DNA from: Nitrospirota bacterium
Lineage (GTDB): Bacteria; Nitrospirota; JACRHJ01
Length of the DNA: 64,000 nt
Assembly: GCA_021784575.1 (NCBI GenBank)
Contig: JAJYHX010000002.1
Span: 1-64,000 of the forward strand
Reading direction: 5' to 3'
Under the pieces are notes generated by a model. That model was not told the DNA's origin and ran no database searches. It saw only the letters and a program-made list of their open reading frames with translations. Position 1 is the stretch's first letter. Each line of letters starts with the position of its first letter. Positions 1 to 64,000 of the stretch are shown here, piece by piece. The position numbers and the translations under genes were made by a program.

Positions 1-96
1 TATATCGAGGTCTTTTACAACCGGGCAAGGAGGCATTCGTCGCTTGAGTACCGCTCACCCGCAGAGTTCGAGGCGATGGCGGTCTCTCAAGCCTAA
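1..96 (+). CDS. IS3-family transposase OrfB, C-terminal fragment
   Basis: Only the last 31 codons are in the window. They read [20 protein letters not shown] followed by AEFE, the closing part of the rve integrase domain in IS3-family OrfB proteins (usual form: Y-I-E-x-F-Y-N-x-x-R-x-H-S-x-L-x-Y-x-S-P). In intact elements OrfB is made as a fusion with OrfA by frameshifting and carries the DDE catalytic triad; those parts are left of the window. Whether the complete element is functional cannot be judged. Confidence 0.85.
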
Positions 97-126
97 CCGT
101 GTGTCCACTTTTTCGGGGGAAGATCA
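1..126 (+). mobile_element. Right end of an IS3-family insertion sequence
   Basis: The window opens inside an insertion sequence. The transposase reading frame ends at 94-96, and it is followed by a terminal region (about 101-126) with the G-run-rich end typical of IS3/IS150-type elements, closing with a CA dinucleotide at 125-126. The left end lies outside the window, so the target duplication cannot be read here. The junction at 126/127 falls inside a minus-strand gene, which the element has cut. The exact outer base is inferred from the CA end and from where the interrupted frame stops. Confidence 0.75.
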
Positions 127-399
127 AGTCCTGGCTAAAATCCAGATGTCGTTTTGAGATTGTTTCCCCCTACCGGGTAAACTAACCTTCCACTCGGGAA
201 AAATTAGTAACGGTTCTGATCTGGCAAGGATGCTGTTCTGAGCAAGAACTAATTGAATTTCCCGAGGGAAACCGTTCGCTTCTTCCCAACAATTCGCCAG
301 TGTACGGGCGGAATATCCTTTGGCCCACTGCCTTTTGGGTTCCGCGAGCAAACATTTCCAGAAATCCGCACAAGTCGATGGAACAAAAATGCGTCTCAT
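124..399 (-). pseudogene. Small conserved-type gene truncated by IS insertion
   Basis: A minus-strand frame starts at ATG 397-399 behind a strong AGGAGG ribosome site and begins MRRIFVPSTCADFWKCLLAE. It runs 91 codons; the last coding bases before the insertion sequence encode SQNDIWILART, and the stop codon is supplied by the terminal TCA of the element at 124-126. It lies 25 nt downstream of rqcH on the same strand, so it was probably co-transcribed. The text resembles a family of small uncharacterised proteins (possibly DUF6946, from memory and not checked). The C-terminal half should lie left of the element. Confidence 0.6.
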
Positions 400-424
400 T
401 GCGCCTCCTTGATTTCAGAAATAT

Positions 425-2086
425 CTATCGTTTCTTCGGCTCCGCGAATACCGTCTTGTTGCCCGTGAAAACCACCGCGCCGGGCGGGCCGTCCTTAATC
501 TTCCGGACATATTTCACGAACGTATAATCCACCGGGACTGCGCCCTCCTTTTTGCCCTCGGAGTAATACGCCGCGGCCTCGGCGGCCTGGAGTATCGTAT
601 CAAGCGGGATGTCCGGGCGGCGGGCGGGGTTTTTGACGACCACGTGCGAACCCCGGTATCCCTGCGCGTGAAGCCATAAGTCCATCGGAGAGGCGGCCTT
701 GAAGGTGAGGAGGTCGTTCATCTTCGCGTTCTTTCCGACAAGCACGGTGTATCCGTCGGAGGTAGTGAACGACGGGAACTCCGGCGCGTTCCGGGCGGGT
801 TTTTTCCCCGGCGCGTTTCGCTCCGGGATGTCCGGAAAAAGCGCTGATATTTCCGCAGCCCCTTCCGCAGCATGAAGCCGCGCCTCAAGACCATCTATCT
901 CCGCCCGCGCCGCTTCGAGCCGCCCACGCAGGAGTTTCGCGCCTGAGCGCGCCTTCTTTGCTTTCTTGAAATATTCTTCGGCGTTGCCAACGGCGGTGAG
1001 CTTCGGGTCGAGCGGGATTTCGATCTCGTCCCCGGTCTCGTAATCCGTCAATAAAACCCTCTCCGTTCTCTCAGGGACGAGATTCAGGGACGCCATCAGC
1101 GTCTGGCCGCAGAGCCGGTAATACTCCGCCTTTTCGGCCTTCCTGATGTCCGCCCCGATGGCATCCGCCTTCCGGCGCGCGCCGGTAAGCTCCGTTCTGA
1201 TTTTACGGATGAGGTTTGCCTTTGCGGACTGGAACTCCCGCCTCGCCTCGGCCTCGCTGTAAAACGCCTCCGCGGCCTCGTTCATCGAAGGAAATTCCCG
1301 GAACGGCGCACTGCCGAACTGCACCATCGGGAATGCCGCCAGGACTGGTCCCTTAACGGTTTCGTAAATCCGGGGCGCATAATCGCCAGCTTCGAGCCTT
1401 GCAAGGAGACCTTTTATCGCGCCCAAAAGTCCCTGCGGGCTGTGATTTCCCGCCGCCGCAACCTCGCGCGCAAGCATCGGGCTTAAGCCCCCGATATTCC
1501 CGAAGAGCGCCTTGTCCGCAGGTTTATCCCGGATGATTTCCGTTATATCCTGCTCGGTTACGTTATACGGACTGATTTTCCCCGGCACGGGCGGAGGCGC
1601 GTAGCGAAGCCCGGGCAAGATTGCCCTTGCCGCCTCGTCCAGCGCAGAATACGATTGCGCCAGCAGTATTTTGTCCTCCCTGTCCAGGGCGATAAGCTCA
1701 GGCTTCTTCCCGGCCATCTCGAAGACCAGCGCAGGCCGCTCTTCGCTTTTGCCGCTTTTTCTGCTAAAATTAAACCGCACGGCCCGCTCCAGCTCCTCCT
1801 GCTCGACGGAAATCAGGCGGGATGCGATGAGCAGATTCCCAAGCCCCTGGCCGAACGGGGTCAACTCGCGTAAGTGTTTGGGTTTTACGGTAATCAAATG
1901 TATCCTGGGGGCCTGCGGGCGGGGGGAAATCAGGAGCGTTCTTGCGCCATCGCCCCGGAAAACGAGGTAAAACTCGCCATCCCGGCCTTCGGCGATTTCG
2001 GAAAGCTTCCTGCCGGGCAGGACGAGGGCAAGCTCGGATGTTACGGCCTTGAATACGGAGATGTCCATGGGGGCGTATTGTAGCAT
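425..2086 (-). CDS. rqcH: NFACT/RqcH-family ribosome quality-control protein
   Basis: The product is about 553 residues. In the family (Rqc2/NEMF in eukaryotes, RqcH or the older fibronectin-binding FbpA in bacteria) the protein binds stalled 50S-peptidyl-tRNA and drives alanine tailing. The C-terminal NFACT-R (DUF814) domain is clear: GKNAKMNDLLTF near residues 445-456, then WLHAQGYRGSHVVVKNP and a VDYTFVKYVRK segment. The centre carries a charged coiled-coil-like stretch. The N-terminal NFACT-N domain is weaker than usual, and I cannot place the conserved Asp-Arg pair needed for tRNA work, so activity is uncertain. Start 2086 is preferred over 2068 because an AAGAGAAA stretch precedes it; longer frames would run across the rplM promoter. 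Confidence 0.88.
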   Translation of the reverse strand: MLQYAPMDISVFKAVTSELALVLPGRKLSEIAEGRDGEFYLVFRGDGARTLLISPRPQAPRIHLITVKPKHLRELTPFGQGLGNLLIASRLISVEQEELERAVRFNFSRKSGKSEERPALVFEMAGKKPELIALDREDKILLAQSYSALDEAARAILPGLRYAPPPVPGKISPYNVTEQDITEIIRDKPADKALFGNIGGLSPMLAREVAAAGNHSPQGLLGAIKGLLARLEAGDYAPRIYETVKGPVLAAFPMVQFGSAPFREFPSMNEAAEAFYSEAEARREFQSAKANLIRKIRTELTGARRKADAIGADIRKAEKAEYYRLCGQTLMASLNLVPERTERVLLTDYETGDEIEIPLDPKLTAVGNAEEYFKKAKKARSGAKLLRGRLEAARAEIDGLEARLHAAEGAAEISALFPDIPERNAPGKKPARNAPEFPSFTTSDGYTVLVGKNAKMNDLLTFKAASPMDLWLHAQGYRGSHVVVKNPARRPDIPLDTILQAAEAAAYYSEGKKEGAVPVDYTFVKYVRKIKDGPPGAVVFTGNKTVFAEPKKR

Positions 2087-2097
2087 AACTTTTTCTC

Positions 2098-2126
2098 TTG
2101 ACAAACAATTAGAAATTTCATATAGT
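2098..2126 (+). promoter_or_regulatory. Sigma-70-type promoter of rplM-rpsI
   Basis: TTGACA at 2098-2103 and TATAGT at 2121-2126 are separated by exactly 17 nt, a near-consensus housekeeping promoter. Transcription should start near 2133, giving a leader of about 60 nt before rplM. The -35 box lies only 12 nt from the divergent rqcH start codon. Confidence 0.8.
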
Positions 2127-2192
2127 TCCAGCTTCGCTTGGCATTTAATGCAATGCCCGTGGTTCAGGGCGAACTTATACAAGGTGGGATAA

Positions 2193-2627
2193 ATGAGCAC
2201 AGTATCTGCAAAAAAGAACGAGGTGGCGAGGCAGTGGTTTATTGTGGACGCCTCCGGGGTCGTCCTGGGAAGGCTGGCCGCGAAGGTCGCCTCCGTCCTA
2301 AAAGGGAAGCACAAGACGGTGTACACGCCACATGTGGACACCGGGGATTTCGTCGTCGTCATTAACGCGGAGAGGGTGCGCCTGACCGGCAGGAAGCTTG
2401 AGAACAAGCAATATATCCACCACTCCGGCTATCCCGGCGGGCTTAAGTCCATTACCGCCGAAAAGCTCCTGATGACAAGGCCGGAGGAGGTAATCAAGAC
2501 GGCTGTCAAGGGCATGCTACCGAAGAACCCGATGGGCCGGGACATGATACTCAAGATGAAGATTTATTCCGGCCCGGAGCACCCGCACGCTGCGCAGAAG
2601 CCCCAGGCCCTGAAAATAGAAGGATAA
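2193..2627 (+). CDS. rplM: 50S ribosomal protein L13
   Basis: The 144-residue product is a typical L13, a large-subunit protein that binds 23S rRNA early in assembly. Recognisable blocks are the N-terminal [19 protein letters not shown], the [15 protein letters not shown] block and the [14 protein letters not shown] block near residues 106-119; the last is a family signature. Length matches the family. It is 13 nt upstream of rpsI, the almost universal partner, and both are served by the promoter at 2098-2126. The start ATG follows a short GGTGGG site. Confidence 0.97.
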
Positions 2628-2640
2628 GGGAGAAAACCAA

Positions 2641-3033
2641 ATGGCAGAGACGACTTATTACGCCACCGGCAAGAGAAAAAACTCCATCGCCCGCGTCTGG
2701 CTTTCGACGGGTGAGGGGAAATTCAGCATAAACGGCAGGACGATGGAAGACTACTTCGGACGCGAAGTCCTGCGGATGATCATAAACCAGCCGCTCGAAG
2801 TCGCAAACATGGTCGGTCGGTTCAACGTAAACGCCCTGGTCTCCGGCGGCGGCACGTCCGGCCAGGCGGGGGCGCTTCGGCACGGCATCTCCAAGGCCCT
2901 GCTCGAGGTGGACGGCGATGTCCGCGCCGCGCTGAAGAAGGCGGGCCTCCTGACCCGCGACCCCAGGGCCGTTGAGCGCAAGAAATACGGCAGACCGGGC
3001 GCAAGGAAGCGCTTCCAGTTCTCCAAGAGGTAA
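2641..3033 (+). CDS. rpsI: 30S ribosomal protein S9
   Basis: The 130-residue product has the S9 layout: [19 protein letters not shown] at the N-terminus, a [18 protein letters not shown] block near residues 67-84, and a basic C-terminus [18 protein letters not shown] ending in the invariant SKR. This tail reaches the tRNA at the ribosomal P site in the family. The start follows AGGGAGAAAACCAA. A rho-independent terminator lies about 50 nt downstream, closing the rplM-rpsI unit. Confidence 0.97.
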
Positions 3034-3080
3034 ACCGGGCAAGGGGGACGAGACAAACCCCGCAATATTATCGAACCCAA

Positions 3081-3109
3081 GGGGGCTGTTAAAAGCGGCC
3101 CCCTTTTTT
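3081..3109 (+). terminator. Rho-independent terminator after rpsI
   Basis: GGGGGC at 3081-3086 pairs with GCCCCC at 3098-3103 and is followed by a run of T residues. It closes the ribosomal protein unit. Confidence 0.85.
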
Positions 3110-3112
3110 GTT

Positions 3113-3212
3113 GCACCCTCTCCCCCGGCCCCTCTCCCATAAAAGGGCGAGGGGTGAAAGCCTTAACCCTATCCCTGGCATGGGAGAGGGTGGCCGAAGG
3201 CCGGGAGAGGGT
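3113..3212. repeat. Large palindromic intergenic repeat (family B variant)
   Basis: The outer arms ACCCTCTCCC..GGCC (3115-3130) and GGCCGGGAGAGGGT (3199-3212) are near-perfect inverted copies. An inner arm set, CCCCTCTCCCAT/AAAGGGCGAGGGG, lies at 3128-3154, and a GGGAGAGGGT motif is repeated directly at 3182-3212. The same inner core recurs near 63,855-63,893. It is non-coding and sits in the 363-nt gap between rpsI and the next gene. Confidence 0.75.
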
Positions 3213-3217
3213 AACGT

Positions 3218-3304
3218 CATTCCCGCCCATTCGACTTCGCTCAGGGCAGGCTCCAGCGGGAATCCAGGAATTTTGTTTGTCATTCTGAGCGACGCGAAGA
3301 ATCC
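3218..3304. repeat. Family A repeats (CATTC...GAATC type)
   Basis: Two adjacent imperfect palindromes are present. One runs from CATTCCCGC (3218) to GCGGGAATCC (3265), the other is CATTCTGAGCGACGCGAAGA plus ATC (about 3281-3303). The second type recurs at 20,701, 28,950, 29,014, 54,664 and 54,757. The rest of this gap, to 3396, is AT-rich; it holds a TATAAT-like hexamer at 3346-3351 with no good -35 box. Confidence 0.75.
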
Positions 3305-3396
3305 GCTTTTACCATTTTTTTGTGGCGTGGCGGATTTTAATGACATATAATTTTGAAACTATGAAACTCGCGAAAGAAACTAATGGTAAAAGCTGA

Positions 3397-3951
3397 ATGC
3401 CCACATTAATTTTAGCAACCGTCTTAATTGGTTTATTTATTCTAACCTATAAAGGTAAGGTTAATGGTACTTCATTAGCGTTATGTCTACTTGCTGCAAC
3501 GGCTCTTTATTTTATTTTAAATAATAACAGGGACATAAATAAATTGATTATACATTGGCCTTCAGGCTCATTTGAAACTACATTAAAAGAAGTTAGACAA
3601 GCTAAAAAAGAAGTTTTCGTTGGAGTAACGACCGTGCAACATCTAACAAATGAAGTCAAAAAGCAAAAAAAAGAAGTCGAAAATATTTCTGCCAAAATCA
3701 GGGAAGAAGTTTTAAAACAAAAACGCATGAATGATGTTCTTGCGGCGACATCGGCATCAGTTGACACTATAGGTACGCCTAAGAAAGCGTTGGAAATTAT
3801 TAGAAAATATAATCCGAATTACTCTAACAAACTATTGATAAAATATTTGGAGAATACGAAGTGTTTAACACCAGAAATAAAAATTGATTTATACAAATTA
3901 GAAGAATTTTATAAGCAAAAGAAAGGATCATCATGCTCAAAGTCGCAATAA
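3397..3951 (+). CDS. AT-rich orphan: two-TM, coiled-coil membrane protein
   Basis: I do not recognise this 184-residue protein. Two hydrophobic segments (about residues 2-17 and 26-42) would form an N-terminal hairpin in the membrane. A charged heptad-like region (about 58-112, many K/E, EVKKQKKEVENISAKIREEV) looks like a coiled coil, followed by a small helical tail. Base composition is far more AT-rich than the neighbours and uses AAA and TTA codons freely, which suggests recent acquisition. Its end overlaps the argC start by 19 nt, so argC may be partly read through from it. The start lacks a clear ribosome site. Confidence 0.7.
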   Translation: MPTLILATVLIGLFILTYKGKVNGTSLALCLLAATALYFILNNNRDINKLIIHWPSGSFETTLKEVRQAKKEVFVGVTTVQHLTNEVKKQKKEVENISAKIREEVLKQKRMNDVLAATSASVDTIGTPKKALEIIRKYNPNYSNKLLIKYLENTKCLTPEIKIDLYKLEEFYKQKKGSSCSKSQ

Positions 3952-4973
3952 TCGGTTCGAGCGGATACGCGGGGGGAGAGCTTTTGCGAATCCTCCTGGG
4001 GCATCCGGAGGTGGAGGTTACGGCGGTAACGTCGGAGAAGTCGGAGGGGCAGAGCGTCGTCGCGCTTTTCCCGCACCTGGGGCGGATTACAAACCTCACG
4101 CTGGAGAAGCTGGAGCCGACGGCGATAGCGTCGAAGGCGGACGTGATCTTCCTTGCCCTCCCGCACATGAAGGCGATGGACGCGGCGGCGCAGTTCGTGG
4201 GCATTGGCAAGCGCGTAATCGACCTCTCGGCGGACTACCGCTTCAAGGACGTGTCCGTATATCAGAAATGGTACGGCGAGGAGCACAACCAGCCGGGTCT
4301 TGCGTTCATGTCCGTCTACGGACTCCCGGAACTGCACAGGGCGGAGATAAAACGCGCGCGTATCGTGGGGAACCCCGGATGCTACCCGACAGGCGCGATA
4401 CTCGCGCTCGCGCCGCTTGTGAAGGCGGGGCTTACCCTGCCTGACAGCATAATCGTGGACTCGCACTCCGGAGTATCCGGCGCGGGGAGGCAACCGGGAG
4501 CGATGTATCACTTCCCGGAGGCGAACGAGGCTCTTACCGCGTACAAGGTGGGCACGCATCGGCACACGCCGGAGATTGAGAAGGAACTCTCCGGGCTTGC
4601 CGGGAAGGAACTGACCGTATCGTTCACGCCGCACCTCGCGCCGATGAACCGGGGGATACTCACGACGGCATATGCGAAGCTGACTAAAGAGGCGTCCACG
4701 GAGCAGCTTGCGGTAATGTATTCAAAGTTTTACAAGAAGGAGTTTTTCGTCCGCGTCCTTGGGCCGGGAGGCTATCCGAACGTGAACGCCGTGAAAGGCT
4801 CGAACTTCTGCGACATCGGGCTTTACTCCGACCCGCGCACGGGCAGGGCGGTTATAGTCAGTGCGATAGACAATTTAGTCAAGGGCGCGGCGGGCCAGGC
4901 CGTGCAGAACCTGAACATCATGATGGGATGGGACGAGACGCTGGGATTGAAAAATCTGGGGATGTTTCCGTAG
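3933..4973 (+). CDS. argC: N-acetyl-gamma-glutamyl-phosphate reductase
   Basis: ArgC reduces N-acetylglutamyl-5-phosphate with NADPH to the semialdehyde, the third step of arginine synthesis. The 346-residue product begins with a Rossmann motif GSSGYAGGE (residues 8-16) and carries the active-site block GNPGCYPTG with catalytic Cys at residue 150. Further matches are LIVDSHSGVSGAG-type text and HRHTPEIEKEL near 209-219. Start ATG 3933 follows GAAAGGA and lies inside the end of the AT-rich orphan gene. argJ follows 62 nt later across a family C repeat. Confidence 0.96.
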   Translation: MLKVAIIGSSGYAGGELLRILLGHPEVEVTAVTSEKSEGQSVVALFPHLGRITNLTLEKLEPTAIASKADVIFLALPHMKAMDAAAQFVGIGKRVIDLSADYRFKDVSVYQKWYGEEHNQPGLAFMSVYGLPELHRAEIKRARIVGNPGCYPTGAILALAPLVKAGLTLPDSIIVDSHSGVSGAGRQPGAMYHFPEANEALTAYKVGTHRHTPEIEKELSGLAGKELTVSFTPHLAPMNRGILTTAYAKLTKEASTEQLAVMYSKFYKKEFFVRVLGPGGYPNVNAVKGSNFCDIGLYSDPRTGRAVIVSAIDNLVKGAAGQAVQNLNIMMGWDETLGLKNLGMFP

Positions 4974-4974
4974 T

Positions 4975-5026
4975 GTATGGGCGCAATTTATTGCGCCCGC
5001 GGACGCGATGAATCGCGCCCCTACGT
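4975..5026. repeat. Family C repeat, double unit
   Basis: Two linked inverted units fill the argC-argJ gap: GGGCGCAATTTATTGCGCCC (about 4980-4999) and GGACGCGATGAATCGCGCCC (about 5001-5020). Single or diverged units of this GCGCGATTTATCGCGCCC type recur at 11,354-11,412 and 13,455-13,480. Confidence 0.75.
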
Positions 5027-5035
5027 GAGGAGCAA

Positions 5036-6235
5036 ATGAAAGAACTAAAAAATTATACCGTCCGCGGTTTCAGGGCCGGCGCGGTGGAGGCGGCCATCAA
5101 GAAGCCGGGGCGGCTGGACATGTCGCTTATCTGCTCCGATGTCCCGGCTGTCCCCGCGGCGGTATTCACGAAGAACAGCGTGAAGGCCGCGCCGGTGCTC
5201 CTCGACATGGAGGCGGCGAAGGGCGGCCATGTCCGGGCGATAGTCGCAAACAGCGGGAACGCGAACGCATGCAACGGCGTCCGGGGGATGAAGGACGCGC
5301 TCAGGACCGCGCACCTCATGGGCGAGGTATTGGGCGTCAATACCTCGGACATATTCGTTGCGTCCACGGGCGTCATAGGCGCGCCGCTGCCGATGGAGAG
5401 AATCTCGGCAGGCATAAAATTGCTTCCCGGCGCGCTTAAAGATGACGGCCTTCCCGATGCCGCGCGCGGGATTATGACGACGGACACGTTCCCGAAGATT
5501 TACGGCGTGTCGGAGAGGATCGGCGGGAAGGAAGTCCGCATCGCGGGCATCGCCAAAGGCTCCGGGATGATTAACCCGAACATGGCCACTATGCTTTCGT
5601 TTGTCATCACGGACGCGGCGGTGGAGAAGCGCGCTCTCCAGGCGGCGCTGAAGGCGGGCGTGGACGATTCCTTCAACTGCGTTACCGTGGACGGCGACAC
5701 CTCGACGAACGACACGCTAATCGTCCTCGCCAACGGCATGGCGGGAAATAAAAAAATAACCACAACCAGCGCGGAATACGGACAGTTTAAAAAAACGCTC
5801 GGCGCGGTATTGCTCGCGCTTGCGAAGATGGTTGCGAAAGACGGCGAGGGGGCGACAAAGCTCGTTGAAGTGATGGTGGAGGGCGCAAAAAATCCGGCTG
5901 AGGCGAAGCTGGCCGCGAAGGCAGTCGCAAACTCTCCGCTTGTAAAGACCGCGCTATTCGCCGAGGACGCGAACTGGGGCCGCATCGCCTGCGCGGCGGG
6001 CTATTCCGGCGCGGAGACGGGTGCGGACAAATTGGAGATATGGTTCGACCGTGTCTGCATGGTTCGCGGCGGCGTGGGGCTTGGTCCGAAGGCCGAGGCG
6101 AGGGCGTCGGAGGTTCTGAAGAAGAAGGAATATAAAATTATCGTCAAACTCGGCGCAGGCGATGCCTCCGCGCGCGTATTCACGACGGACTTGAGCTACG
6201 AATACGTTAAAATTAATGCGGGATATAGGAGTTGA
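5036..6235 (+). CDS. argJ: Glutamate N-acetyltransferase / N-acetylglutamate synthase
   Basis: ArgJ transfers the acetyl group of N-acetylornithine back to glutamate, closing the cyclic arginine pathway; some members also use acetyl-CoA. The 399-residue precursor has the self-cleavage site PNMATMLSFV, where the chain breaks before Thr185, the nucleophile of the N-terminal-hydrolase-like fold. The oxyanion-hole block VASTGVIGAPLPM (108-120) and the GDTSTNDT segment are also present. The start follows GTGAGGAGC. It forms an arginine pair with argC; other arg genes are not in the window. Confidence 0.96.
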   Translation: MKELKNYTVRGFRAGAVEAAIKKPGRLDMSLICSDVPAVPAAVFTKNSVKAAPVLLDMEAAKGGHVRAIVANSGNANACNGVRGMKDALRTAHLMGEVLGVNTSDIFVASTGVIGAPLPMERISAGIKLLPGALKDDGLPDAARGIMTTDTFPKIYGVSERIGGKEVRIAGIAKGSGMINPNMATMLSFVITDAAVEKRALQAALKAGVDDSFNCVTVDGDTSTNDTLIVLANGMAGNKKITTTSAEYGQFKKTLGAVLLALAKMVAKDGEGATKLVEVMVEGAKNPAEAKLAAKAVANSPLVKTALFAEDANWGRIACAAGYSGAETGADKLEIWFDRVCMVRGGVGLGPKAEARASEVLKKKEYKIIVKLGAGDASARVFTTDLSYEYVKINAGYRS

Positions 6236-6248
6236 AAAGGAGGAATAA

Positions 6249-6542
6249 ATGGACGCCCATGAACAATGTAGATATAGCATAACCTGTAAGACAGACCATC
6301 TTGCAATAGTTCATTGCCTTCGCGCCCTGTGCCAGCACAATAATAAGAATGTTCCAAAACAAATTGGCTGGGGTGGTAGCGGAGAGAAAGAATGGAGAGA
6401 CAATAATTACTGTATTACTTTGCGGTTTGCATTGCCAAAAGAACGGGAAACATTTATCAGCGACGCTAATAGATTTTTTGTCCAAAACTCGTGGCATGAA
6501 ATTAGCCGTTCAGATAATGATCCGGCTAAGCCTCGGCGATAA
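6249..6542 (+). CDS. Small protein of unknown function (97 aa)
   Basis: A frame of 97 codons starts 13 nt after argJ behind a very strong AAAAGGAGGAATAA ribosome site, the main reason to call it real. The protein is mixed polar (IGWGGSGEKEWRDNNYCITLRF in the middle) with no signal peptide and three cysteines in the N-terminal third. Predicted alternation suggests a small alpha/beta fold; I recognise no family. Base composition is lower in GC than argJ. A minus-strand frame over the same bases lacks a comparable ribosome site. Confidence 0.6.
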   Translation: MDAHEQCRYSITCKTDHLAIVHCLRALCQHNNKNVPKQIGWGGSGEKEWRDNNYCITLRFALPKERETFISDANRFFVQNSWHEISRSDNDPAKPRR

Positions 6543-6588
6543 TGAAAGAAAACCACGATTCTTTTAAAATATGTTGTAAAATAAATAA

Positions 6589-6828
6589 TTGAACAAGCGC
6601 ACGGAAAACGAGAAAAAGTTCCCTGAATGGGAAGAGACCTCTGAAGGCCGCAGATATTATTTAACCGTCAAGGGCCGCTACAGATGGACTGCCCGGTATG
6701 TTAAAGAGGTAGACAAAAGCGAGACTACTTTAAAGTTCTATCAGGAAATTTACGATAGCAACGGGCTTTTAGTGGAAATACATAATAAGTATCCGTTGGA
6801 TGAAGGCCACAAGAAAGTCGGAGGCTGA
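6589..6828 (+). CDS. Small conserved-looking protein, first of a pair
   Basis: The 79-residue product reads FPEWEETSEGRRYYLTVKGR near the start, then YRWTARYVKEVD, QEIYDSNGLLVEIHNKYPLD and a C-terminal GHKKVGG. I recall similar short proteins of this FPEWEE...EIHxKYP...GHxK pattern in uncultured Gram-negative genomes, always uncharacterised; this is memory, not a search. The fold looks all-beta. The start is TTG 6589 without a clear ribosome site, so the 5' end is uncertain. It is followed immediately by the partner gene at 6830, suggesting a two-gene unit. Confidence 0.6.
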   Translation: MNKRTENEKKFPEWEETSEGRRYYLTVKGRYRWTARYVKEVDKSETTLKFYQEIYDSNGLLVEIHNKYPLDEGHKKVGG

Positions 6829-6829
6829 C

Positions 6830-7093
6830 ATGGAACTTACGAAAAAAGACGTGGCGGAGGCCATAATCAAATATACAAACCATGAGACGAGCCTGGCCGA
6901 ACTCGTCGACTGGGCCGAGAAGGCCATGATGGAAGCCAACTTCGAGACGGCCAACCATGATTTGATAAGGGATATAGTTGGGAGACTGGGTCTCGCCGAC
7001 GTCCGGGAATTCGGTCTTTCATGGGACGACTGCTATGGATTTCTAAACAGGCTTGGGTATAAGGTCGAAGTAAAGGCAAGCCTGGCCAGCTAA
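6830..7093 (+). CDS. Small helical protein, second of the pair
   Basis: The 87-residue product is predicted helical: MELTKKDVAEAIIKYTNHET, then SLAELVDWAEKAMMEANFE, then RLGLADVREFGLSWDDCYGF and LNRLGYKVEV. The ATG at 6830 follows CGGAGG at the end of the upstream gene and begins one base after its stop codon. The pair organisation (small beta protein then small helical protein, tightly coupled) resembles toxin-antitoxin layouts, but no catalytic motif is visible and the function is unknown. An alternative upstream start at 6800 lies inside the first gene and is less likely. Confidence 0.65.
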   Translation: MELTKKDVAEAIIKYTNHETSLAELVDWAEKAMMEANFETANHDLIRDIVGRLGLADVREFGLSWDDCYGFLNRLGYKVEVKASLAS

Positions 7094-7107
7094 ACTTAAG
7101 GTATAAC

Positions 7108-7773
7108 TTGACCACACAGGAATTCCTCGAAATATTCCCCGCGTTTCGGAAGATGCCGGGGGGCGTGGTAGAGAGGATACTCTCCGCCGCGTGGCGAAAG
7201 AAAATCCCGGCGGGGACGTACGTCTATTCCGAGGGTGACTACTGCCAGGCGTTCACGTTCCTCATCTCCGGGGAAGTCCGGGTATTCAAGATGGAAGAGA
7301 CGGGGCGCGAGATAACGCTCTACGAGCTCGGGAGGGGCGACTCATGCATCATAAACGCCTCCTGCATCCTCTCCGCCGTACCGACCCCGGCCAACGCGAT
7401 GACGACTGTCGAGTGCGACGCGCTGCTTCTGTCGGCGGCGGATTTCAAGGCCCTGACGGAAGAGTTCATAGAGGTGCGGGAATACGTCTTCAAGGTGCTC
7501 TCGGAGAACCTCGCAAACGTGATGACGCTCGTGGAAGAGATCGCGTTCAAGCATATCGACGAGAGGCTTGTCGAATACCTTGAGGAGAAATCCGAACAGG
7601 GGAAAGTCTCCGCCACTCACCAGAAAATAGCCGCCGACCTCGGCACGTCGAGGGAGGTTATAAGCCGCCTACTGAAGGACATGGAGCGAAAGGGCCGGGT
7701 AGCGCTCTCAAGAAACCTCGTGAAGCTCATGGATGTGACAGATGTCACAGACGCCAAAAGGCGTACCGGGTAA
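7108..7773 (+). CDS. Crp/Fnr-family transcriptional regulator
   Basis: The 221-residue product has an N-terminal cyclic-nucleotide-binding-like beta barrel (about 10-120; GTYVYSEGDYCQAFTFLISGE), a long dimer helix (about 125-155) and a C-terminal winged helix with the recognition helix TSREVISRLLKDMERKG (about 185-200). The Fnr-type N-terminal cysteine cluster is absent, so it is not a classic oxygen sensor; Cys residues at about 46, 75 and 81 could serve redox or haem sensing. The start is TTG 7108 after TTAAGG. It precedes a DUF2892 protein, a common companion of such regulators. Confidence 0.85.
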   Translation: MTTQEFLEIFPAFRKMPGGVVERILSAAWRKKIPAGTYVYSEGDYCQAFTFLISGEVRVFKMEETGREITLYELGRGDSCIINASCILSAVPTPANAMTTVECDALLLSAADFKALTEEFIEVREYVFKVLSENLANVMTLVEEIAFKHIDERLVEYLEEKSEQGKVSATHQKIAADLGTSREVISRLLKDMERKGRVALSRNLVKLMDVTDVTDAKRRTG

Positions 7774-7874
7774 GATTACGCAACCGTCCTGGCGCAAGGG
7801 GTAATTTGGGGGCAGATTTCATTGTATGTCCTGCGTCTGAGGGGCGGTAAAACAGCAAAAAAAGAGGTGCGCGG

Positions 7875-8060
7875 ATGAAGAAAAATATTGGCGGAATCGA
7901 GAGGTTTCTGAGGGTTGTGATTGGTCTTGGCATAATCTCGCTCGCGTTTGTCGGGCCGAAGTCTCCTTTGGCATACCTGGGCGCCGTCCCTCTACTGACC
8001 GGCCTTATCGGCTGGTGCCCGCCCTATGCCATTTTCGGCATATCCACGTGCCGGAAGTGA
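7875..8060 (+). CDS. DUF2892 (YgaP-type) inner membrane protein
   Basis: The 61-residue product starts KKNIGGIERFLRVVIGLGII, the hallmark of DUF2892: an N-terminal NxGxxDR-like turn followed by two transmembrane helices (about 12-30 and 33-50) and an LIGWCPPYAIFGISTC motif with conserved Cys-Pro-Pro. Members are often linked to rhodanese and sulfur or redox genes. A GAGGTG ribosome site lies 6 nt before the ATG. It is about 100 nt downstream of the Crp/Fnr gene, in the same direction. Confidence 0.85.
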   Translation: MKKNIGGIERFLRVVIGLGIISLAFVGPKSPLAYLGAVPLLTGLIGWCPPYAIFGISTCRK

Positions 8061-8154
8061 AATAAATCAGCTGAAATCCAGCCCTGAGATTGCCTTGGCG
8101 GCTCTCGTGGAACCGCGTCGGCGTCTTTTTATCCTCAATGCGTTAAAAGCTTGC

Positions 8155-8183
8155 TTGACAAAAGACGGGCCGATGTGCATAAT
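8155..8183 (+). promoter_or_regulatory. Strong sigma-70-type promoter of the J-domain/NifX unit
   Basis: TTGACA at 8155-8160 and CATAAT at 8178-8183 are 17 nt apart. Transcription should begin near 8190, inside the palindrome at 8189-8206. Confidence 0.75.
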
Positions 8184-8188
8184 CAACT

Positions 8189-8206
8189 CTATAATTACAA
8201 TTATAG
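8189..8206. promoter_or_regulatory. Perfect palindromic operator candidate at the start site
   Basis: CTATAATTACAATTATAG has two 8-bp perfect arms around a central AC. It lies over the predicted transcription start, where a bound repressor would block the promoter at 8155-8183. The arm text resembles PerR/Fur-type boxes (TTATAAT...ATTATAA), but the spacing differs and the regulator is not known. Confidence 0.55.
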
Positions 8207-8218
8207 GATAACCTGTTT

Positions 8219-8539
8219 ATGAGTTACGAGAGACTCAGGAAGGCCGTGGAAGTTTTCGGACTTTTCGAGGGGATTTCCATCAAAGACATCAAAAAGAGGC
8301 ACCGGGAACTCGCCAAATTATACCACCCGGATTCCGGAAGCGGGAACGCCGAGCTGATGAAGGAGGTAAACCTCGCATACGGTGTCCTGCTCGGATATTG
8401 CGAGTCCTACAGGTATCTGTTTTCCGAGGATGAATATTACAGGCAGCATCCCGATGAGCTTATAAGTAAGAGATTTATGGACGACCCAATCTGGGGGAAC
8501 GGAGGTGTGGACGCAAACGACAGCCTTGGCCATTTCTGA
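8219..8539 (+). CDS. Short J-domain protein
   Basis: The 106-residue product has a J-domain-like first half: helix II ISIKDIKKRHRELAKLYHPDSG carries the HPD motif (about residues 37-39) that stimulates DnaK ATPase in the family, and a following helix NAELMKEVNLAYGVLLGYCE. There is no G/F region or zinc finger; the second half (YLFSEDEYYRQHPDELISKR) is unique. It heads a three-gene unit with a secreted protein and a NifX-like protein, so it may be a dedicated DnaK co-factor for metal or cofactor handling. That role is inference. Confidence 0.8.
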   Translation: MSYERLRKAVEVFGLFEGISIKDIKKRHRELAKLYHPDSGSGNAELMKEVNLAYGVLLGYCESYRYLFSEDEYYRQHPDELISKRFMDDPIWGNGGVDANDSLGHF

Positions 8540-8553
8540 AAAAGGGGGCGTTT

Positions 8554-9000
8554 ATGAAAACTATATTTTCGCTTTCCCTGGCAATAGTGTCGCTGGCCGT
8601 TGCGGGTGTTGCGCTTGCCGCGCCGATGATGGGCGGCTGGGGCATGAACAGCCGATACGGCAGGTTGTATGACACGCATACGGTTGAAACGGTTTCCGGT
8701 GAAGTATTGAGGATAGACAGAATAAAGCCCATGAGAGGCATGAGCTACGGAATCCATATCGCGCTAAAGACGGACAAGGGCGAAATCCCTGTGCATCTGG
8801 GGCCTGCATGGTATATCAATCGCCAGAGCCCGGCTATCAAGCCGGGCGACAGGCTGGAGATTAAAGGGTCAAAGGTGATGTTACAGGGGGAACCTGTGAT
8901 CATTGCGGCGGAAGTGAGGAAGGGAGACGAGGTTTTGAGGCTTAGAGACGATAATGGCTATCCAATGTGGGCAGGATGGCGGAGAGGACGACTAAACTGA
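8554..9000 (+). CDS. Secreted small OB-fold-like protein, unknown function
   Basis: A cleavable signal peptide covers residues 1 to about 22 (cut after ALA-APMM). The mature part starts with a Gly/Met-rich stretch MMGGWGMNSRYGR, then a beta-rich domain: VETVSGEVLRIDRIKPMRGM, IHIALKTDKGEIPVHLGPAW and IKPGDRLEIKGSKVMLQGEP. The pattern (modification of a ligand, 'GDxLEIxGSxV') suggests a small OB-like barrel. I recall similar periplasmic proteins in metal-reducing bacteria, without known function. It lies 14 nt after the J-domain gene with GGGGGC as possible ribosome site, and 17 nt before the NifX-like gene. Confidence 0.75.
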   Translation: MKTIFSLSLAIVSLAVAGVALAAPMMGGWGMNSRYGRLYDTHTVETVSGEVLRIDRIKPMRGMSYGIHIALKTDKGEIPVHLGPAWYINRQSPAIKPGDRLEIKGSKVMLQGEPVIIAAEVRKGDEVLRLRDDNGYPMWAGWRRGRLN

Positions 9001-9017
9001 CCGAGAAAGGAGAGGAT

Positions 9018-9374
9018 ATGAACATTGCGGTATCCACGGGCGACGGCCAGACAATCTGCGGCCATCTGGGGAAGTGCAGGGACTTCATAATCTACGAAAT
9101 CGAGGGGCGGCGGATAAAAAACAAGCGGCTCTTAAGCGCCGGCGCGGCCTGCCCGGGCCACGGCAAGGGAGAAGAGCACGCGCACAACATCAGCCCCTTC
9201 GAGAACTGTCAGGCCGTTATTACCCAGGGCATGGGCCAGGGGATGATGGACGGACTGCTGAATGCCGGGATTCAGCCGGTAATCACAAGGGAGTCCGACC
9301 CGGACATCGCCGTTAACCTATATCTTGGCGGCAGGCTCGCCGGGACAGACGTATCGACCTGTTCCTGCTCGTAA
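9018..9374 (+). CDS. NifX/NifB-C-like dinitrogenase iron-molybdenum cofactor family protein
   Basis: The 118-residue product is a PF02579-type (NifX/NafY/MTH1175) domain: MNIAVSTGDGQTICGHLGKC at the start, a FIIYEIEGRRI strand, the AVITQGMGQGMMDGLLNAGI block, and a Cys-rich tail CSCS. These proteins bind iron-sulfur or FeMo-cofactor intermediates in the family; stand-alone copies occur widely outside nitrogen fixation. Extra Cys and His residues (CPGHGKGEEHAH, about 52-63) could bind metal. Start ATG 9018 follows AAAGGAGAGG. A strong terminator follows at 9412. Confidence 0.85.
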   Translation: MNIAVSTGDGQTICGHLGKCRDFIIYEIEGRRIKNKRLLSAGAACPGHGKGEEHAHNISPFENCQAVITQGMGQGMMDGLLNAGIQPVITRESDPDIAVNLYLGGRLAGTDVSTCSCS

Positions 9375-9411
9375 CCCAATAAAAATACATGCGGGACGAA
9401 GAATATTTCAG

Positions 9412-9437
9412 GGCCGGGATTTTCCCGGCCTTTTTTT
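9412..9437 (+). terminator. Rho-independent terminator after the NifX-like gene
   Basis: GGCCGGGA pairs with TCCCGGCC across a TTT loop, followed by seven T residues (stem 9412-9430, T-run 9431-9437). It separates the upstream unit from the hrcA promoter that begins two bases later. Confidence 0.9.
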
Positions 9438-9438
9438 C

Positions 9439-9468
9439 TTGACTATTCCCCTGAAAATCTGGTAAATT
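9439..9468 (+). promoter_or_regulatory. hrcA operon promoter
   Basis: TTGACT at 9439-9444 and a TAAATT hexamer at 9463-9468 (18-nt spacing) precede the CIRCE element, as expected for an HrcA-controlled promoter. Confidence 0.65.
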
Positions 9469-9471
9469 TTA

Positions 9472-9498
9472 TTAGCACTCTACGGGATTGAGTGCTAA
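9472..9498. promoter_or_regulatory. CIRCE operator (HrcA binding site)
   Basis: TTAGCACTC at 9472-9480 and GAGTGCTAA at 9490-9498 are separated by nine bases, an exact match to the CIRCE consensus. It sits at the predicted start of transcription, so HrcA should repress its own operon here, with release on heat shock. No second copy is seen before grpE, dnaK or dnaJ. Confidence 0.97.
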
Positions 9499-9569
9499 AC
9501 AGGCGGACGGGGCGGAAAACGCCGTAGTTCCCGCTATTCTAATGAAACGAAAGGAGGGGGAGGGTTGTC

Positions 9570-10604
9570 ATGGACTTAAGCGAGAGAAGCAGGGAGATCC
9601 TGCGCGCCATTATCCAGAGCTATATCTCCACGGCAGAGCCGGTCGGCTCCAGGACGGTTACGAAACGCTATAACCTCGGCATCTCCCCCGCCACGGTCCG
9701 TAATATAATGTCCGACCTGGAAGATCTCGGCTTCCTTGCCCAGCCGCACACGTCGGCAGGCAGGGTCCCGACGGACAAGGCGTACCGCTTTTATATCGAC
9801 ACAATGCTCGATGTGAAGAGCCTGCCGCGCCAGCAGGAGGAGGAGATACTCAACTATCCCCTGCGCAGGGGAGATTTTCACCAGCTCATGCAGGAGACGA
9901 CAAAGCTCCTCTCCGCGCTTTCGCACTATACCGGGATAGTCATGGCCCCGAAACCCGCCGAGACGGTATACAGGCACATGGAATTTGTCCGCCTCACCGG
10001 CGGGCGCGCACTTGCCATATTCGTCTCGAACGCGGGGATAGTCCATAACCGGATGATTGTCTTCGACGAGGACCTGACGCAGAAGGAGCTTGAGAGAATA
10101 TCGGCGTTTCTTAACCATGAGATGGCCGGAAAAACCCTGCGCGACATGCGCAGCCGGGTGTTTCAGCTTATGGAGGACGATAAAAACAAGTATACCCGCC
10201 TGCTGATGAAGTTTATGAAGCTCTGGCAGGACGCCTCATACGAAGGCGAAGAGGCGGGCGAGGCCGAGCTTTTCGTCGGCGGCCTCTCCGAGATGTTCAA
10301 CATCCCGGACTTCAGGGACTACGAGAAGATGAAGGAGCTTTTTATAGCCTTTGAAGAAAAGCACAAGCTCTTGAAGCTTCTTGACCTCGCGATGGAAGCG
10401 GAAGGTGTGCAGGTGTATATCGGCTCGGAAAACAAGTACTTCGAGATGCAGGGGATAAGCCTTGTCGTCGCAAGCTACAGGGGCGAGGGAAATGTCGTCG
10501 GGACGCTTGGCGTCATAGGGCCGTCCCGTATGCCGTACAACACCGTCATACCTCTTGTGGACTGCACGGCCAGGGTGCTGGGAAGGCTGATAAGCGAGAG
10601 GTAG
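9570..10604 (+). CDS. hrcA: Heat-inducible transcription repressor HrcA
   Basis: HrcA dimers bind CIRCE and repress chaperone genes; GroEL assists their folding in the known systems. The 344-residue product has the N-terminal winged helix (about 1-75, ISPATVRNIMSDLEDLGFLA then QPHTSAGRVPTDKAYRFYID), a central inserted domain, and the C-terminal GAF-like region ending ASYRGEGNVVGTLGVIGPSR plus MPYNTVIPLVD. Length is standard. Start ATG 9570 is used; a GGAGGGGGAGG-type site lies upstream. The leader starts in the CIRCE element, giving direct autoregulation. Confidence 0.97.
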   Translation: MDLSERSREILRAIIQSYISTAEPVGSRTVTKRYNLGISPATVRNIMSDLEDLGFLAQPHTSAGRVPTDKAYRFYIDTMLDVKSLPRQQEEEILNYPLRRGDFHQLMQETTKLLSALSHYTGIVMAPKPAETVYRHMEFVRLTGGRALAIFVSNAGIVHNRMIVFDEDLTQKELERISAFLNHEMAGKTLRDMRSRVFQLMEDDKNKYTRLLMKFMKLWQDASYEGEEAGEAELFVGGLSEMFNIPDFRDYEKMKELFIAFEEKHKLLKLLDLAMEAEGVQVYIGSENKYFEMQGISLVVASYRGEGNVVGTLGVIGPSRMPYNTVIPLVDCTARVLGRLISER

Positions 10605-10635
10605 GATATAATTGTTACATTGGCGGGCATTCCGA

Positions 10636-10660
10636 GCCCCGGTCTTATACATGCCGGGGC
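10636..10660 (+). other. Hairpin in the hrcA-grpE gap
   Basis: GCCCCGG at 10636-10642 pairs perfectly with CCGGGGC at 10654-10660 over an 11-nt loop. There is no T-run, so it is more likely an RNA processing or stability element than a terminator. Confidence 0.55.
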
Positions 10661-10702
10661 AGGTTTCGTCGAGCAATCCACATTTGATTTTCAGGGGCGC
10701 GG

Positions 10703-11353
10703 ATGAAGAAACATAACGAGAAACACCACGAGGGGCGTAATGTCCCGATAGAAGAAGGCTACAGGATGGAAGAGGAGGGCCGGGAAGAGGCGATGGGCCA
10801 GGCCGGGGTTTCGGAGGATGTCGCAGCCGGGCAGAAGGATATTGCCGCGGAGGTGGAGAAAATCCGGGCCGAGCTCGACCGTGCGAAGGCCGAGCTTCAC
10901 GACTACAAGGACCGTTACTTAAGGCTCTACGCCGAGACGGAGAACTTCAAAAAACGCATGAGCCGCGAGGTTGTAGAGCAGGGGAAATTCGCCAACGAGG
11001 GCCTGATAAAGGAGATCATCCCGGTGCTGGATAATCTCGAACGAGCCATCTCTCATGCCGAGGGCGCGCCGGAAGGCCAGAAGGCGCAGAACAACGGCGC
11101 TCTGACAGAGGGCGTGAAGATGGTCGCAAAACAGCTCATGGACGTCCTTATAAAGTTCGGCGTTACGCAGGTGGAGAGTATCGGCAAGCCCTTCGACCCG
11201 AACAAACAGCAGGCGATGATGCAGGTGGAGACGAACGAACACGAGCCTGGCACGGTGGTGGAGGAATTCCAGAAAGGATATTTCTTGAACGACAGGATAA
11301 TCCGCCCGGCGATGGTTACGGTGGCCAAGCCGCCGAGGGACGCGACGGAATAA
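10703..11353 (+). CDS. grpE: Nucleotide exchange factor GrpE
   Basis: GrpE releases ADP from DnaK. The 216-residue product has an acidic, variable N-terminus, a long helix forming the dimer coiled coil (about 48-110, VEKIRAELDRAKAELHDYKD then RYLRLYAETENFKKRM), and the C-terminal beta wing with FDPNKQQAMMQVETNEHEPG and ending in VTVAKPP. The order hrcA-grpE-dnaK is the classic CIRCE operon. The start ATG is 7 nt from a GGGGCGCGG stretch, a weak ribosome site. Confidence 0.95.
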   Translation: MKKHNEKHHEGRNVPIEEGYRMEEEGREEAMGQAGVSEDVAAGQKDIAAEVEKIRAELDRAKAELHDYKDRYLRLYAETENFKKRMSREVVEQGKFANEGLIKEIIPVLDNLERAISHAEGAPEGQKAQNNGALTEGVKMVAKQLMDVLIKFGVTQVESIGKPFDPNKQQAMMQVETNEHEPGTVVEEFQKGYFLNDRIIRPAMVTVAKPPRDATE

Positions 11354-11412
11354 GTTGTCCGTAGGGACTCGATATATTGAGCCTGCGGGCGCGACAGATC
11401 TCGCCCCTGCAA
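11354..11412. repeat. Family C repeat between grpE and dnaK
   Basis: Two diverged inverted units of the GGGCGCGA...TCGCGCCC type fill most of the 105-nt gap. The same family occupies the argC-argJ gap and follows dnaK. No promoter of good quality and no CIRCE is seen here, so dnaK is probably transcribed from the hrcA promoter. Confidence 0.6.
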
Positions 11413-11458
11413 TTGGTTTATAAAAGTCGATTTATTCGTAAATAGAGGAGGCCGTAAA

Positions 11459-13399
11459 ATGGCAAAGGTAATCGGAATTGACCTGGGAACTACAAATTCT
11501 TGCGTCTCTGTGCTTGAGCACGGCGACCCGGTGGTAATTGCGAATGCCGAGGGCGCGAGGACGACGCCTTCGGTCGTGGCGATAACAGAGTCCGGGGAGC
11601 GGCTCGTGGGCCAGGTTGCGAAGCGCCAGGCCATCACGAACCCGGAGAACACTATATTCTCCATAAAGAGGCTCATCGGCAGGAAGTTCGATTCAAAGGA
11701 AGTGCAGGACGCGGTAAAGCACCTGCCGTATAAAATCGTGAAGGCCGCAAACGGCGACGCGCACGTGATGATTCGCGGCAAGGAATACAGCCCGGCTGAA
11801 ATCTCCGCCATGATACTCACGAAGATGAAGCAGACGGCGGAGGACTACTTGGGCGAGAAGGTGACGGAGGCTGTCGTTACCGTCCCTGCATACTTCAACG
11901 ACTCTCAGCGCCAGGCCACGAAGGACGCCGGGCGCATCGCGGGCCTGAACGTCCTGCGCATAATAAACGAGCCGACGGCGGCGTCTCTCGCATACGGCCT
12001 CGACAAGAAAAAGGACGAGACGATTGCCGTATACGACCTGGGCGGCGGGACTTTCGACATCTCCATCCTCGAACTCGGCGAGGGCGTCTTCGAGGTAAAA
12101 TCCACCAATGGAGACACGTACCTCGGCGGCGACGACTACGACGAGAAGGTCATGCGCTGGCTCGCGGACGAGTTCAGAAAAGACCAGGGGATCGACCTCT
12201 CGAAAGACAAGATGGCGCTCCAGCGGCTCAAGGAAGCCGCCGAGAAAGCAAAAATTGAGTTGTCGTCTTCGCTGGAGACGGAGATAAATCTGCCGTTCAT
12301 CACGGCGGACGCCTCCGGCCCGAAGCACCTGCTTATGAAGCTCTCTCGCGCGAAGCTGGAACAACTCACCGACGAGCTTACAAACAGGACAATCGAGCCT
12401 TGCAGGAAGGCGCTCTCCGACGCCGGGAAGGACGCTTCCGGCATTAACGAAGTCGTCCTCGTCGGCGGCATGACGAGGATGCCGAAGCCGCAGGCAGTCG
12501 TGAAGGACTTCTTCGGCAAAGAGCCTCACAGGGGCGTGAACCCGGACGAAGTCGTGGCAATCGGCGCGGCCATTCAGGGCGGCGTCCTGAAGGGCGAAGT
12601 GAAGGACGTATTGCTGCTCGACGTAACTCCGCTCAGCTTGGGCATCGAAACTCTGGGCAGTGTTATGACGAGGCTCATAGAGAGGAACACGACCATCCCG
12701 ACGCGCAAGAGCCAGGTGTTCTCCACGGCGGCGGACAACCAGACCGCGGTCTCGATTCACGTCCTCCAGGGCGAACGCGAGATGGCGGGGGACAACAAGA
12801 CGCTTGGGCGCTTCGAGCTTGTCGGCATCCCGCCCGCGCCGCGCGGAATGCCGCAGGTCGAGGTCACGTTCGACATCGACGCAAACGGCATCGTCCACGT
12901 GAGCGCGAAAGACCTCGGCACCGGACGCGAGCAGTCCATCAAGATTACCGCATCGTCGGGTCTCTCCGAGGAGGAGATAAAGCGGATGGTGCGGGACGCC
13001 GAGTCTCACGCGGAAGAGGACAAGAAAAAGAAAGAGCTCGTCGAGGTGAAAAACGAAGCCGACACGCTGATTTACTCCATCGAGAAATCGCTTGCGGACT
13101 ACGGCGATAAGGTGTCCGAGGGCGAGCGCGCGGATATTCAGTCCGCCATCGACGAGGCGAAGAAGGCCAAGGACGGCGAGGACGCGCAGGCGATAAGGAA
13201 TGCGATGCAGAAGCTCTCGAACGTCTCGCACAAGCTTGCCGAGGAGATATACAAGAAAGCAGGCGCGCAGCAGGCGGGCGGCGCACAGCCCGGCCCGGAA
13301 GCGGGCGCGGGCGAACAGGGTGGCGAGTCCGGCGGCGGCGACCGGTCGACCGGCGGCGGAGAGAAGGTCGTGGACGCGGAGTTCGAGGAGAAGAAATAA
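11459..13399 (+). CDS. dnaK: Molecular chaperone DnaK (Hsp70)
   Basis: The 646-residue product is a full-length Hsp70: ATP-binding domain with [14 protein letters not shown] at the N-terminus, phosphate loop [17 protein letters not shown] near residue 193 and [15 protein letters not shown] near 326; linker [16 protein letters not shown] near 380-395; then the substrate-binding and lid domains. The C-terminal tail is Gly/Glu-rich and ends [10 protein letters not shown], the common co-chaperone-binding tail. The start follows AGGAGGCCG. A GC-rich hairpin at 13,564 and two repeats lie downstream, and dnaJ is separated from it by an AT-rich orphan. Confidence 0.98.
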
Positions 13400-13443
13400 C
13401 GCCCCCTCGTTCCCTCTCTTAGCCTAAGAGGGGGATGAAGGAA
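13399..13443. repeat. Family B palindromic repeat after dnaK
   Basis: The element begins at the last base of the dnaK stop codon: ACGCCCCCTCG, then CCCTCTCTTA...TAAGAGGGGGATGAAGGA. Its core is an inverted repeat around CTTAGCCTAAG. It is nearly the same as the copies at 24,877-24,923 and (inverted) 54,697-54,740. Confidence 0.8.
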
Positions 13444-13454
13444 TAAAATAAATT

Positions 13455-13530
13455 GTAGGGGCGTGATTTATCGCGCCCGTCATTCCGAGCTGGGGTACCC
13501 GCGCGAAGCGTGGGTCGATGAGGAATCCAC
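13455..13530. repeat. Family C half unit followed by family A element
   Basis: GGGGCGTGATTTATCGCGCCC (about 13,458-13,478, one C unit) is followed directly by CATTCCGAGC (13,481) to GAGGAATCCAC (13,531), an A-type element with an inner CCCGCGCGAAGCGTGGG arm pair. B, C and A thus sit in tandem behind dnaK. Confidence 0.7.
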
Positions 13531-13563
13531 AGTTGAATTGATAGCCTGTATATGAGATAATCC

Positions 13564-13592
13564 AAGCCCGGCCCTGAAGTGGGGCTGGGCTT
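13564..13592 (+). terminator. Probable terminator hairpin downstream of dnaK
   Basis: AAGCCCGGCCC (13,564-13,574) pairs with GGGGCTGGGCTT (13,581-13,592). The T-run is interrupted (ATGTTTGTGATTATTTTT), so termination may be partial and dnaJ could still be reached by read-through. Confidence 0.6.
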
Positions 13593-13625
13593 ATGTTTGT
13601 GATTATTTTTAACTAAAGAGAAAAA

Positions 13626-14024
13626 ATGAGGAAGCTCACACGCGCCCTAAAGAGATATTATCATGCAATATTTGGATTCAGTTTGTCTTTAGATCAAACG
13701 GATAATCGTATTTTACAAATATTAGACTATAAGGGAAGAGAAGTAAATTCTCAGGATTTTTACACTGAAGGTTTGAGTTATATACAACCTAACTTACAAA
13801 AGTTAGAAAAAAATGGTTTTATAAATAGAAAGTACTATCCAAATGGCAATTATACTGGCGGTTATGAAATCTCACCCAAGGGCAGAGAACATTTAGAAAA
13901 ACCTCCGCTATCAAGAGGAGAAAGAATTATCGTATTTCTTACGGCAGTTGGTATCTTTGTGGGAATTTTAAGTATAGCGGCCACAATAATTATGGGAATT
14001 TTAGCAATCAACAAAAAAGGATAG
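13626..14024 (+). CDS. AT-rich orphan: winged-helix-like protein with C-terminal TM helix
   Basis: The 132-residue product is not a known chaperone. Residues about 20-92 look like a PadR/MarR-type winged helix (LDQTDNRILQILDYKGREVN, then YIQPNLQKLEKNGFINRKYY and GYEISPKGREHLEKP). A single transmembrane helix follows (about 100-128, IIVFLTAVGIFVGILSIAAT). It is much more AT-rich than dnaK and dnaJ, with AAA, TTA and ATA codons common, which suggests acquisition. Similar proteins with this HTH-TM plan are often toxin-, phage- or membrane-stress-linked, but no specific role can be given. dnaJ starts 9 nt later. Confidence 0.7.
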   Translation: MRKLTRALKRYYHAIFGFSLSLDQTDNRILQILDYKGREVNSQDFYTEGLSYIQPNLQKLEKNGFINRKYYPNGNYTGGYEISPKGREHLEKPPLSRGERIIVFLTAVGIFVGILSIAATIIMGILAINKKG

Positions 14025-14033
14025 TGAAAGCAA

Positions 14034-15170
14034 TTGCCCAAGCGCGACTACTACGAAATACTCGGCATACATAAAAACGCCTCCGAGACGGAGATAAAGA
14101 AGGCATACCGCCGCCTTGCGATGAAGTGGCACCCGGACAAAAACCCGGAGAACCACGACGAAGCGTCCGAGAAGTTCAAGGAGGCGACAGAGGCCTACGA
14201 GGTGCTCTCCGACCCGCAGAAGCGCGCGGCATACGACCAGTACGGCTTCGCGGGCGTCGAGGGCATGGGCGGGTTCGGAGGCTTCGGCGGCGCGGCGTCC
14301 AGGGACTTCGGGGACATCTTCGGGGATATTTTCGGAGACTTTTTCGGAGCCGCCGCAGGCCACGGGCGCGCGCACGTCTCAAGGGGCGCGGACCTGCGCT
14401 ACAACATGACGATTTCCTTCGAGGACGCGGCCTTCGGAAAGGAGACCGAGATACGCATCCCGAAGACGGAGATGTGTCCGGCGTGCAACGGTAGCGGGGC
14501 CAAGCCCGGCACGCACCCGAAGACCTGCTCCGCCTGCCGAGGCACGGGCCAGCAGAGGATGAGCCAGGGGTTCTTCACCATTGCCAGGACATGCCCTGCG
14601 TGCAGGGGCGAAGGGCGGGTTATCACAGACCCGTGCCCGGAGTGCAAGGGACAGGGGAGTGTTGAGCGCGAGAAGACTATGAAGGTGAAAATCCCGCCGG
14701 GCGTGGAGACGGGCAGCAGGCTCCGTCTGTCCGGCGAGGGCGAGCCGGGTCTTCACGGCGGCCCGCACGGAGATCTCTTCATCGTGATAAAGGTGAAAGA
14801 GCATCCGCTGTTCGCCCGTGACGGCGACGACATCTGGTGCGAGATCCCAATCAGCATCACGACAGCCGCGCTTGGCGGAGAGATTGAGGCGCCGACGCTC
14901 AAGGAAAAGACGAAGCTTAAAATCCCGCACGGAACGCAGACGGGCAAGGTATTCAGACTGAAGGGCAAGGGCATCCCGAACGTGCGCGGCTATGGCGTCG
15001 GCGACGAGAACGTCCGCGTGGTTGTGGAGACGCCCTCGAACCTGACCGCGAGGCAGGTGGAACTCTTGAGGGAGTTCGAGGCCATCTCCAGGAAAGACAA
15101 CAACAACCCTATCGGCAAGGGCTTCTGGGAGAAGGTCAAGGAGCTTATCGGCCAGGCGTCGGATTCATAA
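14034..15170 (+). CDS. dnaJ: Chaperone DnaJ (Hsp40, type I)
   Basis: The 378-residue product has all type I parts: J domain (1-68) with HPDKNP, a short G/F region (about 75-112, [20 protein letters not shown]), four zinc-binding repeats [24 protein letters not shown] and CPECKGQG (about 147-215), then the peptide-binding C-terminal domains. The start is TTG 14,034, giving the usual [11 protein letters not shown]; an AAAGGA lies 12 nt before it at the end of the upstream gene. Expression probably depends on read-through from dnaK or on the orphan gene in between. Confidence 0.97.
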
Positions 15171-15213
15171 CTCACCCCGGCCCCTCTCTTAACTTAAGAG
15201 ATGGGAGATGGAA
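15168..15213. repeat. Family B palindromic repeat between dnaJ and rsmE
   Basis: Starting at the dnaJ stop codon (TAACTCACCCCGGCCCC), the core TCTCTTAACTTAAGAGA is an inverted repeat, followed by TGGGAGATGGA. The final GGGAGATGGAA stretch also supplies the ribosome site region of rsmE. Confidence 0.7.
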
Positions 15214-15214
15214 T

Positions 15215-15949
15215 ATGGCCAGGATATTCGTAGAACCGGCAAGAGTAAAAGAAGACCCCGCGACACTGCCTGAAGATAGCGCGAAAAAGCTTCTCCGCGT
15301 GCTTCGGATGAAGCCGGGAGATTCCATAACCCTTTTCGACGGCGCGCGCGAATACTCCGGGATTATAAAATCCTTAAGCCAGAAGTCGGCTGAAATCGCC
15401 ATAACCGGGAGCTTCGGGAACGCAAGGGATCCACGCCTGCATATACTGCTCGGCCAGGGATCTCCGAAGGCGGAGAAACTGGAGTATGTCGTGCAGAAGG
15501 CCGTGGAGCTTGGCGCGACGGAGATTGCGCCGGTAATCCTTGAGCGCTCCGTGAAAAGGCCGGATGCAGCCGATGCGGAGAAAAAACTCTTGCGCCTCCG
15601 GAAGATTGCCGTCGAGGCGTCGAGGCAGTCCGGCAGGGTTTCCGTGCCGGAAATCCAATGCTTTTCCGACCTGACGATGTTTGTGGAGCGCGCCAGGCGT
15701 TTCGACCTGAAGATTATTTTTTACGAGGGCGAAAAAACGCGCGGCCTGCGCGAGCTTCTGCACGGGTGCGGCGCGGTCAGTAGCGTCGCCGTGCTTGTCG
15801 GCCCCGAAGGCGGGTTTACGGACGACGAAGTGCTGGAGGTCGAGGCCGCAGGCTTCGTTACAGCCGGCCTTGGGCCGAGGATACTCCGCACCGAGACCGC
15901 GGGCCTTGTGGCATTGTCGATTATTCAGTATGAGTTGGGGGATATATAA
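15215..15949 (+). CDS. rsmE: 16S rRNA m3U1498 methyltransferase
   Basis: RsmE is a SPOUT methyltransferase that modifies U1498 of 16S rRNA with S-adenosylmethionine. The 244-residue product has the N-terminal PUA-like part with FVEPARVKED and HLLRVLRMKPGD-type text (KKLLRVLRMKPGDSITLFDG), then the SPOUT domain with EYVVQKAVELGATEIAPVIL (about 94-113), LVGPEGGFTDDEV (about 199-211) and the knot end LGPRILRTETAGLVAL (about 222-237). This is the usual neighbour of dnaJ or prmA in several lineages. Confidence 0.95.
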   Translation: MARIFVEPARVKEDPATLPEDSAKKLLRVLRMKPGDSITLFDGAREYSGIIKSLSQKSAEIAITGSFGNARDPRLHILLGQGSPKAEKLEYVVQKAVELGATEIAPVILERSVKRPDAADAEKKLLRLRKIAVEASRQSGRVSVPEIQCFSDLTMFVERARRFDLKIIFYEGEKTRGLRELLHGCGAVSSVAVLVGPEGGFTDDEVLEVEAAGFVTAGLGPRILRTETAGLVALSIIQYELGDI

Positions 15950-15951
15950 AA

Positions 15952-15996
15952 GTAACGCCCACTCTTATCTTAAGATAAGAGTGGGATGCGAAGCAG
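15952..15996. repeat. Family B repeat with a perfect 28-bp palindrome
   Basis: Bases 15,958-15,985 form a perfect palindrome with 14-nt arms, centred on CTTAAG. The flanks (TAACG before, ATGCGAAGC after) match other family B copies. It lies between the convergent ends of rsmE and the YdjC-like gene and could act as a two-way transcript end, though no T-run is present. Confidence 0.85.
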
Positions 15997-16021
15997 GCGG
16001 GAGTTATGGATTTTTTGTTTT

Positions 16022-16867
16022 TTACAACCCGGAATATTTAATTTTATTTATTTGTTGCTTTTGCAGGAGATTTTTCGCTTCCGCGTCCGTCACCGCCGCA
16101 AGCTCAGTCCCCCAGCCCTTGCCCCAGTTGTCCTCGGCCAGATTCTCGCTCGGAAGGCCGGGATGGCACATCAGCTCGCTTGTTCCGTCCGGCAAATATT
16201 CAAGGATGTTTATAAGAGAGTCCCGCGAGAGCGTCCCTGTCTCTACAAGTCCGAAGAAACAATCCGGGATTTTTATGCCGGCTTCCCCGATTGCGCGCCT
16301 GTTTCTTTTCGAGATGCCTTCGAGGATAAATTTCTCAAGCATCCTGAAGCCGGCCCGGAATCCTGCCTCTCCATCGCCGGTCAAGCGGCGCCCGACCGGA
16401 TAGCGCATGGCGGAGATTTTATATTCCTTCGCAAGCTTCAGCGCTATATCGAACACTCCCGGCATCATGTGGACGTGCTGATGGCCGTCGATGTGGTCGG
16501 GCGTTATTCCGAGGGCAAGCGTCCGCTCTATCTGCGCGCGAAGCTCAATCTCGATCTCGCGCTTCTTTATCCCGCCGGCAAGCAGGCGCGTCATAAGCGC
16601 GAACGGGCCGCCGGGCAGCCTGCCGCCGGGCGCGAGCGCCGGGAGGTTCGCGGGGTTTGAGACGGGCTTTATCAGCGTCAGGCAGAGATGTATGCCGACG
16701 CCGAGCGAGGGATTGTCCCTGGCGAGTTTTGCGGCGTGTTCCGCGGCCCCGGCCCCGGCCATGAAAGAAGTCGAAGTGACGATGCCGTCTTTGTGGCCCT
16801 TTATTATTCCGCTGTTGACGGACTGGGCCATCCCGAAATCGTCCGCGTTGACAATCAGCCTCTTCAA
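16022..16867 (-). CDS. YdjC/ChbG-family carbohydrate deacetylase (HpnK-like)
   Basis: The 281-residue product starts KRLIVNADDFGMAQSVNSGI, the YdjC signature with metal-binding Asp residues, and has SLGVGIHLCLT (about 54-64) and DHIDGHQHVHMMPGV (about 125-139) with further metal-binding His residues. Members remove acetyl groups from N-acetylated sugars; a closely related branch is HpnK of hopanoid gene clusters, and the length and the ending CHPGLPSENL fit that branch. No other hopanoid gene is in the window. Its start overlaps the end of the upstream nucleotidyltransferase gene by 4 nt (ATGA), so translation is coupled. Confidence 0.85.
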   Translation of the reverse strand: MKRLIVNADDFGMAQSVNSGIIKGHKDGIVTSTSFMAGAGAAEHAAKLARDNPSLGVGIHLCLTLIKPVSNPANLPALAPGGRLPGGPFALMTRLLAGGIKKREIEIELRAQIERTLALGITPDHIDGHQHVHMMPGVFDIALKLAKEYKISAMRYPVGRRLTGDGEAGFRAGFRMLEKFILEGISKRNRRAIGEAGIKIPDCFFGLVETGTLSRDSLINILEYLPDGTSELMCHPGLPSENLAEDNWGKGWGTELAAVTDAEAKNLLQKQQINKIKYSGL

Positions 16868-19560
16868 GCCGCGCCCTTTCCTTTCCGTGCCGGTTTGGAG
16901 GCATTGCCGGGTGTCGGCCAGGCGTTCAGAACCTCCGGATTGGCCGCAAGCAGTTCACTCACGAACCTCTCTTCGTCCGCTCGGAGCGGGAGTCTTCCGT
17001 CCATCTTCGCTTCGAGGAGTTGGGAAAGCAGTTTCTTGAAGTGCGGGCCGGGCGAAAGCCCCATCGCCAGCAGGTCCTTTCCGGTAAGCTCGGTCCGGAC
17101 GTCCTTCTGTTGCGTCAGATACATGGATATGTTTTTCTTCGCCTTCTCGGTCTTCGCCTTAGCCATCATAAAAAGCAGAACCTCCACGGGAAGCGGCGAG
17201 AGCATCAGCCAGACCCGGTATGGCGAAATATCCGGCTGGCTGTAGAATTCTCCGAGTATCCGAAGCCCCTCGCGTCTGGACAGCGCAAGCTTTTTTACAT
17301 GCCGCTCCGGTATCGCGAGGCGGGAGGCGAGATCTCCCGCCTCCTTCCCGGAGAAGGTATTTAAAAGCCCCATGAAATAGACAAGCCACGAATCCGACTC
17401 CATGCCGAGGTACAGGAGCCTGAACCATGCGAGCGTCTCGGAGATGGACGAGAATATGGATTCCATCTCGCGGGTAACCTTGAGTTTCGGATGAATGAAC
17501 CGGAGCAGGCCGAAGTCCTCAAGCCGCTTCAGGGCGGAAAGCGGCGCGGTCTCCTCGAATATAAGCCGGAGCTCGGAGTATACCCTGCCCCCGGAAAGGC
17601 GGTGGAACAGGTCCATGTTCACCGCGCCCCGGATAAGTTCCTGCGTGTGTTTCGAGATGTTAAAACCCATGCGCACGGAAAACCGTATCGCCCTGAAAGC
17701 CCTCGTCGGGTCTTCCACGAGGCTTAGGTTGTGCAGGACGCGGACGGTCTTCTCCTTCAAGTCGCGCTGGCCGCCGAAGAAGTCCATCAGCTCGCCGAAT
17801 CCCTTCTCGTTTATCCTTATCGCCAGGGCGTTGATGGTGAAGTCCCGCCGGTAAAGGTCTTTCTTTATCGAGCCGAGCTCCACCGTCGGAAGGGCCGCGG
17901 GATATTCGTAATATTCCGTGCGGGCCGTGGCTATGTCGAATTTCGAGCCGTCCGGAAAGACGACCACCGCCGTGCCGAACTTGTTGTGTGGACGGACACG
18001 CGCGCCGAATTTCTTTGCGACTTTGTATGCGAAATCTATCCCGTTTCCCTCGACGACAAGGTCCAAGTCAAGGTTATCCGCGCCAATGAGCAGATCCCGC
18101 ACGAAGCCTCCGACCGCGTAGGCCGAAACGCCCAGTTCATCCGCCGTTTCGCCAAGTTTATGCAGAAGCGCCTGCGTCGTTTCAGGCAGTCGCTCCTGGA
18201 TTATGCCGGAGACATTCCTGCCGAAACCTTCCTCGCCACCCGGCGCCAGGCCTGATTTCTCGCGCTCCAGGAGACCGTCGTGCAGGGCGCGCAGCAGGTC
18301 TGTCCGGGTTATGGCGCCGACGACCTTATCCCGCTCCACGACCGGCAGGAAGCGCTGCGTGTGCCGGATCATTATGTCCTCCACCGTCCTGAACGGCGCA
18401 TCCGGCGGCACCGTCTTGAAGTCTGTTTGCATAAGTTCGCTGACGGGCCGCCCGCCAAGTCCGTGGAAGATGGATTTCTGCGCCACCTCCCGCGTGACAA
18501 GGCCCGAGAGCCTGCCCATGCGTAGCGCCGGAAGGACGTTAACGCTGTAGCGGGTCATGTTCTCCCCGGCTTCGCCGATGGTTGCGCCCTCCGGGATGGT
18601 TATGACGGGCCGCGTCATTATGTCGCGCGCAAGCTTCGCGGGCCGCACGCGCCTCTCCAGCACATCCGCAAGACGCTCGACTACGCTGTCTATGTCCATG
18701 TCGCGTATGGTCGCCGACGCGGCGGTCGGATGCCCACCGCCCCCAAGCTCAAGGGCAATAGCTCCGGCATCTACCTCGTTTACGCGGCTCCTTGCGACCA
18801 TATGCACCCTGTCTTCCATCCGCACCACGCAGAAAAGCGCGTCCAGGTTCTCTATGTCGCGTATCTTGTGCGCGAGCACGGCCAGGTCCTGCACGTATTT
18901 TTTCGTCGATGCGCGCGCAATGGCAACTTTTATCCCGCCGATGGTATGGACCATGACGGATTTCAAAAGCTCGTCCAGGAGGCTTATCTGCTCCGCGCTC
19001 AGCTCGCGCGTTATGAAGTCGGAGACGATGTTCAGGTTTGCGCCGCGGGACAGCGCCCATGCGGCGGCCCTTACGTCCCTTGGGGTGGTGGACGTGAAGA
19101 CGAGGGAGCCTGTTTCCTCGTATATACCAAGCGCCATGACCGTGGCTTCGAGCGGAGTTATGTCGATTTTCCTGTCCTGAAAAATCTCCGCGAAGATTGT
19201 CGTGCAGGCCCCGAGCTGCTCGACCATCTCGAACTCTCCGCGAATGTCGTCGCCGCCGAAGGGGTGATGGTCGTAGACGTGTATTTTAAGACCCGGCCTG
19301 TCGAGTATCCCGGCAAACTTTCCGATGCGCTCCCGGCTCTTGGTGTCCACCAGTATGAGCCGGTCCACCTGACTCATGTCTATGCTCCTTATGCGGTCGA
19401 ACCTGAGCGCATAGAGCGTGGAGCCAAGGAAGAACTCGCGGATGCTCCGCTCCTGCGCGCCGGGGAAGACAAGCCGGGCGTCCGGGTATAGTTTCTTTGC
19501 CGCCATCATCGATGCGACGGCGTCGAAATCGGCGTTAAGATGGCAGGTTATTACGTCCAT
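16864..19560 (-). CDS. DHH-CBS-PolyA polymerase fusion (tRNA nucleotidyltransferase)
   Basis: The 898-residue protein joins three modules. Residues about 1-300 form a DHH phosphoesterase with DHHA1 part (LNADFDAVASM, YDHHPFGGDD, and ELGGGGHPTAAS). Two CBS domains follow (about 310-430, IMTRPVITIPEGATIGEA and SELMQTDFKTVP), normally nucleotide sensors. Residues about 465-880 form a class II nucleotidyltransferase: GGFVRDLLIG, DLDLVVEGNG with catalytic acidic residues, RRDFTINALAI, then the RNA-binding helices and a C-terminal Lys-rich tail. In related bacteria such fusions add A, or CCA, to tRNA ends. The start ATG shares one base with the xerD stop codon. Confidence 0.92.
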   Translation of the reverse strand: MDVITCHLNADFDAVASMMAAKKLYPDARLVFPGAQERSIREFFLGSTLYALRFDRIRSIDMSQVDRLILVDTKSRERIGKFAGILDRPGLKIHVYDHHPFGGDDIRGEFEMVEQLGACTTIFAEIFQDRKIDITPLEATVMALGIYEETGSLVFTSTTPRDVRAAAWALSRGANLNIVSDFITRELSAEQISLLDELLKSVMVHTIGGIKVAIARASTKKYVQDLAVLAHKIRDIENLDALFCVVRMEDRVHMVARSRVNEVDAGAIALELGGGGHPTAASATIRDMDIDSVVERLADVLERRVRPAKLARDIMTRPVITIPEGATIGEAGENMTRYSVNVLPALRMGRLSGLVTREVAQKSIFHGLGGRPVSELMQTDFKTVPPDAPFRTVEDIMIRHTQRFLPVVERDKVVGAITRTDLLRALHDGLLEREKSGLAPGGEEGFGRNVSGIIQERLPETTQALLHKLGETADELGVSAYAVGGFVRDLLIGADNLDLDLVVEGNGIDFAYKVAKKFGARVRPHNKFGTAVVVFPDGSKFDIATARTEYYEYPAALPTVELGSIKKDLYRRDFTINALAIRINEKGFGELMDFFGGQRDLKEKTVRVLHNLSLVEDPTRAFRAIRFSVRMGFNISKHTQELIRGAVNMDLFHRLSGGRVYSELRLIFEETAPLSALKRLEDFGLLRFIHPKLKVTREMESIFSSISETLAWFRLLYLGMESDSWLVYFMGLLNTFSGKEAGDLASRLAIPERHVKKLALSRREGLRILGEFYSQPDISPYRVWLMLSPLPVEVLLFMMAKAKTEKAKKNISMYLTQQKDVRTELTGKDLLAMGLSPGPHFKKLLSQLLEAKMDGRLPLRADEERFVSELLAANPEVLNAWPTPGNASKPARKGKGAA

Positions 19561-20456
19561 TACCCCCTCGGATGCATTTCCTCGTGCATCTTCTTAAGCC
19601 GCGAGACCTCCACTTTCGTGTATATCTGCGTGGTCGAGATGTCCGCGTGTCCGAGCATCATCTGCACGCTCCGCAGATCCGCCCCGCGCTCGAGGAGGTG
19701 CGTGGCGAAGGAATGCCTGAGCATGTGCGGGGAGATTTGTTTTTTTATCCCCGCCTTCCGGGCATATCTGCCGATTATCTTCCAGAAGCCCTGCCTGGTC
19801 ATCTTCCAGCCCCTGCGCGTAACGAAGAGGTATTCGCATTCCCTTTGCTTCAGGAGCAGCGGCCTGGCCGTTTCAAGGTATCTCCTGAGCGCGTCCAGCG
19901 CCGCCTTCCCCAATGGAACAAGCCTGTCCTTAGAGCCTTTGCCGGTTACCTTCAGGAACCCGACCTCGAAGTTCACCCCTCCCGTGGGAAGCCCCACAAG
20001 CTCGCTTACCCGGAGGCCCGCCGCATACATTGTCTCAAGCATCGCCCTGTCTCGCAGGTCCTCGATAGCCTTTGGGCCGTCGCATAAAGGCGCGGCAAGA
20101 ATGGCCTCGACCTCGGCGGACGTGAGGGCCTTGGGGAGCCTCACGCCCCGTCCGGGCGACTCCAGGGCCTCCGTAGGGTCGGTCTTGGCGAGACCTTCGA
20201 GCAGAAGGAAGCGGTGCAGACCCTTTACCGCCGCAAGCGTTCTTGCCACGGACCCCGCCTTCAGGCCGGAGTTCCTGAGGTGCTCCACAAGCTCGCGCAT
20301 TTCCGCCCTGCCGGAGGCGGAGAAATCCGAAATTCCCCTTTTTTCAAGGAACTGAACGTATTTTCCCATATCGCGGCCATAGGACTCCAGCGTGTTTCTG
20401 GAAAGCCCTTTTTCCACAGCAAGATAATCGAGGAATTTGGTAACCGTTCGTTCCAT
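19560..20456 (-). CDS. xerD: Site-specific tyrosine recombinase XerD-like
   Basis: The 298-residue product has the SAM-like N-terminal domain (about 1-85) and the catalytic domain with Arg in GLRVSELVGL (about 149), Lys in TGKGSKDRLVPL (about 173), HMLRHSFATHLL (His/Arg, about 245-250), LGHADISTTQIYTKV with the second His and the nucleophile Tyr (about 279). Length and order are those of XerC/XerD, which resolve chromosome dimers at dif with FtsK. No dif site is recognised nearby. It heads the minus-strand operon with the nucleotidyltransferase and deacetylase. Confidence 0.92.
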   Translation of the reverse strand: MERTVTKFLDYLAVEKGLSRNTLESYGRDMGKYVQFLEKRGISDFSASGRAEMRELVEHLRNSGLKAGSVARTLAAVKGLHRFLLLEGLAKTDPTEALESPGRGVRLPKALTSAEVEAILAAPLCDGPKAIEDLRDRAMLETMYAAGLRVSELVGLPTGGVNFEVGFLKVTGKGSKDRLVPLGKAALDALRRYLETARPLLLKQRECEYLFVTRRGWKMTRQGFWKIIGRYARKAGIKKQISPHMLRHSFATHLLERGADLRSVQMMLGHADISTTQIYTKVEVSRLKKMHEEMHPRG

Positions 20457-20478
20457 TCGGCGTTTTTTTCATAACTTC

Positions 20479-20522
20479 CCCCGCTTCGCTTCCCCCTCTC
20501 AAGAGGGGGAAGCGAAGCGGGG
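20479..20522. repeat. Perfect 21-bp-arm hairpin repeat (family B variant)
   Basis: Arms 20,479-20,499 and 20,502-20,522 are perfect inverted copies around a CA loop: CCCCGCTTCGCTTCC...GGAAGCGAAGCGGGG. The inner CCCCCTCT/AGAGGGGG part is the family B core. It lies in the predicted 5' leader of xerD (start 20,456), about 20 nt before the start codon, and would fold very stably in the mRNA. Confidence 0.85.
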
Positions 20523-20548
20523 CGTTACTTCTTTTTTCTCTTTCATTT

Positions 20549-20577
20549 AGCATAGTTTACATCGGCCACGTTTGCAA
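20549..20577 (-). promoter_or_regulatory. Candidate promoter of the xerD operon
   Basis: On the minus strand TTGCAA (20,577-20,572) and TATGCT (20,554-20,549) are 17 nt apart. Transcription would start near 20,542, making a leader of about 86 nt that contains the hairpin at 20,479-20,522. Confidence 0.5.
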
Positions 20578-20588
20578 GGGAAAACTCC

Positions 20589-20617
20589 TTGACTTTCAAA
20601 TCCCCATACCATATCAT
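20589..20617 (+). promoter_or_regulatory. Promoter of the M50 protease-trpS-scpAB operon
   Basis: TTGACT at 20,589-20,594 and TATCAT at 20,612-20,617 are separated by 17 nt. The leader to the first gene is about 150 nt and contains family A repeat text. It is arranged back to back with the candidate xerD promoter. Together with the two repeats, this accounts for the 320-nt gap 20,457-20,776. Confidence 0.65.
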
Positions 20618-20655
20618 TAACACTTCGATTTTTATGGTAAATCTACACATATTCC

Positions 20656-20724
20656 GTCGTCCTGAACGAATTGAAGAACCTACGGTCTATTTTAAAGCAG
20701 ATTCTTCGCTGCGCTCGGAATGAT
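20656..20724. repeat. Family A repeat pair in the protease leader
   Basis: A diverged unit GTCGTCCTGAACGAATTGAAGAAC (about 20,657) is followed by the inverted unit GATTCTTCGCTGCGCTCGGA plus ATGA at 20,701-20,724. The two face each other as in the pair at 28,950-29,040 and could fold into a long hairpin in the transcript. Confidence 0.65.
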
Positions 20725-20776
20725 ATAATAGCTAAGCACGGTATGTAGAAAAATCCCTGGAAGGTATTGAATTCAA

Positions 20777-21496
20777 ATGGACATAAACTCTATTGCAAAG
20801 GGTATATCTATCTGGGCGATGCCTGTGCTTCTCGCGATTATACTGCACGAGGTCATGCACGGCTATGTCGCGGAGAAGTTCGGCGATTCCACCGCCCGGC
20901 GCGCCGGGCGCCTGACGTTAAACCCCATAAAACATATCGACCCTATAGGTACGATAATCCTGCCGCTTGTCCTGATTGCCCTGGGCTCGAAGTTCCTTTT
21001 CGGATGGGCAAAACCTGTCCCGGTCAATTTTGCCGCCCTCAGGAACCCGAAGCGGGATATGATCTGGGTCGCTTTGGCGGGGCCGGGGACGAACTTTGTC
21101 CTGGCGGTATTGAGCGCGCTTATGCTGCGGATAATTATAACGTCCGAACCCGGTGCGCTGGCTCTTGCAGGCGCGGATCCCGGCACGCTCCAGGGCCACG
21201 GGATGATAATGTCGTTCCTGGTGCCAATCGCCCTGATGCTGAAGGCGTCCATAGTCATCAATACCGTCCTGATGGTGCTGAACATGATACCGGTGCCGCC
21301 GCTCGACGGCGGGAGGGTGCTGGTGGGGCTTCTGCCTCCGAGGGCGGCTTATTCCTACAGCAGGATTGAGCCGTTCGGGATGCTTATAATTGTCCTCCTT
21401 GTGTTCGTCATACCGCAGACGCAGATGTTTTTTGCGGTAGTGGTAAACGCATTCATAATCATATTTCACCTGCTTGCAGGCACGTTGAGTATTTAG
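20777..21496 (+). CDS. Site-2 protease family (M50) membrane metalloprotease
   Basis: The 239-residue protein has several transmembrane helices and the zinc motif HEVMH (residues 25-29) in the first of them (LLAIILHEVMHGYVAEKFGD), a second conserved block AGPGTNFVLAV (about 97-107), and the third metal-ligand region NMIPVPPLDGGRVLVG (about 172-187). This compact form lacks PDZ domains and is usual upstream of trpS and scpA in many bacteria. Its substrate is unknown. The start is ATG 20,777; the ribosome site (GGAAGG) lies about 15 nt before it and is not ideal. Confidence 0.92.
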   Translation: MDINSIAKGISIWAMPVLLAIILHEVMHGYVAEKFGDSTARRAGRLTLNPIKHIDPIGTIILPLVLIALGSKFLFGWAKPVPVNFAALRNPKRDMIWVALAGPGTNFVLAVLSALMLRIIITSEPGALALAGADPGTLQGHGMIMSFLVPIALMLKASIVINTVLMVLNMIPVPPLDGGRVLVGLLPPRAAYSYSRIEPFGMLIIVLLVFVIPQTQMFFAVVVNAFIIIFHLLAGTLSI

Positions 21497-21510
21497 GAAG
21501 GCATTAACAG

Positions 21511-22494
21511 ATGTCTTTAAAACGAGTTCTTTCGGGGATGCGTCCGACCGGCAGGATGCAGCTTGGGAATCTCCTGGGCGCGGTCGAGAACTGGAAGTCC
21601 CTCCAGAATAAATACGAGTCGTTCTTCTTCATTGCCGACTGGCACGCCCTCACGACGAACTACGCGGACACGAAGGAACTCAGGGCGTCCAAGCGCGACC
21701 TGCTGGTGGACTTGCTTGCCGCCGGGCTTGACCCCGACAAATGCACCATATTCACGCAGTCGAGCATTCTTGAGCACGCCGAGCTTTTCCTCTATCTCTC
21801 GATGATTACGCCGCTCCCCTGGCTTGAGCGGAACCCGACGTACAAGGAGCAGCTCGAGAATATCAAAGACAAGGACCTGACGAATTTCGGCTTCCTCGGA
21901 TACCCGGTGCTTATGGCGGCGGACATACTCATTTACAAAGCCGACGTTGTCCCGGTGGGCGTTGACCAGCTCCCGCACCTTGAGCTTGCGAGAGAGATTG
22001 CAAGGCGCTTCAATAACTTCTACAAGCCCGTGTTCCCGGAGCCGCAGGCGCTCCTTACCGAGGCCCCGAAGGTGCCGGGCATAGACGGGCGGAAGATGTC
22101 CAAGAGCTACGGGAACGCGATTTATGTCTCGGACACCCCCGATGAGATGCGGAAAAAGATAAAGATAATGGTGACCGACCCTGCGCGCGTGAAGCGCACA
22201 GATGCCGGAGACCCGGACATCTGCACGGCGTTCGTCTTCCACAGCATCTATACACCAGAGGCCGAAAGGAGCCAACTCGCAAACGCCTGCCGGGAGGCCG
22301 CCGTCGGCTGCGTGGACTGCAAGAAGCGCCTCTCCGAATACATGCTCGCACAGCTTGAGCCGATATATAAAAACAGGCAGGAACTCCTCGCCAGGCCGGA
22401 CTATCTCGATTCCGTCCTCTCGGCGGGCGATGCAAAGGCATCGGCTGCGGCGAAGGCGACAATGGCGGAAGTCCGGGATGCGATAGGGATATGA
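21511..22494 (+). CDS. trpS: Tryptophanyl-tRNA synthetase
   Basis: The 327-residue class Ic enzyme charges tRNA-Trp. It shows the N-terminal SGMRPTGRMQLGNLLGAVEN (the HIGH-equivalent region), ADWHALTTNY, ITPLPWLERNPTYKEQ, QLPHLELAREIARRFN, and the KMSKS loop in PGIDGRKMSKSYGNAI near residue 197. Length is normal. The start follows GGAAGG. The last four bases (ATGA) are shared with the scpA start, so the two are translationally coupled. Confidence 0.97.
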   Translation: MSLKRVLSGMRPTGRMQLGNLLGAVENWKSLQNKYESFFFIADWHALTTNYADTKELRASKRDLLVDLLAAGLDPDKCTIFTQSSILEHAELFLYLSMITPLPWLERNPTYKEQLENIKDKDLTNFGFLGYPVLMAADILIYKADVVPVGVDQLPHLELAREIARRFNNFYKPVFPEPQALLTEAPKVPGIDGRKMSKSYGNAIYVSDTPDEMRKKIKIMVTDPARVKRTDAGDPDICTAFVFHSIYTPEAERSQLANACREAAVGCVDCKKRLSEYMLAQLEPIYKNRQELLARPDYLDSVLSAGDAKASAAAKATMAEVRDAIGI

Positions 22495-23225
22495 CCGACT
22501 ACAGCATAAAAATTCCTTTATTCGAGGGGCCGCTGGATTTGCTGCTCCATCTCATCCGCAAGGACGAGGTGGACATATACGACATCCCCGTCGCACGAAT
22601 TGCAGAGCAGTACCTGGAATACATCGATCTGATGAAGGAGCTGAACCTTGAGGTCGCGGGCGAGTTCCTTGTCATGGCGGCGACTCTCGCGCAGATAAAG
22701 TCCCGGATGCTCCTCCCGCCCGCCGAGGGCGAGGGCGGGGAGGAGGAAGTCGATCCGAGGGCGCAGCTTGTCGAGAGGCTCATCGAATACAAGAAGTTCA
22801 AAGAGGCGGCGGAAGAGCTTGGCGCGCGCGAAAACCTCTGGAGGGATGTCTTCGTCCGTTCGGCGAAAGGCGCATGGGAAGACGGGGGAGAGCTTCAGGA
22901 AGAGGCGCTTTTCAACTTCGGACTCATGGACCTCCTGGACGCTTTCAAGAAAGTCCTCGCAAACGCCCCCGCCGGGAAATTCCATGATGTCGGTTCCGAG
23001 GGCATAAGCATAACGGACAGGATAAACCAGATTCTTGAGCGGCTCTCCGGACTTGACAGCCTGACGTTCGACGGCCTCTTCGAGGGAGACAGGACAAAAG
23101 GGCAGATAGTCGTAACATTCCTTGCCCTGCTGGAGCTTGCGAGGCTTCGGGCGGTCAGGATATTCCAGACCGAGCAGTACGGCATAATCCGTATAATGAA
23201 GGCGGTGGCGGATGGAACTCCATAA
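22491..23225 (+). CDS. scpA: Segregation and condensation protein A
   Basis: ScpA is the kleisin that closes the SMC ring in chromosome segregation. The 244-residue product begins with the signature IPLFEGPLDLLLHLIRKDEV DIYDIP (residues about 5-30), has FLVMAATLAQIKSRMLLP (about 58-75), an acidic middle and the C-terminal winged helix VVTFLALLELARLRAVRIFQ. It overlaps trpS by 4 nt and scpB by 14 nt, so the complex partners are co-translated. Confidence 0.96.
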   Translation: MTDYSIKIPLFEGPLDLLLHLIRKDEVDIYDIPVARIAEQYLEYIDLMKELNLEVAGEFLVMAATLAQIKSRMLLPPAEGEGGEEEVDPRAQLVERLIEYKKFKEAAEELGARENLWRDVFVRSAKGAWEDGGELQEEALFNFGLMDLLDAFKKVLANAPAGKFHDVGSEGISITDRINQILERLSGLDSLTFDGLFEGDRTKGQIVVTFLALLELARLRAVRIFQTEQYGIIRIMKAVADGTP

Positions 23226-23832
23226 CCTCAAGGCGGCTATCGAGGCGCTTCTGTATGTCTCGGATACCCCGTTGAGCCTGAAGAAGATAAGGGATACCCT
23301 GGACGACTCCGGGGCGGACGCGGAGGAGATAAAGACCGCCCTGCTTTCCATCCAGGAGGATTTCGGCTCCGATGGCCGGGGGGTGCGCATCGCGGAGCTT
23401 GCCGGGGGTTACCAGATTATCACAAGGCCGGAATATGCCCCATACATAAAACGCCTCCAGAAGATAAAACCGCCGAGGCTTTCCTCCCCCGCACTTGAGA
23501 CGCTGGCCATTATCGCCTACCGCCAGCCGATAATACGCGCGGAGATAGAGGCCATCAGGGGCGTCTCGGCGGACGGAGTATTGAAGACCCTGTTGGAGCG
23601 GCGGCTTGTAAGGATTGCCGGGCGGCAGGACGTGCCGGGCAAGCCCATAATGTATGCTACGACGGCGGAGTTCCTCCAGTATTTCGGCCTGAAGGACTTA
23701 TCCTCCCTTCCGTCGCTCCGGGAGCTTGAGCGTGAACTCGGCATGGAGGAGAATTCGGTCCTCGGCAACCTTGAGCCGGAGCTTCCGGGCCTCGACGGGC
23801 CGGACATGGAGCAGGCGGCCCCCGAATCCTGA
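23212..23832 (+). CDS. scpB: Segregation and condensation protein B
   Basis: ScpB dimers bind the ScpA kleisin. The 206-residue product has two winged helices: AAIEALLYVSDTPLSLKKIR at the N-terminus, GGYQIITRPEYAPYIKRL and SPALETLAIIAYRQPIIRAE plus IEAIRGVSADGVLKTLLERR in the second. The C-terminal 25 residues are acidic and Pro-rich. It starts inside the end of scpA. The operon ends here, with a new promoter for ilvE beginning 9 nt after the stop. Confidence 0.95.
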   Translation: MELHNLKAAIEALLYVSDTPLSLKKIRDTLDDSGADAEEIKTALLSIQEDFGSDGRGVRIAELAGGYQIITRPEYAPYIKRLQKIKPPRLSSPALETLAIIAYRQPIIRAEIEAIRGVSADGVLKTLLERRLVRIAGRQDVPGKPIMYATTAEFLQYFGLKDLSSLPSLRELERELGMEENSVLGNLEPELPGLDGPDMEQAAPES

Positions 23833-23840
23833 AAAAAGTT

Positions 23841-23870
23841 TTGACATTAATGCCGCTATTCTGATACTAT
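23841..23870 (+). promoter_or_regulatory. ilvE promoter
   Basis: TTGACA at 23,841-23,846 and TACTAT at 23,865-23,870 are 18 nt apart, placing the start of transcription near 23,877 and leaving a leader of about 32 nt. Confidence 0.7.
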
Positions 23871-23908
23871 TTAAAACCTTCCCTGAACCTTAAAGGAGTT
23901 TTGGAGCC

Positions 23909-24817
23909 TTGAAAGAGACCGAAAAAATATGGATGGACGGCAAGCTCGTTCCGTGGGCCGACGCCAAGGTGCACGTGATGGTTCACAGTCTTCACTACGG
24001 CCTTGCGGTTTTTGAAGGCATACGGTGCTACAAGGGCAAGGGCGGCTCGCATATCTTCCGCCTGGATGAGCACATCGACAGGCTCTTCGACTCCGCGCAC
24101 ATATTCCAGATGGACGTGCCGTACAAGAAGGCGGAAATAAAAAAGGCCGTCATCCAGACCGTAAAGGCGAACAAGCTTGAGGAATGTTATGTCAGGCCGC
24201 TCGTCTATATCGGCTACGGCGCGATGGGGCTTTACGTCTCCGGCCCGATTAACGTGACAATCGCCTGCTGGCCCTGGGGCGCATACCTTGGAGACGACGG
24301 CATAAAAAACGGCATAAGGGTGAAGACGAGCTCCTTTGCGAGGCACCACGTCAACATCACCATGACCCGCGCCAAGGCCACCGGCTCGTATATGAACTCC
24401 CAGCTTGCCAAGCATGAGGCGAGGGCGGCGGGCTGCGACGAGGCCATGCTGCTCGACCCTGAAGGATATGTCGCCGAGGGAAGCGGGGAGAATATTTTCA
24501 TAGTCCGTAAAGGCGTCATCAAGACGACGCCGCTCACGTCGATTCTCGAAGGCATCACGCGGGACTCCATAATCGAGCTTGCGGCGGAGATGGGATACAA
24601 AATCCGGGAGGAGCGCTTCACGAGGGACGAGGTCTATATAGCCGACGAGGCCTTCTTTACCGGGACGGCGGCGGAGATTACTCCCATACGCGAGGTGGAC
24701 GGGAGAGTCATAGCGGACGGCAAGCCCGGCCCGGTTACCATGAAGCTCCAGAAGGTATTTTTCGATATAGTTCACGGCAGGTCCGTGAAGCACAAGGACT
24801 GGCTGACAAAGGTATAG
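23909..24817 (+). CDS. ilvE: Branched-chain amino acid aminotransferase
   Basis: A fold-type IV PLP enzyme for the last step of Val, Leu and Ile synthesis. The 302-residue product has [33 protein letters not shown], the PLP lysine K156 in [35 protein letters not shown] (about 179-198) and [18 protein letters not shown]. The start is TTG 23,909, 9 nt after TAAAGGAG; no ATG gives the full N-terminus. The tRNA-Leu gene lies 110 nt downstream and may share the transcript. Confidence 0.94.
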
Positions 24818-24843
24818 GCATAAACAGGCTTTGGAAACATGCG

Positions 24844-24923
24844 TCATTCCCGCGAAAGCGGGAATCCATGTTTTCATAACGCCCCCTCGCTCCCCCTCTT
24901 ATCTTAAGATGGGGATGAAGGAT
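24844..24923. repeat. Family A + family B repeat tandem before tRNA-Leu
   Basis: CATTCCCGCGAAAGCGGGAATCC (about 24,845-24,867) is a nearly perfect A-type palindrome. Eight bases later the family B element runs from TAACGCCCCCTCG (24,877) through CCCCCTCTTATCTTAAGAT to GGGGATGAAGGA (24,922). The tRNA begins only a few bases after this, so the repeat occupies the place where a tRNA promoter is normally found. Confidence 0.8.
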
Positions 24924-24926
24924 TTT

Positions 24927-25011
24927 GCCGGAGTGGTGGAATTGGTAGACACGCACGTTTGAGGGGCGTGTGGGGCAACCCGTACGAGTTCAAGTCTCGT
25001 CTCCGGCACCA
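24927..25011 (+). tRNA. tRNA-Leu (GAG anticodon)
   Basis: The 85-nt gene folds as a class II tRNA: acceptor GCCGGAG/CTCCGGC, D arm with GGTAGAC, anticodon stem CACGT/GCGTG around loop TTGAGGG (anticodon GAG, reading CUC and CUU), a short variable arm TGGGGCAACCCGTA, T arm GAGTTCAAGTCTC, and an encoded ACCA end. No separate promoter is evident between the family B repeat and the gene. Confidence 0.95.
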
Positions 25012-25017
25012 TAAATA

Positions 25018-25046
25018 AAAAAGGCGTTCCTTCCGGGACGCCTTTT
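25018..25046 (+). terminator. Rho-independent terminator after tRNA-Leu
   Basis: GGCGTTCC pairs with GGGACGCC over a TTCC loop, followed by TTTT. It also ends any ilvE-tRNA transcript. Confidence 0.8.
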
Positions 25047-25141
25047 CTGTATAATAAACGCATATCGCACCGCCGCAAACCGTTATGCCACAGGCTCATG
25101 CGCAGGTTTTACCACGGCATCGATGATAGGGAGGACGAAGA

Positions 25142-25951
25142 ATGAAGCAGCTTGTTTTAATTGCAGTATTAATCCTGTCCTGTTCTCCCGCCTTCGCAGC
25201 CGGGCGCTGCTGCCGTGTAAAGACCTTCAGCGACAAGGAGATACAGGCGCGCCAGAGGCTTGTGGCAGGAAGGCCCGTCGGCAAAAGGATTGCCTTCTGG
25301 GCGGAGAATTTCGTGGGTTTCCCGTATGATACCGACCCCCTGGGGAGGTATGTAAGGAAAAAGAGGATTGTGACCGACCACGAGATGGACTGCATGTATC
25401 TGGTGTTCCGCTCAGTGGAGCTCGCGCTCTCCAAAACGCCCGAAGGGGCGGTAAAAGAGGCGCTGTATCTGAGGTTCAAGACGAGGGGAAGGCTGGACAA
25501 GAACGGCAACGTCCTTAATTACGGCGACCGGTTCCAGTATGCCGAGGACATGATAGCATCCGGGAAATGGGGCAGGGACATAACGTCGGAGATTGCACCC
25601 ACGAAGGAGATTCCCGGCTCAAGGGGCTATAAGATTGTGAAATATATCCCCAAGGCCGAGCTGATGGAAGAGAAATATTACTCGCGCCTTAGGAGCGGGG
25701 ACATAATTTATTTCATAAAAGACCCCAGGAAACGTGTCGTCGGCGAGATTGTCGGGCACTTGGGCATCATAAGCCGCGATGCGTCCCTGAACGGAACCAC
25801 GGTATATGTAATCAATGCCAGCGGAACAAAAACCTCCGCCGTGAAACGAGGCCGGTCGGCCAGTTGCGGCGGAGGTTATGTAAAGAAGGTCCCTTTAACC
25901 GATTATCTCTCCAAAACCGGCTTTATAGGGGCGAAATTCACGCGGTTTTAA
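25142..25951 (+). CDS. Secreted amidase-like protein (DUF1460, NlpC/P60-like)
   Basis: A signal peptide covers residues 1-20. The mature protein shows the DUF1460 pattern: FVGFPYDTDPLGRYV (about 57-71), the probable catalytic Cys84 in HEMDCMYLVFRSVELAL, and a probable catalytic His206 in GEIVGHLGIISR. DUF1460 proteins are NlpC/P60-related and act on peptidoglycan peptides or amide bonds in the periplasm. An RxxxY-type region (NYGDRFQYAEDM) also fits. The length of 269 is normal. Its last four bases overlap the convergent FecR gene. The start ATG follows GGGAGGACGAAGA. Confidence 0.82.
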   Translation: MKQLVLIAVLILSCSPAFAAGRCCRVKTFSDKEIQARQRLVAGRPVGKRIAFWAENFVGFPYDTDPLGRYVRKKRIVTDHEMDCMYLVFRSVELALSKTPEGAVKEALYLRFKTRGRLDKNGNVLNYGDRFQYAEDMIASGKWGRDITSEIAPTKEIPGSRGYKIVKYIPKAELMEEKYYSRLRSGDIIYFIKDPRKRVVGEIVGHLGIISRDASLNGTTVYVINASGTKTSAVKRGRSASCGGGYVKKVPLTDYLSKTGFIGAKFTRF

Positions 25952-27984
25952 CGCCCTTCCTCGCGTTTTTTTGGCCGTCCTTTCTTGTTTCCGTTTCCCT
26001 TTGGTCTGGCGGGCCGTCTCTGCGCCTTTACCTGCCCCCCTGCCGGCCTTCTCGCCCCGGACCGGGCCTGCGGCTGAAGCCGTTCGAGCGGTCTTGAGGT
26101 CGGTCTGCCTGCCTGGGGCGGCCTTCTCCCCGGCGCGGCACTGCCGGCCCTCTCCTGAAACGAAGGCCTCCCCCCCTCGCTGCCGGGCGACCGGACTCCC
26201 TGCCCACCGCCATACGGCGGCGCCTGAAAGTTCCGGCCTCCGAACCCGGGCGACTGGCCCGGCGAAACTCTCTGCCTGCCACGCTCCTGAACTGCCGGCC
26301 CCGACGGAGCCGGTTTACCCCTTCCCGGCGCCGGGGGTTGCCGAAGACGCCCCCGTTCTCTCGCGGGAGTGAGTCTTCTCCCCGGAGGCGCCTGACGTTT
26401 TCTGTTGAATTGCGTCCTCGGCCACTGTCTTCCGCGCTGGAAATTGCCGGGCCTTTGTCCATTTATTCCAGGACTCACGGGCGCAAGCCTTCTCCCCGGA
26501 GCGGCTCCGTGCCTTACTACCGGGCCTTTTCTGCCGAGTTCGCTGAAGGGCACCCTCTGCGGTTTCCTGCCGGGCTTGAAAGCGGAGGCTCCCTTCGCGC
26601 GCGCGATGGCCCGCCTCTGCAATACCTGGCGCACCCTCTGTATCCGCGCAGGCGGAAGGTGTCTCGGCTTCACTCCAGGCCTCGGGTCCATCGTGGCCCG
26701 TATCGGCTTTATGACCCTCGCCGGGGTTCCCGGCATGACGCGCGCGCCCATCGCGCCCCTGTGCAGGAAGGGGTTCTGCCTCCCGGAAATTGCCACGCGG
26801 GTCGTGCGTCCCGCAAGGAAGTTGTTCCTGTTTACGACGACGACGGCGTTGGTTACCCTGCTGTTGACATATACGTTCCTTATGGCCGTGACATGCGTGA
26901 TGTTCAGGTTGACGCTTCTCGGCCCGTAGTAGCCGAAGCCGTAATATAACTCTCCCGGGGCAAGCGGAACCCATGAGACCACGCCGCCGCTCCATGCCCA
27001 CCCGACGTAGCCGGGCGACCACCATACCCCCACCGACGGCGCGGGCGGAAGCCAGTACCAGCCTATGGAGAGAGACCATGCCCACCTGCCGTAATGGAAG
27101 CAGGCATAGAACGGGTCGTACGGGAGCCAGGTGTAATCGCCGCCCACCCAGACCCATCTGCCGTTGGAATAAGGAGACCATCCCGGAGACACCGCCGGGG
27201 CCCATACCCAGCCGTAGCCGGGCGTATCCACCCAGTGCCCGTTATTGTCGAACTCGTAGCCGTAGTCGTCAAGCGCGGGCGGAAGGTAGCGCGCGCTCCT
27301 CGACGGGCGGGTATAGCGGTTCCACCGCGCGTCCACCCACCTGTCCCAGGAGTCTTTTTCGGGCAGGGTGCTGGTGTTTATGCTGCCGTCCGTTTCTATC
27401 TCGACCATCTGGCCCGCTCTTATGTCGGAGATGCCCGCCGTGCTCTCAAGCTCCACCCTCCCGCGCGCCACGCCAATCTGGGTGGTCCCGTCGCTGAGGA
27501 CGGTGACGCGGAATCGGGTTTTATCGTATGCGCGGGCGGAGGCGTTCGGGGTATCCACCTGGAAGACGTCGTTGCGGCCCATGGGCCTCGTGGCGAAGGA
27601 TGCCTCGCCTGAGGCGAGCCCCACCTGTATTGCGAGCCCCTTGGTCTGCTCCATGTTCGTGATGTCGAGCTCGGTCTGGTAGTTCAGCCAGGCCATGTGC
27701 CCGCCGGAGAACTGGATTTCGATTTTGGAATTATCCCCGGCCCAGAGCCTGTCGCCGTCTTCAAGCGAGAAATTGGGCGAAAGGGCGGCCCAGGCGTTCG
27801 TGTCCTTGCCGTTGAAGGAGCCGTCCCCGCGTATCAGCGTGACGCGCGCCATTCCGGCGCCGTTGGGCTGGTCCGCGCCTGCCGCAAATGCGCGGCCCCG
27901 GATGCCTGAAACCGTAAAAATCGAAAGGATTATTCCAAGAACGGGTATTGCGCGGCGGAAAAGAGTTCTCATTTCTTCCTCCAT
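25948..27984 (-). CDS. FecR-domain protein with W-rich middle and basic Arg/Pro tail
   Basis: The 678-residue exported protein has a signal peptide (to about 35), a FecR-like domain (about 60-200; GDRLWAGDNSKIEIQFSGGH, VDTPNASARAYDKTRFRVTV), then a DUF6600-like region rich in Trp, Tyr, Gly and Pro (about 215-360; GHWVDTPGYGWVWAPAVSPG). From about 410 to the end it is low-complexity, very basic and rich in Arg, Pro, Gly and Gln, ending KKGRPKKREEGR. No TonB or sigma factor gene is beside it, so classical FecR signalling is unlikely; a surface or cell-wall role is possible. It overlaps the convergent amidase-like gene at a TTAA. Confidence 0.85.
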   Translation of the reverse strand: MEEEMRTLFRRAIPVLGIILSIFTVSGIRGRAFAAGADQPNGAGMARVTLIRGDGSFNGKDTNAWAALSPNFSLEDGDRLWAGDNSKIEIQFSGGHMAWLNYQTELDITNMEQTKGLAIQVGLASGEASFATRPMGRNDVFQVDTPNASARAYDKTRFRVTVLSDGTTQIGVARGRVELESTAGISDIRAGQMVEIETDGSINTSTLPEKDSWDRWVDARWNRYTRPSRSARYLPPALDDYGYEFDNNGHWVDTPGYGWVWAPAVSPGWSPYSNGRWVWVGGDYTWLPYDPFYACFHYGRWAWSLSIGWYWLPPAPSVGVWWSPGYVGWAWSGGVVSWVPLAPGELYYGFGYYGPRSVNLNITHVTAIRNVYVNSRVTNAVVVVNRNNFLAGRTTRVAISGRQNPFLHRGAMGARVMPGTPARVIKPIRATMDPRPGVKPRHLPPARIQRVRQVLQRRAIARAKGASAFKPGRKPQRVPFSELGRKGPVVRHGAAPGRRLAPVSPGINGQRPGNFQRGRQWPRTQFNRKRQAPPGRRLTPARERGRLRQPPAPGRGKPAPSGPAVQERGRQRVSPGQSPGFGGRNFQAPPYGGGQGVRSPGSEGGRPSFQERAGSAAPGRRPPQAGRPTSRPLERLQPQARSGARRPAGGQVKAQRRPARPKGNGNKKGRPKKREEGR

Positions 27985-28026
27985 GGCTTATTGCTGATGG
28001 TCTGGTTTTATTATATCATTATAAGC

Positions 28027-28055
28027 TTGAAGAGCATTCACGAAAAAGTTATCAT
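28027..28055 (+). promoter_or_regulatory. Candidate promoter of the thioesterase gene
   Basis: TTGAAG at 28,027-28,032 and TATCAT at 28,050-28,055 are 17 nt apart. A short inverted repeat TATCA-TAGT-TGATA overlaps the -10 box (28,050-28,063). Confidence 0.5.
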
Positions 28056-28115
28056 AGTTGATACGTTAGACGCGAAACAGGAGAAAAAGATTACAGGAAT
28101 CGATGCGGAGGAAAA

Positions 28116-28514
28116 TTGGAACTCGACGACGACCGGATGTGTTTCGTGTGCGGACAGGACAACCGGGGGGGCTTAAGGCTTTTATTCAGCCTGGACAAAG
28201 AGGGCAAAACGCTTGCGGCGGACTTTACGCCGGAAAAGACCTGGCAGGGCTACAAGGACGTTGTCCACGGAGGCATTATCTCCACCGTCCTCGACGAGGC
28301 CATGACAAAGCTCGCCTATTCCCTTGGGATGAACGCCGTTACGGGCAGGCTTACCGTGCGGTTTAAAAAGCCGCTCATGGTGGGCGAGAAGGTCAGGGTT
28401 ACCGGCAGGATAATAAAGGAGTCCGGCCGCACTGTCGAGGCCGGCGCGGAGGCGGTAAAAGACGACGGGACGGTCGTGGCGGCGGCGGAAGGACTGCTGG
28501 TCAAAATTAAATAG
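28116..28514 (+). CDS. PaaI-type hotdog-fold thioesterase
   Basis: The 132-residue product starts with a CFVCGQDNRGGL motif, typical of the FVCGxxNxxGLxL branch of hotdog thioesterases, then WQGYKDVVHGGIISTVLDEA (about 43-62) with the usual HGG and catalytic acidic region, and RLTVRFKKPLMVGEKVRVTG. Such enzymes hydrolyse acyl-CoA esters; the substrate is unknown. The start is TTG 28,116 behind GCGGAGG, which gives the family N-terminus; no nearer ATG exists. Confidence 0.88.
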   Translation: MELDDDRMCFVCGQDNRGGLRLLFSLDKEGKTLAADFTPEKTWQGYKDVVHGGIISTVLDEAMTKLAYSLGMNAVTGRLTVRFKKPLMVGEKVRVTGRIIKESGRTVEAGAEAVKDDGTVVAAAEGLLVKIK

Positions 28515-28556
28515 AGCGGCTTGTTCTCCAAAGATGGCGGCAAAGGAAATATTCTC

Positions 28557-28585
28557 TTGACAACCCGCGCGTTATAAGGTATAAA
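28557..28585 (+). promoter_or_regulatory. rplU-rpmA promoter
   Basis: TTGACA at 28,557-28,562 and TATAAA at 28,580-28,585 with 17-nt spacing form a near-consensus promoter. The leader before rplU is only about 22 nt. Confidence 0.8.
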
Positions 28586-28614
28586 AATACCTTCGTTTTC
28601 TGGAGGTGATCATA

Positions 28615-28926
28615 ATGTATGCAATAATAAAGACTGGCGGAAAACAATATAAGGTCGCGCCGGGCGATGTCGTGAAGGTGGAGAGTCTTGGGGCGAAGGC
28701 CGGGGAGACCGTCGAGATCTCCGAAGTTCTCCTTGCGGAAAATGCCGGGGATGTGAAGATTGGCAATCCGACACTTTCCGGGGCGAGGGTGACAGCCGAG
28801 GTCGTTCGTGAGGGCAGGGGCGGCAAAATACTCGTCTTCAAGCACAAAAGGCGCAAGAACTACCGCAAGATGCGCGGCCACAGGCAGGGTTTTACAGAAC
28901 TGAAAATTAAAGAGATAACGGCGTAA
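28615..28926 (+). CDS. rplU: 50S ribosomal protein L21
   Basis: The 103-residue product matches L21: MYAIIKTGGKQYKVAPGDVV at the start and the C-terminal KHKRRKNYRKMRGHRQGFTE plus LKIKEI. Start ATG 28,615 is chosen because GGAGGTGA lies 6 nt before it and it gives the family N-terminus; the GTG at 28,606 overlaps that ribosome site. rpmA follows after a 145-nt gap filled with a family A repeat pair. Confidence 0.97.
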   Translation: MYAIIKTGGKQYKVAPGDVVKVESLGAKAGETVEISEVLLAENAGDVKIGNPTLSGARVTAEVVREGRGGKILVFKHKRRKNYRKMRGHRQGFTELKIKEITA

Positions 28927-28949
28927 GAGGCCGTGATTGCGCGTTTTGT

Positions 28950-29040
28950 CATTCTGAGCGAAGCGAAGAATCCATAGTTGACTTTTAAGTTTTTTTATCA
29001 AAAACCCACTGTAGATTCTTCGGCTGAAGCCTCAGAATGA
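28950..29040. repeat. Inverted pair of family A repeats between rplU and rpmA
   Basis: CATTCTGAGCGAAGCGAAGA plus ATCC (28,950-28,973) faces GATTCTTCGGCTGAAGCCTC plus AGAATGA (29,014-29,040). The arms can pair over a roughly 40-nt AT-rich loop, giving a long hairpin inside the rplU-rpmA transcript. Each arm also carries a short palindrome of its own. Confidence 0.8.
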
Positions 29041-29071
29041 CATCAGGTTCGCGTCATTCGGAGGTTATAAA

Positions 29072-29341
29072 ATGGCACATAAAAAAGGCGTTGGAAGTTC
29101 CAGGAACGGACGGGACTCCAATTCGCAGAGGCTTGGAGTGAAGCGTTTCGAGGGCGAGCTTGTCACCGGCGGGAGCATAATCGTCAGGCAGCGCGGCACA
29201 AGGATTCATCCGGGGACGAATGTCGGCCTGGGCAAGGACGACACCCTGTTCGCAATGATACCGGGAATCGTGAAGTTCGAGCGGTGGGGCAAGGACAAAA
29301 AGAAGGTGAGCGTTTACTCCGTTCCCCGGGGGGAGGCTTAA
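29072..29341 (+). CDS. rpmA: 50S ribosomal protein L27
   Basis: The 89-residue product begins [20 protein letters not shown], followed by [20 protein letters not shown] and [20 protein letters not shown], all family signatures. L27 reaches the peptidyl-transferase centre with its N-terminus; no cleavable N-terminal extension of the Firmicutes type is present. The start follows GGAGGTTATAAA. A strong terminator follows. Confidence 0.97.
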
Positions 29342-29361
29342 AAAGCCGTCGGAAGGATTTC

Positions 29362-29390
29362 AAAAAGCCCCGCGCAGGCGGGGCTTTTTT
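29362..29390 (+). terminator. Rho-independent terminator after rpmA
   Basis: AAAAAGCCCCG pairs with CGGGGCTTTTTT across CGCAGG, a textbook terminator. Confidence 0.92.
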
Positions 29391-29480
29391 ATTTGCTAAC
29401 CGCTTAACATTTCAGGATAGTTCTGGAAATTTGGAAGAGGGTAAATCCATGAAGAGTCCCGAATATTCCTTAGAGAATCC

Positions 29481-30494
29481 ATGTTTGTAGATCTTGCCAA
29501 AATATACGTAAAAGCCGGGGACGGCGGGCGCGGTTGCGTGAGCTTCCGAAGGGAGAAATACGTGCCGAAGGGCGGCCCGGACGGCGGGGACGGAGGCAAG
29601 GGCGGTAATATTATAATAAAATCAAGCGCTCAGCTCAACACCCTGCTCGACCAGAAATACCAGCAGCACTATACCTGCAAGGACGGAGGAGACGGCAGGG
29701 GCAAACAGATGACGGGACATGACAGCCCGGACATAGTCGTGAAAGTCCCTGCCGGGACAATTGTCAGGGACGCAGAAGCTGGCGAAATTATTGCGGATTT
29801 GGCCGAGGACGGGCAGGAGGTTATCGCCGCGTATGGCGGGCGCGGCGGCAAGGGGAATACGTTCTTCAAGTCTCCCACGCGTCAGGCGCCGCGTTTTGCC
29901 CAGGCGGGCCTCCCCGGCGAGGAAAAGACGCTGCTCCTGGAGCTGAAACTCCTTGCGGATGCTGGACTTATCGGCCTTCCGAACGCCGGGAAATCGACGC
30001 TTATCTCGGTCATTTCATCCGCCAGGCCGAAGATTGCGGACTATCCCTTCACGACGCTCGTTCCAAACCTGGGCGTTGTGAAGCCGGAGGGCAGAAAAAG
30101 CTTTGTTATTGCGGACATACCGGGCCTTATCGAGGGCGCGCACAGGGGGGCGGGGCTGGGTTCGCAGTTCCTGCGACACGTGGAGAGAACGAAAATTCTC
30201 CTGCATTTAGTTGAGGTTACGCCATTCGCTGCGGACCCGGTGGAGAATTTCGTCAATATAAACGAGGAGTTGCGCAAATATAACCCGGAGTTGATGAACC
30301 GTTTCATGGTCGCGGTGGCGACAAAAATCGACGCAGGCGAAGAGTGGCGCATTGTAAGTCTTCGTAATTATTGCATAAAAATGGGCTGCCCGTTTTTCGC
30401 CATCTCCGCCGTGACACACGATGGCGTTGACAAACTGGTTGATTTCGTTGCGGAAAAGCTGGAGGAACTGAAGGCCGAAAAGCAGGATTTCTGA
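29481..30494 (+). CDS. obgE: GTPase Obg/CgtA
   Basis: Obg is a ribosome-associated GTPase in 50S assembly and stress control. The 337-residue product has the Gly-rich Obg domain (1-158; VKAGDGGRGCVSFRREKYVP, GGPDGGDGGKGG), then the G domain with GLPNAGKSTLIS (about 166-177), DYPFTTLVPNLGVV and DIPGLIEGAHRGAGLG, and a KID motif in ATKIDAGEE. It lacks the extended C-terminal domain of the Bacillus protein. The start ATG 29,481 has no strong ribosome site (AGAGAATCC); the position agrees with the family. proB follows. Confidence 0.96.
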   Translation: MFVDLAKIYVKAGDGGRGCVSFRREKYVPKGGPDGGDGGKGGNIIIKSSAQLNTLLDQKYQQHYTCKDGGDGRGKQMTGHDSPDIVVKVPAGTIVRDAEAGEIIADLAEDGQEVIAAYGGRGGKGNTFFKSPTRQAPRFAQAGLPGEEKTLLLELKLLADAGLIGLPNAGKSTLISVISSARPKIADYPFTTLVPNLGVVKPEGRKSFVIADIPGLIEGAHRGAGLGSQFLRHVERTKILLHLVEVTPFAADPVENFVNINEELRKYNPELMNRFMVAVATKIDAGEEWRIVSLRNYCIKMGCPFFAISAVTHDGVDKLVDFVAEKLEELKAEKQDF

Positions 30495-30514
30495 CCTTCC
30501 GCGCACCCGTAAAA

Positions 30515-30565
30515 CGGCTCGAATCCGCGCCGCTGGCCCCCTTTTTTCAGCCGGCGGAGGAGCCG
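30515..30565. other. Stem-loop between obgE and proB
   Basis: CGGCTC (30,515-30,520) pairs with GAGCCG (30,560-30,565) and CCGCTGGC (30,530-30,537) with GCCGGCGG (30,550-30,557), giving a two-part stem with a C/T-rich loop. The T-run is in the loop, so it is not a normal terminator on the plus strand. Confidence 0.5.
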
Positions 30566-30691
30566 CAAAATTCCCGCTTTAGAAATTAGGGGCACATCCC
30601 TGTTTCCCATTGACATTCGTTTTCAGTTTGTATAGGCTTCGTTCATGTAGGGGATTTGGCGCATTGGAAATCCCTTGCGCATGGGGGATTA

Positions 30692-31873
30692 ATGACCTTG
30701 GATAAAATCGGAAGGGCGGAGATAATAGCCCGCGCCCGGCGGGTGGTGATAAAGATCGGGAGCGCCGTCGTCGCGAGCAGGGCGAAGGGCGTGGACGGGC
30801 GCAGGATCCGCGCGCTTGCGGATGACTTCGCTTCCTTGCGCGAAAAGGGAATAGAGGTAGTCGTAGTAACGTCAGGCGCGGTTGCGGCGGGAATGGGAAA
30901 GCTCGGCCTGACGGAGCGCCCGAAGACGATTGAGCTCAAGCAGGCCGCGGCGGCGGTGGGGCAGTCCACGCTGATACGGATGTACGAGAGAAACCTCGCC
31001 CGGCACGGCATACACGCGGGCCAGATGCTCCTAACGGGCGCGGACCTGCACGACAGGCGTAGGTTCCTGAACGCCCGGAACACGCTGAACAGGTTAATCG
31101 GGTTCGGCGTGATACCCGTCATAAACGAGAACGATACGGTGTCGGTCGAGGAGCTCAAGTTCTCCGACAACGACAACCTCGCCGCGATGGTTACGAACCT
31201 CGCAGAGGCGGACACGCTCGTGATACTCTCGGACGTGGACGGCCTCTACGACAAAGACCCTGCGAACAGGGACGCAAGGCTGATAGGCGAGGTGGGCGAG
31301 GTTACGGACGAGGTATGCCGGATGGCGGGCGGATCTTGCAGCGCGTTGGGCACCGGCGGGATGATGAGCAAGCTTACAGCCGCGAAAAAGGCCGCCGCGA
31401 CAGGGGCCGCGTGCTTTATCATAAACGGACGGAAGGCGGGCAGTATAAGGAGATTATTCGAGGGCGGGCAGTTAACGGGCGTCAAGAGCCGAGGCCGGTC
31501 CACCGGCTCTGCCGGCGGCGGCACGTTAATCCTTCCTTCCGCCGATAAACTGAACTCCCGCAAGCACTGGATAGCCTACTCCCTGCGCGGCAAGGGGAAA
31601 ATAACCGTGGACGACGGCGCGGCAAGGGCCATACTCGCCAAGGGCAGGAGCTTGCTCCCGTCCGGCATAAAAGCCTCGGAAGGGAACTTCGAGGCCGGAG
31701 ACGCCGTCGAGATATGCCGCGAGGACGGAAGAGTAATCGCCCGAGGCCTGATACATTACAGCTGCCGCGAGCTGGAAAGGATAATGGGAAGAAAGTCCTC
31801 CGAGATAGAGGAGATACTCGGCTACAAATACTGCGACGAGGCGATACACAGAGATAACCTCGCGATTATCTGA
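30692..31873 (+). CDS. proB: Glutamate 5-kinase
   Basis: ProB phosphorylates glutamate in the first step of proline synthesis. The 393-residue form has the amino-acid-kinase domain (VVIKIGSAVVASRAKGVDGR, VVTSGAVAAGMGKLGL, NENDTVSVEELKFSDNDNLA, LSDVDGLYDKDP, GTGGMMSKLTAAKKA) and a C-terminal PUA domain (about 290-370; GKITVDDGAARAILAKGRSL). ATG 30,692 is taken as start, with GGGGGATTA before it; an in-frame TTG at 30,656 would add 12 residues. TTGACA at 30,610-30,615 upstream hints at a promoter, but the -10 region is unclear. Confidence 0.95.
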   Translation: MTLDKIGRAEIIARARRVVIKIGSAVVASRAKGVDGRRIRALADDFASLREKGIEVVVVTSGAVAAGMGKLGLTERPKTIELKQAAAAVGQSTLIRMYERNLARHGIHAGQMLLTGADLHDRRRFLNARNTLNRLIGFGVIPVINENDTVSVEELKFSDNDNLAAMVTNLAEADTLVILSDVDGLYDKDPANRDARLIGEVGEVTDEVCRMAGGSCSALGTGGMMSKLTAAKKAAATGAACFIINGRKAGSIRRLFEGGQLTGVKSRGRSTGSAGGGTLILPSADKLNSRKHWIAYSLRGKGKITVDDGAARAILAKGRSLLPSGIKASEGNFEAGDAVEICREDGRVIARGLIHYSCRELERIMGRKSSEIEEILGYKYCDEAIHRDNLAII

Positions 31874-31979
31874 ATTTTTTCCGGTTTAATTACGGACTTC
31901 CAGCCGCCCCTGATGACCCTCTCATGCCCGTTCTTGTTATCTGAGTAGAGGAAAAATCATTAAATTTTTAAATTCACTA

Positions 31980-32008
31980 TTGACTAATTTAAAGCCACCG
32001 GCTATATT
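31980..32008 (+). promoter_or_regulatory. Promoter of the exopolysaccharide locus
   Basis: TTGACT at 31,980-31,985 and TATATT at 32,003-32,008 with 17-nt spacing. The region 31,930-32,060 is strikingly AT-rich, as common before regulated surface-polysaccharide genes. The leader is about 57 nt. Confidence 0.75.
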
Positions 32009-32071
32009 TAAGAGAAAATATTTACTGTTTATGTCTTCTGGCAAAATAAATTTTTTAAAGGAGGAAATCGC

Positions 32072-32590
32072 ATGAGCAAATTCTTTTTTACGGGCCTGGT
32101 TTTCAGCATCGTAATATCCGCCGGTCTTCCGGCATATGCGACTGTCAAGGCGGACATGCAGAAACACCTTCCCCTTGGGCAGGTGCTCGGCAACGCCCTG
32201 GGGCATAACCCCGCCCCGATGCAGGTTAAGGATACCGTTGCGGAAATAGTAAAGGACGGCGGGAGCGCCTATCAGGCCGTGAAGATGGCACTGAACTCCG
32301 GGCTTGACCCGCAGACCGTCATCGCCGGCGCCATAGAAGGCCAGGGCAGGCTGAGCGATATTTTCCGGGCGGCGCTCGACGCCGGGTATAACGAGAACTT
32401 CATTTCCAGGGTTGCAAGCAACGCCGGCGAATCCTCGGACACCATAGCATCGGCCATGGCCACGGCGCAGGCGAATGGAGGCGGCGCCGGCATGGAGACC
32501 GCCGGCAACGGCCCGGCGCCGTCGGATGGTTCCGGGATTCCCGCGGGCGGCGCTGGTGGCGGCGGCGGCAACGTCAGCAACAACCAGTGA
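32072..32590 (+). CDS. Secreted helical-repeat protein with Gly-rich tail
   Basis: The 172-residue product has a signal peptide (to about 23, AYA), then short helical units of related pattern: AYQAVKMALNSGLDPQTVIA, LSDIFRAALDAGYNENFISR, SDTIASAMATAQ. Residues about 135-172 are Gly/Ala/Pro/Asn-rich (GGAGGGGGNVSNNQ at the end). I know of comparable small secreted proteins at the head of polysaccharide loci in uncultured Gram-negatives, without function. The start follows AAAGGAGGAAATCGC. It is 36 nt before the outer-membrane barrel gene and shares its transcript. Confidence 0.75.
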   Translation: MSKFFFTGLVFSIVISAGLPAYATVKADMQKHLPLGQVLGNALGHNPAPMQVKDTVAEIVKDGGSAYQAVKMALNSGLDPQTVIAGAIEGQGRLSDIFRAALDAGYNENFISRVASNAGESSDTIASAMATAQANGGGAGMETAGNGPAPSDGSGIPAGGAGGGGGNVSNNQ

Positions 32591-32626
32591 CATCAAACGG
32601 CATTTTTCACCAAAAGGGGGAAACTG

Positions 32627-33844
32627 ATGAAGTATGTCGCTTCGGCAATTGTTGCGCTGCTGATTTTTGCATCCGCTGCGGCGGTAAACAGCGCTTACGC
32701 CCTTAACCTCGGCAGGACGACGATTAATCCCTACGTGGATTTTGAACCGACATACGACGACAACGTATTCAGGACGAATTCCGCGCCTGTTACGGACTGG
32801 TTCTTCCTAATCTCTCCGGGGATAAAGCTCAACGTGCCACAAAGAGACAACCTCTTCAAGCTCGAATACAGGGCGGACATCTACAAGTATGTAAATACGG
32901 GCGACTCAAACGACGTAACCGACCAGTACCTGGACGGAGCGGCGGCGTTCAATTTTCCGGGCGGCATATGGATAAAGGCCGAAGACCAGGCTGACAAGTC
33001 CCACGAGTCAAGGGGCACGGCGAACACCGTAGTCAACAACGGGGCGCTCAGCCGCTATTACTCGAACCTCGTGAACGCGGAGATCGGCTACGCTTTCGCG
33101 GACCGTTACAAGATCTCGATTGGATACCAGAACTTCATTATCGACTACAGCCTTCCCCAGGACAAGTTCAGAGACCAGTTCGCCAACGCGGCAACCCTCA
33201 CGCTTTTCTACCAGCTCATGCCTAAAACGTCCGCCCTCATCCAGGGTTCCTACAAGCGCGTCAACCACGACAACGGCAACCAGTCCGTCCACGTGGTCGC
33301 CCAGACATTGAACAGCAACGAATACTGGGCGGAGGGCGGCTTGACATGGAACATGACGGCGAAATCCACCGGCACGATAAAAGGCGGATACGAATGGAAG
33401 CTCTTCGATTATCCGGGCCAGAAGAACTTCAGAAGCCCGATATTCGAGGTAGACCTCGACCACCAGTTCACCGCTAAGACGGCCATAAAGCTGTCGGGCT
33501 TAAGGCAGGCTTTTGAGTCGGACGACGCCACTTCGGACTACTACACGGCGACGCTGGGTTCGGCGGATCTCTCCTACAAGCCGGTTGACAAGATAGAAAT
33601 AACGCCGCGCGGCTCCTACACCGACGAGAGATATGCCCAGGACATTAGTGTCACTGTCGGGACGCATACGCAGACCGGCAGGCGCAAGGACGGGCTCTGG
33701 GCCGCCGGCATCGACATCACATACAAAATGAACAAGTGGGTCGCGGTAAGCGCGGGCTACACCCATTCCAAGAGGGTGTCGAACTTCACCGTCTACGACT
33801 ATACCGACAACCTCGCCATGATAAGCTTAAAGGGCACGATATAA
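32627..33844 (+). CDS. Outer-membrane beta-barrel protein (EpsL/BBP2-like)
   Basis: The 405-residue product has a signal peptide (to about 25, AYA-LNLG) and then alternating amphipathic strands: NPYVDFEPTYDDNVFRTNSA, WFFLISPGIKLNVPQRDNLF, RYKISIGYQNFIIDYSLP, through to a final strand DNLAMISLKGTI. The N-terminal 'P...ETYDDNVFR' entry is typical of BBP2/EpsL-type barrels found in exopolysaccharide loci, where they may serve as the outer-membrane export pore or accessory. It lies between the secreted helical protein and the SLBB export gene, with a terminator after it. Confidence 0.82.
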   Translation: MKYVASAIVALLIFASAAAVNSAYALNLGRTTINPYVDFEPTYDDNVFRTNSAPVTDWFFLISPGIKLNVPQRDNLFKLEYRADIYKYVNTGDSNDVTDQYLDGAAAFNFPGGIWIKAEDQADKSHESRGTANTVVNNGALSRYYSNLVNAEIGYAFADRYKISIGYQNFIIDYSLPQDKFRDQFANAATLTLFYQLMPKTSALIQGSYKRVNHDNGNQSVHVVAQTLNSNEYWAEGGLTWNMTAKSTGTIKGGYEWKLFDYPGQKNFRSPIFEVDLDHQFTAKTAIKLSGLRQAFESDDATSDYYTATLGSADLSYKPVDKIEITPRGSYTDERYAQDISVTVGTHTQTGRRKDGLWAAGIDITYKMNKWVAVSAGYTHSKRVSNFTVYDYTDNLAMISLKGTI

Positions 33845-33857
33845 TCGGAGTCCTGAG

Positions 33858-33887
33858 AAATCGCGCTTAAGCAGGCGCGATTTTTTT
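33858..33887 (+). terminator. Terminator after the barrel gene
   Basis: AAATCGCGC pairs with GCGCGATTT across TTAAGCAG and is followed by TTTT. It separates the two-gene secreted/barrel unit from the SLBB gene, implying different expression levels. Confidence 0.88.
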
Positions 33888-33924
33888 AGGCCATTAACCA
33901 AAAAAACATTATCATGTAAATTAT

Positions 33925-34758
33925 ATGCAAGCAATATTGTTTGTTGAAAGGGTTTCGGCGTCCGGGGCGCGGGCGATTGCGCCGCTTGTCATTGCGCTTT
34001 TGCTGGTTGCCGCCTCCGCAGGCCACGGCCTTGCGCAGGAATATGCGCTTGGAAACGACGACCTGATACTGGTGACCGTCTACCAGAACAAGGACCTGAC
34101 GACACTTACGCGCATCAGCGACAATAAAATCCAGATGCCGCTGATAGGCGATGTGACAATCGGCGGCCTTACCGTGCGCGAGGCCGAAGGCAAGATTGCC
34201 GGCCTGTATGCGGGCGGTTTCCTTATAAACCCGAACGTGTCGATATTCATAAAGGAATATCACAGCAAGAAAATCACTATCCTGGGAGAGGTGAAGAAGC
34301 CGGGACTTTACGAACTCACCGGGGATGCGACCCTGCTTGAGATAATCTCCAAGGCCGGCGGGCTTACGGAAAAGGCCGGAGACGAGGCGGTTATAAAAAG
34401 GGCGAAAGACGACGAAGACGGGGGGACTTCCTATATCCGTGTGCGTCTTAAGGAACTGACCCAAAACGGGAACCTGAAGGCGAACATCCCCGTGCAGGAC
34501 AAGGACAGCATATTCATAACGAAGGCCGGATACATATACGTCACCGGGCAGGTGAAGAAGCCCGGAGCGTATAAATACGAGGAAGGCGCGACCGTTATGA
34601 AGGCCATAGCCCTCGCCGAAGGCCTGACGGACAAGGCGGCGCCGGGCAGGACAGAGATAATCAGGAAAAAGGGCGGCAGGGAAGATTCCATTAGGGCGAC
34701 AATGAACACGCCTGTCCGGCCGGAAGACCTTGTGAGCGTCCCGGAAAGCTTCTTCTGA
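33925..34758 (+). CDS. Polysaccharide export protein with SLBB domains (Wza/GumB-like)
   Basis: The 277-residue product has an N-terminal signal region (to about 38, AQE), a Poly_export domain (about 40-115; YALGNDDLILVTVYQNKDLT, ISDNKIQMPLIGDVTIGGLT), and two SLBB domains (ITILGEVKKPGLYELTGDAT near 118-137; IYVTGQVKKPGAYKYEEGAT near 208-227). No lipobox Cys is seen, unlike classic Wza. It should form the periplasmic/outer-membrane part of the export channel with the Wzc-like kinase downstream. Confidence 0.92.
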   Translation: MQAILFVERVSASGARAIAPLVIALLLVAASAGHGLAQEYALGNDDLILVTVYQNKDLTTLTRISDNKIQMPLIGDVTIGGLTVREAEGKIAGLYAGGFLINPNVSIFIKEYHSKKITILGEVKKPGLYELTGDATLLEIISKAGGLTEKAGDEAVIKRAKDDEDGGTSYIRVRLKELTQNGNLKANIPVQDKDSIFITKAGYIYVTGQVKKPGAYKYEEGATVMKAIALAEGLTDKAAPGRTEIIRKKGGREDSIRATMNTPVRPEDLVSVPESFF

Positions 34759-34798
34759 GAGCAACGCCGGTAAGGATGACGCGAAGCCGGGGGGAGTT

Positions 34799-34831
34799 AT
34801 GAGTTTTGAAAGGAAGCATCGTTCCCGGTAA
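34799..34831 (+). CDS. Candidate 10-codon leader peptide before the Wzc gene
   Basis: An ATG 3 nt after a GGGGGGAG ribosome site opens MSFERKHRSR and stops at TAA. It lies in the 105-nt gap between the SLBB gene and the Wzc-like gene, whose own start is at 34,864 behind AGAGAGG. The strong ribosome site is the only evidence that it is translated; the peptide is very basic. It could be a control leader or a chance match. Confidence 0.3.
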   Translation: MSFERKHRSR

Positions 34832-34863
34832 TTCCAATGATGGAAAGCCTAAGAGAGGTTTAA

Positions 34864-36957
34864 ATGCTGAGAGAAGATGCGGGTCTGGGCGATTATCTGA
34901 AGATTGTTTCCAAGCGGCGCTGGACGGCCGTGTCGGTATTCATCGCCGTATTCATGGCCGTGGCGGTTTACACGCTCAGCGCCACCCCTGTCTACAGGGC
35001 CACCGCGAGGGTCTTCGTTGATCCCGGCACGCAGAACGACGAGGTAAACCTGCGGCAGATGACGCAGACGGTAGACACCTCCGCGTATATTCAGACACAG
35101 CTCGCTATTTTAAAAAGCGATTCCATAGCCCGCGCGGTAGTCCGGAATACGGGCCTGTATAAAAATCGGAAGGAGGACGGCGGAATACTTGGTTTCTTCG
35201 GTTTAAAGGCGCCTGCCGGGCCCGCCAAACAAATGGAAGACGCGGTTCGCGGCTTCCGGCGCAGGCTCTCCGTCGAGGAGGAGAAGAACAGCAATATCAT
35301 AAGCGTAAGCTATTCCGACGTGAACCCAGTCCTTGCCGCCGCCGTCGCCAACGAAGTGGTGCGGACGTTTATCGAACGGAACCTCGAAATGAAGGTTGAA
35401 CCGGCGCGCGCGGCAATCGCATGGCTTAATTCCCGGCTCGGCGTGATAAAGAACCAGATGACCCAGTCCACGGACCGGCTCCAGGACTTCAAACGCTCCA
35501 AGGAGCTTATCCAGACGGGGGACAAGGAGCCGAACATCTCTGTCCAGGCGCTGTCCGATATTGACAGGAAGCTGCTCTCCGCGCAGGCTGTAAGGTCTCA
35601 GGCCGCAGTGAAATACCAGCTCGTGCAGAAACTGGAAAAGACCCCCGACGGGCTTATGACACTGCCGGAGGTTATAAACAACAAGGTGATACAGGATCTG
35701 AAGGACCGGCGGAGCGCGCTTTCCAGGACCATTGCCGAAGCCGCCAAGAAATACGGCCCGAGGCATCCCGACATGATACGTTTAAAAAACGAAATGGCGG
35801 CCTTAAACGGGCAGATAAAGCAGGAGGTGGATTTCATAGTCCTTTCCATAAAGAACTCCTACGCGGAGGCGCTTAAAGACGAGCAGGACTTGAGGGCGGC
35901 GTTCGACAGGCAGAAGGCAAGCGCGATACAGTATGAAAAGCGCGCGTCAGAGTATCAGATAATGAAGCAGGACGTGGAGGGTTCGCGCGACATATACGAC
36001 GCGGTGCTGAAGAAGTTCCAGGAGTCGAGCCTCACCGGCAGCATGAACATGAGCAACGTCCAGCTCCTCGACAGCGCCGTTCCGCTCGAGAAACCATACC
36101 GGCCCGACAAGCCGGTAGACCTCCTGCTGGGGCTGGTTATCGGCCTTATAAGCGGGATAGGCGCCTCGCTCCTTGTGGAATTCCTCGACAACACGTTCAA
36201 GACGCCGGAGGACATAGAAGAATATCTCCGGCTCCCCATGCTAGGCACCGTCCCAAGGATAAAAGACGTAGACTCTTTAATGTCCGACCCGAAGTCGGCG
36301 GGCGCGGAAGCGTTCAGGAACATACGCGGGAACCTCCTTCTCTCCGCCGGGGACAAGAGCCCGAAGGTGATGCAGATCGCGAGCGCTGGGCATTCCGAAG
36401 GCAAGACGACGTTCGCTGTGAATATTTCGGCGGTGATGGCGGCGGCTGGCGAAAGGATAGTTCTCATCGACGCGGACTTGAGGAAACCGAGGCTCCACAA
36501 GATGCTCAAGGCGCCCAACCGGCAGGGATTAAGCAGCCTCCTCTCAGGCCAGGCCGCGCTGGACGCGGTGGTTCTGGCATCCGGCACGCCGAACGTGGAC
36601 ATTATAACCTCCGGCCCCATCCCGCCGAACCCATCCGAGCTTCTCGGGTCGAAGACCATGAAGGAGAGCCTCTCCGAGCTCTCCCGGCGGTACGACAAGG
36701 TTATCATAGACTGCCCGCCGCTCGCCGGGCTTGCGGACGCCCCGCTCATATCTCCGATGGCCGACGGCATGATACTCGTAATACGCGGCGGCAGGACGCC
36801 CCGGGACCTCGTAGTAAAGTCGAAAAAGAACCTTGATGCGATAAAGGCGCGCGTGCTCGGCGTCGTGCTGAACGACGTGCATGGCCGCTCAGACCATTAC
36901 TATTACCAGTACAACTACGGTTATTACTTCACGCATAAACAACAGAAAGAGGCATAA
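34864..36957 (+). CDS. Wzc-like polysaccharide co-polymerase and BY-type tyrosine kinase
   Basis: The 697-residue protein has a Wzz domain flanked by two transmembrane helices (about 18-40 and 420-440), long coiled coils between them, and a cytoplasmic BY-kinase: Walker A ASAGHSEGKTTFAVN (Lys514), Walker A' VLIDADLRKPRL (Asp536 and neighbours), and Walker B KVIIDCPPLAGLADAPLI. The C-terminus is a tyrosine cluster (HYYYQYNYGYYFTH, 8 Tyr in 14 residues), the autophosphorylation tail of such kinases. It controls chain length and export together with the SLBB protein. Confidence 0.95.
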   Translation: MLREDAGLGDYLKIVSKRRWTAVSVFIAVFMAVAVYTLSATPVYRATARVFVDPGTQNDEVNLRQMTQTVDTSAYIQTQLAILKSDSIARAVVRNTGLYKNRKEDGGILGFFGLKAPAGPAKQMEDAVRGFRRRLSVEEEKNSNIISVSYSDVNPVLAAAVANEVVRTFIERNLEMKVEPARAAIAWLNSRLGVIKNQMTQSTDRLQDFKRSKELIQTGDKEPNISVQALSDIDRKLLSAQAVRSQAAVKYQLVQKLEKTPDGLMTLPEVINNKVIQDLKDRRSALSRTIAEAAKKYGPRHPDMIRLKNEMAALNGQIKQEVDFIVLSIKNSYAEALKDEQDLRAAFDRQKASAIQYEKRASEYQIMKQDVEGSRDIYDAVLKKFQESSLTGSMNMSNVQLLDSAVPLEKPYRPDKPVDLLLGLVIGLISGIGASLLVEFLDNTFKTPEDIEEYLRLPMLGTVPRIKDVDSLMSDPKSAGAEAFRNIRGNLLLSAGDKSPKVMQIASAGHSEGKTTFAVNISAVMAAAGERIVLIDADLRKPRLHKMLKAPNRQGLSSLLSGQAALDAVVLASGTPNVDIITSGPIPPNPSELLGSKTMKESLSELSRRYDKVIIDCPPLAGLADAPLISPMADGMILVIRGGRTPRDLVVKSKKNLDAIKARVLGVVLNDVHGRSDHYYYQYNYGYYFTHKQQKEA

Positions 36958-36998
36958 CCGGAGAAGGCCGTCCGGTTCCATTTCCGAAAGAACATACT

Positions 36999-38933
36999 TT
37001 GAAATCCCGGAATATCGAGTCGATGGTTTCAGGGGGTCTCCTTGCCGTGCTTGCGGCATCGCCATTCGCGTTCGGTTCCGTGCATCCCTGGTCGTACGGA
37101 ATCGAGTCCTCCGCGATATTCGCCTCCTTCGCCGTTGTGCTGCTTGATTCCCGGCAGAAAGGACGCCTTGAAGTAACATCGACGCTCACGAATTATCTGC
37201 TGCCGCTGTCGATATTGTTTTTCATCCTCCAGGCCGTCCCGCTTCCGCTTTCGCTTGTGTACGCCCTATCGCCCGGCAGGGCCGCAATCGACGCCGCCTC
37301 CGGCAGACGCGCAGGTTGCGAGAGCCTCGCGTTATATCCCTGGGCCCTGAAGCAGCAGGCGTTCATTCTTGCGGCGGCGCTCCTGATATTCCTGCTTACG
37401 ATAAACATGACAAAAAGAAAAGAGCAGATAGAGAAGGCCCTGGCGACGCTTTATATCACGGGGCTGGCGCTTGCCGCTCTCGCGCTCATCCAGAGGATTT
37501 CGGCCGGTGAACCGTCGTTCCTCCCTTTTATAAACAGGAACCACTTCGCCGGGTACATGGATCTGCTTGTCCCGATGACGGTATCGGCGCTCGTGTACAA
37601 TCTCGGGAGACTGAAGAAAAAAGACAGCGCCAGAGAGACGCTGCTGGCTGCGGTCTCATCGCCCGCCGGCTCGAAGATTGTCTTCCTTCTTTTCCTTGCC
37701 GTAATCTTTTCCGCCTGCATTGTCCTGACCTACTCCCGCGGCGGGATGGGGGGAATGATATTTTCCCTCGTCGTCCTGGCGGCCTTGACGGGGCGAAGCA
37801 GGAAGGCTGCGCTTGCGTCGGCGGTATGCGGAGCGGCAATTGTCTTTTTCTTGTTTCATGCGGACGGCGGCAGAGTTGCGGGCCGCGTGGAGCGGCTTAT
37901 GAACGGGGCGGCCAGCTCCGAGCTTTTAAGGGAGGAGACATGGAACGACACGGCATCCATGATAAAGGCCTTTCCCGCCCTGGGCGCGGGGCTGGGAGGT
38001 TTCGAGACGGCCTTTCCGTATTTCAAGACCAACAGCATACAGATGAACTTCTTCCAGCCGGAGAGCGATTATTTATATATATTGGCGGAAGGAGGCATAA
38101 TCGGCCTGTCCATTGCCGCCGCGTTCATATTAATATTTTTTTATGAGACATGGGGCAGGTTCAGGCGGCGGAAAGACCCGTTTGCGAAGAGCGTTTACGC
38201 CGGGGCGGTCGCCGGGCTTTCGGCGCTTCTCGTCCACGGGCTGGTGGACACGAGCCTGCACATGCCCTCGATACTGTTCACGTGCTCCGCGCTACTGGGC
38301 CTTGCCTACGTTTCCGTATCCGTCCGGTTCAGATATCCGACCATCGGCGAAAGAGACAAATATATCCGGGGAAAAAGCTTGAGCCTCGCCGGGTTCCCGG
38401 CTAAGACCGCCGTTATGGCCTGCGCTGTCCTTGCGCTGGCGGTGTCCGCAGCCTCATTCTCGTCCGCCGCCGCAGACCTTGCATACCGGTTCGGCCTGAA
38501 TTTGAAATCCCGCCTGGCGCAAAGCGGCACGGCCTCGCGCAAGTGCTGCGAGCGGCTGCGCGAAGAGTTTAAAGCGGCCTGCGTCCTGGACCCGTTCTGC
38601 GCCGGGTATGAATTTGAACGCGGCAGGGCGGAGGAATGGCTGGCGGATTATTACGCCGCAAAGGAATATCTGAAGCGCGGATTAAACGGCAGGCCGCGGA
38701 AGTTCTATTCGGCGGCGTTCGAGAGCTACGACGAATCGCTTCGCTTAAACCCGTATTCATCGTTCGGACACCTGTTGAAAGGGAGGCTGCTTGCGCGCGG
38801 ATTCGGCATGGAGGAAGGCCAGGAGCGCCAGTACGAGGCGGCCCTCAGGCTTAACCCGACGAGCGGGTTTATACGGGCGCAGGTAGGGCGTCTGAAGGAA
38901 AGACTCGCTTATTCGCCCGGAACCGTCCAATGA
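36999..38933 (+). CDS. O-antigen ligase/polymerase family protein with TPR-like C-terminus
   Basis: The 644-residue protein has about 12 transmembrane segments in the first 470 residues, a periplasmic loop with the PF04932-type text LTYSRGGMGGMIFSLVVLAA and NDTASMIKAFPALGAGLGGF, and a soluble C-terminal part (about 500-640) with helical repeats (DPFCAGYEFERGRAEEWLAD, AAFESYDESLRLNPYSSFGH, QYEAALRLNPTSGFIRAQVG) like TPRs. Such fusions occur in exopolysaccharide loci as Wzy-type polymerases or ligases. The start is TTG 36,999. A second polymerase-like gene lies at 41,380, so their roles must differ. Confidence 0.88.
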   Translation: MKSRNIESMVSGGLLAVLAASPFAFGSVHPWSYGIESSAIFASFAVVLLDSRQKGRLEVTSTLTNYLLPLSILFFILQAVPLPLSLVYALSPGRAAIDAASGRRAGCESLALYPWALKQQAFILAAALLIFLLTINMTKRKEQIEKALATLYITGLALAALALIQRISAGEPSFLPFINRNHFAGYMDLLVPMTVSALVYNLGRLKKKDSARETLLAAVSSPAGSKIVFLLFLAVIFSACIVLTYSRGGMGGMIFSLVVLAALTGRSRKAALASAVCGAAIVFFLFHADGGRVAGRVERLMNGAASSELLREETWNDTASMIKAFPALGAGLGGFETAFPYFKTNSIQMNFFQPESDYLYILAEGGIIGLSIAAAFILIFFYETWGRFRRRKDPFAKSVYAGAVAGLSALLVHGLVDTSLHMPSILFTCSALLGLAYVSVSVRFRYPTIGERDKYIRGKSLSLAGFPAKTAVMACAVLALAVSAASFSSAAADLAYRFGLNLKSRLAQSGTASRKCCERLREEFKAACVLDPFCAGYEFERGRAEEWLADYYAAKEYLKRGLNGRPRKFYSAAFESYDESLRLNPYSSFGHLLKGRLLARGFGMEEGQERQYEAALRLNPTSGFIRAQVGRLKERLAYSPGTVQ

Positions 38934-38946
38934 AACGCGAACCGGA

Positions 38947-39894
38947 ATGGTCATGGAGATACTCAAAAACCTTGCGGCTTTTGTAATACGTTTTTCGGGC
39001 CTGGGTTATGCGATAAGGGAGACCGCGGGCAGGAGAAATGTCACCGTAGTCCTGTATCACAGGCCGCAGCCGGACAGGTTCCGCAGGCACCTCGAATACA
39101 TGGGCCGGCGCTACAGGTTCATAAGGCTCGACGAGCTGGTTGACGCGCTGCATAACGGGGACTGGTCGAAGATACCGCCCAGGGCCCTTGTGATGACATT
39201 CGACGACGGCATGAAGGAGACCTTTGCTCTGCTCGGCATGTTCAGGGAATACGGCGTAACGCCGACGTTCTATGTCTCGACCGGCGTTGTAGGCACTGGC
39301 AGGAGGTTCTGGTTTTCGCCCTGCTCCTGCGGCGATGTCACGAAGCTGAGGGCCATGCCTGGCGCGGCGAGACGGGAGATGCTTAAAGGAACGGGATTTG
39401 AAAGAGAAACGGATTATCCGGGCCGGGAGGCGCTCTCCCGCGAAGAGATATCCGGCATGAAAGCCTGCGTGGATTTCCAGTCTCATGGCCGGTTCCATGA
39501 GCCGCTCACCTCCTGCTCCCTGAACGAAAAATCGGACGAGATAAAAGGTTCGATGGAAGAGATGGAGAAGCTGACTGGCAGGCCCGCGCTTCATTTCTCC
39601 TTCCCGCACGGAGACTACGACGAGGCGGACATAGAGATGCTGAAGTGGTGCGGATACCGCTCCGCGAGGACGGTTGACTGCGGGAGAAACGGGCCGGACG
39701 CGGACCCGTACCGTCTTAAGATTACCGGCGTGAACGACAATGCGTCCGTGACGCTTCTCGCGGCGGACTTAAGCGGCATAATAGGCTGGCTTGGGAAGCT
39801 GAGGCGGGGAAGTCTTACAGGCAGGCACGCTGCGAAGCCGGCAAGAGACGTTAACCGGATATTTGCCTTGGGAAAAGGTCTTAGAAGAATTTGA
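38947..39894 (+). CDS. NodB-type polysaccharide deacetylase
   Basis: The 315-residue product shows VTVVLYHRPQP, the metal-binding TFDDGMKET (about 80-88), an FYVSTGVVGTGRRFWF segment, the SHGRFH motif (about 179-184) and FSFPHGDYDEADIEMLKWCG (about 217-236). These are the five NodB motifs. No signal peptide is evident, so it may act on lipid-linked sugars on the cytoplasmic side or stay membrane-bound. It probably deacetylates the repeat unit. The next gene overlaps its stop codon (TTGA). Confidence 0.9.
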   Translation: MVMEILKNLAAFVIRFSGLGYAIRETAGRRNVTVVLYHRPQPDRFRRHLEYMGRRYRFIRLDELVDALHNGDWSKIPPRALVMTFDDGMKETFALLGMFREYGVTPTFYVSTGVVGTGRRFWFSPCSCGDVTKLRAMPGAARREMLKGTGFERETDYPGREALSREEISGMKACVDFQSHGRFHEPLTSCSLNEKSDEIKGSMEEMEKLTGRPALHFSFPHGDYDEADIEMLKWCGYRSARTVDCGRNGPDADPYRLKITGVNDNASVTLLAADLSGIIGWLGKLRRGSLTGRHAAKPARDVNRIFALGKGLRRI

Positions 39895-41366
39895 ACATCC
39901 TGAAAAAAAATATTAACGGGGTCGGCATCGAGGCCGCATGGCTTGTGGCGGGGCAGGGACTCACCGCCCTGGGCGGCCTCGCCGCCATACGGATCCTCAC
40001 GGGGCATTACACCAGGGAGGTCTACGGCATAAGCTGGCTCTTCATAAACGGCGCGGGCCTGGCGGTGCTGCTCCTTGCCGACCCGATGGGCCAGGCATTG
40101 AACCGGTTTTACCACGAAGAAGGAGGGCAGGAGCAGATAGACCGGCTCCTGGCCCTGGTATGGCGGCTGGAAGTCTTCCTTGTTCTCTGCGCCGGGGCGG
40201 TTTATCTCGCCGCGGTTTTCTTCATGGGGAAACTGGCCGGGGCGGAGCGGGTCGCCTATTTTGTAATGCCGGTCTATTTCCTGTTCCTCTCCGCGATGAA
40301 TGCGGCCCAGGCGCTGCTTAACACCAGCCGCAGGCGGGCAAGGAGGGTTGTCCTGCTGGCGGCCGAGGCGTGGCTGAAGCCCGCTGGCGCGCTTATCCTC
40401 TGCTTTCTCTGGAGGCCGGACGTCAACTCGTTCGTGCTGGGATACGCGTTGGCGTCGATAATTACAGGCTCCGTGGGGATTTTCTGGATAAAGGGATTTT
40501 CGGGAAAGCCGCTTTTTCGCATGCCGATGCCGGACAGGGATTACATCCGCCGCGTGCTCTCCTACAGCCTTCCCTGGATCGGGTTCTCAAGCTGCGGCTG
40601 GGTGTTGTCTATAAGCGGCAGGTATTTTGTGGGCTGGTACATGGGCGCGGCGCTTACGGGGACATATGTCGCCTCGTACCAGGTGGGCGCGGCGCTCTTC
40701 CAGTTCCTGGGAGGGTCTTTCGGCCCGCTTGTCCAGCCGATAATATTTCAGCGCGCCGGGAAAAGCGGCGGCTCCTGCGGCGCAATCACCGACGTGTTCC
40801 GCGCGTTCGCCTGGATAAGCCTTCCTCTTTTGTCCGCGTTTATAGTAATGCACGAATGGCTCGTAAGGTGGCTGTCCGCGCCGGCGTATTGGGGAGGGGC
40901 GAAGGTGACGGTGTGGATAGGCCTCGGCGTCTATTTCTGGGTACTGGGAGATAGGGCGAGGGACTCGTTCCTGATCGCCCGGAAGACCGGCGCGATGATG
41001 AAAATAACCGCGCTCGCCGCCCTGCTGAACGTAATCCTCAACATCCTCCTTGTGCCGAGGGAGGGGTTAACGGGCGCGGGCATGGCGCTTTGCATTTCGT
41101 ATCTCGTTTACATGATACTCATGATCCGTTTCGGGTTGCGGGCGGGCGAATGGGAATTTCCGGCGAGGTCGTTCCTCGCGGCGGGTGCCGTATCCGCCGC
41201 CGCCGCAATCATGGCCGAAATTGTCCATCGCACGATTATCGACGGGAAGTTCGGCATACCTTCCGCGCCTTTGGTAGCCGTGTCGTTTGTCGTTGTCCTG
41301 ACGGCGAGCGCCTGGCTGTGCAGGCCGCTCCTAAAGAAAGACCTGGGGATGATGGGTCAAATCTAA
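39891..41366 (+). CDS. Wzx-type oligosaccharide flippase
   Basis: The 491-residue protein has 12-14 predicted transmembrane helices and the plan of MATE/polysaccharide-transporter flippases: an N-terminal amphipathic start (GIEAAWLVAGQGLTALGGLA), AVLLLADPMGQALNRFYHEE, a middle AALTGTYVASYQVGAALFQF, and VILNILLVPREGLTGAGMAL near 377-396, the last a typical Wzx block. It should move the lipid-linked unit across the inner membrane. The TTG start overlaps the upstream stop by 4 nt. Confidence 0.92.
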   Translation: MNILKKNINGVGIEAAWLVAGQGLTALGGLAAIRILTGHYTREVYGISWLFINGAGLAVLLLADPMGQALNRFYHEEGGQEQIDRLLALVWRLEVFLVLCAGAVYLAAVFFMGKLAGAERVAYFVMPVYFLFLSAMNAAQALLNTSRRRARRVVLLAAEAWLKPAGALILCFLWRPDVNSFVLGYALASIITGSVGIFWIKGFSGKPLFRMPMPDRDYIRRVLSYSLPWIGFSSCGWVLSISGRYFVGWYMGAALTGTYVASYQVGAALFQFLGGSFGPLVQPIIFQRAGKSGGSCGAITDVFRAFAWISLPLLSAFIVMHEWLVRWLSAPAYWGGAKVTVWIGLGVYFWVLGDRARDSFLIARKTGAMMKITALAALLNVILNILLVPREGLTGAGMALCISYLVYMILMIRFGLRAGEWEFPARSFLAAGAVSAAAAIMAEIVHRTIIDGKFGIPSAPLVAVSFVVVLTASAWLCRPLLKKDLGMMGQI

Positions 41367-41379
41367 TAGAGGTATCGCG

Positions 41380-42861
41380 TTGAACGGCAGGAACATATTG
41401 GCGGGATTCGGGACGGTTGCCGTGGCGGTCTTCGCGGCTTTTTATATTATTTCGGGCCAGAGGTGCGATGTCATGTCCGTTCCGGTGGTCACGGCGGTCG
41501 TCGTATTGTTTTTCCTGTCTTCGCTTGTCCTGTTTTCGTTCCGGAAGGACGACGACGCCCTGTTCTCCCCGATGGCCATGGCAGGGCTCGGGATACTGCT
41601 CTACTTCCTGTTCCCGGTAATCGATATGCTGCTCTTCCCCGGACAAGGGAAGGACCTGCACCTGCTGTATTACGGGCGCCTGACGGGCGACGACGAGCCG
41701 GTCGTTTTAAAGAGCGTCCTGCTTATGATCCTGGGGCTTGTCTTTTTCTATCTCGGATATGTCATGCGCCTGGGATCTGTCCTGAGCCGGATGTACCTGG
41801 TGCCTCCGGAGCATATATCATATAAGAAACTGCTGCCGGTCGTTTGGCTTTACCTCGTCTTCTTTGCGGTTGTCGCCTTTACGCTCCTTCACAACGTCGG
41901 AGGCGCATATAACCTGCTTACCACGCCGAGGGGAGACAGGCTGTTCCTTTTCGCAAAGGCCAGGGTTTCGTCATTTATGATTAATTACATTTTCATAATC
42001 GTCTTTTTAGTTTATTTCTACCACTCCAACACAGCGAGCAGGGGCTCTTTTTCCCTTTTCATCTTCACGCTGATTGCAGTCGTCGTATTTTTCAACATAT
42101 ATAACGCTTCAAGGCGCGATACGATATTTATCGTCATGTCACTGGTTGTCTATCATAACCTCGCGGTAAAAAAGATACGGTTTAAAACCGTCGCGCTGCT
42201 CACCGCCGCACTGCTCGCATTCTCGATTTTCATGGTATCGGCGAGGAACTACCTCCAGAACCCGGATTTCAGGGGCTCATTCGCCAGCTCGATGGCGGAT
42301 ATAACGTCTTCCGAGAGCGTACATGACAAGCTGGCGGTTTCTATGGATTATCCGTACGTCTACGACGCGCTTCTGAACATAATATCGGCTGTTCCCGAGA
42401 GGGTGCCGTACCTCTACGGAGAGACCTTTTTGAAGTTTGTTTATTTTCCCATACCGAGGTTTATATGGCCGGATAAACCGGAGACCGCGGCGCGCATTAT
42501 CGTGAAGAAGTTCTATCCGGAGCTCTACTCTACGGGGATGAGCATAAGCGCAAGTCCCATCGGCGAAGGATATTTCAATTTCGGCGCGCTTGGCGTTGCC
42601 GGAGTAATGTTCGTCCTTGGGATAATCGCAAGGTCGCTCAAAACTTACCATATGGCAAACAAAAACAACAAGGGGGCGGTGCTCCTTTATGCCGCCATGC
42701 TGCCCGGCGTATTTGAATATTTCAGGGGATATTTTTTTGAGACCACGCTCTATTACACGGTTGCCGCATTGCTGCTGTCGCTTGCCTTGTTCCTTTCAAG
42801 AGGAAAAGCGCCGCAGGCGGTAGCAGAGATGGCGGCTGCGGTGCCGGAAGGAGGGACTTGA
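41380..42861 (+). CDS. Wzy-type repeat-unit polymerase
   Basis: The 493-residue membrane protein has about 11 transmembrane segments and a large periplasmic loop (about 290-395) with SVHDKLAVSMDYPYVYDALL, GETFLKFVYFPIPRFIWPDK and SPIGEGYFNFGALGVAGVMF, the plan seen in O-antigen polymerases of the oligosaccharide-repeat-unit family. The start is TTG 41,380. It is the likelier repeat-unit polymerase, while the TPR-tailed protein upstream may act as ligase or second polymerase. Confidence 0.85.
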   Translation: MNGRNILAGFGTVAVAVFAAFYIISGQRCDVMSVPVVTAVVVLFFLSSLVLFSFRKDDDALFSPMAMAGLGILLYFLFPVIDMLLFPGQGKDLHLLYYGRLTGDDEPVVLKSVLLMILGLVFFYLGYVMRLGSVLSRMYLVPPEHISYKKLLPVVWLYLVFFAVVAFTLLHNVGGAYNLLTTPRGDRLFLFAKARVSSFMINYIFIIVFLVYFYHSNTASRGSFSLFIFTLIAVVVFFNIYNASRRDTIFIVMSLVVYHNLAVKKIRFKTVALLTAALLAFSIFMVSARNYLQNPDFRGSFASSMADITSSESVHDKLAVSMDYPYVYDALLNIISAVPERVPYLYGETFLKFVYFPIPRFIWPDKPETAARIIVKKFYPELYSTGMSISASPIGEGYFNFGALGVAGVMFVLGIIARSLKTYHMANKNNKGAVLLYAAMLPGVFEYFRGYFFETTLYYTVAALLLSLALFLSRGKAPQAVAEMAAAVPEGGT

Positions 42862-42865
42862 AGAC

Positions 42866-43567
42866 ATGGCGCTCGACGCGTATTACGACGAGGTATATAA
42901 AAACGAACAGATAGTTCTTGGCGATTTCCCCCCGCGCTTCCCGCGAAACAGGTTCGAGGCCCTGGCGAGCATATGTCCGTCCGGCCGGCGTGTCCTGGAG
43001 ATAGGGGCCGGTTCGGGAAGCGTTCTTTACAATATCAGGGACAAATTTGAAGAGCTTTACGGCCTCGAATTCTCCCCCGTAAGGTGCGGGAAAATGGAAG
43101 AGGCGTTCGGAAGAAGAAATATCAATTGCAGGTGCCTTGCCGGGAGCATCGAGAATACCCTCGATTTCACGGAAGGCTTTTTCGATGCGATTATATGGGC
43201 TGACGTGATCGAGCATGTGGTTGATTTGTGGAAGGCGATGGAAGAGATAAGAAGGCTCCTCGCCGCCGGCGGGGTCTTGATAACGATAACCCCCAACGTG
43301 GCGGCGATAAGGAGAAGGCTTGAACTTCTCATGGGGAATTTCCCTGCGACATCCGGCGCGCGGGAAGGCCTGGACGTCCGGGACGGAGAGCTCTTCGACG
43401 GCGGACACGTCCATTATTTCACGTTTTCGTCGCTGGAAGGGCTTTACAGGAGATACGGCATCGAGCCGACGGCGAGGTTTGGCTTCGGAAGGCTTGGAAG
43501 GGTTCATAACCTGTATCCTTCCCTCCTGTCCGGAGGGGCGTGCGTGGCGGGCCGGAAAAAGAATTGA
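42866..43567 (+). CDS. SAM-dependent class I methyltransferase
   Basis: The 233-residue product has the class I motif I GRRVLEIGAGSGSVLYNI (about 40-57), an acidic end of strand 2 (YGLEFSP), motif II/III FFDAIIWADVIEHVVDLWKA and AAGGVLITITPN. It belongs to the Methyltransf_11/23 group often found among sugar-transfer genes, so it may methylate the glycan or a chain end; the target is not known. The next gene starts inside its stop (TTGA). Confidence 0.88.
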   Translation: MALDAYYDEVYKNEQIVLGDFPPRFPRNRFEALASICPSGRRVLEIGAGSGSVLYNIRDKFEELYGLEFSPVRCGKMEEAFGRRNINCRCLAGSIENTLDFTEGFFDAIIWADVIEHVVDLWKAMEEIRRLLAAGGVLITITPNVAAIRRRLELLMGNFPATSGAREGLDVRDGELFDGGHVHYFTFSSLEGLYRRYGIEPTARFGFGRLGRVHNLYPSLLSGGACVAGRKKN

Positions 43568-44709
43568 AGATACTGCTCATTACCAATATGTTCACGCCCT
43601 ACTGGGTGCCGCTATTAAACGAGATTTCCAGACTCGCGGCAGAGCGGGGCTGGGCTTTCAGGGCGGCGGCCCTCTCCGGTATGGAGAGTAACCGGGCCTG
43701 GCGGCTCAATGCGGACAAATGCCGGTTCGACGCCGCCGTCATCCGGGGACTGGACGTAAAGACAAGCGAAAGGGGCCTGGCCGTGCGCTTAAACTGGGGG
43801 ATGCTGAAGGAATTGTCCGGGTATAATCCCGACGTGATAATCACGTCCGGTTACGATTCCATCGCCTATTGGCAGGCATTTCTCTATGCCAGGGCGACCG
43901 GCAGGAAATTCGTCCTCAGAAGCGGCACGACCATGATGAGCGCGGGGAGCGTCAGGGGCGCGCGAGGGCTGCTGAAGCGGCTCCTGATAAAAGGCTCGGA
44001 CGGTTTTATAGCCTATGGCACGAAGGCGAAGGAATACCTGGAATGCATCGGCGCCGACGGAAGCCGGATAAACATATGCATAAATACGGTGGATATGGAG
44101 TATTTCCGAGAAGGGGCAAAAACAGGTCGAGGCTCCGTGGATTTTGCAAGGAGGCGCGGCAGTTACCCGGAATTTCTCATGCTTTATTCCGGGCAGCTGA
44201 TAAGGCGGAAGGGACTGTCCCGCGCGCTGGCGGCCATCGACCGGCTTCACGACCCGGATATTGGCCTGATTGTCGTGGGTTCCGGGCCGCAGGAGGCCGA
44301 ACTGAAGCGGTTCTGCGAGGGCAGGGGCCTCAACGTGTATTTCGAGGGCTTTAAACAGCAGGACAGCCTGCCGGAATACTATGCGCTCGCGGATGTCTTC
44401 GTCCTGCCGTCGATAGACGAGGTCTGGGGCCTTGTAGTGAACGAGGCGCTCGCGGCGGGGCAGTATGTGCTCTGCTCGAAATACGCCGGCGCCGGGTATG
44501 ACCTCATAAGACCGGGCTGGAGCGGCGAACTCTTCGACCCGGACGACACGGACGGCCTCGCCGAAGCGATTATGCGCCTGAAGGCGAGCGCGCCGAAGAT
44601 AAGGGAAAGACGGGACGAAATCAGCAGGCGGGCTGTCGGGGAATTCGGCATCGAAAGGTCCGCGCAGGCGTTTATCGAGGCGTTCGAGTCGGTCTGGGGC
44701 GCGGCATGA
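43564..44709 (+). CDS. GT4-family glycosyltransferase
   Basis: The product of about 381 residues begins MKILLITNMFTPYWVPLLNE and has the GT-B fold: a C-terminal domain with LMLYSGQLIRRKGLSRALAA, VVGSGPQEAELKRF, and the acidic EX7E-type segment SIDEVWGLVVNEALAAG (about 279-295). Start TTG 43,564 is preferred over an earlier GTG because it overlaps the previous stop by 4 nt, as in the other genes here, and gives the family N-terminus. The donor sugar is unknown. Confidence 0.9.
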   Translation: MKILLITNMFTPYWVPLLNEISRLAAERGWAFRAAALSGMESNRAWRLNADKCRFDAAVIRGLDVKTSERGLAVRLNWGMLKELSGYNPDVIITSGYDSIAYWQAFLYARATGRKFVLRSGTTMMSAGSVRGARGLLKRLLIKGSDGFIAYGTKAKEYLECIGADGSRINICINTVDMEYFREGAKTGRGSVDFARRRGSYPEFLMLYSGQLIRRKGLSRALAAIDRLHDPDIGLIVVGSGPQEAELKRFCEGRGLNVYFEGFKQQDSLPEYYALADVFVLPSIDEVWGLVVNEALAAGQYVLCSKYAGAGYDLIRPGWSGELFDPDDTDGLAEAIMRLKASAPKIRERRDEISRRAVGEFGIERSAQAFIEAFESVWGAA

Positions 44710-45968
44710 GGGTATTGATGGTCAATACGGAATATTCGCGCGGGGGGGCGGCGCAGATGGCCCGGAGACTCCATGCTGCAATCAATGCCCGCGGCGTGTC
44801 CAGCGTCATCGCCTACGGGAGAGGCGGGAAGGCCGCGGATGGAAATTCCTACCGTTTCGGTCTGCTCCCGGAGGTTTACCTGCACGCCTTTCTCGCGCGG
44901 GTCGCCGGCATCCATGGATATGGAAGCTATATATCCACGAGGAGGCTCGAAAACTACATCCGGAAAAACGGCTTCGACGTGATGCACCTGCACAACCTGC
45001 ACGGATATTTTTTGGATTTGAGTTTCATACGGCGCCTGAAGGAAATGAAAAAACCCGTAGTCTGGACGCTGCACGACGGCTGGCCGGTAACGGGAAGGTG
45101 CCCGTATCTCTGCGAATGCGAAAGATGGAGAATCGGCTGCGGGGAATGCCCTGACCTTCGCGCCTATCCCCGGAGCTGGTTCTTGGATGCGTCGCCGCTC
45201 ATGCACCGCATAAAAATGGGATATTTCTGCGAAGGCTGGAGCCCTATTTTGGTTTTGCCCTCGCAGTGGCTTGCGAAGGGCATAAGGGAATCCTGCCTGG
45301 GCGGCCTGCGCATCGAGGTTATCCCCAACGGCGTGGATACCGCGGCTTTCAGCCCCGTGGACAGAAATGCCGCGAGGGCGAGGCTCGGCATAGCCAGGGA
45401 CAGGAAAGTGGCGCTCCTGATGGCCGCGAACCTGAAAGACCGCCGGAAGGGAGCGGGCTATTTCTTCGAAGCGCTGAAATACATAAACAACGACAACCTC
45501 ACCGTCCTGCTTGTGGGCAGGAAGGTGGAGACAGGCGATGCGGCGGGGAAATACGATATACGGCAGACGGGCTTCGTCTCCGGCGTCCGGGCGCTTGCGG
45601 ACATCTACAACGCGGCGGACGTGTTCTGCGTCACGTATCTGAACGACAACTTCCCGAACACGGTGCTCGAGTCCATGTCCTGCGGCACGCCGGTCGCCGG
45701 GTTCGATTCCGGCGGGGTCTCGGAGCAGGTTACGGAAGGATGCGGCATACTCGTGCCGCCGCGGGACGCGGAAGCGCTTGGCTGCGCGATAGACAGGCTC
45801 CTGCGGGACGAGGCGCTGCGCGCGTCATGCGGCGACGCCGCAAGGAAGAAGGCCGTCGGCGAATACGGCATGGATAAATTTGCATCCCGGTATATCGCCC
45901 TTTACGGCGAACTAATGCAGGACCGCTCCGGCGGTCCTGCGCGGCATGAAAGCGCAGGCCCGCATTGA
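44706..45968 (+). CDS. GT4-family glycosyltransferase (WcaC-like)
   Basis: The 420-residue product starts MRVLMVNTEYSRGGAAQMAR and carries VMHLHNLHGYFLDLSFIRRL (about 94-113), VVWTLHDGWPVTGRCPYLCE with a Cys-rich stretch CECERWRIGCGECPDL, IEVIPNGVDTAAFSP and the EX7E segment NFPNTVLESMSCGTPVAGFD. The 'LHD...GxCxY...C..W..GC..CP' block is typical of the WcaC-like branch acting in colanic-acid-type exopolysaccharides. It overlaps the previous gene by ATGA and the next by TTGA. Confidence 0.92.
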   Translation: MRVLMVNTEYSRGGAAQMARRLHAAINARGVSSVIAYGRGGKAADGNSYRFGLLPEVYLHAFLARVAGIHGYGSYISTRRLENYIRKNGFDVMHLHNLHGYFLDLSFIRRLKEMKKPVVWTLHDGWPVTGRCPYLCECERWRIGCGECPDLRAYPRSWFLDASPLMHRIKMGYFCEGWSPILVLPSQWLAKGIRESCLGGLRIEVIPNGVDTAAFSPVDRNAARARLGIARDRKVALLMAANLKDRRKGAGYFFEALKYINNDNLTVLLVGRKVETGDAAGKYDIRQTGFVSGVRALADIYNAADVFCVTYLNDNFPNTVLESMSCGTPVAGFDSGGVSEQVTEGCGILVPPRDAEALGCAIDRLLRDEALRASCGDAARKKAVGEYGMDKFASRYIALYGELMQDRSGGPARHESAGPH

Positions 45969-46723
45969 AGATGTCGGTAATCACCGTCTCATACAACTCC
46001 GCGGCGACCATCGAGGACACCATAAGAAGCGTGGCCGGCCAGAGATGCGGGGACGTGGAATACATAGTCGTGGACGGCGGCTCGACCGACGGCACACCGG
46101 ACATAATAAAAAGATACGAATGCAATATCTCCAGGTGGGTAAGCGAGAAGGACGGCGGGATATACGACGCGATGAACAAGGGCATAAAGATGTCCACCGG
46201 CGATGTTGTCGGCATTTTGAACTCGGACGATGTATACGCGGGCGCGGACGTGCTCGCTATGGTCGCGGAGGCGTTCGGAAGGGGAGACGACTGCTGCTAC
46301 TCGGACCTGGCCTATGTCAGCCGCGACATGAAGAACGTCGTCAGGCGCTGGAAATCTGGAGAATACAGGCCCGGCAGATTCCGCATCGGGTGGCACCCGC
46401 CGCACCCGTCGTTTTTCGTAAGGCGTGAAATATACGACCGGTACGGCATGTTTAACCGGGATTTCAGGATAGCGGCCGATTACGAGATCATGCTTCGGTT
46501 CATGGAGCGCCACAAGATAGCCGCGGCATACCTGCCGGAGGTTACCGTAAAGATGAGAGTGGGAGGCGAGAGCGGCAAAAGCCTCATGAACATCATCAGG
46601 GCCAACGCGGAGGTAAGGCGGGCGTGGCTTGAGAACGGGTTGAAGCCGCCTCCGTTGATATATATCAGGAAGCCGTTATCCAAGTTAAGGCAGTTGTCGT
46701 TGATCGGGAGGCGGGAAAAATGA
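45965..46723 (+). CDS. GT2-family glycosyltransferase (WcaE-like)
   Basis: The 252-residue product has a GT-A fold: [36 protein letters not shown] (about 37-52), [16 protein letters not shown], and [11 protein letters not shown] with the DxD-like metal site. The text '[14 protein letters not shown]' is typical of WcaE-like transferases. The start is TTG 45,965 overlapping the previous stop; an ATG two codons later is also possible. It overlaps gmd by ATGA. Confidence 0.92.
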
Positions 46724-47811
46724 GAGAGAAACGCGCACTGATTTCGGGCATTACGGGGCAGGACGGCGCATACCTTGCGGAACTGCTTCTCCTGAAGGGA
46801 TACGAGGTCCACGGCATAAAGAGGCGCGCATCGCTCTTCAACACGGACAGGATAGACGGGTTCTATGAAGACCCGCACGAGGGCGGGACGGACTTCCGGC
46901 TCCACTACGGGGACATGACCGATTCGACAAACCTCATAAGGATAATCCAGGAAGTCCAGCCGGACGAGATTTACAACCTTGCCGCGCAGAGCCACGTGCA
47001 GGTGTCTTTCGAGACGGCGGAATACACCGCGAACGCGGACGCGCTCGGGACGCTCCGGCTTCTTGAGGCGATACGAATCCTCGGCATGTCGGGCTACGTG
47101 CGTTTCTATCAGGCTTCGACGAGCGAGCTCTACGGGCTTGTCCGGAAAACCCCGCAGGACGAAAAGACGCCTTTTTATCCGAGGAGTCCTTACGCGGCGG
47201 CGAAGCTCTACGCCTATTGGATTGCCGTCAACTACCGCGAGGCTTACGGCATCCACGCGTCGAACGGCATACTCTTCAACCACGAATCACCGCTCCGGGG
47301 CGAGACGTTCGTCACGAGGAAAATAACCAGGGCGGTCGCAAGGATTACGCTGGGGCTTTGCGGGAAGCTCTACCTCGGCAACCTCGACGCAAGGCGGGAC
47401 TGGGGACACGCCCGCGATTACGCGGAAGGGATGTGGATGATACTCCAGCACCACTGTCCCGACGATTTCTGCCTCGCCACTGGCGAGAACCACTCCGTAA
47501 GGGAATTCGTCGAGCTTGCGTTCAGGGAGGCCGGAATCGACATCGTCTGGGAGGGAGACGGAACGGACGAGAGAGGCATTGACGCCGCTACCGGGAATAC
47601 GCTTGTCGAAATCGACGAGAGGTATTTCAGGCCGACCGAGGTGCACGCGCTGCTCGGCGATTCTTCCAAGGCCAGAAGCATGCTGGGCTGGAGCCCTAAG
47701 GTGAGCTTCAATGAGCTTGTGAGCGAGATGGTTCGGGCGGATTTGATTGAAGCGGAAAAGGAGGCGCTGTTAAAAAGAAAAGGTTACAGGGTATTAAACT
47801 GCCATGAATAA
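46720..47811 (+). CDS. gmd: GDP-mannose 4,6-dehydratase
   Basis: Gmd makes GDP-4-keto-6-deoxymannose from GDP-mannose with a bound NADP, giving precursors of fucose, rhamnose or perosamine-type sugars. The 363-residue product has [36 protein letters not shown], the catalytic block [10 protein letters not shown] and [10 protein letters not shown] (Tyr/Lys), and [17 protein letters not shown]. It suggests a deoxyhexose in the polymer; no second-step enzyme (such as fcl or rmd) is visible in the window. Confidence 0.96.
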
Positions 47812-47865
47812 ATGCGCCGCGGTTATAGTGGTCCGGACAGGCGGTGCATGCTCCGGGAGGTTTGC

Positions 47866-49251
47866 GTGATAAGAATCTGGGGCCGGGTGCTTAACGGGAA
47901 CATCCTCTGGATTACGCTGGCCGACCTCTTCATTTTCTTCTTCGCCGTCATCCTCGCGGTCTTCGTGAGGCTGGAGCCGGACGAGGCCCGCTTCTATGCG
48001 GCGGGACACCTCCTGCCCATCGCGTTTCTGCCGCTTGTTTTTTTCGTGTGTTTCATAATCGCCGACCTATACGACATGAAGAAGGATTTCAGGAGCGCCC
48101 GCCATATTCTTGACGTATTCTCCGCCTGCGCGGCCGCCATGTTCTTATCCGCCGCCCTGTTTTATTCCTCGATGCAATATCTCGGCAGGGGCGTGTTCGC
48201 CGTCTCAGGCGTCCTTATATTCCTCTCCGCCTCGCTCGTCAGGTCCGTCTCGACATCGCTCGGCTCGAAAGAGCGCTGGCAGAAAAAGGTTTTAATCGTC
48301 GGCGCCGGGGCCGCCGGAGAAAAACTTCTAAGGACGGTGGCCGACAATCCGTGCTGCGGCATAAACGTCGCCGGTTTTGTGGATGACGACCCGTCGAAGA
48401 CCGGCAGTACCGTGCGCGGGAAGCCCGTATACGGCACCAGCGGCGACCTTATCGACGTTTCCGTCAGGCTGAATGCGGATATAGTCGCCGTATGCGTGAC
48501 GGGCCGCAAGAGCGACAGCCTCGCCCGGAACCTCGTAAGGTGCCATTACAACCACATCACGGTGGTGGACATGCCGAGCGTATTCGAGGCCATAACCGGA
48601 AAGCTCCCGCTTGACAACATCACGAACGACTGGCTCCTGACCAATGCGATTTCCGGCAGCCGCGGAGCCTACAGGAAGACCAAGAGGCTTCTCGACATAA
48701 TATTTTCGCTCCTGCTGCTGTATATTTCTTCGCCGATAGCGCTTCTTGCGGCCATAGCCGTGAAGCTCGATTCGAGGGGCGGGATTTTCTACAAGCAGGA
48801 GCGCGTCGGGATGAACTTCCGGAAGTTTAAAATCCTGAAGCTCAGGACCATGATTGATAACGCGGATAAAGGCGGCGGACCGACCCCGGCGGTAAGGAAC
48901 GACCCGAGGGTGACGCGCGCGGGGCGAATCATAAGGAAACTGCGGATAGACGAGATCCCGCAGCTCATAAATGTCCTTATGGGCGATATGAGCTTTGTGG
49001 GCCCAAGGCCCGATATAGAAAACATCGTGACGGCGCTCAACAGTGAGATACCGTCCTACGGCTACCGGCTGACCGTCAAGCCCGGCATTACCGGATGGGC
49101 GCAGGTTTGCCGCTGTCCCGCCGTTACAAAAGAGGAGTTCGTGGAAAAGCTGCGCTACGACCTCTACTACATAAAGAACATGTCAGTCATGCTCGATATG
49201 CTTATCGTGCTGAAGACCATACGCACCGTGCTTACCTTCGGAGGACATTAA
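47866..49251 (+). CDS. Priming polyprenyl glycosylphosphotransferase (WbaP/WcaJ-like)
   Basis: The product of about 461 residues has four or five N-terminal transmembrane helices, a central nucleotide-binding-like domain (VLIVGAGAAGEKLLRTVADN; IVGAGxAG), another membrane helix and the C-terminal catalytic domain: KRLLDIIFSLLLLYISSPIA, IFYKQERVGMNFRKFKILKL, RKLRIDEIPQLINVLMGDMS, FVGPRPDIENIV and KPGITGWAQV. It loads the first sugar phosphate onto undecaprenyl phosphate. GTG 47,866 with GGGAGG before it is preferred to the upstream ATG 47,848 or an earlier frame start. It closes the polysaccharide operon. Confidence 0.93.
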   Translation: MIRIWGRVLNGNILWITLADLFIFFFAVILAVFVRLEPDEARFYAAGHLLPIAFLPLVFFVCFIIADLYDMKKDFRSARHILDVFSACAAAMFLSAALFYSSMQYLGRGVFAVSGVLIFLSASLVRSVSTSLGSKERWQKKVLIVGAGAAGEKLLRTVADNPCCGINVAGFVDDDPSKTGSTVRGKPVYGTSGDLIDVSVRLNADIVAVCVTGRKSDSLARNLVRCHYNHITVVDMPSVFEAITGKLPLDNITNDWLLTNAISGSRGAYRKTKRLLDIIFSLLLLYISSPIALLAAIAVKLDSRGGIFYKQERVGMNFRKFKILKLRTMIDNADKGGGPTPAVRNDPRVTRAGRIIRKLRIDEIPQLINVLMGDMSFVGPRPDIENIVTALNSEIPSYGYRLTVKPGITGWAQVCRCPAVTKEEFVEKLRYDLYYIKNMSVMLDMLIVLKTIRTVLTFGGH

Positions 49252-49278
49252 CAGGTTTTTAGCGGCCTTGGCCGGGGA

Positions 49279-49375
49279 GGGAGCATTTCCTTCAAAAAAT
49301 TATTATTCACAACTACACGTTAACGGCAATAGTCCTGTTTTACGTTCAAGATAATTTTTCTCCGGGAATGCTCCC
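49279..49375. other. Long-range inverted repeat in the leader of the radical SAM gene
   Basis: GGGAGCATTTCC at 49,279-49,290 and GGGAATGCTCCC at 49,364-49,375 pair at 11 of 12 positions over a 73-nt AT-rich loop. A small palindrome CGGCCTTGGCCG lies just before it (49,263-49,274). The structure ends 30 nt before the promoter at 49,405, so it belongs to the end of the polysaccharide transcript or to a regulatory site. Confidence 0.5.
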
Positions 49376-49404
49376 CCCACGGCTGATACAGAGGGTAAAT
49401 CTTG

Positions 49405-49433
49405 TTGACTATAAAACTGTAATTATTTATGAT
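49405..49433 (+). promoter_or_regulatory. Promoter of the radical SAM-birA unit
   Basis: TTGACT at 49,405-49,410 and TATGAT at 49,428-49,433 with 17-nt spacing. Transcription would start near 49,440, about 25 nt before the gene, so this gene does not depend on the polysaccharide promoter. Confidence 0.75.
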
Positions 49434-49464
49434 TACCGCTTAAGGAAAAAATCTGGAGGCGGCG

Positions 49465-50796
49465 ATGAGAATAAAACTTATAATGCCGGCATGGCCCAAG
49501 TCCTCGCTGTGGGGAAAGATGGGCTCCGGAATCCCTTCCCTCTCTCTCGCCACCGTCGCGGCCCTTACCCCGCCGGAACACGAGGTAAGCATAATCTACG
49601 ACGAAAAAGGCCCCATAGACTACGACGGCCCAGTGGACGTCGTTGGCATGACCGGCATGACGCCCGTATCGAAACGCGCATACGAGATTTCCGCCGAGTT
49701 CAGGAAGCGCGGCGTATTCACCGTCATGGGCGGCATCCACGCCACGATGGTCCCGGAAGAGGCCGCGCTGCATTTCGATTCCGTCATAGTCGGCGAGGGC
49801 GAGCGCACCTGGCAGGCGCTCCTCCGGGACTACGAAAAGGGACGCGGCCACGTGAAGAAATTCTACAAAAACGATGGCCTCGTCGACCTTGAGACCGAAT
49901 CTCCCGTCCCGCGCCTGGACTTCTACCGTAAGCAGGGCTTCTTTCTCCCGAACATCATCCAGACCACGCGGGGATGCCCGTTCAACTGCGAGTTCTGCAC
50001 GGTAACGAAGTTCTTCGGACGCTCTTACCGGCACAAGTCCCACGCGCAGGTGGTGAGGGAGATAGAGGCGATGGACAGGGACAGATTCCGCGGCAACGAG
50101 GTGTTTTTCTGCGACGACAACATCGTTGCGAACAGGAGTTTCCTGATGCGGATGTGCGACGACATCACGCCGTTCAAGATAAACTGGTACGCCCAGAGCA
50201 CGGCGGCTGTCGCGGACGACGACGAAGTATTAAGGAAGATGGAGCAGGCCGGGTGCAAGGTGCTTTTCGTCGGGTTCGACTCGCTGAACCAGGAGTCCCT
50301 CGACGGCATAGACAAGGGACACAACGTCGTGGAGAAGTATGCGACGGTGGTGAAGAAGTTCCACGACAGGGGCATCAGCATACACGGCTCGTTCATGTTC
50401 GGCTTCGACCACGACGGAATAGACGTATTTCGCAAGTTCATAGACTTCGGGATGAAGGTGAAGCTCGACGCCGCGTTCCTGACGATTGTGACGCCTTTTC
50501 CCGGGACGCGCATACACGAAAGGCTCAAGGCCGAGGGCCGCATCTTCGACTACGACTGGGAGCGCTACGACATATCGACAGTCGTTTATCAGCCCGCGAA
50601 GCTGTCCGTGAAGGACCTCCAGGAAGGCTACTGGTGGATGTTCCGCGAGTTCCATACCTATCCGAATATCTTCAAACGCCTCTGGAGAAGCACGCCCTCC
50701 TGGCTCATCAACCCCGGCTCGAACATGGTCTTCAAGGTCTTCGGCGGCAGGACTTTCCCGAAAGTAAAGAATAAAGAGCGGTTTATTAATGTCTGA
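49465..50796 (+). CDS. B12-binding-domain radical SAM enzyme
   Basis: The 443-residue product has an N-terminal cobalamin-binding-like Rossmann domain (about 1-140; EVSIIYDEKGPIDYDGPVDV, TVMGGIHATMVPEEA, VGEGERTWQALL) and a radical SAM core with TTRGCPFNCEFCTV, where Cys171, Cys175 and Cys178 should bind the [4Fe-4S] cluster. FFCDDNIVANRSFLMRM and the VGFDSLNQESLD block are typical of the Elp3/MiaB-like class of B12 radical SAM enzymes. The C-terminal 90 residues (YQPAKLSVKDLQEGYWWMFR) are common to methylase-like members involved in lipid or natural-product changes. The substrate is unknown. birA overlaps its end by 8 nt. Confidence 0.9.
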   Translation: MRIKLIMPAWPKSSLWGKMGSGIPSLSLATVAALTPPEHEVSIIYDEKGPIDYDGPVDVVGMTGMTPVSKRAYEISAEFRKRGVFTVMGGIHATMVPEEAALHFDSVIVGEGERTWQALLRDYEKGRGHVKKFYKNDGLVDLETESPVPRLDFYRKQGFFLPNIIQTTRGCPFNCEFCTVTKFFGRSYRHKSHAQVVREIEAMDRDRFRGNEVFFCDDNIVANRSFLMRMCDDITPFKINWYAQSTAAVADDDEVLRKMEQAGCKVLFVGFDSLNQESLDGIDKGHNVVEKYATVVKKFHDRGISIHGSFMFGFDHDGIDVFRKFIDFGMKVKLDAAFLTIVTPFPGTRIHERLKAEGRIFDYDWERYDISTVVYQPAKLSVKDLQEGYWWMFREFHTYPNIFKRLWRSTPSWLINPGSNMVFKVFGGRTFPKVKNKERFINV

Positions 50797-51601
50797 CGGC
50801 AGCCGCGGAACCTCCGACCTGCTCACGGAACGTGAGATTCTTCCGGGCCTTGCGACCGACCGCCTCGGCAGGAACATAGTTTATTTCGATTCGACGGACT
50901 CCACGAACGCGCAGGCCGCGCGTCTGGCGGGCGAGGGCGCGCCGGAAGGGACGCTGACAATCGCCGAATCGCAGACGGCGGGCAGGGGGCGTCTTGGCAG
51001 GAAGTGGGAGTCCCCGCCCGGCGTGAACCTGTATTTTACCCTGATACTGCGCCCGGAAATCCCGCCCGCAGCCGCGCCCATGATTACGCTTGCCGCGGGG
51101 GCGGCGCTGGCAAAGTCCGTCCGCGCGCTCTACGGCCTTCCCGCCGCGGTAAAATGGCCGAACGACGCGCTGCTGCATTCCAGGAAATTCGCGGGCGTCC
51201 TGACGGAGATGAACGCGGGAGCTTCGCGTATCCGCCACGTCCTTCTTGGAGTCGGCGTGGACGTGAACATGACTGAAGACATGTTTCCGGAAGAGATACG
51301 GGACATATCGACTTCAATTTATATTTCGCGCGGGGAGAAGGCGGACCGGGCGGAACTTTTAAGGCTGTTTCTTTCCGAGATGGAGACGCTCTACGACAAT
51401 ATCGTTTCCGGCAGGAGAGAGATTATTCTTGACGCCTGGCGCTCTCTCTCCTGCACGCTCGGCAGGCGCGTGACGGTTAAGGGGCTGTGGGGCGAGAAAA
51501 CGGGGACGGCCACGGACATTGACGCCTCCGGCGGGCTTGTAATACGCGGGGACGACGGTGAAGCTGGAACGGTCGTTAGCGGGGATTTATTCTTCGATTA
51601 A
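50789..51601 (+). CDS. birA: Biotin-[acetyl-CoA-carboxylase] ligase (no HTH domain)
   Basis: BirA attaches biotin to carboxylase BCCP. The 270-residue form starts near the catalytic domain: YFDSTDSTNAQAARLAGEGA, the biotin/ATP loop AESQTAGRGRLGRKWESPPG (about 60-79), NLYFTLILRP, VKWPNDALLHSRKFAGVLTE (Lys about 121) and LGVGVDVNMT. The N-terminal DNA-binding domain of bifunctional BirA is absent, so it should not be a biotin repressor. The C-terminal SH3-like domain (GRRVTVKGLWGEKTGTATDI) is present. Confidence 0.95.
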   Translation: MSDGSRGTSDLLTEREILPGLATDRLGRNIVYFDSTDSTNAQAARLAGEGAPEGTLTIAESQTAGRGRLGRKWESPPGVNLYFTLILRPEIPPAAAPMITLAAGAALAKSVRALYGLPAAVKWPNDALLHSRKFAGVLTEMNAGASRIRHVLLGVGVDVNMTEDMFPEEIRDISTSIYISRGEKADRAELLRLFLSEMETLYDNIVSGRREIILDAWRSLSCTLGRRVTVKGLWGEKTGTATDIDASGGLVIRGDDGEAGTVVSGDLFFD

Positions 51602-51620
51602 CCCGCCGCCGGAATAAAAA

Positions 51621-51706
51621 AACTGAGCAGGGAATTTTTCGGTTCATATTTTCCGGAGTTTTTATGCTCCTGCTTCATATGTCCCTACTATTTTCCCTAC
51701 TCAGTT
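51621..51706. terminator. Branched hairpin terminator between birA and the convergent gene
   Basis: AACTGAGCAGGGAA (51,621-51,634) pairs with TTCCCTACTCAGTT (51,693-51,706) with one mismatch. Inside the loop GGAG/CTCC (about 51,656-51,670) forms a second hairpin, and AGTAGGGA occurs twice on the minus strand. On the minus strand the outer stem is followed by a run of T (AGTTTTTTTATTCC), so it should end the transcript of the gene at 51,784; it may also stop birA transcripts. Confidence 0.75.
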
Positions 51707-51783
51707 AATAAAATTATACCTCGTGCTTTCGGTTTGTCAAATCGGGCTGCGGCGGCCCCGAACGGGCGGCCTTTTATGTGTTT

Positions 51784-52359
51784 TTATTGTTTGTCTATGG
51801 TTATAACCAACGACTTATTGCGCTGTATATCCCCCTCGGCGTTGTCAGTTACTATATTATACCCCAGACAATTCCCGGAAACCGATGCTGATAAAGAATC
51901 GCCTGTTCCGGTATTTTTATATGTCATGCTTCCGGAGTTGAAACTCACTTTAGAAGTCCCCGTAAAACTGTAACTGACGACGCCGTTATTTTGAAAATAA
52001 AGCGATAACGTGCCGCCCGAACCGCTGCCGATATGAAAGTCTGGGTCCGCGTTGACGTTGGTAATTAGCGATGCGTGCTTGCCGCCGAGCACAGTGAAGT
52101 CCGAATTCGGTATATCTCCCCATCCATACGACCGACTGTTGGCCGTATAGTCGTAGGTATAGTAGGTTAAATATGTATAGGGACTTGTTACCGTGCCCCC
52201 TTTCCATACGTCAACGTAGCCGTATGAGCTTGAGTTGCTCCAGGTTACATAGGCCGCGTCGCCGCTGCCTATGCTTGTAAATACCGTAGCGCCGAAAGAG
52301 CTGGCGGAGACCATAAGAATCCCGGACATCAGAACCAAGGCGCAAAGCATCTGCTTCAT
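51784..52359 (-). CDS. Secreted Gly/Ser/Tyr-rich protein, unknown
   Basis: A signal peptide (to about 24, SFG-ATVF) is followed by a 167-residue beta-rich mature part with many Ser, Gly, Thr and Tyr (VTWSNSSSYGYVDVWKGGTV, YTYLTYYTYDYTANSRSYGW, GSGSGGTLSLYFQNNGVVSY). One Cys is present. The composition suggests an extracellular or surface-fibre protein. I recognise no family. It is more AT-rich than its neighbours, has its own promoter candidate and terminator, and is a single-gene unit. Confidence 0.75.
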   Translation of the reverse strand: MKQMLCALVLMSGILMVSASSFGATVFTSIGSGDAAYVTWSNSSSYGYVDVWKGGTVTSPYTYLTYYTYDYTANSRSYGWGDIPNSDFTVLGGKHASLITNVNADPDFHIGSGSGGTLSLYFQNNGVVSYSFTGTSKVSFNSGSMTYKNTGTGDSLSASVSGNCLGYNIVTDNAEGDIQRNKSLVITIDKQ

Positions 52360-52465
52360 GGCGTTCCTCCGTATTTAGTTTGGTTGTCGGTTTGACCTTG
52401 GATAAATTGACTCGGATAAGCGCTTGCTTTAAACGGCCTTGAGCTTCGCGGGCGGAATTATATGA

Positions 52466-52494
52466 AATCTAATTTAAGGGATGATAGTTGTCAA
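52466..52494 (-). promoter_or_regulatory. Candidate promoter of the secreted orphan
   Basis: On the minus strand TTGACA (52,494-52,489) and TAGATT (52,471-52,466) are 17 nt apart. The leader would be about 100 nt. Confidence 0.45.
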
Positions 52495-52517
52495 TTCGAT
52501 ATATTGATAAAAATTAC

Positions 52518-53429
52518 TTACGGCCACCATCTCCAGAGGGCGATTATTGCTATCACCAGAAATATCGCGGTGAGGTTCATGTAGGCCAGCAGGTAGAAGG
52601 CGGCCCTGGGTTTGTTGTTTGAGGGGAGAAGAATATTCAGAACACCCGCCTTCGGGAATGCCTCAAGTTTTTCCGGGCCGTGCGGGGCCTGTTTTATGGC
52701 CGTTGTAAGGTCCATCCCGGCCTGGTGCCTTGCGTGTTTCCCGCTTTTCCAGAGCGGACTTTGCGTAAGGTCGTAGACGTTCCCGTCTACCGCCGCATAA
52801 GCTTGCCTGCCCTCTTTGCCGTCGAAGTTCGAGAGCATGTCCGGTGTAAATCCGGTATTCCCGTCTCCGGCGGCGGGGGCCGGTTTCGCAGCCAGCCGCT
52901 TTTTCAGTCTCGGCCCGATTACGAACGTGACGACCGCGGCGGAGGCGGACATGATCAGATACAGAAAAATCTTTATCGACAACAAGATACCGAAACGGCT
53001 GTGGAACAATGCCCCGAAGGACGGCACGGCGGAGATTGTAAGCAATATGCCCGTTGCCCCGACGACGACGATGCCCGCCCAGCCCAAGGCAAGCTCTCCT
53101 TTCGGTAGGCCCCTGGCGGCGTATGCGGGTTTCAGGATTATGTGGACGTAGAATATAGCGCCGAACCAGATTATCCCTGCAAGTATGTGGAGATAGCCGA
53201 TTATGAACCTGGCCGTGTCCTTGACGGCGGACGGCGTAACCTTGCCCGAGAGCAGGGCCTTGTATCTTTGGCCCGCGCTTGTAAGAGTTCCGCCGCCGGA
53301 GGGGTTTTCGTGGCAGAATGCGCAGGGAAGGCCGGTTTTCATGGCGAACTGCTCCGTTGCCGAAGCGGGTGCGGCAAGGGCCATGAAAAACAGCATGAAG
53401 ACCAGTGCGGGGACGATTTTCATACGCAT
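52518..53429 (-). CDS. Membrane haem protein: CxxCH + CopD-like + cytochrome b5-like domain
   Basis: The 303-residue product has a signal peptide (to about 25), a haem c motif CAFCH at residues 36-40, then three transmembrane helices (about 73-99, 112-131, 140-175; HILAGIIWFGAIFYVHIILK is CopD-like), a periplasmic or cytoplasmic domain (about 190-265; NFDGKEGRQAYAAVDGNVYD and HARHQAGMDLTTAIKQAPHG) with the spacing of a cytochrome b5-like haem pocket, and a final helix (275-302). It may pass electrons across the membrane. A partner is not visible. The fusion of all three parts is unusual to me. Confidence 0.8.
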   Translation of the reverse strand: MRMKIVPALVFMLFFMALAAPASATEQFAMKTGLPCAFCHENPSGGGTLTSAGQRYKALLSGKVTPSAVKDTARFIIGYLHILAGIIWFGAIFYVHIILKPAYAARGLPKGELALGWAGIVVVGATGILLTISAVPSFGALFHSRFGILLSIKIFLYLIMSASAAVVTFVIGPRLKKRLAAKPAPAAGDGNTGFTPDMLSNFDGKEGRQAYAAVDGNVYDLTQSPLWKSGKHARHQAGMDLTTAIKQAPHGPEKLEAFPKAGVLNILLPSNNKPRAAFYLLAYMNLTAIFLVIAIIALWRWWP

Positions 53430-53470
53430 GTGGAATATTACAACGGGAAGGCCGAAAAATCAAAAAGATA

Positions 53471-53499
53471 TTGAAACAATGGCGGGTTTCTGTTATCTT
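53471..53499 (+). promoter_or_regulatory. Candidate coaX promoter
   Basis: TTGAAA at 53,471-53,476 and TATCTT at 53,494-53,499 are 17 nt apart, with a start near 53,506 and a short leader. Confidence 0.5.
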
Positions 53500-53531
53500 T
53501 CATGGCGACAGGGCAACACTTGGGAGGGGAT

Positions 53532-54317
53532 ATGCTCCTCGCAATCGACATCGGCAACAGCACAATTTCATTCGGGATTTTTGAGGGCGAGGAGATAGTC
53601 TGCTCCTTTAAGGCCGAATCCCGCAAGAGAGCGGCTCCGGACGAGTATGCGGCCTTTGTCCGTGCGCAGACTGCGGCCTTTAAAATCGCCCCCGGCGCAA
53701 TCGACGGCGCTGTAATTTCCTCGGTGGCGCCTGCACTTGTGCATGTCTTCTTCAGCGTTTTAAAGACGCTTGACATGCCCTCGCCGCTCCTTGTCTCCTC
53801 CCGGCTCAAGCTCCCGATAAAGATAAAATACAAGTCCCCGGAAACGCTCGGTTCGGACAGGATCGCCTCCGCGAGCGGGGCGTTTGCCGGGCGACCGGCC
53901 TCAGAAATGGGCCCGGTGGCGGTGCTCGATTTCGGCACGGCGACGACCATCTCCGTCGTCGATTCCGGCGGCAATTTCCTTGGGGGGACAATCTCGCCTG
54001 GACTCATAACCTCTTACGAAGCCTTGACAAATGCCGCCGCAGGCCTTCCAGGTATTGGGCTTGCGTATCCCAAAAAACCCATCGGCGAAGACACAGCCGA
54101 GGGCCTCGAATCTGGGGTGATTCTCGGCCATGCGGCGATGGCGGAGGGGCTTTTGGGCCTGGCGGAAGGGCAGCTCGGCGCGAAGCTCCGGGCCGTGGCG
54201 ACAGGCGGGCTTGCCGATATGGTCGTCCCGCACATGACAAAGCGAAAGCCGGTGATTGACCCGCACCTTACGCTGAAGGGCCTCGCCCGCATCTATAAGA
54301 TAAATCTCGATAAATAG
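53532..54317 (+). CDS. coaX: Type III pantothenate kinase
   Basis: CoaX phosphorylates pantothenate in coenzyme A synthesis and, unlike CoaA, is not feedback-inhibited by CoA. The 261-residue product begins MLLAIDIGNSTISFGIFEGE, with the ASKHA phosphate loop, then YKSPETLGSDRIASASGAFA, VLDFGTATTISVVDSGGNFL and GTISPGLITSYEAL. ATG 53,532, 2 nt after GGAGGGG, is preferred to an earlier ATG at 53,502. birA-coaX pairing is usual in many bacteria; here two minus-strand genes intervene. Confidence 0.95.
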   Translation: MLLAIDIGNSTISFGIFEGEEIVCSFKAESRKRAAPDEYAAFVRAQTAAFKIAPGAIDGAVISSVAPALVHVFFSVLKTLDMPSPLLVSSRLKLPIKIKYKSPETLGSDRIASASGAFAGRPASEMGPVAVLDFGTATTISVVDSGGNFLGGTISPGLITSYEALTNAAAGLPGIGLAYPKKPIGEDTAEGLESGVILGHAAMAEGLLGLAEGQLGAKLRAVATGGLADMVVPHMTKRKPVIDPHLTLKGLARIYKINLDK

Positions 54318-54660
54318 CCTTAATTCCCATGTCGCATAAATAATAGCTTATTAATTGCCGGTCGGGAAATTCCCGCGGAACCGCCTGTCCCGGCGCACAC
54401 TTTTTGCCACAAAATCACGCCTTCCCCGCACCCCCTTTTTGGCCCGAAATTGCCCGAAAACGGCCTGTTTTCGAGCCGCTTTCGATACCGGCGGAAAAAT
54501 GTGATTTGTTTTATTTTTACTTTAATAATCAATAAGTTATATAACCAATTCGGAATATCCATTGACAACGAACTTCGCCTACCGATGAGTATTGCTCAAG
54601 GGTATACGGGTTTGAGTATTAGTAAATAGCATCATCATTGCCGAAACCGTTAAAGTCAAA
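54318..54660. other. Non-coding region between coaX and the repeats before tRNA-Thr
   Basis: The gap from coaX to tRNA-Thr is 571 nt. This first part holds no gene I can support: an 82-codon minus-strand frame (54,320-54,568) has no ribosome site and unusual composition. Bases 54,480-54,560 are AT-rich and contain TTGACA at 54,563-54,568 without a matching -10. A GC-rich, pyrimidine-rich stretch lies at 54,360-54,450 with a CCCCC-TTTTT run. Its role is unknown. Confidence 0.5.
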
Positions 54661-54663
54661 GGT

Positions 54664-54778
54664 GGATTCTTCGCGGTGCTCAGAATGACAGCTTACCTTC
54701 CTCCCCCTCTTAAGATAAGAGGGGGAACGAGGGGGCGTTATGACAACTGTAGCTTATTCGCGCTGCTCAGAATGACAG
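54664..54778. repeat. A-B-A repeat cluster before tRNA-Thr
   Basis: A family A unit (GATTCTTCGCGGTGCTCAGA plus ATGAC, 54,665-54,689), an inverted family B element (54,697-54,740; CCCCCTCTTAAGATAAGAGG then GAACGAGGGGGCGTTA), and a second A unit (about 54,757-54,778) lie in tandem. The B element is the reverse complement of the copies at 13,399 and 24,877. Confidence 0.8.
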
Positions 54779-54828
54779 GCGTGGAGACACGGGGCGGAAA
54801 TGAACTTGCGCCGGCTCGCTCTTTTTCC

Positions 54829-54857
54829 TTGACTTGCCATTAATTTCCCTATAAAAT
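54829..54857 (+). promoter_or_regulatory. tRNA-Thr promoter
   Basis: TTGACT at 54,829-54,834 and TAAAAT at 54,852-54,857 with 17-nt spacing. The start would be near 54,864, about 25 nt before the mature tRNA. Confidence 0.8.
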
Positions 54858-54888
54858 AAACAACTTCTGTAAAAACGTAAAAAAACGC

Positions 54889-54964
54889 GCTGGCGTAGCT
54901 CAGCTGGTAGAGCAGCTGACTTGTAATCAGCAGGTCGGAGGTTCGACCCCTCTCGCCAGCTCCA
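54889..54964 (+). tRNA. tRNA-Thr (TGT anticodon)
   Basis: The 76-nt gene folds with acceptor GCTGGCG/CGCCAGC, D arm GCTCAGCTGGTAGAGC, anticodon stem GCTGA/TCAGC with loop CTTGTAA (anticodon TGT, reading ACA and others), T arm GGAGGTTCGACCCCTC and an encoded TCCA end. Confidence 0.96.
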
Positions 54965-54971
54965 ACAAATC

Positions 54972-55000
54972 AATGGGTTACGCGATTTTCGTAACCCATT
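54972..55000 (+). terminator. Perfect hairpin after tRNA-Thr
   Basis: AATGGGTTACG (54,972-54,982) and CGTAACCCATT (54,990-55,000) are perfect 11-nt arms over a CGATTTT loop. No long T-run follows, so it may be a weak terminator or a 3' processing element. A second small hairpin GCTTAC...GTAAGC follows at about 55,015-55,034. Confidence 0.6.
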
Positions 55001-55136
55001 AAATCCCTCACGTTCGCTTACATTTCTCGTAAGCTCAAAAATAACCTTACTTTTCCATATATTACCTTTTAGGATATGGCGACGTCATGCTTCAGTTACC
55101 ATGTTATCTGAAATTTGGGTTTTAGAATATTTGCTA

Positions 55137-55166
55137 TTGATTTTACGGTTACGGCAAGAGTATTAT
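55137..55166 (+). promoter_or_regulatory. Candidate promoter of the RND efflux operon
   Basis: TTGATT at 55,137-55,142 and TATTAT at 55,161-55,166 are 18 nt apart. The leader to the first gene is about 22 nt. No regulator gene is adjacent. Confidence 0.6.
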
Positions 55167-55194
55167 AGCTTTTCAGTAAATTTGCGAGGCAATA

Positions 55195-56562
55195 GTGAAA
55201 AAAAGCCGGAAATATCTCGCCCTGGTAATCGTTTTTTTGATGTTGCAGGGCTGCGCAATATACCGCCCCAAGCCTCTTGATAAGCATGTAGTTTCACAGA
55301 CCCTATCCACCCCCGACCTTGAGTCTATCCGCATAAAAGCCGAAGAGATAAGGCATCCGATCCTGAAGCCGCGCAATATTGATTTCAGCAGGGGCATTTC
55401 CGCCGATGACGCGGCTATTATAGCCGTCATAATGAACCCCGCCCTCCGGGATGAACGCGACCGCCTCGGCGTGGCGGACGCACAGCTCTTGCAGGCCGGG
55501 ATATTGCCGAACCCCACCTTCGGCTACAGCTCGGATTTTCCCATCGGCGGCAGTACCGCCGGGACGGTAACCGCATACGGCCTCGGACTGGACTGGGACA
55601 TCCGGTCGCTCCTTACTCGGGGCGCGAAGGTCGATGCGGCGCGCGCCAGGGCGGCCTCGGTGAATCTGGAAGTGGCGTGGAAGGAGTGGCAGGTTGCGGA
55701 ATCCGCGAAAAGGCATGTTTACAGGCTCCTGTACCTCGATAAGCAGCTTGCCGTCGGCAGGAAGGAGGAAGCGGGCCTGAGAAAAAACCTGGATGCGGTA
55801 AGGAAAGCTGTCGGGATGGGAAATATGACAATAGTAGACGAAAATGCCGTTGACGCCACCTTGAGGAAAATACATACGACGGTGCTAGATATAAAAAAGA
55901 GACGCGAGCAGGAAAGGCTTACCCTGAACCGCATACTCGGTTTTCCGCCGGACAGCGTAATACCGCTCGCCAAAGGCATGGGGCTGCCGTCTTCTGGAAA
56001 CGTCCCGTCCCTTGCGAATATAATGAACGGCATCGAGAAAAGGCGGCTCGACCTGCTCGCCCTCAGGATGGGTTACAAGAGCAGGGAGGCAAGCCTGAGG
56101 GCCGCGGTGCGCGCGCAGTTCCCGAAGATAAACGTCGGGTTCTCTCATGCGCGCGACAACACGGATGTCATAAGCGCGGGGTTTTCCGTGTCCATAAGCC
56201 TGCCGTTTTTCGACAGGAACCAGGGCAGGATTGCAATTGAAAAGGCGGGAAGAAGACAGCTTTTCGACGAATACTTGAACCGTGTCTATCAGACAAGGGC
56301 TGATGCGGCCTCCATCCTTGCCGATATTAAATCTGTCGGGAAGCAGGTGGATGCTGCCGACAAGGCCACAAGGTCGCTTCAGAAGCTTGTCCGGATTTCC
56401 TACAGGGGGTTTCTCGAGGGGAATATAGACGTCCTGAGCTATTATGACGAAGTTGACAGGCTTTTCTCCAGGAGGCTTGAGACGCTTAGGCTTGAGCAGG
56501 GACTGGCAGACCTTCATGTCGCGCTGGAAATAACTTCCGGGGAGTTTCTGGGCCGTAAATAA
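55195..56562 (+). CDS. TolC/CusC-family outer-membrane efflux lipoprotein
   Basis: The 455-residue product has a lipoprotein signal ending LQGC (lipid-bearing Cys20), then two outer-membrane-factor repeats: a coiled-coil half with AIIAVIMNPALRDERDRLGV and LLQAGILPNPTFGYSSDFPI, and a second half with RRLDLLALRMGYKSREASLR, FPKINVGFSHARDNTDVISA and ISLPFFDRNQGRIAIEKA. It should form the outer-membrane channel for the RND pump encoded next. The start is GTG 55,195 and no close ribosome site is strong (GAGGC). Confidence 0.92.
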   Translation: MKKSRKYLALVIVFLMLQGCAIYRPKPLDKHVVSQTLSTPDLESIRIKAEEIRHPILKPRNIDFSRGISADDAAIIAVIMNPALRDERDRLGVADAQLLQAGILPNPTFGYSSDFPIGGSTAGTVTAYGLGLDWDIRSLLTRGAKVDAARARAASVNLEVAWKEWQVAESAKRHVYRLLYLDKQLAVGRKEEAGLRKNLDAVRKAVGMGNMTIVDENAVDATLRKIHTTVLDIKKRREQERLTLNRILGFPPDSVIPLAKGMGLPSSGNVPSLANIMNGIEKRRLDLLALRMGYKSREASLRAAVRAQFPKINVGFSHARDNTDVISAGFSVSISLPFFDRNQGRIAIEKAGRRQLFDEYLNRVYQTRADAASILADIKSVGKQVDAADKATRSLQKLVRISYRGFLEGNIDVLSYYDEVDRLFSRRLETLRLEQGLADLHVALEITSGEFLGRK

Positions 56563-56581
56563 GAAGGAGGTTCCAAAAACG

Positions 56582-57673
56582 ATGAAAAAGCCCGCGAAGG
56601 GCATTATTATAGCCATGGCAATCATCTGTCTTGCAGGCGGCGCATACTGGTTCTATCACGGGGGCCGGGCGCGGAAGGCAAAACAGGGTGTGCCGTCCGG
56701 GAAAGAATCCGCCCCTGTCGCGGTGGTGGAAGCGGAACCGATAAGGCAGGCCGACATCGCGGAGCATACGACGGTCTACGGAGATGTCGTGCCGGCCCCC
56801 GGCGCCATACAGGTGGTTTCCGTCCCTTACGAGAGCATGATAAACCGGATAATGGTAAGCGAAAGGCAGAAGGTTTCCAGAGGCGATCCATTGCTGGAGC
56901 TTAAGCCCAGCCCGAGTACGCGCCTGGAGCTTGAGCAGGCGCGAAACGCAAACGGCACAGCCATACAACAGCTCGCAAAGGTAAAAGAGCTTTTTGCCCT
57001 GAAGCTCGCGACGAACTCCCAGATGCTCAATGCGCAGGAGGCGGCCCGGCAGGCATCCGCCCGGCTTGAAAGCTTTAAAAAGCGCGGTGTTGACGGCAAA
57101 CGCATCATCAGTTCAAATGCGACGGGACTCATTAACAAGGTAAGCGTCCAGGAAGGGGCGATAGTCCCGGCGGGAAATCCGCTCATTGAGATAATCGCCC
57201 AGAACCGTCTCGAAGTCCGCCTTGGGGTGGAACCGGACGTCATAAACCGCCTCGTCCCCGGACAGGCCGTCAAGCTCGGTTATGTCAATGTGTCCGGCGC
57301 GGGGGAAATAACCGGCAAAATAAGGAAAATATCGCGCGCGGTAAACCCGAAGACGCGCCTTGTGGACGTGTTCGTTACCCTGCCGCGCTCGGCGGAATAC
57401 ATGCTCGGCGAATATATCATCGGCAGGATGAGGACGGCCTCTTCCGCCGGCTTCGTGGTTCCACGAAGCGCCGTCCTGCCGGAGAACGGGAAACATGTGC
57501 TCTTTACCGTGAAGGACGGGCGCGCGGTCAGGCATGTCGTGAAGGTAATCGTCGAAAACGACAGGGATGTTCAGGTATCCGGGCCGGGGCTTAAAGCGGG
57601 AGAGCAGGCCGTGGTCGTCGGCGATTACGAGCTTAAGGACGGGATGGCCGTAAATACATCGGGGGGCAGATGA
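56582..57673 (+). CDS. RND-pump periplasmic adaptor (membrane fusion protein)
   Basis: The 363-residue product has an N-terminal anchor (about 7-25), a barrel-sandwich hybrid domain (VPYESMINRIMVSERQKVSR; SNATGLINKVSVQEGAIVPA), an alpha hairpin (about 115-160), a beta barrel and a membrane-proximal domain ending GEQAVVVGDYELKDGMAV. It links pump and channel. The start follows AGAAGGAGG. The last four bases overlap the permease start (ATGA). Confidence 0.93.
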   Translation: MKKPAKGIIIAMAIICLAGGAYWFYHGGRARKAKQGVPSGKESAPVAVVEAEPIRQADIAEHTTVYGDVVPAPGAIQVVSVPYESMINRIMVSERQKVSRGDPLLELKPSPSTRLELEQARNANGTAIQQLAKVKELFALKLATNSQMLNAQEAARQASARLESFKKRGVDGKRIISSNATGLINKVSVQEGAIVPAGNPLIEIIAQNRLEVRLGVEPDVINRLVPGQAVKLGYVNVSGAGEITGKIRKISRAVNPKTRLVDVFVTLPRSAEYMLGEYIIGRMRTASSAGFVVPRSAVLPENGKHVLFTVKDGRAVRHVVKVIVENDRDVQVSGPGLKAGEQAVVVGDYELKDGMAVNTSGGR

Positions 57674-60600
57674 GCTTCTCCGGGTGGGTTCACCATCACC
57701 GCCGCTCTATACTGTTCCTCCTGGCGGCGCTTATGATAAGCGGCGTCGCAAGCAGCTTCAAGCTTCCCGTGGCCCTTTTCCCAGACATCAGCTTTCCCCG
57801 CGTTGTCGCAGAGCTCAACTCCGGAGACCGGCCCGCCGACCAGATGGCCATTGAAGTGACCTGGCCTGTCGAGGAGGCCATAAGGTCCGTGCCGGGTGTC
57901 GTGAGCGTAAAGTCCACGACAAGCCGCGGCAGCGCCGAAATCTCCGTGAACTTCGGCTGGGGCAGGGATATGGTGGCGGCAATGCTCCAGGTGGAGTCTG
58001 CCATAAACCAGGCCATGCCGTCCCTGCCCAGGGGCACGACATTCAGCGTGAAGAGGATGGACCCGACCGTAGACCCGGTGCTTGCCTACAGCCTTTCCTC
58101 GGACACGCATTCCCTGACAGAACTGAGGGACATCGCGTTCTATCAGCTCCGGCCCCTGCTTTCAACCGTAAAAGGCGTTGCGAGGGTGCAGGTCCAGGGC
58201 GGCAACGTCGAGGAATACCGGGTTACGGTGGACCCGGCAAAACTCGCCTCCTACGGCCTGTCGCTGCGGGATGTGTCGAAGGCGCTTTCCGCGGCCAATG
58301 TCATAAAAGCCGTGGGCCGGCTGGAAGACCATTACAAGCTCTATCTCGTCATGTCCGACACGAGGTTTGCCGGGCTTGACCAGATACGCGGCACCGTGCT
58401 CCGCTCCGGCAAAGACGGCCCGGTCCTCCTGGAAGACGTGGCGACCGTCAGCCGCGGCAGCGTGCCGCAGTGGACGCGCGTCACCGCGGACGGCCACGAC
58501 GCCGTTCTCCTGAACGTATACCAGCAGCCGGGCGGCAATACGGTGCAGATAGCAAAGGACCTCAAGGCCAAGCTCGCGGCCTTCAAGGCCCAGATACCCG
58601 CCGGCATAAAAATCGCCAACTGGTACGACCAGAGCCGGCTCATAATCTCCTCCGCCGGCAATGTCAGGGACGCGATACTTATAGGGATCGCCCTGGCGGC
58701 CGTCATACTTTTCATATTCCTGAGAAATATCAAAATTACGCTCATTGCGATAATCACGGTGCCCGGCGTTCTGGCCGCGACGGTGCTCCTGCTGTATGTC
58801 CTTGGGCAGAGCTTCAATATCATGACGCTTGGCGGCATGGCGGCGGCGGTGGGGCTTATAATCGACGACACCATAGTCATGCTCGAACATATCATCAGGC
58901 GTCTGCGCGGGAACCCCGGCGAGCACCACAAGAGGGTAGTTCACGCGGCAGCCGAGTTTACAAGGCCCCTGATGGGTTCGTCGGCTTCAACGATAATAAT
59001 CTTCGCGCCCCTGGCCTTCCTGTCGGGCGTGACGGGAGCGTTTTTCAAGGCCCTGTCGCTTACGATGGCCTCAAGCCTTTTAATATCCTATTTAGTCGCA
59101 TGGCTCGCCGTCCCGCTTATTGCGGATCACCTCCTTGGGCAGAAAGACGCTGACCAGAAAGAAGGCGGCTTTGCGACGCGAAAGGCGCATGACGGTTATG
59201 TAAGGATAATGAACAGCCTGCTTGCCCGCCCGGTATTGCTGCTGCTGCCCATAGTGCCGCTTGTTTTCGCGGGATGGCTCGGCTATAAGCATGTCGGTTC
59301 CGGTTTCATGCCGAAGATGGACGAGGGCGGTTTTATCCTCGATTACTACGCAGAGCCGGGCACGTCCTTGAGCGAGACGGACCGCCTGCTGAGGCAGGTC
59401 GAGGCTATTTTGCGCAAGACGCCGGAGGTGGACACATATTCCAGGCGCACGGGTCTTCAACTTGGCGGCGGCGTTACGGAAGCCTACCAGGGAGATTTCT
59501 TCGTGCATCTGAAGCCGTTTCCGAGAAGGTCGATAGAAAAGGTGATGGACGATGTCCGGAAAAGAGTGGAGCGCTCCGTGCCCGGCCTGCATATCGAGAT
59601 GGCGCAGCTCATGGAGGACTTGATAGGAGACCTGACAGCCGTCCCGCAGCCGATAGAGATAAAGATTTTCTCGGACGACGGCAAGCTCCTTGGGAAACTC
59701 GGCCCGCAGGTGGCTTCGATAATCGGCAATATCCCCGGCGTGGTGGATGTGGACAACGGCATTGTCCTGGCGGGAGACGCGCTCGACATAAAAGTAGACA
59801 GGGTGAAGGCGGCGCTTGAAGGCGTAGACCCGGAATCCGTAACAAAAGACCTCAAGGCGTTCCTCAAGGGCGACGTTACGACCCATGTCCAGAAAGGCGT
59901 AAAGATGGTCGGGGTCAGGGTATGGGTCCCTAAGGATTTCAGGGCGACGGAGAGGGATTTGGCGCGGCTCCAGCTGCGCGCGCCGGACGGCCATCTCTTC
60001 CCGCTTGGCAGGATCGCCACAGTCAGGGCAATCAGCGGCCAGCCGCAGATAATGCGCGACAACTTAAAGAGGATGATAGCCGTAACCGGGCGTATAAGCG
60101 GCAGGGATATGGGGTCTGTAATCAGGGACGTCAAGGCCGCCCTGGCGCGGCCGGGGCTTCTTCCAAAGGGCGTCTACTACACGCTTGGCGGTCTGTACAG
60201 GCAGCAGCAGATTGCCTTTGCCGGCCTTATTGCCGTGTTTGTCGCCGCCGTCGCTCTTGTTTTTCTCCTGCTTCTTTTTTTGTACGAGAGGTTCAGGGTC
60301 GCATTGGCTATACTCGCCACAACCCTTCTCGCCCTTACGGCGGTATTCATAGGCCTGTTCGTCACGAAGACGGAACTCAACATCTCGTCCATGATGGGCA
60401 TGACGATGATTGTCGGAATTGCGACGGAAGTCGCCATATTCTACGTATCGGAATATTTCGAGCTGCCGGCGGATATGGACGAAAAGGAGGCGCTTATACT
60501 TGCCGGGAAGAACCGTATGCGCCCGATAGCCATGACGACTTTCGCCGCCATACTGGCCCTTCTGCCCCTGGCTCTGGGCATTGGCCAGGGCGCGGCCATG

Positions 60601-60708
60601 CAGAAGCCCCTGGCGATAGCCATCATCTCCGGCCTTGTCATTCAGCTGCCGCTCGTCCTCGTTTTCATGCCTGTGCTGTTTCACCTCCTGCATGTAAAGA
60701 GAACATAG
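57670..60708 (+). CDS. RND-family efflux permease
   Basis: The 1,012-residue inner-membrane transporter has the RND plan of 12 transmembrane helices and two periplasmic loops. Seen are the N-terminal ILFLLAALMISGVASSFKLP VALFPD entry, the TM4 proton-relay block GGMAAAVGLIIDDTIVMLEH with the usual two Asp residues (about 398-403), EFTRPLMGSSASTIIIFAPL, and the C-terminal RMRPIAMTTFAAILALLPLA. It is nearer to AcrB/HAE-like and CusA-like pumps; the substrate cannot be told. There is no Met-rich metal path like that of CusA obvious in the text. Confidence 0.94.
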   Translation: MSFSGWVHHHRRSILFLLAALMISGVASSFKLPVALFPDISFPRVVAELNSGDRPADQMAIEVTWPVEEAIRSVPGVVSVKSTTSRGSAEISVNFGWGRDMVAAMLQVESAINQAMPSLPRGTTFSVKRMDPTVDPVLAYSLSSDTHSLTELRDIAFYQLRPLLSTVKGVARVQVQGGNVEEYRVTVDPAKLASYGLSLRDVSKALSAANVIKAVGRLEDHYKLYLVMSDTRFAGLDQIRGTVLRSGKDGPVLLEDVATVSRGSVPQWTRVTADGHDAVLLNVYQQPGGNTVQIAKDLKAKLAAFKAQIPAGIKIANWYDQSRLIISSAGNVRDAILIGIALAAVILFIFLRNIKITLIAIITVPGVLAATVLLLYVLGQSFNIMTLGGMAAAVGLIIDDTIVMLEHIIRRLRGNPGEHHKRVVHAAAEFTRPLMGSSASTIIIFAPLAFLSGVTGAFFKALSLTMASSLLISYLVAWLAVPLIADHLLGQKDADQKEGGFATRKAHDGYVRIMNSLLARPVLLLLPIVPLVFAGWLGYKHVGSGFMPKMDEGGFILDYYAEPGTSLSETDRLLRQVEAILRKTPEVDTYSRRTGLQLGGGVTEAYQGDFFVHLKPFPRRSIEKVMDDVRKRVERSVPGLHIEMAQLMEDLIGDLTAVPQPIEIKIFSDDGKLLGKLGPQVASIIGNIPGVVDVDNGIVLAGDALDIKVDRVKAALEGVDPESVTKDLKAFLKGDVTTHVQKGVKMVGVRVWVPKDFRATERDLARLQLRAPDGHLFPLGRIATVRAISGQPQIMRDNLKRMIAVTGRISGRDMGSVIRDVKAALARPGLLPKGVYYTLGGLYRQQQIAFAGLIAVFVAAVALVFLLLLFLYERFRVALAILATTLLALTAVFIGLFVTKTELNISSMMGMTMIVGIATEVAIFYVSEYFELPADMDEKEALILAGKNRMRPIAMTTFAAILALLPLALGIGQGAAMQKPLAIAIISGLVIQLPLVLVFMPVLFHLLHVKRT

Positions 60709-60710
60709 TA

Positions 60711-60914
60711 TCAGGCTGTCTTTTTTGCCTTCTGCGAGGCTTTGAGCAGGTTCTTCACGTCCTCGCTCAGCCTGACGGGCGAGGTCGTGGTCTTGGGAAG
60801 AAACTTTGAGGCGCCAGCCGACATGACGCGGTCTTTGGCTCCGCATGGGCCTTGCCGTATTTTCTTCGACATAATACCGGATATATTCGCGTCCGGCGTC
60901 ATCCAATCCGGCAA
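60711..60914 (-). CDS. Possible small basic protein, convergent to the RND operon
   Basis: A minus-strand frame of up to 67 codons ends 2 nt after the RND stop. Its C-terminal part MSKKIRQGPCGAKDRVMSAG, then ASKFLPKTTTSPVRLSEDVK and NLLKASQKAKKTA, has the look of a small DNA-binding or ribbon-helix-helix-like protein. The start is uncertain (TTG 60,914, ATG 60,902 or ATG 60,872) and no ribosome site is clear. The rest of the 352-nt gap up to 61,060 holds only a short AT-rich stretch and the promoter candidate at 61,026. Confidence 0.4.
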   Translation of the reverse strand: MPDWMTPDANISGIMSKKIRQGPCGAKDRVMSAGASKFLPKTTTSPVRLSEDVKNLLKASQKAKKTA

Positions 60915-61025
60915 AACTAAGCCGCATCCCTACGGAACCGTCGCAGCTCTTTAACATGATTTAGTCGTTAATCTTTTTTAATCTCACGGCAAAGGTTCGG
61001 CATGACAACGCGGGGGTTTTTTATC

Positions 61026-61052
61026 TTGCAAAGCATGACGAAAGATTATAAA
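61026..61052 (+). promoter_or_regulatory. Candidate promoter giving a leaderless SDR mRNA
   Basis: TTGCAA at 61,026-61,031 and TATAAA at 61,047-61,052 are 15 nt apart, which is short. The -10 box ends only 8 nt before the ATG at 61,061, and no ribosome site is present, so the mRNA would start at or next to the start codon. Confidence 0.4.
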
Positions 61053-61060
61053 ATCAGCCG

Positions 61061-62035
61061 ATGAAGGCGCTGGTTACCGGGGGGACGGGTTTCATAGGCA
61101 GTCATCTTGTCGAGGCCCTTCTGAAGAGAGGTTTTGAAGTAAGGTGCCTTGTCCGGGACCCGGGGCGGCTGAGATGGCTTGCCGGGCTGGATGTAGAGAT
61201 AGTTCGGGGAGATACGGCGGCAACGGCAGGTCTGTCGGCGGCTGTTTCCGGCGTGGATTACATATTCCATGCCGCCGGGATTACAAAGGCGGCAAAGCCG
61301 CGGGACTACTACCTGATAAACGCGCAGGGGACCGGGAACCTGCTAAGCGCGGTCCGGGAGGGGGGACGGGTAAAAAAGTTTGTTCTGGTGTCCAGCCAGG
61401 CGGCGGCGGGCCCGTCGAGGGAAGGAATACCGAGGCGGGAAGAAGACGAGCCGGCGCCCGTCTCGGATTACGGCAGGAGCAAACTGCTTGCCGAAAGACA
61501 TGCGCTGGCGTTAAAAGACAAACTTAACATAGCCATTGTCAGGCCCACGTCCGTTTACGGTCCGCGCGACCGGGATATATTCGCCTTCTTCGGAATGGTA
61601 AATAAAGGGTTCCGGACGGCATTTTTTGAAAAAAGACAACTGTCAGTCTGTTATGTTTCTGATATAGTTGAAGGAACGATAAATGCCGCGCTTGAGGACA
61701 CGAAGTCCGGCGAAGCATTTTTTCTGGCCCATCCGGATGTAATGGACTGGGATTCCATCGGCGAGGCGATGGCCTGCGCTTTGGGAGTAAAGGCAAGGAG
61801 GCTTCTCATTCCCGTGCCCTTGATGGGGGCCGTGGCGTTATGCGCCGAGGCGTTGTCGGCTCTTACAGGCAAGCCGGCCCTCCTTAACCGCCAGAAGATG
61901 GCGGAGATAAGACAGCGTTTCTGGGTGGCGGATACGAAAAAGGCGGAGGAAGTTTTAAAATTCAGGGCCCGCGTTGATTTCCCGGCGGGTGCAAAAATAA
62001 CAGCCGAGTGGTACAGGCTTCATGGATGGCTCTGA
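61061..62035 (+). CDS. NAD(P)-dependent epimerase/dehydratase (extended SDR, CerR-like candidate)
   Basis: The 324-residue extended SDR begins [20 protein letters not shown] with the nucleotide motif TGGTGFIG, has [13 protein letters not shown] (about 67-79), [11 protein letters not shown] and the catalytic YGRSK (about 141-145), then [15 protein letters not shown]. This group includes 3-beta-HSD-like lipid and sugar dehydrogenases; in bacterial sphingolipid loci a protein of this type (CerR) reduces the 3-oxo intermediate. The neighbour 13 nt downstream is serine-palmitoyltransferase-like, which supports that reading, but the substrate is not proven. Confidence 0.85.
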
Positions 62036-62048
62036 GGAGGTCTACAGC

Positions 62049-63242
62049 TTGGACATTTTCGGGAAGTGCAAACGATTTACAAAGGCGGACGACTTAAAGG
62101 CGATAGGCGCCTATCTTTATTTCCGCAGGATAGATTCGCCACAGGACCCGATAGTAACGATGGACGGCCATGAGCTGATAATGCTCGGCTCCAACAACTA
62201 CCTTGGCCTGACAAACGACCCCAGGGTGAAGGAAGCGGCTATTGCCGCCATAAGGAAATACGGCACAGGCTGCGCCGGGTCGAGGTTCTTGAACGGCACG
62301 CTCGATATACATGAGGAACTCGAAGAGCGTCTGGCCGGGTTCATGCGGAAGCCCGCCGCGATTACCTTCTCCACCGGCTTTCAGACGAACCTCGGCACAA
62401 TCTCCGCCGTGGCCGGAAAGGACGACACCGTAATAATCGACAAGCTCGACCATGCGAGCATTATCGACGGCTGCCGCCTCTCCTTCGGCGAGGCCAGGAA
62501 ATTCAAACACAACGACATGGAAGACCTCGACCGTGTCCTGACAAACTGCGGGAACGGCGGCAAGATAGTCGTCGTTGACGGCGTGTTCTCGATGGAAGGC
62601 GACATAGCCGACCTGCCGAAGATTGTGGACGTGGCCAGGATACGCGGCGCGCGCGTGATGGTGGACGACGCGCACGGCATAGGAGTCCTGGGGAAGAACG
62701 GCAGGGGCACTGCTGAGCATTTCGGCCTGGAAGACAAGGTGGACATCATAATGGGGACTTACAGCAAGTCCCTTGCCTCCATCGGCGGGTTCGTAGTCGC
62801 GGAACGGGACGTCATAAACTACATAAAACACCATGCCCGCGCCCTTATATTCTCCGCAAGCCCGCCGCCGTCGTCCGTGGCGTCGGTAATAACCGCGCTG
62901 GACATTATCGAGAGCGAGCCGGAGAGACGGAAGGCGCTGTGGGACAATACCCATAAAATGCAGAAAGGCTTCAGGGAGATGGGCTACGACATAGGCGTCA
63001 GCGATACGCCTGTCGTGCCTGTCGTCGTGGGCGAGGACATGACGGCGTTCATTATGACAAGGCGGCTCCAGGAAGAAGGGGTTTTCGTCAATCCGGTTGT
63101 CAGCCCCGCGACACCCCCGGGAAGGGCGCTTATCAGGACGAGCTACATGGCCACGCACACATTCGGGCAGCTCGACCGCGTGCTCGAAGTCTTCGAGAAG
63201 GTTGGCAGGGAGCTTGGCATCCTCCAGCCGAAGCACGTGTAA
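62049..63242 (+). CDS. Serine palmitoyltransferase-like alpha-oxoamine synthase
   Basis: The 397-residue PLP enzyme belongs to the AONS/KBL/SPT family, which condenses an amino acid with an acyl thioester. Seen are [96 protein letters not shown] and the PLP lysine in [12 protein letters not shown] (Lys240). The text KHNDMEDLD and the N-terminal '[20 protein letters not shown]' with YLYFRRID resemble the bacterial SPT branch more than BioF. TTG 62,049 is the start because GAGGAGG lies 8 nt before it; an ATG at 62,022 lies inside the SDR gene. Confidence 0.88.
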
Positions 63243-63264
63243 AAAAATATCGAGCCGGACGCGA

Positions 63265-63846
63265 TTGAAACATCCAGGCCGTAAAATGTATCACCTCGCG
63301 GGCGGTCTTGTCATAGGCGCCGCGTATATCTCGCTCGGACGCGAACGGGGGCTTCCCGCGCTTGCCGCGCTTACGGCCATTGCCACGGCTACCGACATAT
63401 CCCGCCTTGTATTTCCGAGGTTCAACGACTTCATGTTCCGGCGCTTTGGCGCGTTTATCCGTGAGTCGGAGAAACACGCCGTCACCGGCACGCCGTGGTA
63501 TCTGGCGGGTATGCTCGGAGCGTTTTTCCTGTTCAGCCTGCCGGTCGCGGTATGCTCGATTGTTTTCCTCGCCTGCGGAGACGTCAGCGCGACGATAGTC
63601 GGCGAGAGATGGGGGACGATAAAAATATCCGGCGTCAAGAGCCTTCAGGGAACGATTGCGTTCTTCCTTGCCGCGCTTGTCTGCGGCTATGCGGCGGGGA
63701 GTTACTGGCAGGGGCTTCCGTTGCCGGTCGTTGCCGCCGGGGCGCTGACGGCGGCTGTAGTGGAAATCCTTCCGCTCAAGATCAACGACAACCTTTCCAT
63801 ACCGATAATCTCAGGCGCTGTAATGCAGGCGCTGGCGCATTACTGA
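63265..63846 (+). CDS. DGK1/SEC59-like diacylglycerol or polyprenol kinase family protein
   Basis: The 193-residue membrane protein begins (L/M)KHPGRKMYHLAGGLVIGAAY, the RKxxHxxGG entry of the DGK1/SEC59/VTE5 group of CTP-dependent lipid kinases. The core block is FLACGDVSATIVGERWGTIK plus ISGVKSLQGTIAFFLAAL, with conserved GD, A, G, KS and GT, followed by EILPLKINDNLSIPIISGAV. About six transmembrane helices are expected. TTG 63,265 gives the complete family N-terminus; ATG 63,286 is the alternative. It is 22 nt after the SPT-like gene and so likely co-transcribed. Confidence 0.82.
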   Translation: MKHPGRKMYHLAGGLVIGAAYISLGRERGLPALAALTAIATATDISRLVFPRFNDFMFRRFGAFIRESEKHAVTGTPWYLAGMLGAFFLFSLPVAVCSIVFLACGDVSATIVGERWGTIKISGVKSLQGTIAFFLAALVCGYAAGSYWQGLPLPVVAAGALTAAVVEILPLKINDNLSIPIISGAVMQALAHY

Positions 63847-63850
63847 ACCA

Positions 63851-64000
63851 TCACCCCTGCCTCTCTCCCATTAAAGGGCGAGGAGTTAGAAAGCGATATA
63901 ACTTGTCCGCCGCCCGGACGCAAAGCGGCGCAAGAACCGCCCCGGCGATTACGTCCGCGACATAGTGATACCGCAGATAAACCGTCGCAAGGACAAGGCC
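63851..64000 (-). CDS. PAP2_3/Aur1-like phosphatase or phosphotransferase, C-terminal part
   Basis: The final 49 codons of a minus-strand gene are in the window: GLVLATVYLRYHYVADVIAG, then AVLAPLCVRAADKLYRFLTP and a short tail coded by the repeat. YLRYHYVADVIAG is the last motif of the PAP2 superfamily (His...Asp). The Arg usually found seven residues before the His is not present, as in the PAP2_3 branch that includes inositolphosphoceramide synthases and related lipid phosphotransferases. It is convergent with the SPT-like operon; the rest lies beyond the window. Confidence 0.75.
   Translation of the reverse strand, partial: GLVLATVYLRYHYVADVIAGAVLAPLCVRAADKLYRFLTPRPLMGERQG
63853..63893. 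repeat. Family B variant repeat at the end of the PAP2 gene
   Basis: CACCCCTGCCTCTCTCCCAT then TAAAGGGCGAGGAGTTAGAAAG is nearly the same as the inner core at 3,124-3,160. It overlaps the last codons of the minus-strand gene, so the tail of that protein is encoded by repeat sequence. Confidence 0.6.

Follow-up and report, generated by a model that had tools for sequence, protein, structure and literature searches.

The question raised by this locus is why a very short J-domain protein, an exported protein and a NifX-like protein should be encoded together, with control elements of their own, immediately upstream of a heat-shock operon. The window that we have analysed is a stretch of 64,000 nucleotides from a Nitrospirota genome (G000, 2.1 Mb, 97% complete). 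Of the named entries in the genome collection, those closest to it are metagenome-assembled Nitrospirae bacteria. The first-pass annotation had described a promoter with a palindrome, three tightly spaced genes and a terminator, and on re-reading the sequence all of these elements are found in place:

7108-7773, + strand: Crp/Fnr-family regulator gene, upstream neighbour (PF00027 and PF13545, both above cut-offs)
7875-8060, + strand: YgaP-like transmembrane protein gene, upstream neighbour (PF11127, 80 bits)
8155-8183, + strand: sigma-70-type promoter, TTGACA-17-CATAAT, 11/12 consensus positions
8189-8206, unstranded: operator-like palindrome, CTATAATT-AC-AATTATAG, a perfect 8-2-8 dyad
8219-8539, + strand: mini J-domain protein gene, 106 aa
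8554-9000, + strand: exported OB-fold protein gene, 148 aa
9018-9374, + strand: NifX-like protein gene, 118 aa, PF02579
9410-9432, + strand: intrinsic terminator, 10-pair stem and T run
9472-9498, unstranded: CIRCE of the next operon, a perfect TTAGCACTC-N9-GAGTGCTAA, 0 expected
9570-10604: hrcA, followed by grpE and dnaK (next operon)

A separately controlled operon

The three genes are co-directional, with gaps of 14 bp between the J and OB genes and 17 bp between the OB and NifX-like genes. Because the mini-operon has both a terminator and its own control, and the hrcA operon a CIRCE of its own, the two are separate units; the CIRCE at 9472-9498 marks the boundary of the module and lies outside it. 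The YgaP-like gene is perhaps unrelated to the operon.

The -35 element (TTGACA, 8155-8160) and the -10 element (CATAAT, 8178-8183) are separated by a 17 nt spacer, and the palindrome follows just 3' of the -10, over the expected start site, a placement that it shares with CIRCE. When the intergenic stretch was shuffled 2000 times with its dinucleotides preserved, any perfect 8-bp dyad with a gap of 0-4 turned up in only 8 of the shuffled sequences, and it is unlikely that one would arise by chance in so short a region. When the genus is compared across its four genomes with an assembled locus (that of the window included), all six positions of both the -35 and the -10 are invariant, as are 17 of the 18 bases of the palindrome, and this is to be set against 49 of 94 positions in the upstream intergenic DNA and 1 of 5 between the -10 and the palindrome. 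The sole change in the palindrome is at its centre, so that the symmetry of the arms is intact in all four genomes. The terminator can be recognised by eye in three of the four.

The exact palindrome is present in a single copy in each of these genomes, which gives it the look of a private operator. Matches with up to three mismatches are no commoner than those of a reversed-pattern control in six genomes, and this makes a wide regulon unlikely. By position only, the Crp/Fnr protein encoded upstream is a candidate for the regulator. We have also considered that the palindrome might function as a 5'-terminal mRNA hairpin, stabilising the transcript or tuning its translation, rather than as a DNA operator. 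It would sit at the extreme 5' end of the transcript and can form a 7-bp stem with a 4-base loop; however, the fold is weak (-3.7 kcal/mol, z -0.67) and the arms are invariant in sequence, without compensatory changes, leaving the hairpin a distinctly unlikely explanation. The promoter spacer itself (8161-8177) is invariant at 14 of 17 positions in the four genomes, more than expected of a free spacer, which hints at a second contact there.

Conservation of the three-gene order

Whether the gene order and the palindrome are conserved in relatives had been put forward as the test of the module, and the outcome is divided. Within the genus both are present in 4/4 genomes with an assembled locus, the three relatives (G001, G004 and G002) having the order J-OB-NifX-hrcA-grpE-dnaK exactly as in the window; in G001 and G002, where the contig extends far enough, the Crp/Fnr and YgaP-like genes stand upstream too. 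Outside the genus the trio was not found in the Nitrospirota genome collection, the sister genus included, from which both the J and OB genes are missing. The fifth genome of the genus (G003, 88% complete) gave no match to the J, OB, NifX or hrcA genes; as hrcA is absent too, the locus has probably not been assembled, and we have set this genome aside as a counter-example. All three genes are under purifying selection, with dN/dS values of 0.11-0.25 (J), 0.08-0.17 (OB) and 0.08-0.12 (NifX-like).

These data bear on a simple explanation for the trio, in which one lineage placed a J gene in front of an OB-NifX pair that it already had, so that the genes share only a promoter and no common pathway. 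Confinement of the trio to one genus, with a sister genus that has neither J nor OB, is what such an assembly would produce, yet order, spacing and palindrome have been kept among the four loci at a synonymous divergence (dS) of about 0.2-0.9, and we consider an assembly of this kind to be quite improbable.

The three proteins and their known relatives

The proteins are what they had been taken to be, namely a J-domain protein, a NifX-like PF02579 protein and a protein in which a predicted OB barrel comes after an N-terminus resembling a signal peptide. The first of these matches Pfam DnaJ over residues 11-57 with 33.1 bits (cut-off 27.8), with the HPD motif at 36-38, and because it has a J domain without G/F, zinc-finger or beta-barrel regions, ending at 106 aa, it falls into class C. 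Its conserved C-terminal tail, YRFSFSEEE...DPIWGN, is of low confidence in the structure model. A related tail is found in five further Nitrospirota genomes, and in the four full copies that were compared it reads YRFSFS.E...DPIWGN or a near variant; judged by sequence, the protein thus belongs to a small subfamily whose conserved tail reaches beyond the genus. A search of plasmids with the J-protein returned partial matches only, none covering 80% of the query.

Among the closest known systems is AtcJ, from the atcJABC operon of Shewanella oneidensis (PMC6715715). It too is a small class C J-protein, extended only briefly at its C-terminus, and it too is encoded at the head of an operon in which none of the remaining genes specifies a chaperone. 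There are precedents for a short J-protein that shares an operon with its partner: AtcJ binds AtcC through a 21-aa tail, and HscB serves IscU (PMC6715715). The present protein differs from AtcJ in its tail and in its partner families, with OB and NifX-like genes downstream in place of atcABC, and it is not AtcJ by the NCBIfam model NF050028 (E 0.036, 14.6 bits against a cut-off of 150). Neither is it HscB: the TIGR00714 model gives nothing above its cut-off in G000 and does not even list the J gene; the C-terminal domain typical of HscB is lacking as well. A literature search gave no paper with both 'small J-domain protein' and NifX.

The NifX-like protein matches PF02579 (Nitro_FeMo-Co) with 63 bits, well above the gathering cut-off of 26.3, and is a member of the NifX/NafY/ORP family that includes MrpORP, its best NCBIfam match; in MrpORP the PF02579 domain binds Fe-S clusters (PMC6345978). 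It differs from the known members in standing alone, in having extra cysteines, in lying outside a nif cluster and in scoring below the NifX and MrpORP equivalog cut-offs. Six cysteines (C14, C20, C45, C64, C115 and C117) are all invariant among six subfamily members, two of which are paralogues in the sister genus, and this is suggestive of metal-cluster binding. The protein is not NifX proper (TIGR02663, 29.2 against 112 bits), and service to a nitrogenase is rejected for the window genome, where no NifK match was found, though G001 and G005, the latter of the sister genus, do carry NifK. Since it is the only PF02579 protein found in G000, where neither NifK nor an HscB above cut-off was found, it is neither redundant nor in the service of nitrogenase there.

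Relatives of the NifX-like protein in the sister genus adjoin a LemA or an endonuclease III gene and not a J gene. The closest of them (G005 contig 49, locus L151, 7438-8383) overlaps the end of the LemA gene or directly follows it. In magnetosome islands MamQ is LemA-like, MamS is OB-like and MamB/M are CDF proteins.

The second protein of the operon has an N-terminus that reads by eye as a signal peptide, belongs to no Pfam family and finds nothing significant in the PDB by sequence. Its AlphaFold model is a barrel, with pLDDT mostly 84-94 from residue 71, and the top Foldseek matches are OB domains (ExoVII, LysRS, Stn1, RPA; E from 1e-4, TM about 0.4-0.45 over the query). The predicted model thus has the five-stranded barrel of an OB fold, and the proposal of an OB-like protein is borne out at the level of structure prediction. 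MamS of the magnetosome islands has the same layout, an N-terminal hydrophobic segment and then a predicted OB fold (PMC3905215), and the OB protein gives a weak match to the MamS profile over residues 45-140; at 19.6 bits against a cut-off of 200 (NF040991) it is not MamS itself.

Metal links and a possible mechanism

Of the 396 Nitrospirota genomes sampled, 105, about a quarter, encode a member of the OB family, and its neighbours provide the main clue to what the operon might do. In 51 OB-bearing genomes outside the genus we counted partners on the same strand within 2 kb of the OB gene. A PF02579 domain is found in 7 of them (six genera, one genome, G353, having a shortened OB copy on its contig 110) where 0.2 pairs are expected, and a CDF cation-efflux gene in 6 where 0.3 are expected; the expected counts presuppose that genes are placed at random, and related genera are only partly independent of one another, so that the P values are indicative and not exact, though their direction is clear. 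In two genomes (G125 and G226) the OB gene adjoins one for a CDF exporter that carries a PF02579 domain as a fusion, and here the OB-NifX pairing of the window recurs with the same OB family, the differences being the membrane exporter fusion and the lack of a J-protein. On a Stanieria plasmid an OB homologue is located in a copper-resistance cluster, among multicopper oxidase and heavy-metal ATPase genes. By these gene neighbourhoods the OB-NifX pairing is real and metal-linked, with the J gene a genus-specific addition to it. The metal part of the metal or redox module originally suggested gains support in consequence, as the OB gene stands beside NifX-like domains and CDF genes far above chance; the redox part is conjectural. 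At the OB loci L057-L082 and L095-L106, outside the genus, this J and this NifX subfamily are both lacking. The phylum-wide link between OB, NifX-like and CDF genes is a first functional clue to this unnamed periplasmic OB family.

Several of these loci show further variation. The two fusions, with PF02579 C-terminal to the CDF portion, lie at 5824-7041 (L169, G125 contig 7) and 800-2077 (L168, G226 contig 99), both with an adjoining OB gene, and a third CDF-PF02579 fusion is encoded at 12793-14058 of L167 (G018 contig 36). The NifX-like gene of G197 and of G353 comes after a gene that reads by eye as DUF134-like. A PF02579 protein of G187 (contig 42, L171, 5857-6246), encoded two genes upstream of two tandem OB genes, has an apparent signal peptide and is for that reason probably periplasmic.

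Our preferred reading, offered tentatively and with somewhat less than even confidence, is that the operon forms a small module for handling a metal or cofactor, controlled by a repressor-type operator of its own, in which the J-protein links a putative cluster carrier to DnaK. It draws on the anatomy of the operon, its conservation in four genomes, the purifying selection and the OB-NifX-CDF link. Upon a metal or redox signal a regulator would leave the palindrome; the six-cysteine NifX-like protein would then bind and carry a metal or an Fe-S cluster in the cytoplasm, and the mini J-protein, via its conserved tail, would present this carrier, or its apo-form, to DnaK, as HscB does with IscU, and DnaK could then help in loading or unloading it. 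Likeness to AtcJ and HscB makes it plausible that the tail brings the carrier to DnaK. The exported OB protein may handle the same metal, or protect against it, in the periplasm. Under this explanation the operon would have in common with the HscB-IscU-HscA (Isc) system a J-protein devoted to a scaffold or carrier of clusters, the carrier here being a PF02579 protein and not IscU and the Hsp70 being DnaK.

The strongest argument against a dedicated J-NifX pair comes from gene neighbourhoods: relatives of the J gene are not found beside NifX genes, nor sister-genus NifX relatives beside J. In other families the J relatives (L090-L094) have no adjoining NifX-like genes; they lie in unrelated-looking neighbourhoods, either following a dxs-like gene or close to genes for ArsR, rhodanese, DsbD-like, VTT, DsrE or methyltransferase proteins. 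It also counts against the preferred reading that the J tail is of low confidence in the model and that the OB protein, being exported, could meet DnaK only before export. A metal- or sulfide-stress operon in which the products are co-regulated and do not bind one another, the J-protein being an extra activator of DnaK for damaged proteins while OB and NifX-like proteins act on the metal, would account for J relatives in thiol/metal-type clusters (ArsR, rhodanese, DsbD-like, DsrE) lacking NifX, and for an OB-NifX link that exists without J. It sits less well with so specific and strongly conserved a J tail, as the DPIWGN ending suggests a particular client over general help, and we give co-regulation without contact only a little less weight than the preferred reading.

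That client might conceivably be the OB precursor, kept export-competent by the J-protein and DnaK, given that the OB gene is directly downstream of J and its product is exported. However, some quarter of the genomes sampled in the phylum have the OB family with no such J gene alongside, and we consider the OB protein to be a very improbable client.

In terms of known systems we class the locus as an operon of a short J-protein, built round a putative cluster carrier. Should the preferred reading prove true it would offer a compact example, outside the Isc system, of a metal-cluster carrier with a dedicated chaperone. A bolder version, in which J-proteins with DPIWGN tails form a new class of dedicated co-chaperones, wired here to a six-cysteine PF02579 carrier and a periplasmic OB protein for Hsp70-assisted cluster delivery independent of Isc and nitrogenase, we think unlikely.

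Two minor observations concern the relatives. Two of the J loci among L090-L094 lie downstream of genes for ArsR, rhodanese, DsbD/thioredoxin and a VTT membrane protein. Contig 49 of G001 (L155, 4307-8700) encodes NifK, a large NifE/NifN-like protein and a NifX of its own in a nif-type cluster, whereas the window genome shows no NifK, and diazotrophy seems to be patchy within the genus.
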